The notes under the pieces were generated by a model. The model searched no databases and had not been told where the DNA came from. It saw nothing but the letters and a program-made list of their open reading frames with translations. Positions 1-64,000 of a DNA stretch of 64,000 bases are shown one piece after another. Positions within the stretch are counted from its first letter, which is position 1; each line of letters starts with the position of its first letter. A program made the translations under genes and the position numbers. The stretch comes from Saururus chinensis. Taxonomy: Eukaryota; Streptophyta; Magnoliopsida; Piperales; Saururaceae. The DNA lies in contig CP141149.1 of the NCBI GenBank assembly GCA_035235625.1, positions 28,637,753 to 28,701,752 on the forward strand. Direction: 5' to 3'.

Positions 1-782
1 ATCGACCAAAACAGTCGTCCGGCGGAAAAATAGGGCAGAGAGGGGGATGAGGACGGGGGGCGGAACGGAGGCCCACCGGGCCGGGAGGAGTGGCTCCTCG
101 CTGTCGCCGGCCCAGGGCGGAGCTGTGGCCGGCCGGTTGGGCCGAGCCGGCCCGTGGCGGCAGCGGAACGGCGTGAAATAGACGGGCGGCAAACAGGGGC
201 AGCAGAGAGAAGGGGAGCGGGACAGCGGAGCTGGGGCCGTACGGGGCCGGGGGGAGTATCCTCCTGCCGTCGCCGGCCGGCCCTCACCGGCTCACGGCGA
301 CGACGGAATCGCAAATCACAGACAAAGGGAGGCTAACCGGAAAAGAGGGCGGCGTGGCCGTGGGCGGCCGGGGCAGTGGCCCTTCGGCGTCGCACCGCCG
401 GGGCGGAGCCTGTGCCGGCGTCTTGCGGCCTGCCGGCGGCCGGGCACACTAAGTAGACGGAAAGGGGTGGCGGTGGTACTGTTCACCCAATTCCGGATCG
501 GGCCGAGCCCGATCTTTTATCTGTTCTCCTTTATTTTTTTCCCACTTACGTCCCCAATGCGCGTTAACCCACTGGTTACGCGTTAAACCTCCAAAATTTG
601 CGCCATAAGCGCGCAGCGAGGCCCGTGGCCCGTGACTAAGCCCCACACCCGACTCTACGGGTATAAATACAGGGAAAAGACACAAATACCCATACGCTGA
701 AATGTCACATTTTCCTGCCAAAAATGACCAGAAAAATGGCAGAAAAATCCCAAAAAATCATAGAAAAATCAGGGACCTTACA
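1..782. mobile_element. end of a TGTAA...TTACA-ended element (LTR-like), continues left of window
   Basis: A GC-rich stretch (1-460) passes into an AT-rich end (about 480-782) that finishes in TTACA exactly where a gag-protease reading frame starts at 783. Positions 530-782 closely match 62,875-63,128 in the same orientation, including a shared TATAAATA-containing block and a run of AAAAATC-type repeats next to the end. The end read backwards starts TGTAAGGTCCCTGA, with TG/CA termini as in an LTR. No coding domain is seen. It may be a solo LTR or the end of a larger non-autonomous element; the other end is outside the window. Confidence 0.6.
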
Positions 783-2848
783 GATTGACACTCGTACCAA
801 GGTCAAGGAGGGCTCTATAGATGGAGTGATCACCTATGACACAAAAAATAGTGGGTACTCCAGGGTCCTTATACTTAGGTGGGGTGTCAAACTTCAAAAT
901 AGAGCTTACTTGCTCGGTGAGAAAGACCTTCTTAGACACATGAGTCTTGGATTTACGCTTTTGAGTGCATAGGTCTTTGAGAAACTTAGCATAAGTAGGG
1001 ACTTGCTTAATGGCTTCTATGAGGGGGAGATTAATTTTGACTTGTTTAAAAGTTTCAAGAATCTCATCAGTCCTAGTTGTGCTTTTTCTAAATGGTGGGG
1101 CCATGTCAAGACACTGAGGAAAAGGTGCCCTAGGGATATAAGATTCATCGGAAGTGGTCTTAGACTGTGGCTCTGAGGAAGGGGAAGGAGATACAAACTC
1201 CTTCTCATGTGGTGCACTAACTTCTACTTGAGGTTCATTAGGGGCTACCCTCTCGAACTCCTCACTCCTATCATCTGTCACTGGTGTCCCCCCAACACTC
1301 TTGTCAACAATCCTCCCACTCCTAAGGGTCATTATGGAATTAACTTGTTCATTAGAGGGAGGAGCTCCCTCTACTTGAAATTGACCTTTAGGGTTTGGTA
1401 GGGGTTGACTTGGCAACGTTCTCATCTCTCTCTTGTTAATAACATTCGCTAGTTGTCCAATTTGGGCTTCTAACTTTGCTATAGATTGTGTGTGAGAGTA
1501 AAGAAGTTGGGATTGAGATTGAAGGCCTTGCAAGGCACTCAAGACCTTTTCTTCAAAACCTGGACTCTTATTGGGTTGGACATATGGAGGTTGCACTTGA
1601 GGTTGGTGGATAGGGGCTGGTAGGACTTGGAATGGTTGCCTAGGGGGTTGGTTACCCATAACCCCTTGGTTTTGTGTCTGTCAAGAAAAGTTAAGATGAT
1701 TCCTCCACTCAGGGTTATATGTATTTGAAAATGGATTGTTCTCAGCCCTAGGGAAGGATTGGGTGACATTCACATAGTCTTGGACAAGCTCAGGAAATTG
1801 AGAGGCAGAGGGGCACTCAATGATAGTATGGGCTGGGCTAAGGAATATTGTACATGCATCTTGAGTAAAGGGAGTGAGCTGATGGGTTGAAGTCATAAGG
1901 AGGTCCAGCTTCCTACTCAAAGTATCAACTTTAGAGGATATGTCTAATGGGTTTTTGACTTTATACAAGCCACCCTTAGAGGGGGCATTGTTCAATGTAG
2001 ATAATCCACTCTCATTTATATTCAACGCAACATGTTGAAGAGAATTTTCACTCAAGTCCTCAAAAAGTTTTCATGCCTCATTTTCATTTTTTAATAAGAA
2101 GGTACCTCCACAACTTGCATCAACAAGATGACGGTTTTGTTCAGTAAGACCCTCATAAAAACGTTGCACTAATTGTCACTTAGGGACAGCATGAACACCT
2201 CCTAAGAAGGTCCTTAAGTCTATCTCAACTCTCATGGAACTGTTCAGTGGGAAGTTGGACAAAAGTGTTTATGACCTTTCTCATTTGGTTGGTCTTACCT
2301 GTGGGGAAGTACTTTTTAAGGAACTCTTGTTGCATTTGGGCCCATGTTATGATAATGTTTAACTCTAATGAGTGAAGTCATTCCTTAGTCTTATCTTTCA
2401 ATGTGAAAGGAAAAAGGTGAAGTTTAACAGCTTCATTGGTTAAATTTGAGAGCTTAAAAGTTGTGCATATTTCCAAGAAGTCATCTAGGTGCTTATACGG
2501 GTTTTCATTATTAAGCCCATAAAAAGATGGAAGCATTTGAATGACATTGGGCTTAATTTCATAATTTTGAACAGCGGTTGCTGGCAACCTAATACATGAA
2601 AGAGAGGTGTACTCATTGGGAGTGTAATACTCCCTTAGAGTTTTAAGTGGTGCATCTACTAACTGATGTTCAGCCATAATGATGGTAGAAGTAGTGTGGG
2701 AGGAGGAATTGGTGGGAGAGTTTGGGGGTGTACGGATGTAGGTCGAGGGTAACTCAGTTCTCCTAGATGTCCTCTCAGGCTCAGGGTCAAATAGTACTAA
2801 TCGAGGGAGTAAGGAGCGACGACCACGCATACACCACAAACACACCAC
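783..2848 (-). mobile_element. Ty3/gypsy gag-protease fossil (Athila/Tat-like)
   Basis: The minus strand encodes pieces of a plant Ty3/gypsy gag. One segment near 2,380-2,570 reads like the conserved gag core (LDDFLEICTTFKL, then LHLFPFTLKDKTKEW). A proline/glutamine-rich linker follows. Near 783-850 comes the start of an aspartic protease, with ALLDLGTSVNL standing for the usual D-T/S-G-type site. The rest of pol is absent because another element abuts at 782. The copy is broken, with several interruptions. Family assignment rests on gag similarity and on the Asp-tRNA primer site just upstream. Confidence 0.75.
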
Positions 2849-3122
2849 ACAATTTTAAATGTAAAAAGGGAATAACAAGCAAAAATTAACTAGAAATAAA
2901 TCAAAATAAAGAGAGAAAAAGATCTTGCAAACCGAAGAGAAGCATTATGCTTGTCGATGTCCACTTGTGGCCACAAGTGTAGAAAGCACGATCTTCAACT
3001 CAGCCTACAAGATTAAATTAAAAGAAGGTAAGAAACTAAGAATTAACCTAAAAATTAAAGTAAATTAAATCTAAATTAGATAGAATTATCCTAATACTAA
3101 TCTAGTAACAAATCAACATCAT

Positions 3123-3139
3123 CCCCGGCAACGACGCCA
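3123..3139 (-). other. retroelement primer-binding site, tRNA-Asp type
   Basis: Read on the minus strand this is TGGCGTCGTTGCCGGGG. It matches the 3' end of plant tRNA-Asp at 16 of 17 positions, which is the usual primer site of Athila/Tat-type Ty3/gypsy elements. It lies between the LTR (higher coordinates) and the gag fossil (lower coordinates), as expected for a minus-strand element. Confidence 0.8.
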
Positions 3140-3145
3140 AAAACT

Positions 3146-4552
3146 TGATCGTTTATAATTAAACCCTTTGCAAGTGTACAAGGTTATTGTACTAGGATAA
3201 GTATTTAAGGGTTGTTGAACCTCAGGGACGGATAAATTATTACTAAATCTAAAGCGGAATTTGCTGATTAAAAACTAGAAAGAACTTAAACTTAAATTAA
3301 GCAAAAGAAAGGAATCAACTAGTTTAAAATAAGAGATTAATATGATAAAAATTACTTAGGAAATTGAATCCACTATAAAACCATAACAATTCCTTAACTT
3401 TTAATCTAAATCTAGTGTGAATATGAGCAAGTGTTCTCAGCTATAAGCTAGAATTACTTCAGAAAGAATCATTAATTAAATTCCATGACATGAACTATCT
3501 TCGACAATAGCACGAATCATCTACACTAAATTAGCTATAGGCATGACCCGTATAACTCATCCAAGTCATTAATTATCTGAACATTAAAACTATTATATGA
3601 CCATCTCATCTAAATCACAGAAATTAGAATTTATGCAAATATCAAAACCATATCAATCTATCATCTAGAAGACAATAAATCAACATAGACTTGAATAAAC
3701 GTTAAAAGCTCTTCCATTTAAAAGAAAATCTTTATCATACAATTGTCATCATTCACAACTGAGATCTAAATTAAAAATAAAAGAAACTGAAATTTATCTA
3801 TAGCTTCATCAACTCCTAAGTAAAAGAAAAGTTTAGCCTTCCATTGTAGAAGAAAGCACTTGAATCTCCTTTAAAAGCTTTGAGTTCTCTTCCATCTTCT
3901 TCTTTTTTCTCTTCATAAAATCTACTGGAATCCCTTGTTTTCAAGCCAAATATGCCTTTTTATAGGCATAAGATCCGTAGGAAGAAGTCCAATATGAAAA
4001 GGATTGAAAATTGGCTAAAACTAGGAAACTGCACATTATGCCATTCGAACGCCCTGCATGCCCGTTCGAACGCTTGAACTGAGTTTTACTTCAAAATCAC
4101 ATTATCCCAATTGAATGGTAAGTGACCCCGTTCGAACAGCTACAGTGTTTTTGCAATTTGGACAGTTTTTTTGGATAGTCCATATTATGTTCATTAAGCT
4201 TTTCTTCATGTCCATATTAATTTTCAACTCGTTTATAACTCGAAAAAGTTGTCCAAATCACTTTAAAACATGTCAAGACTATTTTGAATTATTTCAAACA
4301 TCGTTCAAGTACCTTGATAAGCGCACTTTACCTACAAAATATAAAATATCATACTTTAGACATGTATAATATAACTAAAATTCTAACTTGATTTAAATAC
4401 ATATCTAAACTACTAATAACTACAAAATTATTAATAATTAAACTAAAATATTAATTTCTGTATTAATCTAAATAAACTATAACTAACTCTTAATTAACCT
4501 ATTCTATATTAGCAAATAAGGTAAAAAAGTATATAAAATAGATATATATTTC
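3146..4552 (-). mobile_element. 5' LTR of the Ty3/gypsy fossil (borders approximate)
   Basis: AT-rich sequence next to the tRNA-Asp primer site. The inner border is taken as the TG at 3146, a few bases from the primer site. It begins with the block TGATCGTTTATAATTA, followed by a CTCAGGGACGG motif common at this position in plant Tat/Athila LTRs. The outer border near 4552 (a CA in an AT-rich run) is a guess, because the partner LTR is outside the window. About 1.4 kb. Only one copy is visible, so LTR divergence and age cannot be judged. Confidence 0.5.
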
Positions 4553-7500
4553 ATACTTATTACTTGGCCGCATTAATGAGTTCCCTTATCAGGGAGGGTA
4601 ATCTAGTATTGACTTGTAAAGAGGTAAATTGCTTGTGAGTTATTCTCTCTTTCTTTATAGAAAGTAAATATTTATATTGTATATATATAACACAAATATT
4701 TATATTGTATATATATAACACAAAATATAAATATTTACCTTCTTTGTTAAATATATACTATTTGTCTAATAGACATTAATTGTGTTTTGGCGTAGCTCCA
4801 ACAAGTTTTTACCTGAAGTTCGATTGATGGAAAACTTGAAGTTCGATAGATGTATAATAGTGAAAGGAGCTCCAGCTGCAATTCAACAAAGTTTCGGTTA
4901 CCACTATAGCTCCAACAGTTGCAAGGTAGAATTGACAACAACAAAGGCGAATGTCTAACAATAGCCAAGGCATAACACTGCAAACAGGGGTGGACAAATC
5001 GAGCATTAATTAAAGCTACCACATTTTGTGTGCCATCTCAACATTAGTTTCTCTTTTGTGGCCAGATCTGGCTCCGCTTCCTCTCCCTAAAGCAAGATCT
5101 AGATACCTCCTCCTCCTTGGAGACTTGGCTTCAATTAGGCTTTTGGTTAGTTGTTAAAAAGGGGTACTTTTTTATAAAAAAATAATACTTTTACATAAAA
5201 ATACACATATAAATTTTGATTAGTGTAAGTGAACCCATGTGAACTTTATATGGGACTTATTTTTAAAGTCTAAGCAAAACATTTTTGTAAGTTTTTGTAT
5301 GTGTTTGTCATTGAAATATCACTATCCTATTTTTATCCTAATAAAATCTTTAAAGTTAATATCAAAATTTTGGCTTTTCTTGTACTCCACACGGCGCCGC
5401 AAAGTGTGGTGATGCGCCACCTTCTTCTTCTTTTTTTTTTATTTATCCTTATCTTCAAATGGGTATATTTTTTTACCATAAACTCGGATTTGCACGTTTT
5501 TGGTATCGTTGGTTTCTTTTCAATGAGCCCTACAATATATGACTATTCATGGTCATTTATCTCACCCTTTTCAAGTGGGGCCTACTCCTTATGATGCATT
5601 TCTTGAGGTTGTAACTTACAATCTTGATATCTGATTTAAATGTTTTGGGGCTCGTTATGCTCGCCTTTTAAAGCTTTATCAACACACTAAACTTTTACCT
5701 CATAACATTCTAAAAGATAGTTCATAAACTATAATTATTATAAAACTTGACGTGTCGAAGCCAATTCGATGGGTCTGTAAGTTTGGGTCAGATCAGGGTA
5801 GTTTAGGATATCTAATCTTCATACAATAACTAAAAGAAAGTCTTACCTTCTAAGAAAGGATGCAATCCCCATATGAAGAGAATCTGTGTAACACTATAAA
5901 AAATATTATAATGAGCCAACGAAATAATATGTATCTAAAGATTCTGACAACAATTATGTCTAAAAGTTCAAATTAATCACATAAAGAAGATAATTAAAGT
6001 TCAGTTCTACATTTGTTAGTATGTTGATTCCTCATAGGACTCTAATTCACATCCACAAAGAAAGGTGGACTCTAATTCACATCCACAAAGAAAGGTTTAC
6101 CCGTCTAATCTCATGGAAGGTGACATCTACCAACTGCAAACAAATTATCGGCTACAAACCTAAGGATCACATATTCACCATTTTTATAACATGCCACCAA
6201 TAACATTTTCATTTTCCTTTCTAATAATCAACAATCTAGTTGATGAGACATCACAAAGCCATCAAGCTCGTGAATTTAAATTAATCATATGGAGGAAATA
6301 CAACACAAATTTCCTAGTGAAAAATACCACCTGATTAACAACGTATAACCAGTGAATGGATTCAACAGAAAAAAGTTCTAAACATCATAGTAAAGGATAA
6401 AATAAAGAATGTTTAAAGTAAAAAAAAAAGGTGAAACACACAAATTTAAAATATTATGTCAAAGTATGCATTATAATTTATAAAGCGAGGAGAATATTTT
6501 TACTACTCTCATCAAGATCACCTAAAATTAATTCAAATATTGTTATAGCATCTCTAAGCTATTCTAACATGCCAACAACATTTTCATATTTCTTTTAACA
6601 TGACAACTTGAACAAACATCGTAAAGGTAGTAGACATTTTCACTACTAGCATTTTCATGGTTGTTCCTATCTTTAAATTTTAACATGGCCGAAAACATAT
6701 CAGTTATCACATTGAAAGTATTTTTACAATGGAAGCCATTCTAAACATAAAACATTAAAAAAAAATTATGTGTTTTTTTTTAAAATTTGAAATGTAACCT
6801 CAAACTTATATATGCAGCATAGAATGCAATGGGTTTGAGGCCTTTCAAATACATGTAAATTTTACACATTTATACCCTGATTGTCAATCAGGGTTCACCC
6901 TCACATGGCGCCATAGTTAAAAAAAGAGGCCTGTTGGATCCAACAATCCACCTATGCAATTAATTATGATTGTTTCCCTCCCTCATTTTGAAGATTTGAT
7001 TTAAAATGCGTATTATTATCTTTTGGGCATTTTCCCCATATTTTAAAAATTAATTTAGGGTTTGTGTTTTAGTTAATTTTGGAAGGTTTTAAAACCTTAA
7101 TTGGTACTGCCCCACCTTTAAATTATAGATGTGGAAAGGGAAATTATTTACTCTCGAAGTACCCTCCAAAATTTGTGTATGTACCATCAATCTTTAGGAT
7201 TGAGGGCTCTTATAAAGTGGGAGTAAATCCACATGGCACTCGGGAATCAGTCTACTTTTCCACTATTCACAAGTTAGAATTAGATACAAATCATCATCAA
7301 AGTTGAGGCGGATGCCTACTCAGTCACAGCAAAAGATGAAATACCTATTTACATGCACATTCTGAAAACAGTAGGTATATAGCTTCTAGAAAAATAATCC
7401 TGCAAACCAATTTTTGTAAGAAAGTAGCTATTCAAACCCTAGTTTTTTCCTATATACCTCAAACAAAAGCAAAAACATAGTAATTTTTTTTACTTTTATA

Positions 7501-9494
7501 CCCTCTTATCTCCCATTGGCTTACTCATCCTTCCCTCGTGACTTAACCAAAGAAATATTAACTTGTCTTCCCTATTCTCTCCATGCCAAAATCAGATCCG
7601 CCGTCGACAAGTACTATATCTCCAGCGAGTATGGTAACTATGACAACCCTCCATCTTCTTCATTTCCTCCATCCCTCTTCTAGCATTTGGCAGTAGCTCT
7701 GGCGAGTATTTTAGCTCCGATGACGAGTTTGATTGTACCAATAACTTTGAAGAATTACTATCTGAGTTTTGCCCCTGCCAGATCTTTAAGCACTTGACAG
7801 GGACTTAAATTCTCCGTCTCTTTATACAATGGTTGATAGGGGGCGCCCCTTGGTAAAACACAGATAATAACTTTTAAGAGTTATTGTATGAGTTTGGCGC
7901 GCGGGGGGGTGGGGAGGGGCCGGGGACAACCTAAATAATAAAGTACTCAACTGGGACTTGGATTCAACTGGGACTTGGATTCCCTGTTAGTACACAGGCA
8001 ATAACTTTGAACTTTGAAGTCGCTAGTTGGTCCCCCTCCGCACCAAATATTAATGGATTTGATGGGGACATAAGATCCCAATATGTTTGTTCAATAGTTG
8101 GTGGGGGGCACCCCTCGCCAAAATACATACAATAACTTTGTAGGGGTACATGGACTTAAAAAATTATATTATTTTTCAAAACCGGGGTATAAATGAGAAA
8201 ATAGGTAAGTTTGACAGTTGATGCCTAAGCAACGAGGGACATTGGAAAAGACGGAGGTCTAAATGACCACGTTCTTTTTTTAATTAATTATCTATTTTGT
8301 TAGTTGTTCAAACTAAGATACACACGGCAGACAAAATGATTCTGTCTCAGTTGATTTAATGATGACAGAGAAGACCTGGTTATTGACTCTGGGAACAAAA
8401 TATGAGTTCCCAAAATATGCATCCCCCGGAGGACACAGTCATCTATAAAAATAGCGACGCTCCTTCCAAACTTATAGACAGGGTAATTCACAACTTGTGT
8501 AGAGAGAAAGAAACATTTGTGTTCCTCGAAAACCATACAATGAATTGAGTTCTATTAAGCATGAAAGGAACCAAGCACCATCACGTTCACACATAGCTCC
8601 TCTGTGCCGATTCCATTCTACTTATTCATTACAATGTTTTACAAAGCCATGATCGAGAGAAAAAAAATGACAGCAGAGTTTTGAAGTGTCATATCTTCGT
8701 TTTGGAAGGCCACCTCATAAACAAGAATATATTTCAAACAGGCTGCTCACCTAGTCGAGATCTCCTCCCATTTTGCAAGATCATCGGGCCATCTGATATA
8801 GTGGCATGCAGAAAGTATACAAAGAAAAAAGAGCAGTAAAAGCATCTTCATCAAGGACAATAGAGCAAAGCAAAATCTTGATAATTCAATGTAATAAAAT
8901 TTAAAAACAATATAAAAAGCTAAGCATTTGTAAATAATTATATCTGAACTCATGAATGCATGATAACAGAATCCCAACGCGTATGACTCGTAGACAGAGA
9001 GTAGCAGCACTGCATGCTACATTCGGGTGTAGGCTGTAGTGAAATAATGGTGTGATATTTGCAAGGCACTATTGAAAAAGCACTCACTATGCTAGCACTA
9101 TTGTAATATAAGCTCATGAACTTTCCATATACGATGTGATAATGGTAGTGTCTGATGTAAACCAAGAACAAACTAAGAGACAGAATGGACCTAACATACG
9201 TGAAAGTTAACATCAAAGAAAAACTGCATAAAAATCAGTTTGATTAATGAGACAAAAATGATGGCTTCATTATTACAATTTTAAGATAATTCGAAGCACT
9301 TGGGCTATCATCCATGTATAAATTTGTCAAATTGATGGTAATATTTTGCATTACATATGCATTTTGCAAGTAGGACTGAGTGGGTTTGTTACCATTGCTC
9401 GTTGATGAGGAAAAAAAGCTAGATAGCCGAGCAAAATAAAGAAAAAAGAAATAAAGCAGGATGGTGTGGCATTAGCAAATAACAGAAACAGGAC
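4553..9494. other. intergenic, AT-rich, no gene recognised
   Basis: No convincing coding region is seen. Contents noted: an exact 29-base tandem duplication at about 6039-6096 (ACTCTAATTCACATCCACAA...); a 19-base duplication at about 7950-7988 (CAACTGGGACTTGGATT); and a GC-rich motif around a GGGGGC(G/A)CCCC core followed by ATAATAACTTT at about 7828-7870, repeated at about 8097-8140. A block near 5,485-5,600 resembles the inner part of the MITE family described at 15.3, 17.9 and 22.9 kb. Sequence near 9,240-9,490 lies directly 3' of the epimerase gene and may include its 3' UTR. Confidence 0.5.
6039..6096. repeat. 29-base tandem duplication, two copies
   Basis: Two adjacent copies of a 29-base unit starting ACTCTAATTCACATCCAC, with no mismatch over the core. 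No function is suggested. Confidence 0.8.
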
Positions 9495-12074
9495 TTACCA
9501 GGCAACGGATTCCCAATGAATAAAACTTCCCTGACCTCTGGAGTTACTGAACTTGTAAACTGCGCCAGACACTGGGCACATAATAGAATGTCAGAATTCC
9601 AATCAAGATAAATAGAAATATTTTTAATATACCTATAAAGTAAAACAATTTAGAATGTAATAGAAGAATATATAAACAAAAATTAGATCCATTTTCTGTT
9701 AATCAGGTGTTTTAGAACCATTGATTCTACTGATGATTTGGATAATTTGCATACAATAGTACTTAGGGCCCCAATATCATTCTCGACATCTAAAACTTAT
9801 CTCAGCTCTATGGGGCCAGCTACACTAATATATACCACCATACAACAACTTACATCCTGTAGATATATTAAAACACAAGATGCCTTTTATAAAGATAATA
9901 ATGAGAAGAAGGCTGACAAAATTTAAACTACAAACGGATGGTTTGCCATAAGGGATTCTATTAGCTGCTTCTTCAGATATGCGCACAGAATAAGATGCCA
10001 TGATGATACCTTCATAACCACCAACTACTGGGTCCTCTGCTAAAAGAAGAGGTGTATCTAAATCAATGTATCTGCATCATCAAATTAAAATTATGGATGT
10101 CAAAATTAATGTAGAAAGAGAAGAAAGAAATAGAAAAGGGGTCAAGGGAAAAATACTTGAAACAACCAAGTCCAGCAGCCAAGTGACCCGCAAAGCCCAT
10201 TGCAAGTCTGGTTTCCACCATACCACCAATCATTAATTTGATGCCAGCCTTTTTGGCAACTTCTATAATCTCAATAGCTCCAAGAACCCCAACTTTAGCA
10301 AGTTTAATATTGATGACATCTGCAAGATTCCCCTCTATAATCTTATGTACATCAAGCAAACTCCTGCAACTCTCATCTGCTGCTACGGATATCCCATACT
10401 TGTCTTTAGCAGCCCTATAAACATGACGAAGACCTTCCCAATCCTCTCTATGGACGGGTTGCTCAAAGAGAATGGGAGTAACCCCCATTTCTGAAAAAAG
10501 AAAAGCAGAAAATTAAATAATAAGGACAAAAACTTCATTAAGATCTTGCTCTACATAAATTTGCGCCTCTAACTAATAGGAAATTGTATCCTCTCCAGAA
10601 ATTCAATTTCATTCAGCATCTTTAATCACACAATCCAAACGATGATGCATCCTGATATGAATAAGCAATCAAGGTTAGCTGTGTTTTAAAGTTCACCGCA
10701 AAATTTATCTAGTGTGTAAATTGTAATAAAAAATCAATTTGCTTATCAGAGCAATAAAAATAGGAAAAAAATAGCCAGAGCTATTGCTCACTACAGCTGC
10801 AGCTTCCTGGCCGTCAGGCCAGGGAGCTGCATCTCTGGGTAGACATCCTCATAAAAATAAGACTCTATTTTAGGTCAAGATGAAGACATCCGCATTGCAT
10901 GAATCTAGTTCAAAATTCTCACCATGCAACCTGTGTAGAACCTCGACTGCTTCATCAGCAGTATACCCTTCATTAGCATCCAAGATGAAAGAACAAGTTG
11001 GATGTGCGACTCGTATAGCTCGAAGAACATCAATGTCGGTTTCCAAACTCTTCCCCACCTTCAGCTTCAAGGTGCTGAAACCTTGTCTGCAATACTTGGC
11101 AGCCAACTGAGCAGCTTCTGTCGGGGAAACAATTGGAATCTGGGCCATTGCAGATAGTAGACATCACTTCAAGTGTCAAGTACCACAGAGTCATTCGTTA
11201 TGGAACATACTCAGACCATACATGTCGTTAACAAAGGAAATCACTATAATGCAAGCGATAGAACTAACCGTTATGTCAGTGGTTATGGAATTTGATGCCC
11301 CGCCAAATAACTTCCAGAGAGGAATCCGAATGCTATTAGCTACTGCGTCTATTAGTGCCATCTCAGCCCCTGCTCTGACCTTGATCACATTTGCAACCAT
11401 GCCCAGTTTAGCCGCATTTTAACACCAATTAAACACTTGCATTCACCACCACAAAGCCAATTATGCGACCCAGAAAGTGAATTTACGAGAGAGACACAGA
11501 GACAGAGACAGAGACAGAGAAGGCGGCTCAGCCCATGTCAACCCGCCTACGCGGGCCGCAGAACTGGGCCGAGTTTGCAGAGGTTGAGATTTAGGCCCAT
11601 TGAATATTATCGTTAAAAAATCCTCACCGAAGCGAATTCATGCCCGGGGAGAAGTTCCCCAATCTGGGCCATGGCAGATCCCAGCGTCGCAGAAGGGGCA
11701 CGTACGAGCCACTCGCAGGCCTCCCGCGCCTTCTCCATCGCCGTGGCCTGGTCCTCCGCGGTCACGGACGGCAACACCGGCGCCTCGCCCCAGCCGACGC
11801 TCCCGTTCCGGAGCTCCACTCGGATGGCCACGTTCTCGACCCGCTCCAGCCTCGACGACGCGATCGTGAAGGGCGCCGTCAGAGGCACGTTCAAGGGCCT
11901 CCCCTCCGCCCTCTGCACGTCCACCTTGTACGTCTCCGTCAGGCTCCGGAATCCGAAGCTCGTCGCTGCCGGCGCCGCCGAGCGGCCTCCGCACCGGACG
12001 GTGACGGCAGATGTCGAGCGGGGACGATTGAAGTCCGCAAAAGGACGGACGGCGCGGAAGAGTGGAAGAGCCAT
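9495..12074 (-). CDS. L-Ala-D/L-Glu epimerase-like enolase-superfamily enzyme, six exons
   Basis: Exons (minus): 12074-11628, 11379-11269, 11139-10923, 10490-10157, 10071-10010, 9571-9495. All introns are GT-AG and phases agree, giving 415 residues ending HWESVAW. The protein belongs to the mandelate racemase/muconate-lactonizing branch of the enolase superfamily. Visible catalytic features are the KLK pair (Lys211, Lys213), metal ligands Asp240 (DANEGY), Glu268 (FEQPVHRE) and Asp297 (DES), and Lys321 (INIKLAK). Known relatives epimerise dipeptides such as L-Ala-L-Glu; the exact plant substrate is inferred. The first 45 or so residues are rich in Arg, Ser and Ala and could be an organelle transit peptide. 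Exon 1 is much richer in GC than the rest. All key residues are present, so it looks functional. Confidence 0.9.
10798..10831. repeat. short perfect-type hairpin in epimerase intron 3
   Basis: TGCAGCTTCCTGGCC, a 4-base spacer, then GGCCAGGGAGCTGCA: 15-base arms with one mismatch, GC-rich in an AT-rich intron. It could fold in the pre-mRNA or be the remnant of a small inverted-repeat element. Confidence 0.7.
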
Positions 12075-12587
12075 CTTGGGGCAGGCGGATTTTGAATGGC
12101 CGGAGCTTGGAAAGGGGCTTAAGTAGAAGAAAGTTTTGGTACTATATTAATGCAATCACTGTGGTGTTGTTAATCTGGAGTATTAAACTACTAATTGGGT
12201 TCTAAACAAACCTTTGTTCTTGTACCGGGATCTGATTAATGGTAATAAAGAATAGTGCAGGCGAGGTGGCAATGGACATGACTCTGATGGCAAAGGACTG
12301 TTCCTTTCGGAGGGCAATTGTTTTGCTGTCTTCGGAGGTCTGCAGAGGACGTGCAGTCCGATTTGGTCGCATCGTTGGGCCCAGGAAGACAAGGCGAACT
12401 GTACGCACTGGAAGCGTGAGATGAAGTAAACTTTTAACGTCGTTTTTGAACGTCCGGATAAGACAAGACAAGGTAGGGAAGGTTTGCACGGGCACGACGA
12501 AAGCAAGGCCGAAGCCGACAACCAAGCAGCGTTCTCCTGGCTTTTGAATCAATATGAAAGCTGAGCTGTGTACACAAAACGAGAGTA

Positions 12588-12668
12588 TGTCAAGAATGGG
12601 ATTCGAACCCATGCCCTTTCGGACCAGTACCTGAAACTGGCGCCTTAGACCAACTCGGCCATCTTGAC
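12588..12668 (-). tRNA. tRNA-Leu (anticodon CAG)
   Basis: On the minus strand the sequence starts GTCAAGATGGCCGAGTTGGT and folds as a type II tRNA. The acceptor stem is GTCAAGA/TCTTGAC with A as discriminator, the anticodon stem CCAGT/ACTGG encloses the loop TTCAGGT (anticodon CAG), a variable arm is present, and the T arm contains GGTTCGAATCC. There is no intron. CCA is not encoded, as expected for a nuclear gene. A TTTT run lies just downstream on the minus strand (about 12,576-12,580) and fits a Pol III terminator. Confidence 0.95.
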
Positions 12669-13044
12669 ATGTAGTAAAATGGTCCAAAGGTATTTATTAA
12701 ACCTTTAAAACCGAATGTTAGATGCTTTTATAATTAGTTTGCTTTACCATATTATATTATCTTTCTATAAAAGGAATAAAAAATAGGTTATTAAGATATA
12801 TTAATGTGTATGTGTGTGTTGTACCCTCATTATTATATATTAAACAAAAAAATTTGTTAGATGTTAATTATGTTATTTTGTTTAATTTAAGTGATTGAAT
12901 ACTTAAACACAGTTATTTTCGTACCTTTGCAAGTATTGTGATGTAAAATCTTACTAAAAAAATTATGATCGAATCAAGCAAATCATATTATTCTTAAGAC
13001 AAAATTCGCCCTCATTAACAGTGTTTAAGATTTATTTGGGTGTC
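12669..13044. other. AT-rich spacer, nothing recognised
   Basis: Non-coding AT-rich sequence between the tRNA gene and a copia-type LTR relic. It contains a short TG-rich run near 12,806-12,822. Confidence 0.5.
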
Positions 13045-13748
13045 TACCTCTCAGGATAAGACGATCAACTACGTACCGTAGAAACACATTCAACATAGCA
13101 CATATAGCGAACTACGGTATAAAATGTTCTCATAGAAAAATAGAGATAAAAATTTAGAAAAAGATTTTTATAGAAATTATTTTTCATGATTTTATAGGAA
13201 ATCCCGTTAAATACACTATGTCCCGTTTAAACGAATATGTCTATCCATTAACAGATACATTCTTTAGTGAAATCAAACTGAACCCGTTTAAGCCATTTTG
13301 GTTAATAGAAATTAAACCAAATAAAAAAAATTAAACCAAATAAGTTTGTCCTAAAAATAATTATTTTTTTGACCCGACCCGACTGCATATGCGAACCGAG
13401 ATGGACAGACAGCGATAGTGTACACGTGTGGGTTAGCCTACCTAAATATATGAGTCTAATATGTATCTTTCCCACAAAAGTGGGTTGGTCCAATGACCTA
13501 ACTTAAAAGGCTAAATTTGTACCTTATATACTAACACTATTACCTTATTTTAGACGATGTAGAACAATTTATGTCTTTAACCAATTTAAATATATAATTT
13601 TAATTTAATTTAATTTAATACAAGGTAAGTTTGGGCTCTATATTATATGGGCTAGACCCATATATATTATGAGCTTAATCTATATAAATATAATATTCAC
13701 CTTCATAATATAGGCTTAATCTATTAAATATAATATCTACTTCTAACA
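13045..13748 (-). mobile_element. copia-type LTR relic, copy 1
   Basis: Read on the minus strand from 13748 (TGTTAGAAG...) this matches 25,497-26,130 on the plus strand over most of its length. Shared blocks include TAACCAAAATGG, TTTCCTATAAAAT and the GGGTCTAGCCCATAT / GGGTCAAGCCCATAT segment. It is diverged and shorter than copy 2 and has no coding part. It is an old solo-LTR-like fragment. The family is assigned through the R/U5-like block of copy 2. Confidence 0.65.
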
Positions 13749-14631
13749 AACACAAGTATCATAAACTTATTTTTTTCTTTTATTAAATATAAATTATTAT
13801 TATTTATATATAACTAACTATTAATACATGATAGATGAAGCATTAAATTTAACAGGTCAATGTGTTCCTACAATCAAAATGCGTGGTGCATTCCAATTAC
13901 CTAAAACAAGATGCATTTTAGCCAATAATAGCATGTTTTTCTAATTGTGTTTGACTATGGTGCTCGACAGCTTTCATACAATCCACTTAAAACGTCAAAT
14001 TAATATTAGATGAATGTACGTAAGCAAATTTGTGCTCATATTGGACGGATAACCACGGTGGATTTTAGAGGCTTTTGGTCACAAATGATAAAACGTGCCA
14101 ATTATTGTTCTGTTTTCTAGCTCTTTTTTGTAGATAACTACGAACATCTTGCCTAGATGCGGCTGTTCACATGCTGCATGCCATCGTATTCCTTAATGCT
14201 AAGCAGCTCCCAATAATTGAGGATGGCACATGACTCGTTCCAAGTCTTCGTGCTCTCTTTCTTGTTGTTAAACCTTAGAGGTACACTACTTACATCACTT
14301 TGTTTTCCCTAAAGCTCACATATTACTTGTGTCGACCAAAATAACCCCTCTTTTATAGATTTTCCTCATTTTTCTTCTTTCCCTTCTTGTTTACCATTTG
14401 CCCATTCCCAAAGTTTGCGTCTTTCTTTCCGATGACTTCTCTTTAATCTGAAGCCTTTTTCATATGTCTTCTTCATGATCTCCCACTTTCTCCTCTCCTA
14501 CTTATATCTTAAGACATCTTTTTTCTACTACCACAACGAAAACTTCAGAGGTCCAACATGTAACGAGACAAGGTATGTGGTCTAACAGAAGTTTCATCCA
14601 GGTCCCTAAGTAAAGAGGGGAACTTTTGGAA
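13749..14631. other. intergenic, no gene recognised
   Basis: AT-rich non-coding sequence with scattered stops in all frames. No repeat or RNA gene was recognised apart from poly-pyrimidine stretches near 14,330-14,480. Confidence 0.5.
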
Positions 14632-14722
14632 AGTTTTACATATTGGGTTGTAGATAAGAGAAAAGTGGTTGTATATATGGAAGGTTTTACATGTTGGGTT
14701 GTAAATAAGAGAGAGGTGGTTG
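14632..14722. repeat. 46-base direct duplication
   Basis: The segment starting GAAAGTTTTACATATTGGGT is repeated 47 bases later as GGAAGGTTTTACATGTTGGGT, each followed by TAGATAAGAGA/TAAATAAGAGA and GTGGTTGTAT. It leads directly into the minisatellite. Confidence 0.75.
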
Positions 14723-15215
14723 TATTGATTCAATTGTATTATTATATTTATTCAACTGTATTGATGTATCTATTCAACTATATTAGTATATTAATTCAAC
14801 TATATTGTTATTAATTTATCCATATTGATGTAATCATTCAATAATAATAATATTGTATTGATTTCATTGTATTACTTTATCATGTAACTATATTACCATA
14901 TTGATTCAACCTTATTATATTAAATTTTTAACCATATTTTTGTACTTAGTCAACAATATCAATTAATCATGTTGTTGTATGCATTTAACAAAACTTGATG
15001 TGACCATTCAACTATATTGTTGTATTGGTCCAATTGTATTATTGTAATTATAAAACTATATTAGTGTATTCATTTAACCATATTTTATTTAAATAAATTG
15101 TTATATTTATTTGACTATATTTTTATATTTATTCAATTATATTGTCCTATTTATTTAACCACATTACTATATTTATCTAACTATATTATTGTATTCATTT
15201 AATTATATTATTGTT
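14720..15215. repeat. degenerate AT-rich minisatellite
   Basis: About 20 irregular copies of a 22-28 base unit of the form TATTCAACTATATTGTTGTAT. Copies differ by small substitutions and length changes. It reads openly in several frames only because the unit lacks stops in places; it is not a gene. Confidence 0.75.
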
Positions 15216-15264
15216 GGTAGAGATGAGTGATATTTTTTATCAAAGAGGCTACTACGGTTTCTAA

Positions 15265-15795
15265 GGGGTTATTTGGATGTTGAATTTCATAGATTCTACC
15301 TTAATTTTGGTCTGAATTATTAAAATAATATTTATGTGTAGAAGGTGGGCAAAATTACCCTAAAGTTGATTCCAAGCCGGAATCAACCAAAATCACTTCG
15401 TGAAGTAATTTTGTCAATTCTAGCTCCCAGCCCCCATTTTAGAATTACACATTCCATTATCTTTTAATGGTTATTTTTTATATCAATTTAAGTATAAAAA
15501 ATTGTATTGTATAGTTAAGGCCCACTTTAAAAGTTTAAAATTATCTACCCTTATGTGATATTGTTTGATAGAATTCGAATATAAAAGCTCAATAATACCA
15601 AAAGCGTGCATATCTAAATTCGGGAGAAAGAGTTATATTAGTTTAAAATATTAAAAAATAAGTTTGATGCAATGTCCAAATTTATTCTAAAATTTTTTAT
15701 TACCAAACGTAATTCTAATTCGGTAGTGATTTATTCAAAAATTCTACTTATATTTTCACTTCTGTTTTTAAAAAAATTACCATGTGAACAACCTC
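15265..15795. mobile_element. Harbinger/Tourist-like MITE, copy 1
   Basis: 531 bp with terminal inverted repeats (GGGGTTATTTGGATGTTGAAT at the left, GAGGTTGTTCACATGGTAAT from the right end), flanked by TAA on both sides. It has a central palindrome, AATCACTTCGTGAAGTAATTTT, near 15,391-15,413. The inner sequence matches the elements at 17,910 and 22,870. The TAA target duplication and the GGGG-TTTGG end suggest the PIF/Harbinger group. No transposase. Confidence 0.75.
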
Positions 15796-15989
15796 TAAAT
15801 TTACATACAACTATTTGTTCCCGTTTAACTTCAGCCAATCCTAGAAGCCTACCAACCATGTATGTGAATAATAGAGTAAGAGACAATTATGGCTCAAGTC
15901 AAAGTGGTGGATGTTAAGAAGCTCAGTCGATATTGTCAGAATCAAATATGATAGGTTGTGTGCCATATAGCTGAGCACCTTGAGCTAGC

Positions 15990-16770
15990 TTATTGAGTCC
16001 AAAATCTCCCCAACTAGCCAAGTTTGGATGAGCTGAGTGGGCACTCCCACCAGCGCTAGACGCGCAAGTAAAATACGTCTAGCTCTGATAGACACAATTG
16101 TGTTAGAGCCAGACGTGTTTTACTTACACGTAAAACACATTTGGCGCTAAGTGGTTGGGAGTGCCTACCGAGCCGATCTGAACCACAACTAGCCCTGTTT
16201 CAAACAAATTGAGACCTACAAGCCCTTCAAGCTATTTAAATGTCTGGCAGGGTTCCACCCATCGAATTGCTCACCATATCCATATGCAAAGTCTTCAAGC
16301 TCCCAAATGATCTCTAAGTAGGAGAAACTCCACCAGTAAAATGGTTCTAGTTCAAGTCCAACTTTTTGAGAGATTGTGTCAAGGTGATTATTGCGACCGG
16401 AAGAAGTTATCTGGTGAGGTAATTGTTGCTCAAATCTAATTTGGGAAAGAACCTAATCTCTTCTAAAATTGAGCTAAAAAACACATTTTGATTAAAGTCT
16501 ACCACTATTAGCTCCCTGAGCCCCACCTACCTCTAGCGTCTGGACGATGATTTTGTATAGTTTTTATTTGGATCCCATGTTGAGCCCAGGTTATCACTTC
16601 TAAGAGCTCCTTCAGCATTCTTCCAGCGTTCCATACCCAGCTGCAAAGAAAAAAAAACGAAAACCCATTTTAGAAAGGTGCATGGGAAAATGGAGAATGA
16701 CTTTTGAGCAAAGGTTAAAAAGGGAAGAAAAAACACCAAATAAGGCAATAAAGGCACGATGAGAGAATGA
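15990..16770 (-). pseudogene. decayed leucine-rich-repeat receptor gene fragment
   Basis: The minus strand reads in pieces like plant LRRs: LDLSNNYLTR, SLKKLDLN-NHFTGGVSP, FGSLKTLHMDM and GTLPDI, with stops and frame changes between them. Upstream pieces near 16,540-16,770 (GSTWDPN, GLRELIVVDF) could be the start of the ectodomain. A foldback MITE sits in it at 16,033-16,173. No kinase domain is found nearby. Whether it came from a receptor kinase or a receptor-like protein cannot be told. Confidence 0.5.
16033..16173. mobile_element. foldback MITE / long hairpin
   Basis: Two arms of about 60 bases pair across a short AT-rich centre (ACACAATTGTGT). The left arm begins GCTGAGTGGGCACTCCCACC. 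The right arm, read backwards, begins GCTCGGTAGGCACTCCCAACC. Both arms carry the block AAGTAAAA(T/C)ACGTCT(A/G)GCTCT. There is no coding content. A transcript would form a long hairpin. Confidence 0.8.
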
Positions 16771-17858
16771 TGGTCGGGCTAAAGGAAGTGTGATGCAACT
16801 GTGATGATAATCTTTAGACTGGCAAAAGGGCTTGACGAGGAAGGAGTAGGCGCAGAAGAGGACGATGAAGGTCGTTAAGGTTGGCTGTGTCATAGACAGG
16901 CGACAGCTATAGTGAAGGAGGTGGAGCAAGGAGGAAGGAAGTCCTAACCCTTGTAGCACATACTTGGTATTTACTAAAAAGTGGAGAGCATTTTGGAACT
17001 AAAATGACCTAAAAGTAAGTAATCCGTCATACTTTGGAAAAATCCAGATAATATAAAAATGATGTATTTCTTAGCAGTTAATATGTAAATCGACCTAAAC
17101 CATTTCCTTTCCGGAATTCACCTTATCTTTGCATATTTCCTTTCCGGAATCCACCTTTTGAAAACGTTTCATTAGCTTTCTACATCGTGGTTGAAGACTT
17201 CCTTTATCCAACTAAGGAAGGGTAGACATTGATCTTAATTTTAGCGTTATCAGCTATCTGCAGCTCCAAGTTTTCATCATATGTCCGGGCAGGGTACGTC
17301 AGTATTAGATTCTCAACTGTTCATCTTGGGTAATTAACAATGCATAAAATTATATTAGGTAGGCATAAAGCACGACTTGGGCATTGCATTTGTTAAACGT
17401 AAGCAAAGGATTGAATTTAAGACTTTTAAGACGACCACTCGCATGGGGTTTATTTATTGTAATGGAAGTCACCCTTTGTGTTTGGGCCTTTAATCTGCGA
17501 CGCTCGTTCGTTTGTTGTTGGGGTTTTGGTTCTATCACATATTTAGATAAACATTCGTTCGGATAGAACAGATATTCAAATAGCAGATTCTGAGCTCACT
17601 GATAGCCCACCGTACTGTACCCATGCCCAAGTTAAATGTGTATAAAATATAGAAGTGCAAACAAATCGGCAGACAACATTCGGCCATTATAGGAGCATGT
17701 ATATAATGTTGGCATAAGGACCTATCTCACCATGACTAATTCATAAATCATTTGGAATGCCGTTCTATATTTCCTTTCAAAGCTTGGGAAAACTGTGTAA
17801 TTTCTAGTGATTCACTTTACTAGAAAGCAAGATATACGAAAGATGACAAATTTTAGTA
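16771..17858. other. intergenic, no gene recognised
   Basis: No feature could be assigned. The block TTTCCTTTCCGGAAT(T/C)CACCTT is repeated at about 17,104 and 17,138. Short open frames on the minus strand near 16,610-16,960 have no recognisable similarity. Confidence 0.45.
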
Positions 17859-18679
17859 CTTCCTCCGTCCTCAAATAAGTGCCCTATTATGAAAAAGTCA
17901 AATATTTAAGGGTCGTTTGGGTACTGAATTAATTCAGTAACGATTCGATTTAGTAGCGATTCAATTCAGTAAATTCATCGCTGATTATGAATTACGTTTG
18001 GCTATAGAATTTGTTAAAATAAATTCAGATGTCACGTCAAACCCAGTCTTAAAACTTTAAACACCTCTAACTCTCTCTTTCGAACTCGGATATGCACGTT
18101 CTTGGTACCATTACACTCCTAAATTCAAGCTCTATCAAACAAGATCCCACAAGGGTAGGTAATTTTGAACTTTTAAAATGGGCCCTACCTATATGACACA
18201 TTTTTCGAAGCTCAAATCGATATGAACGATAACCATTGAAAAATAATAGAATCTGTAATTTTTAAAACGGTGATTAGGAGACTGAATCGACTAAATCACC
18301 TCATGAGGTGATTCAGTGATTCAGTCTTGATTCAGGCTGAAACGGACTGAATCTTACTACAAGATCTTGAATTTTTAATTAGTAGCCTTCAGTACACAAA
18401 CAAGATTCTAATAATTCAGTGCTGAATTGACACTGAATCGGCTGAATCTTCTCACGATTCAGTACCCAAACAGCCCCTTAAGCTACCTCATTCACTCAAA
18501 CGTTTCCATAATTATCTTTTCTTTATTAACACATAAAAAAGTTAATAGAGGGTATTTTAGGAAAAACATATTTAAAACAACATACGAGAGGAGAAAGTGG
18601 TTAACATCAAAGCAAATGGGATATTTATTTGAGGAAAATTGATTTTTCAAGTGGGACATTTATTTCAGGATGGAGGAAG
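17859..18679. mobile_element. Stowaway-like MITE, split by a second MITE
   Basis: Starts CTTCCTCCGTCC and ends GGATGGAGGAAG, near-perfect 12-base inverted ends flanked by TA on both sides (17857-58 and 18680-81). The subterminal parts AAATAAGTGCCCTAT and GGGACATTTATTT also correspond. This is the CTCCCTCCGTCC type of plant Stowaway (Tc1/mariner-related). Without the nested element it is about 250 bp. Confidence 0.8.
17910..18477. mobile_element. Harbinger/Tourist-like MITE, copy 2, nested in the Stowaway
   Basis: 568 bp with inverted ends (GGGTCGTTTGGGTACTGAAT at the left, GGGGCTGTTTGGGTACTGAAT from the right), flanked by TTAA on both sides. Central palindrome AATCACCTCATGAGGTGATT near 18,294. 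The inner part (GGATATGCACGTTCTTGGTA, TATCAAACAAGATC) matches copies 1 and 3, in inverted order relative to copy 1. It is the best preserved copy, so probably the youngest of the three. Confidence 0.85.
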
Positions 18680-18938
18680 TATTTCGCTTAAAACCTTTCT
18701 GCCAATCAACATCACCACGCAACTTCTAGCATACAGATTCTCAGAATGGAGCTTGTTATCGTTACTTTCATTCTTGCTGACACCACGAACAAACCATACA
18801 AGATGCCAAATAAATAATTAACACATAAAAAACAAATAGCACATCTAATAGAAATCTTGAAAGGCCCAAAAGAAGTAGCTATATGAAAAAGAAAACTATG
18901 GACCGTGTTTTGTGTACCTCAAGAGCCAAAATAATGCT

Positions 18939-19130
18939 GATTTTTGGGAGAATGCTTTTCAGGTTTAAGGCGCTGGATTGAGCATTCTTCGTGAACAAGA
19001 ACAGCATCAAAAGGCGAAGAGGCCATAAACCCTGATTTTTGGGACAATTCTTTTCAGGTTTAAGTTGCTGGATTGAGCACTCTTAGCGAACAAGAATAGC
19101 ATTAAACGGTGAAGAAGCCATAAAAACCTG
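18939..19130. repeat. 95-base tandem duplication 3' of the receptor kinase gene
   Basis: Two copies with period 95 starting GATTTTTGGGA, with a dozen or so differences, directly beyond the stop codon of the receptor kinase gene and likely inside its 3' UTR. Confidence 0.8.
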
Positions 19131-19163
19131 ATCTTACAATTATGACTAAATTACTTGTTTCTT

Positions 19164-22100
19164 TTACCCGCTGACATCAAAACTCTCTAAAGCATTAGAA
19201 ATATGTCTCATGGACGGTCTCCTTTCAGGATTTGTCTGAACGCAAGCCAGGGCAATCCTGAGCACAGCAACTATATCCTCTTCATGCTCAGGTTCCTGGG
19301 CTAAATGTGGGTCCAAAACATCAGAAAGAGGCTTCTGTTCTTCAATACAAACTTCGACCCATTTAACTATGTCTAAGTCAGAAGTTCCCATCAGAACCAC
19401 TGGAGATCTTCCAGATATCATTTCCAGTAGAATCACCCCATAAGAGTAAACATCCCACTTCTGTGACGGTTTGAGAAGCTTTAAGGCTTCAGGGGCTTGA
19501 TAAAATGATCCATAGTTGACAGGGATATTAACTGAGACTTCTGATGACTGGTATTGTTGTGTTTCCACGGGGACTCGATTCGACTGAACCAGTGGGGATC
19601 CTCCTGCTATTGTGGCTAAGCGTCCAAGACCAAAATCAGATATATATGGTTCCATGTTTTGTCCCAGAAGTACATTTGAGGGTTTAAGATCTCCGTGTAC
19701 ATACTTTTTTGGACTATATTCATGTAAATAAGCTAAGCCTTTTGCTATTCCCTTCATAATAGAGAACCGTACAAGCCATGACATGGGTGAAAAAGTTGGC
19801 ATTCCTGTCCTCCCTGAAATAAACAGAATGAAAGACGAACAAGATTAGAGAACAAAAGTCTGGTCTAAGTGGCTGGCATAGTAAATAGAAGAAGTTCTAA
19901 AATTCAATCACACAAACCAGAATGCAAATAATCAGAGAACAAAAGTCTGTTCTGAATGGCTGGCCATGGTAAATAGAAAAAGTCCTAAAACTTAATGTCA
20001 CACAAACCAGAATGCATATATCAAATTTTTCTTTATTTAGTAGCCATCATGTGGATAATGATTAAAATATCATGTTGGCCATCCACACAACACCAAAGTA
20101 ATAATCATCAAGAATGCATCTTAAATTCTGGCAACAGTTAAATAACCCACAGAAAAAGAATGGATACTGCTCTACAGAATAGACCAAGCCTCTATTTAAA
20201 CACTTTAGTTGTATGACTTTCTAATCCCTGTATCACTTGTGATCTATGATCATCACCTCATCCCAAGTATTTTAGCTCAGCAACAAAGATTCTTCCCCTG
20301 CTACTCCACTTTAGTATGCAACATTTTTACACTTAGAAAGTTATCACCATCATGACCTAATCCCATCTATTTATGAATTCATCCTGCTATTACATTCAAT
20401 AACACTTTCACACTCAACTAATTCATCTGTGGGGAAGTTATTACCGGCTTATATTTGTTGTGTCCTCCACCTTCCTCTTCCTGTTTGCCTAATCCTCAAC
20501 AAGATACTGGTTAAATCCCCCCTACGTAGTGTCATTTTGCAGTGCTTTCTCGCAAATAACAGTTTCAAATAACAGTTTATTATTATCAACAGAAACATAT
20601 CCTCTTAACTTCATAAATGAACTGTACATGGCAAGATTCTGTTTAGAGGGAAAGTGACATAGTTTGCTCACATCAGATATTCCACTTGGAATACATTATT
20701 GTTTAATTATTGTCATCATTAATTTAATACAGCTTTCTAGAAAAGAAATATTGGAACTGCAATGCGTTTAAATAAGTTTAAAAGATATTAGTATCATAAA
20801 TAAATAAATAAATAAACGTTCATCACCACCGCAAGTCAGTAATGTTGTCCAATTCTTTCGCATGTAATAGCCATACTAACATGCAAATAAAGATAAATAA
20901 CATCAATAATGAACAAATTAGAATGCTTGAGTGGTTACCATGCAGTGCTGTAGTGAGATTTCCATTAGGTATATATTCATAGATCAACAGCTTCTCATCA
21001 ACAGACCAGTAATATGCTCTCAGGGCCACAAGATTTTGATGCCTAACCTTCCCAATTGCCTCGACCTCTGTTTGAAACTCCTTAAACCTCTGCAACCCCC
21101 CTTCTCCCAGTCTCCTCACAGCCAGTGTTAGCCCATCTTCGAGGACAACCTTGTAAACAATTCCGATTCCACTCTTACCAAGAACAAAGGCCGACGCTTT
21201 CAAAAGCTCGTCCAGGTCAAAGTTAACTTGTGGATCAAGCTGCACAAGGTCTACTTGCTCAATATTTTCAGATAATGTCTCTGATCCATCTATTCCGAAA
21301 CATAGACACTCCTTTCTCTCTTTCCGCCCCTTTACATAATCCTCCCCGTCATCCTTACCCCTGCATGAGACCACTCTCCAATAACAGTACAAAAATACTA
21401 ATGCAATCAGACCAATTCCAATAATGTCACATGCTACGATTGCAATCACAGCACTGGAACTCAAGCCTCTCCTTTTGTTACTCTCACCCATGCTATCAGC
21501 ATCAGAAACCGGAGGTGAGTAGTTTCCTGGAAAATAAGGTTGTGATGACGGACCACTGTCAGATAGACAAGGATTCTTCAAGGGCGGTCCGCATAGCATG
21601 GGGTTTCCCAGAAATGCTGTAGGTCCTCTGTTTACCAGAGCACCATTTTGCGGTATCGGACCACTCAGGTTATTGTCTGAGAGATCAATATAGACCTTCT
21701 CCGGCAGGTTTCCGAGGCTGCTTGGAATAGGACCCGAGAAATTGTTATGAGATAAATCCATAGTTCCCTGAATGTGAGAAAGATTGCCCAAATCAACAGG
21801 AACGGGACCATCAAAACTATTATGCGAAAGATCGAGCTTTTCTAGTTGAATTAGATGAGCACCAAATCCATCAGGCAGAGAACCAGTAAACTTGTTGTAA
21901 CCCACATCAAGGGTCCTCAATCTAGTACACTGAAGTAAAGAAACGGGTATCGAGCCAGTTAGCGAATTTTGTGCCAAGTTTAAGATTTGTAGGTAGCTAA
22001 GCTTGCCGATGTCGGTAGGAAGAAAACCGGATATATTATTACCATAAAAGACCAAGCTTTGGAGACCTTGAGCGTGGAAGAGCTCGACCGGCAAGCTCCC

Positions 22101-22404
22101 GTGCAGCATATTGTTCCTCAAGTTGATGTGCCTCAGAGAGGAGAGATACCCAAGAGATGGAGGAAGAGTACCAACCAGTTTTTTCTTGGGTATGGTTATA
22201 GAAACTACTTTCATGTCCTGGCATGAAATTCCGTTCCATGAACATGGGTTTTCGTCAGATGAGTTCCAGTTGCCCAGAGACCCATCGGGGTCTTTCTCCA
22301 TTGCGCTTTTGAACGAGAGAAGAGCTGCTCCCTCATCATTCACACAACTCGTAAGAGAGAGAGCTCATGAGAAAGGAGAATAACAAAAGAAGCAGCGATG
22401 CCAT
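19164..22404 (-). CDS. LRR receptor-like kinase, ZAR1 type (LRR class III), two exons, leader out of frame
   Basis: Exon 1 runs to 20939 and exon 2 is 19813-19164; the 1,125-bp intron is GT-AG and phases agree. From the ...[12 protein letters not shown] start (22343) the frame gives 684 residues. They comprise an N-terminal cap with CSWNGISC, about six LRRs (residues 65-235), a Pro/Ser-rich linker, one membrane helix (about 304-330, [20 protein letters not shown]) and a kinase domain (about 375-680) with [22 protein letters not shown] and DFGLGR. The usual VAIK lysine is AVRRLGEGG, as is common in this subfamily, so activity is uncertain. It should be a plasma-membrane receptor; in Arabidopsis ZAR1 acts in zygote division. 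The only leader-like sequence (ATG at 22404, [17 protein letters not shown]) is one base out of frame, across a CT run, with a stop closing each frame. Confidence 0.85.
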
Positions 22405-22869
22405 GACAGTCCGAGCTCAGAGAGATGGAGAGATAGCACCTCGCCGTTGAAAAGCTTCTCCTGTGAAATGTCGAATGTCGATGACCGTTTGAAGAGGAGG
22501 AAGGTAAGAAGAAAAGCTTTTTCGCTTCCGAAGATGGTCGAAAGTAGAGAAAGAAGAGATGCCAGTTGAAAGTAGTCTCGGGGAGATTGATTAAGGAGCC
22601 AGAGTCCGATACTTAATAATTGATAATCCCTGTTGATTTTCACGAGACATGAGCTAAAGAGAAAGATCTCCGTCATAAGTGACCCTCCCCGGACGCCCAT
22701 CACGCTTGCCACAGGGCCTGGGCCATGAACTGGCCACGTTCTATAAAAGAGCTTTTGGCTGCTGTCTCCCTCACCGGCCACACTGTAAAATTTACTCCTA
22801 TTAATTAAGTTAAGCCAAGCAGTTAATAAAAAATGTAGAAAAAGAAAAAAAATGCAGTTATGGAATAAA
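22405..22869. other. upstream region of the receptor kinase gene
   Basis: Probable 5' UTR and promoter of the minus-strand receptor gene. An open stretch of 138 codons on the minus strand (22,781-22,365) overlaps it but resembles no known protein and ends inside the leader region, so it is not called as a gene. Confidence 0.45.
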
Positions 22870-23402
22870 TCCCGCCTGTTGATTTTTGTAAGATTTTGTT
22901 AAATTTGTCTTAATATCTACTCGAATTATTAAAATAATATTTATGTATAAAAAATAAGCAAAATTCCAAGCTTTTTAGAGTTAGAATCGATTGGAATGAC
23001 CAAATCATCTCACAAGGTGATTTTATCGATTCCACTCTAAGTCCTATTTTAAAAATTATACATTTTATTATTTTTTAATAATTATTTTTATATTAATTTA
23101 AACTTTAAAAAATATATTATATAAATATAATATATTTTAAAATTTTAAAATTACTTATCTTTGTGGTCTTGTTTTATAAAGTTTAAATTTAAGAACTTAA
23201 TAATAATCAAAAATATATATATCTGAGTTTGAGAAAGAAAATTATATTAATTTAAAATTTTAAAATTAAATTTAATATTATATTTTAATTTATTTTTAAC
23301 TTTTTTTATTAACAACAGTAATTCATAATCGGTGGTAAATTTTTAAAATTAATTCTAAAATTTTTACTTCCATTTAAAAAAAAATTACACCTAAACATCC
23401 CC
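22870..23402. mobile_element. Harbinger/Tourist-like MITE, copy 3 (eroded)
   Basis: The right end, read backwards, is GGGGATGTTTAGGTGTAATTTTT, followed outside by TAA. The central palindrome is decayed (ATCATCTCACAAGGTGAT near 23,006). Inner blocks such as TGAATTATTAAAATAATATTTATGT and the TATATCTGAGTTTGAGAAAG region match copy 1. The left end is too diverged to place exactly. It is probably the oldest of the three copies. Confidence 0.65.
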
Positions 23403-25496
23403 TAAAAGTTACAATTTTTAGCGCTTTCTTCTTCTTCTGATAACAATTCTTAGTACTTGATAACGAAGAATGACCACCCTTCTTTATGATGAAATGCTTT
23501 TCTTATTATAACTTTTCTGTAATGCTTGGTAGAACAATGCGTTTTTCTTTTTTCTCATTGAAACAAAACAGTGTCGGTAAGTAATATTTCTACGGGAAAA
23601 TTCTTCTTACTTTCTTTTTCTTTTTTTTTTTTTGCTAAGAAACTTTGTTCTTCTCACGTCACCAAACAAGAACTTATTCTTCTCACGGGTCACTGTTGGG
23701 TGGAGAGAATTCCAGAACCAAACGCCACGCATAATAGCCGTTAGTATACGGGCCCCTCCCTCCCCCACCTACAGAAAAAAAAAGCAGAACAGCTCAGAAA
23801 GACAGTATGAAAGCATGTCCACATTCTTCCTACTCTAACAGTTACTAGACCCTACTTCCGAAAGCAACAAAAGAGCAGGCCCCCCCAGCTTTATGCCAAA
23901 TTGTAAAGAATAAACAGCCACAGGCCCACAGCCAGCAGCGTCAATACACATGCAAAAGTGGGAACTGCACCCAGTCCCAGCTGCAGCATTGCCACCCTAA
24001 AGCCTATGCTTTCTATGGATATGACAATTACCCATCATTCAGCGGTTCAGCATCACTGTACGGGGAAGAGGCAACCTGACAGCTAATTGTCCTTGGTTAG
24101 TTGATTTAAAAACGAAACACTGTCATCGGGTTGGAGCTTGGGTGAAAGATAGTGCAATGTCCTCTGCGTTTTTGCCTCCAATTGCAAATCTGATGTAATC
24201 AAGAAAAGACTAGCTCTGTGTTCCAATGGCCATTCTTTTGTCGCCCTCTCATTAGTCGTTACTGAGGAATAGCGTTTTTTCAGCTGCCCTATCACAGTGA
24301 GTCGAGGGGAGCGTCCATTGATATGATAGATCATGTACACGTTAGCATATTAGCGTAAATAATATTTATATTAATATATATTAGTCTATGTGCCGTCCAT
24401 TTTGAAAATAAATGCTGCCTTTATGTTCTTTATTCTCACTAAGTACGTTATTCTCATAATTACATTTTATAATAAAATTAAAGTCTTAGGCTTCTCGGAC
24501 TCGATAGATAGCGTTGTTCATATCCAAAAATGGGAAGCATTTTTTATGTTTTATGCTCAGCGTAAGCCGATCGTAAAAAACGCTTAGGAAGTATTGATTT
24601 TTAAAATCGACAACGCATATGGTAGTATACATTAGCGCATGTATTACTTGCACTACTATTTACACCATCGATTTTAAAAATTAAGGCCTCCCGCGCATTT
24701 CTTATGTTCACGCTCTTTACTCTTTACGGAGTAAAAAAACACTTCCCCATAAATGTGTTTCGTGTAGTATAGGATAAGGTACCACTGAGTATTTCTGAAA
24801 TCATCAGAACAATTTCACTTGCATAAAAGCCAAATATATCTTGCAACTGTCTGTGCTTTGTTATTTAAATTAAACGCCGCAATTGACGGAAGACGGAGAA
24901 TTTCGTTCTATGTGAACCCGACAGCTACGGGAATCACTTCACAACTGGCTATCAATCGCGAGAATGTTTTGAGTAGCATGATGCTGCATGCTCTTTCTTT
25001 CATCCCTGTTCCAATTGCTTATTTCTGCACCAACAGGAAGAATAAGTTTATACATACCCCAATAACCCCCTTAGTACCCCAATAACCTATCGACCCTTTA
25101 TAAATTTTATAAACAAAATAGGGTACTGAAGAGATTAGTGGGGTAAATATAGGCTCATTCTAACAAGAAATGGTCTTTGATCACACAAGAATTTGAATAA
25201 CAACAGTAGAGGGGTAAAGCTTTATATCCCATATCAGATATATACTTTTCATGTTTACACCCTGACAGTTTCAGTCCCTTTCCTTGTTTTTTTAAGACTT
25301 ATGGGTTCCATATCATTATGTAACTAAATAAATGCAGTAAGACAGACTCTAAACGACGAACTTTAGCAATCTCGTTATTATATCATTGTAAGTGGCACGG
25401 TCCTGACATTTAACTCAAAACGTGATTGAATCTGTTTCTTGCGCCATTTTAATGCACAGTACGGAAGTTGAGACTAGGAGCAAGTATGGCATGTTA
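23403..25496. other. intergenic, no gene recognised
   Basis: No gene seen. Around 24,590-24,690 a short block (ATTGATTTTTAAAATCGA) returns inverted as ATCGATTTTAAAAATTAAGG about 70 bases later, suggesting a small inverted-repeat element. Poly-T and purine runs occur at 23,605-23,635. Confidence 0.45.
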
Positions 25497-27025
25497 TGTT
25501 AGAAGTGAGCATTATATTAAATGGGTTAAGCCCATATTTTTTAAATGGGCATGATAATATATATATATATAGGTCAAGTTCATATTATTCATGTGGGTCA
25601 AGCCCATATAGTAGAGAGAGTCCAAGCCTACTTTGTGTTAAATGAGAATAACACATGTAAATTGGTTAAATGAGTGAATAGTCTTACATCGCCTAGATGA
25701 AGATAATAGTGTTGGTATATAAGGCGTGTTAGTTTGGTCTTTCATGTTAGGCTCTTGGGCCAACCCACTTTTGGAGGGGGAGAGATGTTGGACCCAAGCA
25801 CCTAGGTGGGCTAACCCACACGTATGTGTTGCCGTCCGTCCGGCTGGGTTGGGTTAACATAATAATATTTTTGGGACAAATTTATTTGGTTTAGTTTTTT
25901 ATTAACCAAAATGGGTCCGATTTGTTTTCACTAAAGATTATGTCCTTAACGGATGGACGCATCCGTTTGAACGGGAAATGGTGTCTTTAACGGAATTTCC
26001 TATAAAATTATTGAAAATAATTTCTGCACTAATCCGATTTGAGATTTCTGTCCGTTTTATTTCTGTGAGAGCATACACATTGTGGTTCACTATATGTACT
26101 GTGTTGGAGGTGCTCTTACGGTACATGGTTGATGTTGTGGTTTGCGGTCCAACCATGCATGACGAATTCTAGAACGTGTGAAGACGAAACTTCAGTGCCG
26201 TGTTGATGAGTGACACTGTGGGAAAATCAAATCCGAGGCCAAGACGTTTTCTAAAAGAAAAAGTGGGTGACTATATAAACAACGAGGCTGAGGCGTTTTG
26301 TTTTAAACACATGAAACAGAATTTCTTTCTGGTATGCACAAAACGAAACCGAGCAGGAAGTTTTTTTTTCTGTGTGTGAACAGAAAAAGAGAAGGGCGAT
26401 GAAGAGAGAGGATTTGTGCCTGCGAGCAACACCGGATCGGGAGATTCTCATCATCTTCATCCCAGTTATTCAGATCAGTTTTTTCAGAGTTCAATGGTGG
26501 ATCTTTTGTGCAATAGGAGAAAAAGAGAAGGCTCAACAACTTCTCGGGTTTTCATACTCTGTAGTATTTTGTTTATCTTTATGATAAAGAATTGATCTGT
26601 AAGAGGGAGTGGTTATATTAAACTTTATCATAGTAGATTGCTTAGATTGGGCTGATTCACCCTGTGGTTTTTTACCCTTAATTTGAGGGGGTTTTCCACG
26701 TTAAAATTTTGTGTCTCTTTATTTATTCTGCTCGGTTGTTTGGTGATATATTTACTGCATATATTTTGTTGAAATACGAGTTAGACACTAGAGATTTTCT
26801 ATAAAACATCCCAATAAGTGGTTGTATTAAACTTTATCATAGTGGATTGCTTGATTAGGCTGATTCGCCCCGTGGTTTTTTACCCTTGATTTGAGGGGTT
26901 TTTCCACGTTAAAATTTTGTGTCTCTTTATCTATTCTACTTGGTTGTTTGGTGATATATTTGTTGCATATATTTTATTGAAATACGAGTTAGATATTAGG
27001 GATTTTCTATAAAATATCCCAATAG
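25497..27025 (+). mobile_element. copia-type solo LTR relic, copy 2
   Basis: Starts TGTTAGAAGTGAGC and shares its first 630 bases with the minus-strand relic at 13.0-13.7 kb. Downstream it has a TATATAAA box near 26,270 and the block GGGGTTTTCCACGTTAAAA typical of the R/U5 part of plant Ty1/copia LTRs. The U5-like part is present twice (26,609-26,817 and 26,818-27,025). No gag or pol is attached. It is old and broken. A clear target duplication was not found. Confidence 0.65.
26609..27025 (+). repeat. 209-base tandem duplication inside the LTR relic
   Basis: Two copies with period 209, starting GTGGTT(A/G)TATTAAACTTTATC and ending TATCCCAATA / CATCCCAATA, about 90% alike by eye. The duplicated part is the U5-like end of the LTR. 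Confidence 0.85.
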
Positions 27026-27551
27026 TTGATTGTTTTATATTGGGAGGCAAACGCCTAAGAATCCTAAGCACTATTAAGAAAGGCGAATTCTGTTTTAAGG
27101 ATAGAGGGACTTGCTTGATTCAATCATAATCATTCCAGTAAAATTTCTAATCACAAAGAAGGCAAATGTACGAAAATAACACTTCATACCTCGATCCTTA
27201 TGCCGCCTATAACCAGACAAGCATATGTACAGAGCACTTCTATGCTTCGAACCAAAAATAAGGGGGAAATTTTTATTTCTGGCTGTCGTAAAAAAAAAAA
27301 ACTGTTTCAGATTGAGACAGGATGAGAATCCGTGCTTTTTATCCTCAGGTTTATCTGGGAAATGGGATTTGTTATGTGGCAACCCCCAATAGGTCAGAAT
27401 ACATTAGCTTTCCTGTTTGGAGCAAGAGTCTCGTGTCATTGCTGTGGTAAAAAAAAGATCCTATTAAAGATGTAATGTTACTACAAAGGAAAGCTATACA
27501 TAGCTTATAAAGAGGATGGACATTTATGTAGAACATAGTCTGTTACACGAG
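27026..27551. other. spacer 3' of the WEB gene
   Basis: No gene seen. This is probably the 3' UTR and downstream region of the minus-strand WEB family gene ending at 27,552. Confidence 0.45.
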
Positions 27552-29577
27552 TCATGACCGATTTCCAGCTTTATTTCCACTGAAGAACTTTACTAAATTT
27601 GGCATCACCTTCCTGTTTTTTCTAAGAGTGATCTTGTTTGATCCGCCCACATGTCTGATTAATGGTGATGGGGTTCTTCTATACTTTGATCGTCTCGGAG
27701 TCATTGGAACTCCACTCTCTTTGACAGACTTTGTTGTCGAGGCAAGCTGCAAAATTTCCTCTTTTTCTTTCTCTTCTTGTACATGTTTACTTAACACATT
27801 CTGAACTGCTTTCTTTGCTGATAATGCCTTCTGAGTCTTGCATGCCTCTTGTTCTTCCACCTCCCTGAGCTCTTTAATCTCCCTATGAGCTATCTTCATT
27901 TTCATCAAGATCTCCTTCTCTCCAGCCTTTAAGGCCTCAATCCACGCCTGTGTTGCTGCCACTTTCTTGTCTGCAATCTCTTCTGCTGCTTCTGCTCGGC
28001 AAGTTAAATACTCGTACTCAAAATTAGATATCGTTATGGTGGACTTGTTTGAAGAGGAAGAGCCCCTAGCACGCATGGTTTTTTCTGTTAGAGTCTTCAA
28101 GCGATTTAAAGCCATTGCTTCTGACCTTTTCGCAGCTTCAAGCTCCTGCATGGCAGCTTGCAACATGTCTTCCTCCAGTTCAATATTAGATTCCATCTTT
28201 TGAATTTCTTGCTTAACACTCAAAGTCTCGTCAGTGATGATGTCTTTCTCTTTCTTGGCTGCTTCTCTTTCAGTTTCTAGTTGTTGGAGTGTGGCCTGGA
28301 GATTCAACAAGATTGATCTAGCTTTCTCTTCACCAGCACTAGCAGCTTCTAGTTTTGATTTTGCTTGGAGGAGCTTAGAGTTGAGATGTTGAACCATAGA
28401 ATCTGATTTATATTCTAGTTTCTTAAGCCGAGCTGTTTCTTTAGTGGCATGTTTCAGCTCTTCTCTTATGACATCCATTGATGCCATGAATCTGAAGCCT
28501 TCTTCTTTGATAGCATGCAACTCCTTTTTTGCATCATTTAGTTCAGACAATGCAGTTTCCAACTCAGCAATACTTGCTGATTCTTCCTCCTTTCTTTTTT
28601 CAATCTCTTCAGCCAGATCATTTAAATGCTTCAAGGAATCCAATGAACTGGGCTCAGTTTTTTTACTCATTGCTTTTACAAGCATTAGTTCTTCTTCCAA
28701 CACATTGATCTCCGAATTCGTGCTTTCCAACTTTTCTTCTAGATCCTTCGAATGATTTATCTCTTGAGCGAGATTTATCATTCTCTTTCGGGTTTCCTCC
28801 AATTTTGAACAAAATTGTGCAGCCTTTGCTTCTCTTTCTGCTTCAATAGATTGAAATTCACGAGCTGCTTCCATTTTGGCTAATTCAACAAGAGCTTCTT
28901 CTTCAGTAGTTTCCTCTATCTCTTTCCTCAAAGCTTCAATGGAGATTGAATGAGATTGTGCTTTTGAAATGGAGGAAGAAGTTTGTCTCTCAGCTTGGAG
29001 TTTCGCTTCCAGTATTAAAGCCATGTCAAGTTTCAGCTTCAACATTTCCCTTTTCACTAGTTCAAGTTCTTTCATGACTTCCATGTACTGAATATCATTA
29101 GACTCAACTGTCAATTGCCACGCATCTGCATGCTTATCTGGTTTCCTTAGCCATTGCAGCTCTTTCTTCTGAACTTTTGCTTTTACATTAGATTCTTCAA
29201 TTTGTAAAGAAAGGTCTTTAATTGTTCCCCTTGCATTAGGGAATTCAGATACGGCATGCGATTTAACTGATTCTGCAAGTTTTCTGCTGTCAGCCAATTG
29301 GCTAATATCATTTCTTGCCAGATGCAGATCTCTTATTTTTGATGGTGCGTTCTACATGGTAAAAATGCATGTTATTACAAGACATCAGGCCATGCATCTT
29401 TCCAAAAAAAATTGTTGATTATAACTTCAGGTTGATCATGAGGTAGCATACCCCTTGTAAGTTGGATCGGGCCTTGTGAAGCTTCTCTCCATAGAGGTTA
29501 GCAGCTGCCTTGACAGTTCCAATTCTTGAACTACTTTTAGCTTCGGCTTGCTCCATCCCTGGGCTCTCGGTCAACAT
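27552..29577 (-). CDS. WEB family (DUF827) coiled-coil protein
   Basis: Exons (minus): 29577-29452 and 29351-27552, GT-AG, phase 0, 641 residues. A further acceptor (ATATAG at about 29,608) shows that the 5' UTR is also split. The protein starts MLTESPGMEQAEAK, has the family N-terminal motif IGTVKAAANLYGEKL, and then is almost entirely heptad-rich coiled coil (about residues 60-560, rich in Glu, Lys and Leu). The C-terminal tail is basic and Ser/Pro-rich (PMTPRRSKYRRTPSPLI, then NLVKFFSGNK). The founding members WEB1 and PMI2 act in blue-light chloroplast movement and are cytosolic. This relative is shorter and its exact role is unknown. The frame is intact. Confidence 0.85.
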
Positions 29578-31655
29578 ATAAAGCAAGTTGGGACTCGATG
29601 TAGTTTCCTATATGATAGAAGAAAAGGAAAGAGAATATTGTCATTGATCAGAACATGCAATTTTTATATGGTTTGTAATTTTACCCCCTTGTGATGGTAT
29701 CTTGCTGTTCTTTTCATCTGTTTCTAAAAGAGACAAAATACTCCGACAATATAAATGACTCAATAATTGATTTCATCAGTCAAGCATTTATGCTCAAGGG
29801 TGATGCTAGCCAATACCCATACGTGGGATGAACACAAAGTACAACAAACATCGGAAAAAAAAGCTTCTACTCAAAAAACTATCTAACAAGTCAGATGAAA
29901 CGTTGGCCATTATCCAAAACTAAATCTATTCTCCATTAACGGTTGAATCTATAGATGTAAGAGATGTTCTCATCTACAATTATAAACTTTGGTGGGGAAT
30001 GTTCCTTTTCCTCCTTTTCTTTTGGACAAAAAAGCAGCCCTTCCCCCATTTTTTTTTTTTAGGAACCTGGAGTTCTTTTCATCTTTTTTATAAAAGAAGA
30101 GAGATTGAATAGTATATTCCAGTGATTAAATTTTTTTACTTTGATTATAGCTGCGGACACACGTTATCATCAATTTTTCACCAATCAATTAGTTTCCTTG
30201 TAAAGCTGATGCTATCGACACATGGGAGTGAAAAGGAAAACAGAAAAAGCGAACCTATCGAGAACTTTATCCTGAAAATGTCATAAACTATGCTAGCTAT
30301 TCTACCAGCTTCATAAATGATGTTTGCCAATCTACTAAGTCTTATATTTTCTCAAATTTCATACGAGAATGAGCTTGTTAGGATTCAGCGAAACCATATA
30401 CGGTTTTTTTTGGGCACTAGAAACCATATACGATTATCGACTGCAAGTCAGAGCCTTATTTTTCTTCTGGGAAATTATAAGCCAATGCTTGAAAGACATA
30501 GGAAGCATAATTTCACAATGAAAAACCAGTATGAAACTAGAAAATGAACCCAGAACACGTACCTCAATCAGTAGCCTTGATTTGGAACTTCAGCGACTTG
30601 CTTCCTAGGACGACATGGAAGAAGGATATAAACGAGGAAGAGACCGAGGGTGAACAAGCTTGGAAATACCGCCACATAAACTTGGTTTGTATTTTTCCAA
30701 GCCATTAGAAAAGATAAAAAAAAATACAGCATTTGAAATCTGTCCTGTTAATGGCTGCCACCCTTCGTTTTCTGTTCGGAGATCGACACCAAGTGGGCGT
30801 CGCTTTCATTTTCAAGTCTGGGCGTACGGCATTCCACAGCTCAAGAAACATCAGCCGGACCACAACCACACAGGTCTGTTTAGTACACTATAACTTCCCG
30901 GGATAAAGCCGAAGTTTTTATCTTTACATTATGACAGAAGTAAAGCAATTTGCTACAAATGATAAGTACTATTGGTATTTGGTAATTACGGCCGGTTGAA
31001 GCTGCCAGACGACAACGGTCGATTTGTCTGTACTATATTTGGAGGTAGACGAAATGCCACGCATGACGCACCTTGACCAATGGCCAGATGGCCCAAGCAT
31101 CTTCATTCACAGTTAGCAGGACAAATTTCAAGCGATAAACAGGCCCAGGTCCGGAAACAATCCCATCGAATCGACCCTTACTTTCGTGGGAAGCGTTTTC
31201 TATGCTTACTGCAAAGGGTAGAGGTAAAGAATGTATGGAGTCGTTCATAAAAAATCTGACGGCGCACACATTACACACGTTAACGTCTCTGATGCTTTGT
31301 TATCAAGGACATATACATTCCCTCGAGTTGAAAGTTGGGAACATTAAAAATATGCTTCCGACGATGACTCTGGACATTGTGGCTGAACGGTAGCCAGAGA
31401 AGGCAAATAGCGCTGGATGGGCCAGTTTTCATGGAGACGAGGTCGGACGGAAGTTGGACTGTTTAAGGCCTCTGGGAAGTGGGAACCGATGCCATGCTGA
31501 ACCCGCCCAGTGCAGGTAAGGAATCTCAGCGTGAGCTGCGTGACAATCCCAAGTTGAAAGCCGGGCCAAGTGGATTAAAAGTTCGAGGATGCCGGCGACC
31601 GACGGAGAGGTTTTACCGGTAACCACTAGCCGTAAAGGTAAAAACAGTAACTAAC
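29578..31655. other. intergenic region between divergent WEB gene and small plus-strand ORF
   Basis: Contains the split 5' UTR of the WEB gene at its left edge and presumably the promoters of both neighbours. No other gene was recognised; open frames near 30,317-30,893 look random. Confidence 0.45.
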
Positions 31656-32075
31656 ATGCGACATTACGGTCAGAGGAGGAATATGTTAAACGCGGAAAGG
31701 AAAGGAGAGGCCCGGAATAGTGAGATGGGAAGAAAGGCCTCCCCTCCTGTCCCTCCTCCGCGATCAACCTTACGGCAGGAAGAAGCAGAGGGCCGCAGCA
31801 GTGTTGCCGAGTGCGCTTTCAGCGCATGCGTCCTATGCGTCTGCTGCCCACTGGCCGTGATATGGTGTTGCATCAAGTTGCCCTGCAAGATCGGGTGGCG
31901 GGCTACTCGCCGGCTCGCCGCCTGTTCTTGCTGCAAACCGGAATATGGGATCGTCGAAGCCTCGTCGTCGTTCTCCGATATTGATTTTGACGGCAGCCCC
32001 TGGAGAGGCCCGACTGATCGAGCTGATAGTGGGACGAAGAGTTGCCCCAAGGTCCCTCGATGGAGATCACAATAG
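31656..32075 (+). CDS. small Cys-rich plant protein of unknown function
   Basis: A single-exon frame of 139 codons with GC content well above its surroundings. A basic and Pro-rich start (PPVPPPRSTL) is followed by SSVAECAFSACVLCVCCPLA, a hydrophobic cysteine-rich segment of about 25 residues (about 48-75) that may insert in or lie on a membrane, then an Arg-rich stretch, CSCCKPEYGIV and an acidic/Ser tail (SSSFSDIDFD). The layout resembles small plant proteins with an S-V-A-[DE]-C-A and CCCP-type core, but I cannot name the family. The first ATG is used; an in-frame ATG at 31,725 (MGRKASPP) is a good alternative start. Function unknown. Confidence 0.6.
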   Translation: MRHYGQRRNMLNAERKGEARNSEMGRKASPPVPPPRSTLRQEEAEGRSSVAECAFSACVLCVCCPLAVIWCCIKLPCKIGWRATRRLAACSCCKPEYGIVEASSSFSDIDFDGSPWRGPTDRADSGTKSCPKVPRWRSQ

Positions 32076-34483
32076 TCCTCAAATTCCTTTTTTTTCCCCT
32101 GTATTTCGTCCGCAACACATCAGAGTTACAGTTGAGATTTTTTCTTTTTTACAGCACTTAAGCATCGATGATAGGCAAAAAAAATGTCGGCTGATTAGCT
32201 ATGTTTCTCATTTTCAGCGGGTTCAGTAAATTTTATATCATTTCTAGCAGCTTCTACTAGAAATGACTAAATGAGTGCTTCAGTTGTTAACAAGGAAATC
32301 GGACAACCAAATTGGAAGAAAACCAGTCCAACTAGAACTATAATTGACAATGATGAGGCAAAATCAGCTTCTTGCGTTTTTTTGCAATCTAACCGATCTA
32401 CCATGTTTAGGATAAGATCTTTAAGAACGATGCAATAATTAAGAATCATTGCAAACAACAAATGAAGTATGAGAAATCAAGTATGAAGGAAATCATCATT
32501 AGCCAAAAAAAATGTGTGGAGGGAATCATTTGATTCTATGACATTAGAACTTCAACAATAGTTGGTTCATGTTAAAGTAGATTCTCCCCCGGATATAACC
32601 TGTACTAATAAAGATTGCATGAGCTCATTGAAAGACATCAATTGCTCGATCTGATCCTCATTCTTCCCCTAAATTAATTAGGATCTTCTTTGTTTCATTC
32701 ACAATAATTTGTTTGTTATCTCCATACTCTTTATTCAATTCATTTAAGTCCATATAGTATGTATCGCCTTTAATGTGCCTGGTTGCTGCATTCTATTTCT
32801 ATTCAACTCTTGATTTTCCTTAAAAATAGTGCAAATCGGTGATCAACTAAAGTAAAATTCTCCTCATTCTTCTGGTCGGACCTCATATTCATTGGTACTT
32901 TGGACCCTTCCATGTTTACCACGATAGCCTAGTCTCTGCTTGAATTGCTACCACATCATCATCCCCAACTTCTACCCCAATCAAACCCAACAGAAACGTT
33001 TACCTTGAGAGGTTTACTTGAGCGATATTAAGAATATTTGTTTCTCATAAATGTCGTGAGCTTACAAGAAAGTCACATAGTAAAGCACCCCGCCACCTCG
33101 ACCTCACGCCATTGAAGACTTGTCAGCGTCCCATGCACCCTCGTGTAAATGTCCCCCCAATCCCTTATGTATTACAATTTACAGGGTTTGTCCCTAGTGA
33201 TTGTAGAACCTCTTGTTTTAAGGTTATATATACGACTCATTGTACTTTACTAATTGTATCTCTTTCCATTTCTAATCGTGAGGATGGTGATATGTGTTCG
33301 ATCACATCAAGCTGAGATGACAGGGTGCCCTAATACCACAACTTCCTATATGAGTAGAGGCCCAATTAGCTGCTTCAATTGCCTTAGTATAATAATGAGT
33401 ACGAACTTAACCATAAGAGTCTAAAAACTCTTCTTCAACACTTTTCATCGTCCATCAGTCATGGTAACAAGCATTTTGTAAGAGATTTCTCTCAAGTCCC
33501 AAATTATCTTATAAGGTGTTTCTTGCACCTCATCCTTCAAAGTTCCTAGTCATTTCACCCCATTAGGAATCCAACATGCTTGTCGTACCCTCTGTCACCT
33601 CTTTTCTAGGCTAAGGCCCAGTTAGAATACTTACACTCTAAATTTATTGATTTTTTTTTTATAAATCAACCCAAATTGTCATAAAAAATCAAAATGCCTC
33701 GTGACCTTGTGAGGGTGAATTTATATTTATTGAAAAATTTTGGTAACTCAAAAGTATTCTCGGTTAAGTTTGATAAACCCAACCCAACTCTAATAGTTTG
33801 GGTTTCTAAATTTAATATGAATAGTTATAGCAAAACCCAACTCAAATTTGACCCTGGGACATATCTAATTAAAATGCCAGTCAAAAGGTTACTCCCCCTT
33901 CTATTAATATGCATTAAAACCTATTTGGAGAGTAAATAATTTTGTTGTTGTTTGAGCATCATTATATTTTTTCCATCCCACATTAATGCCTTCATTTGGT
34001 TTTATAAAATAGATTATAATTAATTTATTTTTAAAAACGAAATAAAATTATTAATTTAAGATGAAGGGAGTACATCACATGCTAACATTAAGCTATGATC
34101 CAATCTCTCATAAAAAAATTAATAAGTACACCGAGAGTATCATGTGGAATTTATTCTTAAGTCATCTTGGAGATCACTAGTGCATAGGTTACTCTACGTT
34201 AATGCTCCACTTATACTTATATGCACTAAATCATACATTGTGACTTTATAAAGTGGGAGCAACATCGGGAGATATACTGGAATTTCTCCTTAAAGTGGCC
34301 ATTAAGCCCCTTTCGGTCTCCAAAGTGGTTGCCGGTCATATAATTGGTCACAAAAATTGATATTTTTATTCTACTTTTCTTTTTATTTTAGACTACAAGC
34401 CTACTTTAAATAGAAAAGGTGAGCCCACTTAAATTTACTTTTTTTCAATCTAATCGTAAGTTAAGTACAATTTTACGAAGGGA
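32076..34483. other. intergenic, no gene recognised
   Basis: No gene or named element. The part at about 32,560-33,650 has the base composition of decayed coding DNA on the minus strand, but no domain could be read in it. Near 34,050 a GATGAAGGGAGTA end resembles a Stowaway terminus without a clear partner. Confidence 0.4.
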
Positions 34484-34795
34484 AAATTATTTAAATAATT
34501 ATTATTTTTTAAATAATTACAAAATTAACTTTTTTTGAGAAATATTTTCTAAAGTAGTATTGGTTTTCACCATGTAGGCGCCCGCGGGCACCTATGTGAC
34601 TTTTTTTTAAAATTTAAACTGAACACGAAATCAAATTTAAGTTAATTTTGTCATTCCAAGTGATTAATAATTTTAAGTAATTTCATCCTTTGGAATGACG
34701 AAATCAATATAAGATGATTTCGTCCTTCTAAAGGATGAAATCTCTATAAGTCGTTTCTTTAACCCTAGGTAACTTCAAGTTTTTGGTTTACAGTT

Positions 34796-35180
34796 TTACG
34801 ACGAAGTGAAGAAGATGGCCGCTGACTTCAACATTGACGGGCAGGCGGTGTTGAGGTCGATGGCATAGTCGGTGGTGGTGCAGTTGTTGGAGCTGCCTTG
34901 CGGCACCACCGACATGGGTTGGTTGTAGTTGTCCACTGGGCTGACATCGTAGAAGTCAAGCCCGCCAGAGCTGTCAAGAGTGAACTCCGCTAGCATGGCA
35001 GGCAGGGACATGCCACTACCCAAGCACTCCATAGCGTCGGAGCCATAGTCCATGGTGGAGTAGGAGATTTTGTTTGTGGTGGGGTCCACAGTGCAAAGCA
35101 TCTGGCCCCAAAACCGGCCCAACCAGTTGCTCAACACCAAGGGCGAAGCCGGTCATCTCGATCGGTGTCATGAGTGGTAG
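34796..35180 (-). pseudogene. thaumatin-like protein (PR-5) gene fragment
   Basis: The minus strand reads WLGRFWGQMLC, then PAMLAEFTLDSSGGLDFYD, VSPVDNYNQPMSVVPQG, NCTTTDYAIDLN and CPSMLK. This matches the central core of thaumatin-like PR-5 proteins (usual form SGRFWGRTGC, PATLAEFTL, GGLDFYDVSLVDGYN, CPSELK). The N-terminal third and the C-terminal half are missing, a frame change lies near the WSGRFWG region, and several of the 16 family cysteines are absent. It is a captured fragment, not a working defence gene. Confidence 0.85.
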
Positions 35181-35639
35181 AGGACCCATACTGAGTGGTA
35201 GAGGAGCCCCCCTCATCCTACATGAGCCAGTGAGAAGGACCTGCTTCCACCACCCTTAGTAGGTCCTTCTTGCAAAACCTCGACTCCAATAGCTTCATGT
35301 TGCTTCCAACGGAGAGGACCCTCCTGACGGTCTTCCTCGCCGAGCTTGTCCCCAGCGAGTTCACGTCCAGGTTATGCTGCTCTGCACTCTGCACGTGGTT
35401 AATGATCGGATTGCGAGGAACTGGAGATAAGAGGTGTAAGCGGCCATGACGATCTCAGCTTGTGGGTTAGGTGGTCGGCAAACTCCGGCCTCCATAACCT
35501 GCGAGGTTGAGATCTAGGCCCTTACCCCTCCCTCAGCATCGTCAGCGTCTTCAACCTTCACTGTTCCTCCACCGTTATCGAAAAAGCACTCCATATTTCT
35601 CTTAATGGACAGGCTCAGCCCCTCCATGCAAAAGGCCGA

Positions 35640-36575
35640 CTCTTTGCAGAGGTCGTGACCAAGGAGGCTCTCCATGTCGGCCGTGAAGTTGGCCAGTTCA
35701 GCGTCAGCTGGACCTCTTCCACGCATCCCCCTCGGCCCTCTTCCACGCACCCAACCAGGAGGAGTCCTTCTCTGGCTCCTGCAGATTCTTCTTCACCATC
35801 ACCTCCCGCTTCAGCTACGCCCCCGTTCTCATGGGCTCCTAGCACAAGACCCCGCCCCTCCGCTTCTCCCGCTGCAACCTGCTTGTCGGTGTCTTCGGGG
35901 GTGATGGTATCAGGTTCAAGTTCATAGTGGTGGGCGGGGTCCGGTTCATTGGGGGCCTGATCGACATTGAGGACCGGCTCGTGGTGGAGATCTACGATCC
36001 GACGTCGGACTCCTGGGAGCTCGTGCTACTGCTTCGTGTTGACTTCCGCTAGGGGAACTCCTCCCAGTGCCCCTCCTCCACCCTCTTCCGGGACAAGTTT
36101 TTTGTCTTCGACATCTTCTTGGGCATTGTCTCTGCCTTTGACCTGGGGGCCCATGAATGGAGTCGGGTCCTCATCCTCCGACCCCCTAAAGTTCTCTTCT
36201 CCATCCTTCTCCCCTGTTGGGCTCACCTCGTGCTGACCGACCTCTGCAACGCCCTTTGCAGGCCCAGTTTCAACCTTTGGAAGGTCGACGACTGGACCAT
36301 GGAGTTTAGCTAGATCGCTATCATGCCCCAGGAGCTGCTCCACTGTCTCTTTGAAGGCGACGAGGATGAGAAGTTTGTCAGCCTCAAGTGTGTAAGGCTG
36401 GGTGACCTGGTCTACGTCTTCAACGAGGCGCCCCACTGGACATACCCAGCAATGTTAATGGCGAAAGATACCAAAGTTGCCTCACCTAGTGAACCAGTTT
36501 CACAAAGCGGTCAGCTTTTTTTCCACAGTGCCTCTGGACTCTATCTTCCCCAACGTGGAAGGCAACATGTTCATA
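35640..36575 (+). pseudogene. F-box/kelch-repeat gene fragment
   Basis: Plus-strand reading gives pieces of a plant F-box/kelch protein: FKFIVVGGVRFIGGLIDIED, LVVEIYDPTSDSWELV, SSTLFRDKFFVFDIF, AFDLGAHEWSRVLILRPPKV, NLWKVDDWTMEFS, IAIMPQELLHCLFEGDEDEKF and LKCVRLGDLVYVFNEAPH. In another frame follow NQFHKAVSFFSTVPLDSIFPN. In-frame stops (for example in FR*GNSSQC and EFS*IAIM) and at least one frame change show that it is dead. No intron is seen in the matched part. The F-box itself is not visible. It lies back to back with the thaumatin-like fragment inside one inverted-repeat element. Confidence 0.85.
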
Positions 36576-37017
36576 TAATGAGTTTCTTCTCGCTTTCGGC
36601 CGCTCTCTGGTGTCAGCTCGTCTAGGTCGGCCACCTTGTAGGTCCAGCTAACAGTCTCCTCTCCATTGTTAGCTGCTGGAGCCTCCAGCTTCCTCACCTT
36701 CTCCCCCAATTTGTTGGAGAGAGTGTGTTGCTTTATGCATACGTCTATCCCGCAGAGCACCGCTCCATGCACTCATTTTTTTTAAAAAAAAATTACGTAA
36801 TTTCGTCGTTTAGAATGACGAAATCAACTTAACAGAAGTCTATCTTAAAAAAACCAACACTACTTTAGAAAATATTTTTCAAAACGAATTAGTTTGATAA
36901 ATAAATTTTTTAAATATTATTTAAATAATTTATGAAATAGTTGAGATGCATCTCATCCCGTGGCCTACATCCCGCTAGTCCGTGGGATTAGCATCCCGCG
37001 GACTAGGTGCACTCGGC

Positions 37018-37030
37018 GCATATAAAAAGG
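37018..37030 (+). promoter_or_regulatory. possible TATA box of the RELCH homolog
   Basis: GCATATAAAAAGG lies about 330 bases before the ATG at 37,358, in the only clear stretch between the Pack-MULE-like element and the gene. Position and form fit a plant TATA box; no start-site evidence is available. Confidence 0.35.
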
Positions 37031-37357
37031 ATTCAAAGTTTTAATATAAAAATAAATAAAATATTATTCCTCTTCAAAAGAATATTTATAAATATACGTA
37101 TATACGTACGTACATATTATGAGGACGCATTAATTTAAGGGCCACGTCTGCCCGCTGCGCGTATTAGTTAGCACTTCCCTCGTGTTTCCACTTGGATCCT
37201 CTCCTGGCTTCAAGCTCTCTTGGGATGAAAAATGAAAATTCCAGATCCCACACTTAAATCTTCCTTTCTGATTTGAAAATCTGGAAGGCTTGTCATGCAT
37301 TGATCTGTGCTGCGATCGGTTTGAAGGCCAGTGGCCGGGGATTCGACCGATCCATCG

Positions 37358-40288
37358 ATGGATGTGGAGAAGTCGTCTCTGTGCAACTGCGTGGTGAATT
37401 TTCTCCTGGAGGAGAATTACCTGCTCTCGGCGTTCGAGCTGTTGCACGAGCTCCTGGAGGACGGTTGCGACGATCAGGCGATCCGGCTGAAGGAATTCTT
37501 TTCCAACCCCGCGCAGTTTCCGCCTGACCAGATTGCCCGCTTCAGCGCTCTCCGGGGTAAGCAGCTCGAAAATTTCTCTTGTTTTTTGGATGTAAATACT
37601 TAACGTTGCTCTGCATTCTTTAACTATTCTTGTTTTTATTGTAAATGATACCTCTGGTTTTGCATCATTATTTGATTTTCTTCGGTTGCCAAAAACTAGA
37701 GGCTGCTAAGAGAGTTGTGCTATTGAAAGGTCATTGTGAACTGAGTGCGTTTGTCGGTTTTTAAATTTTTCATTAGTTAATGGCGTCTGAGTCTTTGATT
37801 AGGGGACGATATTACTATGTTGTTTTGTCTGCTCACTCTGCCTTTTTTGCACAATCGAGAAGGAAAATTCACTTCGATCTGAACTTGGTCGATTGTTAAA
37901 CAGTACCACTTCACGTTCTGAACGTTTATCCTAAAATGTTTTTTTAGAAGAAGATTTACCTTCTGGTGGAGTGGTTCCTTTGTGCGCAAATTCATGGAAA
38001 CCTCCTTTTTTCTGCGCTAACTTAGTATGTCAGTTGCGTATACTCGTTTATCAAGATGAATTATGTTAGTCTTCGGTAATTTGTTGCTAAAAAGAGTTGG
38101 AATAGCGAATACAACATTGAGGCCAAGCGATTTATTATGCTTAGCTTGAAGTTTATTTTATCAATAACATTCAAATTCGTTTCCTTTAAAAAAAAAGCAT
38201 GTGTAATTTCTTTGCTAGCAACTAAGATGATAAAAAAATTCAAAATTTTAACCATTCTGTATATTAGGATCAATGGCACTTTTTCACTGAGAGTTTTACA
38301 TGCTTCGTCATTTTCTTCCTTTTTTTTAATTTTTAAATTTCAAACTGTTCTCATACTGAAACGCTAAGCATTTTTAGATATGACATTTCAGTTGCAGATC
38401 CTCAGAGTCTACTAGAAGAGAAAGAATCACTTGAAGAGAAATTAGCTGTTAGTGAATATGATCTCCGCTTAGCCCAAGAGGATCTTTTGAGATTAAAAGC
38501 AGAATTACAAAAGCAAGCTGGATTCAGTATTGACAGACCAAATGGTACGTATGGGATGTACTCATACATTCCATTTACCTGCATTAAACCATCGTTTCTT
38601 TTTACGTTAGATGCATTAAACAATGACACTTATTCTGCATGACTGAGCTGTATTTTATGCAAATATATGCATATATCTATCTATATACCTACGAAGAACG
38701 AGAATCTTGAATGTAGTGATAAATTCAATGGATGATTGTGCATGCATTTGAGTTCTCTTTTCCTTTGATATCTGTTTTCTTTTGAGAAGTTTGATATTCA
38801 TTGGAGTTGGTGCTATTATAACTTTTCTGATTGCTTAAGGTTAATTTCAGTTGTTTCAAATTAAAAGGCATTGATGGATTAACTGCTTGACTCTAGGAAT
38901 ATCAATGCTGTACATTTTAAGCTTTGTTTCCCGTCATATGATTCGAAATACTGATGTAGTGATTCTTTTTAATTAGTTGGCAAAGTTGATGCAAACTTTT
39001 TAATTAAAAAATTGGTAATTTTGTGTATCATTGAAAAAGGGGTATTTAACTCCATAATGAGGGGGGAAGCTTACAATCAGTTTTCTCATCTAGAAATTAG
39101 AAGATTCTACATGTAGCTTATATGAGTATGTTTGCCACTCCACATCTCCTTGCCATCATCATCATTGTCATCAACACGTTATTCCAATTATTTAGAGGTG
39201 GGATCAACATAGGAAAAAGTGATATTAATGTTTTTTACTTTTTTTTATGGATACATATAATATTGTCTTCTGACTAGCATCTTTTAGGAGGACTTGTAGG
39301 AAAACGACTGTCGGTTATGCATTGGGGAACTTATACAAAACTTATATATACAAAGCATAGTCATGGATTAAAAATTGGCTGATCTGCTTGATCTGCCAAT
39401 TTGGATGAGGTTCGGCAACTACTGACTAATTTGAGGGCTATGTTTGTTAGGTGGCAAAAAATAAGACATTATTGGTGGGAGTAGGTTTATATATTGGAAG
39501 CGGCTGATAGAAGGAGTTTGATCTAAACCTGACACCATTGATTATTATTACAATGGCTGAAGATTTATTTGATCCAAAGTCATTTTGCATTATTTGGTGC
39601 CATTCTCTGGTATCTTTAACAGAAGCTAAAAGACTATTATTAGATCTGTATTAAAAAATTTCTTAAAATGTTATTCAGTTCCAGTGAACTTTCTGATTCT
39701 TTCCATTACCTTTCCAGGATCTGATTCATCACTTTTGGCAAATGAAGGCTTCATTCGTGAACACAAAAAGAATGATGGTACCTTTATTGACTTGGGTCCT
39801 CTGAAAGACACTGAACGTAGAGACCTGAACTGTGCTGTTAAGGAATATCTGCTTTTAGCAGGTTATCGGCTAACTGCAATGACATTCTATGAGGAGGTTA
39901 GTAATGATGAGGTTATATGTTGCTTTAAATTTTATTCTTATTAATATTTGCAAAAGTACACATAGCAATAGCTAAATTGTAATGTAGTCTCATGCTCAAG
40001 GTAGTCATTGTATTTTGAAAATATAGTATTCTTTGAGATTAAAGGGATTTTAGAAAGGAGGAGCGAAGAAGGGAGGGGAGAGAAAGTTGTGTCAATTGTT
40101 AAGAGAGTATGTGGTTAAAGATTGCCCGCTACTAAGGATATTGCCATGGCATTTTATAAGGAGGTTACTGATGATTAAATTGCCATTTTTTAATATCTGT
40201 AAAAAAACATAGAGCAGTAGCTAAATAATGTCTCTCATGTTCAAGGTAGTTATAACATTGAAAGATATAGTAGTCTTGAGGTAAAGAG

Positions 40289-40323
<35 letters not shown>

Positions 40324-40375
40324 CACCGGATCTCTCTTTTGTTGGGAGGGAGGAGCTAGATCTCTTCTCTTCACC

Positions 40376-40415
<40 letters not shown>

Positions 40416-43400
40416 AGATCTCTCCTCTGTTGTCAATTGTCAAAAACAAATATATTTTCCTCCTGTTTTTATGGATAGCTGGTTGTTTTCTCCCATCTCT
40501 TGTCATATGTAATCTGTTGTGCCCCTCACCATTGATTGAACATTGAAGTGACATACTTGTTGCTGCTTTTTCTGCAGGTTACAGACCAGAACATTGATGT
40601 GTGGCAAAATTCACCCACTTGTGTGCCTGATGCTCTGCGACATTTTTATTATGAATATCTCTCATCCACTGCTGAGGGTGCCGAGGTAGTCTTATTCCTA
40701 TAGTTGACTTTTTTACATAAGTTTTACAGAAGGATAACCACATATGAGAATTCTCTGATGATCGCTTACTGTAAAGATTGTGTGTTGCACATACATAAAC
40801 TGTTAGTCAGTGTCTCAAAGCCCACTTGTTTAGAACTTTGATGATATATACTCCCTCTGCCCCATTTCATTTTGGTTTTCTACTGTTATATATTATGGCT
40901 AATGGTAACTGTGACGGGTATTCTGTGCATGGAGAGCACTTAATATCTGTGCCAAAACGTTACAATTATATCCGTGGCTGCTCTGCTGCAGGAGAAGGTC
41001 ACCATTCTTCGAGAGAGAGATGCATTGATGGAGACAAATGGTAAACTTAATCTTGAAAAGGAATCGTTATTGAAATACAAAGATTTGGCTGATAATCAGA
41101 TTGCCACATTGACAAAGTCTTTAGAGACTGCCCAGAAAGACCTTAAAGACCAGGAGAATCTGGTATGTATCCTCCTCTTTCAAAACTTGTGCATTCCGGT
41201 CTTTATATTCCTTCATTGGGGTGTATTTTTCTTATTTTATCATCTTCTAACATTAGAATTTAGATGAGGTGGCTTGATAATAACAAAATTATGTGATTTG
41301 TTATAGGTGCAAAGCTTAAAGCGGGCAGTTGAACAGGAAAGGAAACAATTGAATGATTGCAGAGTGGAAATAACTTCACTTAAGATGCAAATAGAAGGTT
41401 CTCGGTCCAGTCAAGGGTGGCTAAGTGGAGATGCTGAACATGAGGCTGAAATAAAATCTTTGCAGATGGAAGTAGAAAATTTAAACGTGCAAAACTCTTG
41501 TTGTAGAAATTCTGTAGAGTCTGCTGATCACGGCAATGATAATACTCAGACAAAAGAGGTTGTTGAAATACTTGAAGATAAAGCTAGCATATGTCCCCCT
41601 GAAGAGTCAACTTCTTGGGTTCAAGACAATAACCTTTATGAAAATCAGTCGTCTGAGGTCAACATGGATTTTTCTGATAATATTGAAAATCAGTTTCCAT
41701 TATTTACTTCAAATTATAATGATAAAAGTACGAATAATTATAATAATGGCTCCCCTTCTGAAAAAGATGATGTTACCTACAACAATGATTTGAGATTGTC
41801 GCAAATTGCTGGTCAGAATACTAATGAAGAAAGCCCAAAGAGGGAAACTGCTTTGCAAAATATGGTAAGATTATGTAAAGACACTTAAAGGTCACATTCT
41901 GAATTTTATTTCAACTCTCTATTGTCATCATTGTTCTCTGGAACAGGGGTTGAAAACCATTCAGATACTTTCAGATGCTCTTCCTAAGATTGTTCCCTAC
42001 GTTCTGATCAACCATCGGGAGGTTTGATTTTGAAGTATATGTTTCCTTTTTTATTTCATTTTGTAACGGCCTTTGACATATGGTTTTTATCTTCAGGAGC
42101 TACTTCCTTTGATAATGTGTGCTATTGAGTGCCATCCAAATAGCAACACACGAGATTCTTTAACACATACTTTGTTCAATTTAATTAAACGACCAGATGA
42201 ACAGCAAAGACGGATTATAATGGATGTAAGTTTACCATCTAAAACTCATGCATATATACTGTATGTGTTTCTTGTCATTCTCACTAAACTCTCATTGACA
42301 GACTGAAGATGATGTTACCTTAACCATATCCATTTTTTGTTTTAGGCCTGTGTTACACTAGCTAAGAATGTAGGTGAAATGAGAACTGAAACGGAACTGC
42401 TTCCACAGTGCTGGGAACAGGTGAAATTCTTCTTCAACAGCATACTGCTCATGTCTTTATTAAGGAACTATTTCTTAAATCAAGTTCATTGTATCAACAT
42501 TCTATTTGTCGGGCTACAGATCAATCACATGTACGAGGAGCGTCGACTTCTTGTTGCTCAATCATGTGGAGAGCTTGCAGAGTTTGTGCGGCCTGAGATT
42601 CGTGACTCTCTCATATTGTCAATTTTGCAACAACTGGTGGAGGATTCTGCAACAGTTGTACGGGAGGCTGCTGCGCATAACCTAGCATTGCTGCTTCCAC
42701 TCTTCCCAAATATGGACAAATATTTCAAGGTCAGCCTCACTATATAGGCTCAAGAGGCCATCATGGAGCAGAAAACTGACTTCACAGATTTGTCTGCAAT
42801 GTAAGCTCTAGAACAGGGTGAAAAGAAACATACTTATGATTTTGGAAATGGATGAGAGAGAGGCCTTTCCTTCATCACAGTGTTAAGCCATTCAAATAAT
42901 GCTTAAAAATTAATAAAATTTCCATATCTCATATTGGTTTTCCTTTGTAGGTTGAGGAGTTGATGTTTCAATTGGTATGTGATCCCTCTGGTGTGGTGGT
43001 GGACACTTCATTGAGAGAATTAGTTCCTGTGGTCATAAGTTGGGGAAACAAATTAGATCATGTTCTTCGTGTCTCACTCTCCCATATCTTGAGTTCTGCT
43101 CAGGTATGTCTTCCTACTAAGCAAGATGCTTTATGTGCATGTGAGCAAACTGTTACATTCCATCGACATCTTGGAGGAAATTTTTTGTTAAATCTCTTCC
43201 AGTTTGTCAATCTCTTTGCTAATGTTCATCTTGTGATTTGGCAGAGGTGTCCACCACTTTCAGGAGTTGAGGGTTCAGTGGAGAGTCATTTTCGTGTCTT
43301 GGGAGAACGAGAGCGTTGGAATATTGATGTGTTGCTTCGGATGCTGGTGGAATTGCTTCCTGTGATGCACCAAAGAACAATAGACACATGTCCATTTCCT

Positions 43401-46400
43401 TCTTCGGGTCTAGAAAAAGTAGAATTCATCTTTTCTACCTCTCTATTAGAATTGTATGCAAGGTATCCTTTAATACTAATCCCTAAATCTATCAGCTTAA
43501 ACAGGGCTGTGTTTTAGCTATTTCATAGTTTTCAGATATAAGTTCTTACCAATACATCTTGAATTTGTCCTGTTAGGGAGCAAGTGGACTGGCTTGCTTT
43601 TGATTGGATTCATGTGGACTGTTTCCCGGGTTTGATTGATCTTGCTTGCTTGCTGCCCCAGAAGGAAGACAACCTTAGGATTCGAATTACGAAGGTATGA
43701 GACGCTGCACCAGAGACCGTCGTCTCCTTATCCATCTATTAGCTATTTATGCATGATTATGAACATTTGCCTTCCAACTGTAAACAAATTAATTTGAATG
43801 CAGTTTTTGTTGGCGGTATCTAAGTTGTTTGGTGACCAGTACACGAACCACATCATGCTGCCTGTGTTCTTAGTAGCTGTCGGGGATAGTGCTGATTTGA
43901 AAATGTTCCCATTGTCTACCGAGCCTAGAATCAGAGGTATGAAACAACGTCAGATGAAAAATTTTCAGTGTAAAGTGAAGCTCTTTGTTTGTTCCTGATA
44001 CGCAAATCTGAAAAGATTCCCAGAAATTTCACTTGTGTAATTCATGTAACTGTAATTTGCAGGCTTGCGACCAAAAACTGCATTAGCTAGGAGGCTTGCT
44101 ATTATGTGTGTCCTTCCACTTCTATTTGCGGGTATTTTGGGTAGGAGGAGCGAACAGCTTGTAGAGTACTTGAGAAAAATGTTAGTACCAAATTCCGTGA
44201 GTGATGGCTCCTGGTCTACCTACCAAACAGCTGAGCTTATTGATGCTTTTCGCTTCCTTTGGTTAGTCATCAATTCTGGTCAGATCTAGTTTATCTTTTG
44301 AGGGCCATGAAAGCTAACGGCATTTTCCTTTCTTCAGTACCTTTGAAGAACATCATGGAATCATTTTTAATATATTATGGGAGATGGTAGTTAGCTCCAA
44401 CATTGACATGAAGATCCGTGCTGCCAATCTGTTGAAAGTCCTTGTGAGCTTCACTATTTTAATAATTTTTCCGTTCTATGTGAGTTACCTGTGCATGCTT
44501 AATGAATTTATTGTTCCTTTGGATAGGTCCCACATGTTGATGAGAAAGTTGCTTCAACTCAGGTTTTGCCTGCCCTAGTTACTCTGGGATCTGATCAAAA
44601 CCTCAATGTAAAATATGCAAGTATAGATGCCTTTGGAGCCGTTGCTCAGAACTTCAAAAATAACATGGTGATTTTTGTTATTGTTTTAAAAATGTGTACT
44701 TTGTGTAATTGTCTGTGCACCATGGCTGACAAGCATTTGTTCATTTAGATTGTTGATAAGATACGTGTCCAGATGGATGCTTTCTTAGAAGATGGCTCTC
44801 ATGAAGCCACTATTGCTGTTATCCGTTCATTAGTGGTGGCTGTGCCAAATACGACAGAAAGGTTGCGAGATTATATCCTCTATTACTGAAGGTTTTCAGT
44901 TTCGTTTAGTTGTTACACAGAAAAAATTTGATATGGTCACGTTTGAATTTTTCAAGTCAAAATCTGTTTCAAGATTATCAAACACGGTTTATATACCAGG
45001 TTCAGCCATTGTCCATGTCCGGTTGACTTACCCTTTTAAAACGCACTCATGTGTCTTATTTCAGAAACTGAAAAGAAAAGTGAAAGTCTCAGTAATTTAA
45101 CCTTTTTGTGTGAAAATAGAATTAGTCTTCTGGATGTTAGGACTTTTCTATGAAACCGTTACTTTTTTTTTTCCATCTTTCCCCGGGTTTTTTCTTCTTT
45201 TCTTAGTTTCCTCACTTCTCTTCCTTCTTGGGCAAATAAGGCTTAAAGGAGGAGATGAACTTACTCTACTTTTAACATGCATTCAATGATTCAATTATAA
45301 AAATAACTCCTTGTGGATTAATTTACTGTCCGCACCAGGGGAAAGCCAAACCAACCTGCATGGATGGTTGACCACTCGACCAAAGTTTCAGGTCCAACTG
45401 GTCCACTAAGATTTAGGGGAATCAATTTGCCCAGCACTAAATTGACTTCCTGGTGAACCTGCAGATATTGTTCACGTTTGAATTGGGTCAAGGACTAAGT
45501 TTATTTGTTCTTTTCATGGGTCAACTTTAACAGAACAATAATTTGTTTCCTTGACATTTTGCACATCTTCTATCCAAGATTTTCCATCTCACATCAGTTT
45601 CAATTCAAGGAAGTGATATCATGCGCCAACGTGAGAGAGCAAATGCCTTTTGTGAATCTATCCGTGCATTGGACGCCACAGGTTTGCTCGTCTTTCATGT
45701 ATTGTTCCTTCTTTTTTCTGTATTCTATAAACTATTTTGAGCCGTTTTTTATAACACTGACCATATCTGGTCAGACCTAATATGCTGAAGGATAAGCTTC
45801 TTTTTGAATGTCCAAAATGTTTCCACGAAGTAATTTTTCAGAATCTGTTCAGCTTGGTCTTGACTTGTTCTGTTGTAAACTGATGTTTGATTATTGCACA
45901 CCATTATGGCTATATAGGGTACGGTTCTAATACTGTATATGTTTGTGGGATAAAACTGTGTATATATATGTTCATGGGTGCATTCAACCAATTCCCACTC
46001 GTCCAAGTTATTGTCAGTGCCTTTATCCTGCTTTTTGATGCAGATCTTCCAGCAACAAGCGTTCGAGAGTACCTCTTACCAGCAATTAACAACTTGCTGA
46101 AGGACCCTGATGCACTTGATCCAGCACATAAGGAAGCCTTAGAAATTATAATGAGAGAAAGATCTGGCGGTACATTTGAAACTATTAGTAAAGTGATGGG
46201 TTCTCACCTCGGCATTCCATCATCAATGAGCAGTTTGTTTGGCGAAGGTGGGCTTCTAGGCAAAAAGGAAATCACAGATCACCCTCCTGAACCAATTACA
46301 TCTTCACCACTGCCAACGACCCCACAGGCCCTAGCAGAAGATACGAGATTTAGACGTATCATGAGGGGAAATTTTGGTGACATGTTGAGGGGCAAAGGGA

Positions 46401-46432
46401 AAAGTCAAGAAGAGAACTCCCAAAGTCAGTAA
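37358..46432 (+). CDS. RELCH (KIAA1468) homolog: LisH, coiled-coil and HEAT-repeat protein, 20 exons
   Basis: Exons: 37358-37556, 38398-38544, 39718-39896, 40578-40685, 40992-41162, 41307-41864, 41947-42021, 42097-42225, 42346-42420, 42520-42729, 42951-43103, 43245-43462, 43577-43694, 43804-43936, 44063-44261, 44338-44443, 44527-44667, 44749-44872, 45565-45681, 46044-46432. Phases agree throughout (3,549 nt, 1,182 residues; human RELCH has about 1,216). Two LisH motifs (about residues 7-36, LCNCVVNFLLEENYLLSAFELL, and about 149-178, DLNCAVKEYLLLAGYRLTAMTFYEE), coiled coils (about 67-115 and 212-330) and HEAT repeats from about 455 to 1,100, ending near LPAINNLLKDPDALDPAHKEAL. Human RELCH binds Rab11 and helps move cholesterol from recycling endosomes to the trans-Golgi; the plant role is inferred. 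Intron 18 is of the AT-AC minor class. Confidence 0.92.
40291..40409. repeat. (GT)n(GA)n and (GA)n microsatellites in RELCH intron 3
   Basis: A (GT)7(GA)9 run at about 40,291-40,323 and a (GA)16 run at about 40,378-40,409, each followed by a short related segment (CACCGGATCTCTC / GCATTAGATCTCTC). This suggests a local duplication. Confidence 0.85.
44873..45564 (+). other. U12-type AT-AC intron (intron 18 of the RELCH homolog)
   Basis: The intron begins ATATCCTC and ends GCAC. TTCCTTGAC, the minor-spliceosome branch-site consensus, lies at 45,547-45,555, with the branch A at 45,554, 10 bases before the end. Splicing here joins GAT-T to AT-CTT and gives RLRDYLLSKIFHLTS, the family sequence. 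No GT-AG pair nearby does so: reading on from the donor meets a stop within three codons. The intron is 692 bases long. Confidence 0.9.
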
Positions 46433-49400
46433 GGCCTATTATTGAGAAGTCCCAACAAAGCCAATTATTTCTTATTCGTTTTTGGCTATAGCTAATGTCA
46501 GCAGAAGTGTGATAAGCACCCTCCGGGGCATCAGTGAATATGAACTTAAGGTAATTGTCCTGTTGTTTTGGCTAAGGAAGTGAAACAAAACTTGTAGCGG
46601 TTTCTACTTGTAATGTGGAATGTTCATTTGCCATGACAGTCAAATAAGTATTTATTTTGCTTCCAGTGATGGTGGACGCTCCTTATGAAGGAGAAGCATG
46701 AAAACAATTTCAGTCCTTTTATCTGCTTTGTATTTCGTATTGAAATTCATAGAAGAACGCCTTGGCCTGGTATAAAATTTTCTTTGAGCTGTTTCTATTC
46801 TGAACAATTTCAGTTCCTTTTATATGTACTAACGTTTAGTTTTTTTTATTTGTTATTTTTTTACTTAATGTATTAACGTATAGCTGAACTACTTGTATTA
46901 CTCGTCTATAGCGGGAGTTAATTAGTCTGATGGTTGACAATGAAGTTTGGGCGCCTTCCAAGTGCTACTTTGGAGCAGGAACGTAGTAACTTTTTTCTGG
47001 GACGGACCTCTGTATTGTCAGAAGACCCGTTAGGGCACCTGGTGATACAACTTGTCCTACCATCAAATATTCGTTAACTACTTGGTCTCTAGTTTCGGGT
47101 GGAAAAATGCTCCGGTAATGTCTGGTTTGTGGTTGGAATTCTGCCATTTACTGTGGGAAGGTTTCCTTGCATGTTTGCGGTTGAACAGCGAAGATTACTA
47201 TGGAGGAGGTGCAACAAGTTCACTAGTTTAGGATGTGATTCATGTCTCTTGCTTCTACTCTCCTTAAAATGTTTCTCGGCGTCGATCATGTGTCCTGGCT
47301 CTCTATTGATTTACATAGAACGTAAATGCATCATAAGCATGTTCCAATTTCAAATACGCTTCTAAACCGACTTCATTACTTTTCTTTTGACTTGTTATAT
47401 CTGTTTATGGGTTTGAGGCTCCAAATTTACTTTATCTGTCTCATTGCTTCTTCTCAAAGCCTTATACGGCTCTAATTCTACCAGTATTAAACTTTTCTCC
47501 AAGAAAGTTAACAACGAGACAGGCTCTCAAAACAAACATGTTTAATGAACTCCAGGGTTGTCGATTGCAATTGCCTAGTCCACATGTTCACAACCTCATT
47601 TGCATGTGCAATCTTTACATGCTGTCGTATCTCATTTTCCTGTTCCATGCACGGAGCCTTACATTGGGAAGAGCCTTACAGTATAAACTGTTAAAATTCT
47701 CGAGTAGGAGTAATTCCGATCCTAATAGCATACCATCAATGGATGCCTTTCTTTACTTGCAACCTGAAGGCAGCATTGATGCCAAACATTCATTTTCTCA
47801 TAGTGGTGAGAATGATCAGCATCTCGCATGCTAATCGTATAAAGATTTTCCTATATGAAGCTAAAGGTTGCTGTCAATGGCGTAGGACTGGGGGTTGGAA
47901 GAGAAGTCTAGAATCCTTAGGAAGAAGAGCATAAAGTGAAAGATCACTTAAAGAAGGACTAGGACTGGCGAGGGAGGAAAGATGTGATCCGAGGATTGCG
48001 AGTTTTGCATGCAAGTGAGGGGGCCACATTGATTGCACCTTGCTCCTGCTGGAGTGGTCCCCTCATTTATAACCAATCCACTTCTCAATACATTCTTGTC
48101 ATCGATCACGATACTTGGAATATGTTAACAGGGGGCCATTCTAATACTCTATAGTCGTACTGTATGGTCTTTGGCCATTAGTATACAGCTCGTTAAGGAC
48201 AGTGGGGAGGCAGCTGGCCAGCAGAGCTCGACTTTAACAGCAGTTGGGCGTTTGTGGAATGGCATCATTATTATAGTTTTAAATAGCAAATTCAGTTTGA
48301 GGATGGAGTCATTCCATGTGATGATTTGCTTTTTGTTCTTTGGAGTTGAGTGAATAGTTCCTTTCTTCGTAAGTTGTGACCCGTGACTTGCGAAGAGGGC
48401 TTGCCGGTTATGACTCATGAGTGGGTACGGTAATGATCAATGGAAAGCGCGACGAAGTCCACAATCTACAAACATCTTTACCAGTCACCACTTTATCGGT
48501 TGGTTAGGCAATTGGCTAGAAGTGAATATTGGCCAAAAGATCAGAAGTCAGATCTAGGTTGGCAAATGTTCGACTGTTGGTGAGTTTTCAGTTCCCCTAG
48601 ATATGATATGTAGAAAGGTTGCGTCGGTGGGTGCAAAAGGGAGGAGGGGAACATGGTTTCTCTTTCAAGTGTGTTCGTCGTGTTAACGTCGTCTTTGACT
48701 GCCAAATCCTGGTGGAGAACCCCAGCTGGCTGGAGGCACAGATACCAATCACAGACTACATTGAGATTTGATAAAGATGATGAGTTTGAAAGTTGTAACG
48801 TTGGGGAACTTTGAAAAGTGGAGGTAACAGAAGAAGAATGGAACGAACGAGTGCACCCAAGCCAGGACAGGGGACTTTGACCCTTTTGATCAATTTGAAT
48901 TTAATCAGAAAACGCTTGCATTGTTCTCATTTGTTGAACTAGGAAGACCTTGAAAAACGATACAGATGATAATTAGCTGTTGATTGAGTTTTACTTCAAT
49001 AAAGCCATGTCCAACGTGATACTTGGACCCCTTGCATCCAGCCATCAAAGCAGGACCAGCCACATGTGGGCCTCTTAACTTCCCTTGCGCTGACCTTCAA
49101 ATTTGAATACAATACAAACCCACTGCATAGTGCCCACGCCAAGTTTTCACACTTGGTTTGGATGCTTATTGTTTAGCACTTACAATGTGTTGACTGTAGC
49201 GGCCAAATGTGGGTGGTTTCACCAAAACGGAGCCAAGCACAACTCGGCCATGTGCCAAATTCAGGCTTCTGATTAAACAATGGGAGGAAACACAGAGAGA
49301 TGTACAACAAGCGTTGAAAGAATTTATGTCTGTATCTTATTCTTCCACATAGGGATAATTAATCTAATGGAACATGAACGGAACTCAAGGATATAGAGGT

Positions 49401-50504
49401 GAGGTCCGCACTCAGCACCAATGGCTTCTTTAATCGATGAGTTGTCTGGCTCTAGCATCAAAGAATGCCATGACTTTACGCGACCAAAAAGGGATGCCCT
49501 CATAATCTACGCTCCTCTTTTTGATTACTTACAAAAAACAGAACATGCAACGAAATGTAAGCAAAACAACCAGTGGAATCAAATGGGAAACCCTCCCCCC
49601 TGTTTTCTTCCATTCTGACTTCCTTACGCCCTCAGAAACGCGGTGGGCTGCTTCTTCCTCTTGGTTGTTGCTCCAGTAGAATCAATTAAGTGTACGTATC
49701 ATCATGCGACATAATCCACCACTTCCAACCTCCCATTCGCACTATAAGGTCACAGATTGTAATTGTGGCGTGGTCATATGACTCATATTACATATGTGGT
49801 GCTGGTGCCAACTCTTATCTCGCAAGACACACGTGATAAATAAACAGCAGAGTAGAGTACAAGGAAATCGACTTGACTGAGATTCCATATGACTGCTGGA
49901 CAAGTCCTGAATTGAGTTGAGAGACAGTTCAGACGGCCGGGGAGACGAATTGACGAACAAGTCCGTATACAACCAGTGCAATCACGCCAACTTGTTACAG
50001 AATGTCATCAAAGAAGAAAAAAAAATTCTACTACTTACAACAGAATGTTTGGCAAGCAGCTCAGATACCACTAATCAGTCAAAATTAACAGCTCATTAAT
50101 CTTCCATCATTATTAAATACTGTACAAATTTGGGTCTCTGTCACCATCATGCAAATTTTTTTTTGTTACTTTGATGCGACTTATCATATTTTCGAGTAAG
50201 ATCGAATATAATCCAAGATATTCGTATTTTCATATCCATCTTGCATCTCTCCATGTAAATTTTTTTTTTCATAATTTCCATCCATCCCAGGTAAGGTGGA
50301 TTGCGTTCCTGATAATCCAATATCTCCTCCTTCCCAAAAGTGTAAAGTCAAATCCACTGTGACTTGATACAAGCGAGCACAGCCCCAGACTTGTTTATCT
50401 GTGAGACGTAGAGAATAGCAGTATCCTTGTCTGTAGCTCTTTCACTGTTTCACCCACCCAAGCCCACTTTTGTTCTTTTCTTCCACGGAGTCATACCACC
50501 AATA
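46433..50504. other. intergenic, no gene recognised
   Basis: The first few hundred bases should hold the 3' UTR of the RELCH homolog, and the last 150 or so the 5' UTR of the RING gene. No other gene or element was recognised. Confidence 0.45.
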
Positions 50505-53500
50505 ATGGCCTCTCAACCCACCACCTCCTCAACCGGACCCAGAACGCCCGAGCCTTCCATGCGATTCCCACTCAACTCATCATCTCCTCCTCTTCCTCTT
50601 CCTGTTGAGCCCACCCGCCGAAAACTGGGCATTTCTTCACTTTTCTTCTCGTCCTTCTCCAGCATCTCCAACACCCAGGCGTCTTCTTCCTCGAACAAGA
50701 TGCCTTTCAAAGCTTCCACTTTTCGAGGCCTCGGGTGCACGTCGGTGGCGGAGGTCTCGGCGCCGGAAACGGTCGTGAGGTCCTCGGCGGATTGGCAGGC
50801 CAAGAGCGTGAGGAAAAAGAAGCAGAAGGGCGGAAGGAAGAAAAAGCAGGGCTCCACGAGTAGTGGCGTGGTGGTGCCGGATGTTTGGTGCGCGCCTGGC
50901 ATCGGGTTCTCGACGGAGGCGTCCGTGGATTGCGTGGTGACAAGGAGGGCTAATACTGCTCCCAGCAGAGGGAGGACCGACGAGGAGCTGGCTCCTGGTC
51001 CAGGAGAGGTAAGTATTGAATCTTGAAAGCTTCCTTTTTTTCTATTTTTTTTATTCATCCAATCAATTGATGGGACTTGTTTTTTTTCAATTTCTCGATA
51101 TCTATTGTTCCTGATTGGATATTTCGTTTTGGAGGTTTTCTTTGTATGCATCATTCGATTCCTCGTATCTCTCTGTTTCTATGATTTGTTTTATTGTCTA
51201 CAACCTGCGTGGATCATTGATTGGTGTACTGAGAGACCTTTCGGTTCTTTCACGAATGAAGTCGTTTTCTGTTCATGTTTCTATATCTCTTGCCGTTATA
51301 TGATGCATCAAAAAGTTGCTTCAGATGTTTCTTTTGACGATTCGGTTCTCTTCTCAAATTTTGCTTTAATTTGTGAGACTTTAATCATTCTTAAGTAGTG
51401 CCATGCATGCATTTTAGATACTAGTAGCCTAAGTTCTGATCTTGTTCTTGTGAATGAATAGAGTTGCCTTCTTTTGTTATCCTAGTGATTGCCTTTGATT
51501 GAATGTCTTTTTGCAGCGCTGTTGCATCTCTAGGCGAACTATCAATGACATTGAGCGGATTTATGGTCATGATTCTCCGGTTAGCTACGAGACACGCCAT
51601 CCTGTATCAGACTTCCTGCCATCAGGACGTTATCGAAATTTTCGAGGTTTGCATCGCTCAGGAGGGCTTTCTGAGGTATTTATTAAAATATTCGCCTAAT
51701 TAATTTGATCCTCTCTTAGTTTTTGATCTACTTCATTATGCAGCAGCATCACGAATTTACATTATGGCTGTCTGCGAGGTTAAATATATTTTTCAAATAA
51801 AAAATGACCAGTTCATGCATTCTTTCTGTTTATCTGGATACTTTAATAGCATTGTAGTTAGCAGAGATTTAAGTGTAAAACTCCACAGTTGGTAATATGG
51901 GACTAGTGAGTCAATTTTATGTGTAGAAGATTACTAGGACCTCATTCTTTTTCCAGATTATCATAAACATGCTTATGGGCGGGCGGTGCCAAGAATTTTT
52001 TCTGCTCTGGTGTTTCTCAAGGTTCAATGAGGGCAGCTCCATTATAAGCGATAGGAAGCTTTCTCACCATATAAACAATCTAACGTGTCTTTCATAAATT
52101 TATTGGGGGCAATTCTCTCCACTAGCCCGACCTGGCTCCTCCCCTATGAATTGCTCCAAGGGAAGTTGTGCTTGCCTGCAATTTACTGTAGTCAGCCACT
52201 GAAGACACCATCTGATTCCCTTTGTATGAAGTCAACTATTTACATCTGCTCTGCCATACAGCCCTCATATAGACCATAAGTTCTTTGTGCAGTGTGGAAA
52301 TTTGGATTAATGCTTTTAAACAAGGTATAGTATAATTAGATGTAGTCCGAGGAAGTTGAAAATTAAACACGTAAGAGTAACTTTGTCGCATCTGTGTCTG
52401 AATTGTCATCTGAAAATGATCAAGATTACATGGCTCATGACGCTTGAATGAGTGGAATTTAAAGGATTACCCGTCTACGAGTTTCTTTAGTTAATATTGT
52501 CAAATCAAAGTAATGATACCAAAAGATATTTCGGTAAATACGAATACAGACAACATAGTGACACATTATTTAACATCTTCTATGGCAAAAATATGAATTT
52601 ATTGAAGAACCAATGGACAATGTTCTTGGCATTGCATAATTAGGAGTAGCTAGTAAACTGGAATTCATGCAACAATGCATTTGAGACTTGGTGTTGCAAA
52701 GAGAAAAAAGACACTAAACTCCTTGTAATCTGCTTATATTGCCTCACAGTGTGTAATTTTTTCTGTAGATCATAATGTTTCAAACCGGCTTCTTGTTGGG
52801 AGGATCAGAACGGTATGATGAGTACAGGGAGTTGCGACTTGATGTTGACAATATGTCTTACGAGGTACATGGATATATTGTTTGCATTATTTAATGTTAG
52901 AAAAATTAATGGAACCTACATGTGAATTGTGAAGCTAATATTTGAATGAGGGAAGCCCTTCACTAATTCATGGTGTATAACAAATCCCATGCTAATTCAT
53001 GGGTCTTTGCTCAACATACAAAAGGCTTGCCGGCCTTTTCACCTTAATAAGGGATTCTTCCTTCTGAAGGAGCAAGTCATACGTCTGAGTTCTCATCCTT
53101 CCTTTTTCTCATTTGCATTCAATGTACTAAAGTACTTTTGTCCCTCGAATAGGAGTTGCTTGAGCTAGGTGACAAAATTGGATATGTGAACACTGGTTTG
53201 AAAGAAGAAGAAATTCTGCGCTGTCTCAGGAAAATGAAGCACTCTATCTTCAATACCTTACCATCACATTTATCTACTGGAGCGGAGAACAAATGTAGCA
53301 TTTGTCAGGTGGGTGGTTTGGTTTCCATTGCTCTTGTTCTTTAGCTATCTTTTTATGTAAATATGTCATGTAAAATTTATATAACTATACGGGCAAAGCG
53401 GACATCAATTTGATTACTGATGTTGTAGCCCATAAAACAAAATGCCTACAATGGAGATTTGTTGTAGATGCTTCTTTTTTTACTCTGTTTCAAGAAGGTT

Positions 53501-53669
53501 CCAAATGGTGATGACATGTGTTTGATTCAAATTGCAGGAAGAATATGAAGCCAATGAGGAAGTGGGAAAGCTAAGATGCGGCCACAGCTACCATCTATAC
53601 TGCATTAAGCAGTGGCTCCGACAGAAAAATGCCTGTCCTGTCTGCAAGTCAGCTGCGACCAAGTGTTAA
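50505..53669 (+). CDS. RING-H2 E3 ubiquitin ligase, five exons
   Basis: Exons: 50505-51008, 51517-51675, 52769-52864, 53153-53308, 53538-53669; GT-AG, all phase 0; 348 residues. The first 168 residues are low-complexity (Ser/Pro-rich start, then a Lys-rich KKKQKGGRKKKQG that may be a nuclear signal). The middle has a conserved-looking block (YEELLELGDKIGYVNTGLKEEEI) typical of BIG BROTHER/RHG1A-like plant ligases. The C-terminal RING has Cys301, Cys304, Cys319, His321, His324, Cys327, Cys338 and Cys341, a complete C3H2C3 set with spacing C-x2-C-x14-C-x-H-x2-H-x2-C-x10-C-x2-C. It should pass ubiquitin from an E2 to unknown targets. No frame openness is lost upstream of the chosen ATG, but this is the first AUG. 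Confidence 0.9.
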
Positions 53670-53818
53670 ATACCATTTTGTCAACTGAAAATGATCGCTT
53701 ATCGTTTGTTCACCAGGAGGAGATTCTGGTTAAATACTACAATTTTTCCCCATTTTTTGGATATTTGTACATATGTTCAACTCTAGAACAAGGAATTATT
53801 CCATTCTTTAGCTTGCAG

Positions 53819-53985
53819 TCGGTTATGCTTTCACACAAGATCGTAGCGTTGTTGCTAAGATCAATGACTTTGTATTCGTATAGCTTCCGCATATGATTGT
53901 GTTCGGTTATGCTTTCATACAAGATCGTAGCGTTGTTGCTAAGATCAATGACTCTGTATTCTTATCGGTTCCGCATATGATGTGA
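53819..53985. repeat. 84-base tandem duplication after the RING gene
   Basis: Two copies with period 84 (GGTTATGCTTTCACACAAGA at 53,821 and GGTTATGCTTTCATACAAGA at 53,905), with only a handful of differences, 150 bases beyond the stop codon and probably in the 3' UTR. Confidence 0.9.
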
Positions 53986-54637
53986 TGAAAGTGAATGAAG
54001 CCATCCGAGCAAACCATTCTCTAGATACATATATATATGTTCTGATGTTTCCTGTTTTCCATTAATTCTTGGATTATCATTTTTGCTATAGCTGTAACTG
54101 TGGTAAATTGCGTAAATTTACACCAACTATTAGATGAATTGCCTATGGGCAAGTATGATTGCGTGCAACAGCACATAGTAGGTCTCGTTGAATTATCTTA
54201 TTATGAGGCTGGCTGATCCATGTTGTGGTGTAATATTCACAAATGGAATTCAAGTATTTAAGATTTTCATGCTGCTATCAATCAAGCAAAGAGCAAATCC
54301 AGCTTAACAATATCGAAGGTAGATTACAAATGCTGATTCTTAAAGCCGATATTGTGTCCACTGTGTTCACAAAATAAAATTAACTTGCACGAATTACTTA
54401 CACCAAGGGTTTTCTCAGTAAAGCAAATACTGTGTGAAATCGCACCTCTCCGAGAATATTTTGCAACGGTTTTGTAAGTGCATGAAGCTTGCTTTTGTAT
54501 TGGACTATATTCATCCAGTGCCAAAAATAAATTGAACTATATTCATGTCAAATGCGTAAAAATTTAATCTGAGACATTAGACCACTATACTCTCTTCCGT
54601 CTCACATAGCATCAGAAAATCCATGCAGCTTCCTTAA
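53986..54637. other. spacer between convergent RING gene and hydrolase relic
   Basis: AT-rich spacer. No gene seen. It likely holds the 3' ends of both convergent units. Confidence 0.5.
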
Positions 54638-56313
54638 TCAAATTAGAATTTGTACATCAATGGTGGAAAGGAACTCCACTGAGCAAGGAAAAAACTCATC
54701 CACTGCCTACAACGAAATGAAATTTTGATTAATATGCATATTATACAAGTAAAGACCAAATGTGCTGGCAAACAGAGGAGAGTTAGAGAGAGAGCTCATA
54801 TATCCTAGTGTTAAGAAAAAGGCATTTCCAGCTGGTTGATTATGCCTTCATGTATTAAATACTGATCAAGCAAGGAAAGGACAACAACATCAAAGAAACT
54901 TACAGATCATCCAACAACTAGATCGTAGTGCCCATAATGCAGAACTTCTGATCGTCCAAAAAGTTTGTAAGTAACCGGATGTTGAGAAAAGAGTTTTGCA
55001 GTTTCTACCATTTGGAGCTTGCAAATGTTAGTGGCTAGGGAGGGAGTGACACCGTACAAATAAGCTCCAAGTTTTGTTCAAGGTACTCGTACCATTAACA
55101 GCTTCAGGAGGGCAGATTACATCTTGATCCCCAGCAAGTGCTCAGACCGGGACATAGGCACATTGCATTCATGGAGATGATCCTTGAAGCAGAAAGAACC
55201 ACTTCTGTCACGCAACCCCACCTCTTGAAAAGCCGTTTTAAGCTGCAAGAGAAGTTTGGAAGGTATTGTATCTAGTAATGGTAACAGAAGGAAGTGGTCT
55301 TAGTCTCAGAAACGTAGATTATGTGCTTAAGAAACCAGTAATCAGTCTTGAAACTTACAGAAATGGTTCAGAACATTTTTTTCAAAGAGCTCAGGAAGCA
55401 TCATGTCTTGTGCAGAAACTTGTGCATTAAGCCAGGACAGAACATAAGTGGGGCGAGATGCAAAAGGATGTGCTGCTGCCATCAATGCCCCCAGAGAAAC
55501 TACAGGAACCTTAAGAACTTGGACAGGGTCTGCATGGATGGTGCAAGAAACTACACTTATTTAACAGGGTACATAAAATGGAAGACACAAACAGCTAATT
55601 TTTTTTTTTCTACATATTTAACTCTACTAGAGGCTCATCTGCACTCCGAGTCTCCGACATGTACCGGACGACAGAAGTAGACTGTAACACAACTTTTAAC
55701 CGTAAGCAGAAATCAGAATAAAAGGCTTACCTTGCCGTGACAACATGGCATACAGAAAAATACCTCCCATGGAGTGACCAATGGCTAATAACTTGCCATT
55801 CTTCGGCCTTGTTTGAATCCTCACGTATTCTATCTGCGAGGACCAATTTCACATTCGATTAGGTGTGTACAAATACATATCCAGTCCCTGATACGAGAAA
55901 TAGTGAAACATTGGGTTAAAAAGTGATTCAATGTCATATCAGAGCCTCTTGAAATAAATATAACAATAAATCAGCTCACCGCAGCAGGCATATCCTCCTC
56001 CAAGTAACTGTCGAAGTCCCAGTTGTAGTTTGCAATTTCATCAACTTGCTTATGGAAATCCTCAATTGCCCCAAACAGCCTTTCCTGCAAGCTAAACAGC
56101 GGGGGAGAGACGAATTTTTGCCTTTCATCAACGATATCTACGATTTTTTTCCTCAAATCTCTTATTTGTGAAGCAATGGTTGAATCATGCCTAGATGCCA
56201 GCAAATTTGCATATTTTTCTAAAATCTTACTGAGCCTCTCTGCCAACTGAGTATTTTCCAGTATCATACATTTTCGATCTGTGAGATTTGTAAACACGAC
56301 ATTCAACTGTCTG
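54638..56313 (-). pseudogene. decayed alpha/beta-hydrolase gene (3' half present)
   Basis: Minus-strand exons by splice sites and family similarity: 56313-55980, 55833-55731, 55529-55359, 55271-55093, 55004-54904, 54706-54638. They match a plant alpha/beta-hydrolase family (Arabidopsis At1g15060-like) from a linker ending NYNWDFDSYLEEDMPAA, through the nucleophile elbow GHSMGG (LLAIGHSMGGIFLYAMLSR), SLGALMAAAHPFASRPTYVLSWLN, TIPSKLLLQ and LRDRSG, to VTYKLFG, HYGHYDLV and AVDEFFPCSVEFLS. The exon between GHSMGG and DPVQVL (about 40 residues) is absent. After NVP the frame shifts, with the acid-loop AGDQDVICPPEAVN in another frame. In VVG-stop, a TGA stands where the family has Arg (CGA to TGA). 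The 5' exons are not in the window; a copia LTR starts 62 bases upstream. An assembly error cannot explain all three defects. Confidence 0.75.
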
Positions 56314-56374
56314 TCAGTGAAGCGGCTTGAGAGCCTCTATGCTAAACTCAGCAATGCATTAGTCAATTTTGTTG

Positions 56375-57176
56375 TGTTTGGATTATACCTCTACTAGAAG
56401 TAATCTAGCCTATAGTCTATGTAGCGGTAGGATCATTATGAAGAGCATAAACGAGTAATAAAAATAATAACAAGTAATAAAAATAAAAAAGAGAAAGTAC
56501 ATCAGGGTTTATGTGGTTTGACAATAGTACTTATGTCCATGAGATCATATAGTTTTATTATTTGCAAAGAGAATAATTATAAGATGGTTACAAGCTTCTC
56601 AAGCCTCTTCGATAGCCAAAAACTTATTCTTAAGGAGCAAAAATAATCTTTTGTACCCCATAGGGACGTAAAAGTTTATATCTATTTAGAGAATAAAATC
56701 TCTAACTAGCCAATCAATGCATTCTGGAATCATGCATGCTAATTGATCGATCGTTCTTCACATCAACCGCTTTTGGTCCTACAAGCAATTGACCGCTTCT
56801 AGTCCCACAAGCAATCGATCGCTTCTAGTCCTACAAGTAATCAATCGCTTATGAACGCTAATCGATTGTCAACTCTCAGCTTCATTTTCAACAATCGTGC
56901 TTCCATGAACATGGGCTGATGGATCGCTTTGGCACAACAATCAATTGCCTAGTATGATTATATCTTCTACAGCTCATAATCTCCAACTTAAAAGATTAAT
57001 CGTACTTCATCTTCTTCCAAATAATCTCCCACTTGAAGTGAACAATTTGTTTCCTACAAAATAATGTAACCATGTGATCATCATTAGTCCTCTAGTATAT
57101 TAGAACAATGGAAGTTGAGCAAAGACTCAACTTTTTCACTCTTACCACCTTGGTAAACATATCCACTGGGTTGTCG
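56375..57176 (-). mobile_element. Ty1/copia fossil: LTR plus end of RNase H
   Basis: Minus strand. At 57,176-57,100 the reading DNPVDMFTKVV matches the copia RNase H end (usual form NPADMLTK). It is followed by a polypurine tract, AAGTGGGAGATT, near 57,030, and an LTR of about 650 bp down to 56,375, where it ends AATCCAAACA at the edge of the hydrolase relic's intron. The LTR includes ATAAACCCTGATGTACTTTC in its R/U5 part. A large insertion begins at 57,177. The element is broken. Confidence 0.75.
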
Positions 57177-57734
57177 TGTAATGCCCGAGATTTTTCATAT
57201 ATTTTTCTTAAAATTCACAGAAATTTTTTGCAATATAATGGCTGTAAATCAGGAAAAATGACAAATATAAAACATGTGAAAGCAATTTTGTAATTTAAAA
57301 CATCGCACATTAGTTTTTTTCCCAATACAAATTTTTCTTATTCGATCAAACATCGTACGGCCAAACCAAACATCATTAGGCGCTACTCGAAAACAAACGT
57401 ATGAATAAATTGCTATGATCATAAACTTTAAATACAAATCTCTCCCACACATCCTTGAGTGCAACTCCCATAATAGTCCACAGTTTGATCCAAACTAAAA
57501 GTCCATAATACATAAACATCTTAATTCTCGTCTCACCCAATATAAGAGATCGTGACACAAATAATACTCGCAGTAAGTTAAGTATATACTTGAGTTTAAG
57601 GGAATCAATCTACCATGGAAATGAGCATCCATCTCCAGGAGCTCTCCGTCACAAACCTGCAAAAGCCTCCCAAACAACAAGGCTAAAAAAATACTTAGTA
57701 GAAAAATACCAAGTAGGGGAGTTCTAAATAGTGA

Positions 57735-57946
57735 ATTTAGTAAGTCTATACATAGATGCGTTCATACAACTTAAACATGAACAAACAAACATATCATAAT
57801 CATGCTCATATGCATACAATCACGCATATCATCATGCTAAAATCATACCATCAACCGATCTCACACATACACTCTTAATCAGAGTCATACAAACTTACTT
57901 GTACCACTGTACGCTTACTCAAACAACTTACACATACCTATACGAC
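57735..57946. repeat. CTTAC/CATAC-rich array, left part
   Basis: Short irregular repeats of the type CATACAA, ACTTAC and CATGCTCATATGCATAC. The same array continues at 59,585-59,870 and was split by the element at 57,947-59,584. Confidence 0.65.
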
Positions 57947-59584
57947 TGTCACAACCCAGATTTTTGGTACGTTTTTAAACATGAATAATAGAATCTTAAT
58001 ATATGGATAAAATACTATTTTGGATTTAGTACCTAAAGAGTTGTTGTAGAAAATGAACATAACGGTCTTTGAATCATTTAAATCAGAAGCTGGGACCATA
58101 GGTAACGATTGTGGGAAGCATACCTTATGGGCAAGGCTCACGGTAAAACTACTATAAAACCTATCTTTGAGTGGTTTTGTTTCGAAGGGCTCATTAATAC
58201 GAGTTCATTGGTACTAAGAACATGTAATTTCGATTTATAGTTAGAAAGTTATAATGTTTTGAAATTTTTATAAAAGAAAGATATATATATATATATAATA
58301 AAAAAGTAGCGACTGACGCAAGCATTGCGTCAGCTGCAAGATGCCAGCTCGGTGCCGCGCGACACTGGGCCGCGTCGTGGGCCTGCGTCACATGGGATCC
58401 ACATGGCAAAATTGCATGGCGAGGTTTCATCCGCACGCCACGTAGGAACTGCGTGGCAGGTCCTGATCATGCAGTGCACTGACCAATAACACGTGTCATG
58501 CACAAATATAGCCACGTCATCCCATTTTTCCTACATAAATCCAACTTCCGATGCCGTTTTCATTTCCTGCCGTGTGTAAAACTTTTGTTCCTTTGTTGTG
58601 GGTCATTTTAAGTCTGAATCAAGCCATTCAAAAGGCATTTTTAGCTAAATTGATTGTGTCGAACATTGTGACTAGGCCAGTTTTTCCATTTGAGCTCTCT
58701 ACAATTATGAATTTTCTACCCTAAATCTAAGGTAGGGGTCTTAAACTCTAGCTTATGCTTTGCTCGTATGCTTGACTTTTTATACACCATTTTTATTCTT
58801 ATATGCTTATTTGCTTGAGTTTTTTCTGAAAAATGTTATATGTGTGTTATGTTTTATATACCCTGATTTGTGTCATGCTACATGCATTTTCTGGATAATT
58901 CTAGGGTAAACCTAGAATTGTAATATTTTATTTGAAAACCTACCGAGGAAAATAATTGGTGTGCGCATGGGTGTGGAGAATCATGGGAAAGCTCCTCACT
59001 TACTGAGCTTCCTGTTGTCCCATGAGCATTGGGAGGAATATTGTTCAGTATCACGACTCTAGATTTATCGTTGTCGGTTGAACCAATATTTTCTGAATTC
59101 ATTTTCTGAGATAAACTCCATTCTAGCAAAAATTATTACTATCCTGAGTTTTCTACTTAGCGTTTAATTAGATTTTACTTCCGCCTACTGAGTATAAACA
59201 TACTACCCACCCTTAGACTATGCAAGAATTACAACTAAAACAGAGATAGGGGTCGAAAAGTTATCCAAATAATTTATGTGGTAGCTGCTTTAGATATGAT
59301 CTTTGTAATTATTTTGTGATCAGTATGTAAAGGCATGACATGCCTCAATTTTGGGCACAATGATCACATGCATGTATATAAATAATTACTATGTTTCATG
59401 AATATGATATAATATTTTGACTATGTAATTACTCCGATGTTTAGTTTGGAAATAGAATATATCCTATTTTGTGTGTTATATGCATCAACGACTGTTATGT
59501 TCAGTTACGTGGATATAATTTACACATGTCGGACAAAACTATGTCATATGGTATATCATAAAAAAAAAATTGATTGTCGCCATA
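57947..59584 (+). mobile_element. solo-LTR-like element with ACGAC target duplication
   Basis: Begins TGTCACAACCCAGATTTTTGG, a start common in plant Ty3/gypsy LTRs, and ends ...GATTGTCGCCATA. It is flanked by ACGAC at 57,942-57,946 and 59,585-59,589. The host array has the uninterrupted form TGTACGACCTTACTCTTACAATC at about 59,733, which shows the empty-site sequence. 1,638 bp, no coding region. Blocks such as CTCACTTACTGAGCTTCCTG lie where plant gypsy LTRs often carry them. The right terminus is not a canonical CA. Confidence 0.75.
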
Positions 59585-59870
59585 ACGACCTTACTCTTAC
59601 AATCATACACTTACTCATATAATTTATACATACTTGTACAATCTTACTTGTACAATCTTACACTTACTCGTATGACCTTACTCGTACAGTCATATGCTTA
59701 CTCATATCACTTATACATACTTGTACGACCTTACTCTTACAATCTTACTCAGAATCATACTCTTACAGTCATGTTCATATGCATACTCTTACAGTCGTGC
59801 TCATGCTCATACTCTTACAGTCATGCGCATGCTCATACTCTTACAGTCGTACATATACTATCGACTACTA
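59585..59870. repeat. CTTAC-rich tandem array, right part
   Basis: Irregular repeats of ACTTGTACAATCTTAC, GTACGACCTTACTCTTACAATC and CATGCTCATACTCTTACAGTC with unit lengths of about 20-33 bases. Continuation of the array at 57,735-57,946. Confidence 0.8.
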
Positions 59871-61029
59871 AAGCTCATTATAACTAATAAGCTCTAGCAT
59901 CGAAATGGAAAAGAACACCACTGAGGCATCACCTTAACCTTTGGGAGTGACTAAACGCCATGGACTTTTTCAAAGACAAGGCACATCAATGATCATGGAG
60001 CACAAGATCAAACAAGTACGAGTAGGTCCATGATACTACCTACTCTTGAGCGCACAAATATAAACACCTACACATAAGGGGTCATACAATTGCCCATACT
60101 TTAGGGGTCTTATAGTGTCATACAATTGCCCACAATTACTTATAGTGCCAGTGCCACTCTTGGGTAGAATCATACAATGCCACTATTGGGCAGAAATGAT
60201 ACAATGCTCTCAATAGAGCATAAGACGTATGGGCTTCATACATCACACAGACTAAATCGGAAACATACATCGCTCTCAACAGAGCATCAAACATCCAGTG
60301 CTCTATACAACACACAGACAACATCTCATAGGATAAACACCATGGTAAGACATGAGAAATGCTCAGCCGACTCATCGGCTAGCTCAAACAAGGAACTTAA
60401 TCTGTCGAAACCCTCAGGTCTCAAACTCACAATGCTATCATTAGTTTTCTTATAATTCAAATTTGAATTAAGTAAGTTATGTGGTACAATTATGTCATAA
60501 AAACTCTCAAACATACTATGCTAAGAACCCTAGTTCGTCAAGGTAGCAGACTTCACTTAATCCGTCCATCTCACAACATAACACACCGAACACTAAAATC
60601 TTATTATTAATATAATCTCCGCCATCCACCTTATGAGCAAAACATCTTACTCAGAAGTCCTCAAACTGAGCCCTTCAGAGCCAAACCCAGTTATACCCTC
60701 TTACTCACACCTTACTTATTATGTTTACTTTTCACTTCATAATTTGTACATTATGCTTGTACAATTATGCACACTTATTTTCTAACAATCCCCAAACATA
60801 CACTATAATCCAAACCAAACAAACCGCTCCAATCCTCTCCTATCAAACTTACATCATCTGTCTTTCGACATATGCTTACACATCCACAACAAATCCAGAC
60901 GAAAACCTCTATCATCTCTTACTATCCATCACCCATACATTCTCCCCCCCCCCCACACATACACATATCCATCAAATAGGTATATAGCCATCATTCATAC
61001 GTATGTTCATCACACATACATATAACATA

Positions 61030-61320
61030 TATATACTTTCATACATTGCTTACCAACATATCCGCTAGTCATCACTAGCACACACATACACATCCATACA
61101 CGTAGCTTACTAATATACTCACTAGTCATCACTAGCACATACATATTTCACATACGCAACTTACAAACATACACACTAGCCATCACTAGCACATACATAT
61201 TCCACACACGTAGCTTACAAACATACACATTAGCCACCATCACTAGCACATAACTATTCCACATACGTAGCTTATAAACATACACGCTAGCCATCACTAG
61301 CACATACATACTTCAAATAT
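61030..61320. repeat. 54-57 base satellite, five copies
   Basis: The block ATCACTAGCA recurs at 61,071, 61,128, 61,182, 61,239 and 61,293 (steps 57, 54, 57, 54). Units run CATACATATTCCACATACGT, then AGCTTACAAACATACACACTAGCC. The alternating step suggests a 111-base higher-order pair. Confidence 0.85.
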
Positions 61321-63128
61321 ACTTACAACCAACATGCATGTCATATGCATTTCAACATGACATAATTCATCCTCTTACATCATGCAAACGGATCGTAATC
61401 TAACATCCATGGCATTCAATCATATAGTCCTAGCATGCTGCTACTCATTTAAAGCATGTTATCATGAAATTACAAGTTCAAAACTCTCCTACCTTGCAAT
61501 CATGACATTCAATGGTGAGCACATGACTGTGGCGGCGGAATTGGAGGCCAAAAACTTTGCCAAGTTGAGAGCGCTGTTGTTCCGAGGGTTTAGGAAGTGC
61601 CAAAAGAAATCACAGCCAAATGGGGTGACATGGACCAACACAGAAAAATCTGCTATCCACAGCGGTACACTAGGTTAGCCGGGAGAAAAGTCTCACCAAC
61701 ATAAGTGGCAGTGCAACTTTAAGTCAAGGGTGTACTCACTGAAGAACAGCTGGTGGCTAAGAAATACTCGGCCGACAACAAGACGTCAAAATCGGCCATC
61801 AACAACACCCAACAGAGTCGATTTCGTGTTTACATGGGCCCACATAAGGGCAGAGGGCATAGGGCAATGGTCAAGGATAAATGAGAGGTGGAGGGGGCTC
61901 TGGTGGTGAACTCAAATGGTGACGGAGCCATCCGATGGTCAGGCAGTGCAAAAGTGATGCCTAAGCCATGAAACACACGCGTGGCCACATGCACACGCGA
62001 CCAAAAAGGGCTACTCTAAGGGGAGATGGGTTGGACAATGGCGGTCCAAAGCCCACAAAAGGGCTACAGAGCTAGGGCCAGGAAGTGGTGGCCGACTGAA
62101 ACGGTAACACCGCTAATAACTATCCACAACCAACACATTTGGTGTGGGCAGCTCGCATAGTATAGGGCAAAGGCAAGCACCTCATTCCGGGTGGAGGTGT
62201 AATTGGCCAAGTGGAGTTGGCCCTCACTGTCACCGAGCCGAGGCAGAGCCCACAATGGCCAAATGGCCTACGACTTACCAATGGTAATGACCCAAGATGC
62301 ACCCAAAGCGTTGGGCGTAGCAAGACAATAAGGGCAAAGTGGGGTCGGAAACGGTAACCCCCTACTGACATTGGGTCGAGGTAGGCTGGACGGAGTCCGT
62401 CCGGTCGCCGAACAATGATTGGAAACATCGGCATCAAAAAAATATGCATCGGTCACTGAGATAAAAATAGGAACAAAACCCGACTAAAGTACCGATAGCT
62501 CATAGTAGAGTAATGAAAACATGTTAGTGGCTATAGCCAGCGCCTATGGGTTCCTAACGGCTAAATAAACATAAGTCTAGTTGAGGGTAGCCGCAAACGA
62601 CATCAAAATTGCACCCCACAGCTCAAAAATAAGAATAAGAGGGGGGGAAATGAAGAATAGTCTGGTGCCTTGTGGAGGAGCGAAGAGGTCATGGCGGCAG
62701 TCATAACCAGTACCTACGAACTCATGGCGGTGAGGAAAAGAGGATCCCACAAGAACAGGTAGAATCCGACGATGGAAGAGGGAGAACGGAGCGACTGGAA
62801 TCACACTCGGGTTTTTCTAAAACTCATTGGACCTAAAAAGTTTTATGGCGATTGTTGGGTCCAGAACTTATATTCTTTTTAATTTTTCCATCTATGTCCC
62901 TAACACGTGTTAACTTACTGTCTATGCGTTGTATGTCTAAAATTTGCGCTGAAAGCGCACAATGAGGCCCGCGGCTTGCAACTAAGCCCCACATCCGACT
63001 CTACAGGTATAAATATAGGGTAAATCCATAAATAAAAATATGCTGAAATATTACATTTTCCAACCAAAAATGACTACAAAAATAGTAGAAAAATCACAAA
63101 AAATCATAAAAAAATCAGGGACATTACA

Positions 63129-63660
63129 TTATTCCCTTAGAAAAATTGCATCCCTGAAATTTCTAGATCAACAACGTATAACTAAAACAACAAATACCTC
63201 GTGGTATCTCTCTCATATCCTCTTGAACATCTCAAGTCACCATCTCGGGAGTAAGATATTTTCCATAATATCTTGGGAGCATGTACCCAATGCTATCACC
63301 ACCATAACATGTACAACCAAATACCTATAAGTGGTCAAATGAAACCTCCTCCGTCCATGATTCTTCAGGAAGCCCCCCATCTAAGGCATAGGATGAGGAC
63401 CTATTGATTAGATAAGTTGTAGTATCAATGACATAGGTCTAAAACATGGGCGGCAACCACAATTGAGCCTCATGATGCGTGTCATCTCTAGAAGAGTTTG
63501 GTTCATCCTCATGACAACATATTCTATCTGGGCTGTGTAGGTATAGTTAAAAACTTGTGAATTCTATGCTTGCCACAATAGGATTGTAATTTTCTGTCAT
63601 AGTACTCACCATCATTGTCTGATTTGAGGCATTTCTATTTTTGTCATGTCTCATTCTAAA
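63129..63660 (-). mobile_element. Ty1/copia integrase fossil
   Basis: The minus strand reads KCLKSDNDGEYY, then MNQTLLEMTRIM, and in a further frame INRSSSYALDGGLPEESWTEE and VFGCTCYG. These match the copia integrase core and C-terminal part (usual forms LRSDNGGEY, MNRTLLE, SPS-ALDGKTPEEVW, VFGC.AY). It lies upstream, in element order, of the RNase H end and LTR at 56.4-57.2 kb, with the 57,177-63,128 insertion between. The reverse transcriptase region is not seen. The copy is broken in several places. Confidence 0.7.
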
Positions 63661-63828
63661 CAAGAAATTTTCATTTCACAAATACAAAAAATACATCAAA
63701 TTTTTTTCTACAACAAAAAACCCACAACTGGCAAGAAACATTATAAATAAAAATGACAAAATAGTATACACCTCAAAGGGAGGGGACCTGGGCTGGCTCA
63801 CAAACAGCCATACGAACAAGAGTAAGAT
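63661..63828. other. sequence between copia relic and next repeat end
   Basis: AT-rich, similarity to copia lost. Nothing recognised. Confidence 0.4.
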
Positions 63829-64000
63829 TGTAAGGACCCTCATCTTTAAACCGGTTTTTGGTTTTCTTTAATTATTGATTATCATGAGACTTACGCGTTC
63901 TCTGATTTATTCGGCGAATTCGTGAATGAATAGTATTTGTGATGGTTTTAACTAAAATCAACTTTAAGATTAGTGATTTTAAAACAAATGTAAATTTTTG
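63829..64000 (+). mobile_element. possible start of another TGTAAGG-ended element
   Basis: TGTAAGGACCCTCATCTTT resembles the inverted left-window end (TGTAAGGTCCCTGATTTTT) over about 19 bases. Similarity is not clear beyond this, and the rest lies outside the window. Confidence 0.3.

Follow-up and report, generated by a model that had tools for sequence, protein, structure and literature searches.

Minor introns and RELCH-like proteins in plants

U12-type introns are described by the published consensus sequences ATATCCTT at the 5' splice site and TCCTTAAC at the branch site (PMC2831892; PMC2426677). AT-AC introns account for 26% of the U12-type introns in Arabidopsis, 23% in soybean, 22% in rice and 13% in maize (PMC7367187). 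In the Arabidopsis representative annotation, 81 of 119,097 introns are of the AT-AC kind, and an AUGUSTUS ab initio set contained zero AT-AC introns, with the result that one gene lost an exon (PMC5716242).

The Arabidopsis gene At5g16210 encodes a HEAT-repeat protein (PMC7548069) that has an N-terminal LisH domain and a coiled coil and is a homolog of KIAA1468 (PMC6294250). Nothing in the main texts of the literature searched ties RELCH, KIAA1468 or AT5G16210 to minor introns; intron lists in supplements may well include this intron in a relative.

Structure and identity of the gene

A gene with one AT-AC intron was rebuilt in a 64-kb stretch (the window) of the 516-Mb genome of Saururus chinensis, which is assembled in 11 contigs. 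The gene contains 20 exons and 19 introns, and its joined exons form a single open frame of 1184 codons with a stop at the end only. GT-AG ends are found in 18 of the 19 introns, and intron 18 alone has AT-AC ends. The features of the gene and of its 3' part are as follows.

37358-46432, plus strand: coding span of the RELCH/TGNap1-like gene (20 exons, 1184 amino acids)
44749-44872, plus strand: exon 18, ending in phase 1 (GAT-T)
44873-45564, plus strand: intron 18, AT-AC, 692 nt, phase 1, assigned to the U12 type from its motifs, join, scores and a chance test
45565-45681, plus strand: exon 19, 117 nt, phase 1 at both ends
46044-46432, plus strand: exon 20 with the stop codon

The length of exon 19 is divisible by three, and the same six bases, ATCTTC, open exons 19 and 20. 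An Rfam scan of the window gave no match at this gene; the sole match over the cut-off is a tRNA gene at 12588-12668 on the minus strand (59 bits).

The encoded protein carries HEAT repeats, as expected of RELCH and TGNap1 (PF02985, E 5.9e-9, over the Pfam cut-off), and an N-terminal LisH match (ARMC9_LisH, residues 153-178) lies below the cut-off at E 0.17. The HEAT repeats, the length and the literature on At5g16210 fit a RELCH/TGNap1-like gene, the known members being matched by description. The initial annotation had called the gene a plant RELCH homolog. A HEAT-repeat protein of this size agrees with that description, but the name RELCH/TGNap1 is provisional.

All 20 matches of the spliced protein in its own genome fall on this same gene on contig 10, and no paralog that could show another intron class was found there. 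No relatives were confirmed in the viral_contigs and genome_contigs scans. Among solved structures, 22 sequences matched at E up to 1, the best being the HEAT repeats of the PP2A A-subunit (1.5e-5). Only three matches, all to importin beta-3 and weak (E 0.11-0.12), cross the intron 18 junction, and the structures therefore provide no test of that junction.

Splice signals of intron 18

Intron 18 is almost certainly a genuine U12-type AT-AC intron of this gene that would be removed by the minor spliceosome. Its splice signals are as follows.

44873-44881, plus strand: 5' splice site ATATCCTCT
45547-45555, plus strand: branch site TTCCTTGAC, with the branch A at 45554
45563-45564, plus strand: 3' terminal AC

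The donor ATATCCTC agrees with the published consensus at 7 of 8 bases, the exception being position +8, where C replaces the consensus T. This C costs one pair with U11 and one with U6atac. The donor pairs at 6 of 8 positions with the U11 (+3 to +10) and at 5 of 7 with the U6atac (+4 to +10) of the same genome. In the ordinary introns 1 and 8, pairing with U11 reaches just 3 and 4 of 8 positions. In U12-type introns a branch site of the form TCCTTRAC is expected some 10-15 nt before the 3' end, and in intron 18 the branch A of TTCCTTGAC lies 10 nt before the final base at 45564. All 8 of its 8 pairing positions match the element GTAAGGAA of the U12 found in the same genome, one of them as a G-U pair, and the A is bulged. 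With an approximate, hand-composed weight matrix for donor and branch site, intron 18 scored 11.4 of a maximum 16.4 for the donor and 13.1 of 13.7 for the branch site, and the donors of 17 other introns (intron 12 left aside) scored from -20.7 to 1.2.

The intron ends in AC, and its removal joins RLRDYLLSKIFHLTS, in which GAT-T meets AT-CTT and the frame is kept. The coordinates, donor, branch site with its distance of 10 bases, terminal AC and frame-restoring join given in the initial annotation are all borne out by the sequence and the rebuilt gene. The class, the boundaries and the frame effect that it proposed are likewise backed by the chance test and by the minor-spliceosome components of the genome, both described below.

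In the proposed course of splicing, U11 and then U6atac would pair with the donor at the 5' end of intron 18, and U12 would pair with the branch site, bulging the A at 45554. The minor spliceosome would then ligate the two exon ends, so that exons 19 and 20 are read in frame. We infer that this takes place in the plant from the motifs, their spacing, the frame and the presence of snRNA genes with matching pairing elements.

Minor-spliceosome components in the genome

Matches to U12 (one), U11 (three) and U6atac (nine) were identified in the genome, each over its own cut-off. U4atac gave no match in this genome, and the same search matched no control genome either. A candidate found with a separate U4atac pattern was taken as chance, the pattern giving one match and its reversed control also one. 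The zf-U11-48K family matched once in the genome, within a 447-codon open reading frame that encodes a U11-48K-like protein; this family also matched 1 of 14 control genomes, that of Sulfolobus acidocaldarius.

The 120 bases upstream were inspected for 7 of the 13 snRNA matches. The element GTCCCACATCG, which we take to be the plant USE, is present exactly in five of these and with one mismatch in L015, and it is absent in L013, a U11 match. It is followed by a TATA-like element in L010, L011, L012, L014 and L015, and L016 is ambiguous in this respect. The loci L010, L011, L012, L014, L015 and L016 are U12, U11 and U6atac genes with plant snRNA upstream elements, and L013 resembles a U11 copy that lacks the upstream element.

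Chance expectation

The strict composite was defined as ATATCCTY followed by a TTCCTTRAY whose A lies 8-14 nt ahead of AC, at an intron length of 60-3000. On both strands of the window, ATATCCTY occurs nine times (five plus, four minus) and TTCCTTRAY six times (four plus, two minus), and exactly one strict composite is formed, which is intron 18. Simulating the window 150 times with a first-order Markov model gives an expectation of 0.19 strict composites per 64 kb on both strands. For the 138 open bases that run from the first base of exon 18 to the read-through stop, the expectation falls to about 2e-4, with no demand on the frame yet included.

The donor by itself is unremarkable: among the 18,052 GT/AT sites in the window, six others outscore it and four tie with it. 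A looser composite ([AG]TATCCTY followed by TYCTTRAY 8-21 nt before AG or AC) finds a partner for 5 of the 14 [AG]TATCCTY sites in the window, three of the five on the minus strand. What gives the case its weight is the strict motif pair, placed at the exact coding join by which a long reading frame is restored.

Alternative readings and annotation

A major-spliceosome intron with shifted GT-AG ends, for example from donor 44862 (GTTGCG after AAG) to acceptor 45613, would yield a slightly shorter protein. There are 35 pairs of a GT or GC donor with an AG acceptor that preserve the frame to the natural stop, but each of them drops no fewer than 15 of the 209 residues encoded by exons 18-20, GTTGCG is a poor donor, and nothing would account for the near-consensus U12 signals; we regard this reading as very improbable. 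Still harder to credit is removal of the AT-AC intron by the major spliceosome. U2-type AT-AC introns are known from sodium channel genes, but they have G at +5 (PMC2831892), whereas intron 18 reads TCCT from +4 to +7, with C at +5, and its branch site matches the U12 pattern almost perfectly.

It is also unlikely, though less so than either of these, that intron 18 is often retained or exon 19 often skipped and that the intron serves mainly as a switch, giving a protein that ends at codon 1021 or lacks exon 19. Reading through 44873 leads to a stop at 44887-44889 and leaves 1021 codons. The phase of exon 19 and the shared start of exons 19 and 20 would let an AT-AG hybrid splice reach exon 20 and skip exon 19 in frame, and slow removal of U12-type introns is a published idea (PMC2426677). 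The sequence carries no sign of regulation, and removal of intron 18 as an ordinary U12-type AT-AC intron is preferred.

A model of this gene that allows GT-AG introns only will be wrong at the 3' end. The initial annotation expected that a gene finder would truncate the protein here. Read-through would do so, but mis-annotation need not, because the 35 frame-preserving pairs are also available; truncation is thus one of several possible annotation errors at intron 18. Its statement that AT-AC introns are rare is correct for introns as a whole, but such introns are routine in plants, as the Arabidopsis count and the shares in four plants given above indicate. Since plants have dozens of them, intron 18 looks real but ordinary. 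It alters no principle, but it is one more candidate target of the minor spliceosome, in what looks like a membrane-trafficking gene.

Introns 12 and 8

A second intron of the gene has a donor of the U12 type.

43463-43576, plus strand: intron 12, GT-AG, candidate U12-type intron or intron in transition; its donor GTATCCTTT is a perfect one of the U12 type, its branch site weak

U12-type GT-AG introns are expected to have the donor GTATCCTT, and the donor of intron 12 conforms to it. It is the best-scoring donor among the 18,052 GT/AT sites in the window and pairs at 7 of 8 positions with U11 and at 6 of 7 with U6atac. The best branch score in intron 12 is 3.7 of 13.7, for GTTCTTACC, which has C in place of the branch A; CTTGA, 14 nt from the intron end, is a weak branch candidate. 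The base at -1 is G, which is under-represented at this position in U12 GT-AG introns (PMC7367187). Conversions from U12 to U2 are reported to be commoner toward the 3' part of genes in Arabidopsis (PMC2426677).

Intron 12 may be a second minor intron, or an intermediate in U12-to-U2 conversion. The statement in the initial annotation that the other 18 introns are GT-AG holds for the rebuilt gene, but it masks this U12-type donor. The chances are about even that GT-AG intron 12 belongs to the minor class together with AT-AC intron 18, or is an intron in conversion from U12 to U2 beside it, and that output of the protein depends on the slow minor spliceosome at two points. As a candidate intermediate between intron classes, intron 12 can be compared across relatives.

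Intron 8 (42226-42345) has the U2 donor GTAAGTTTA, yet a U12-like branch motif, TACCTTAAC, lies 22 nt from its end. A branch motif alone therefore does not settle the class of an intron.

Comparison with known systems

The gene resembles TGNap1 (At5g16210) of Arabidopsis and RELCH (KIAA1468) of mammals in encoding a long HEAT-repeat protein; it differs in that the LisH match is below threshold, and the likeness is one of description. Intron 12 shares the perfect donor with U12-type GT-AG introns but lacks a good branch site and has G at -1. Intron 18 agrees with the U12-type AT-AC introns of plants in its ATATCCT donor, its branch site TTCCTTGAC with the A 10 nt before the last base, its AC end and the minor-spliceosome parts of its genome, and C at +8 of the donor is the only difference seen.
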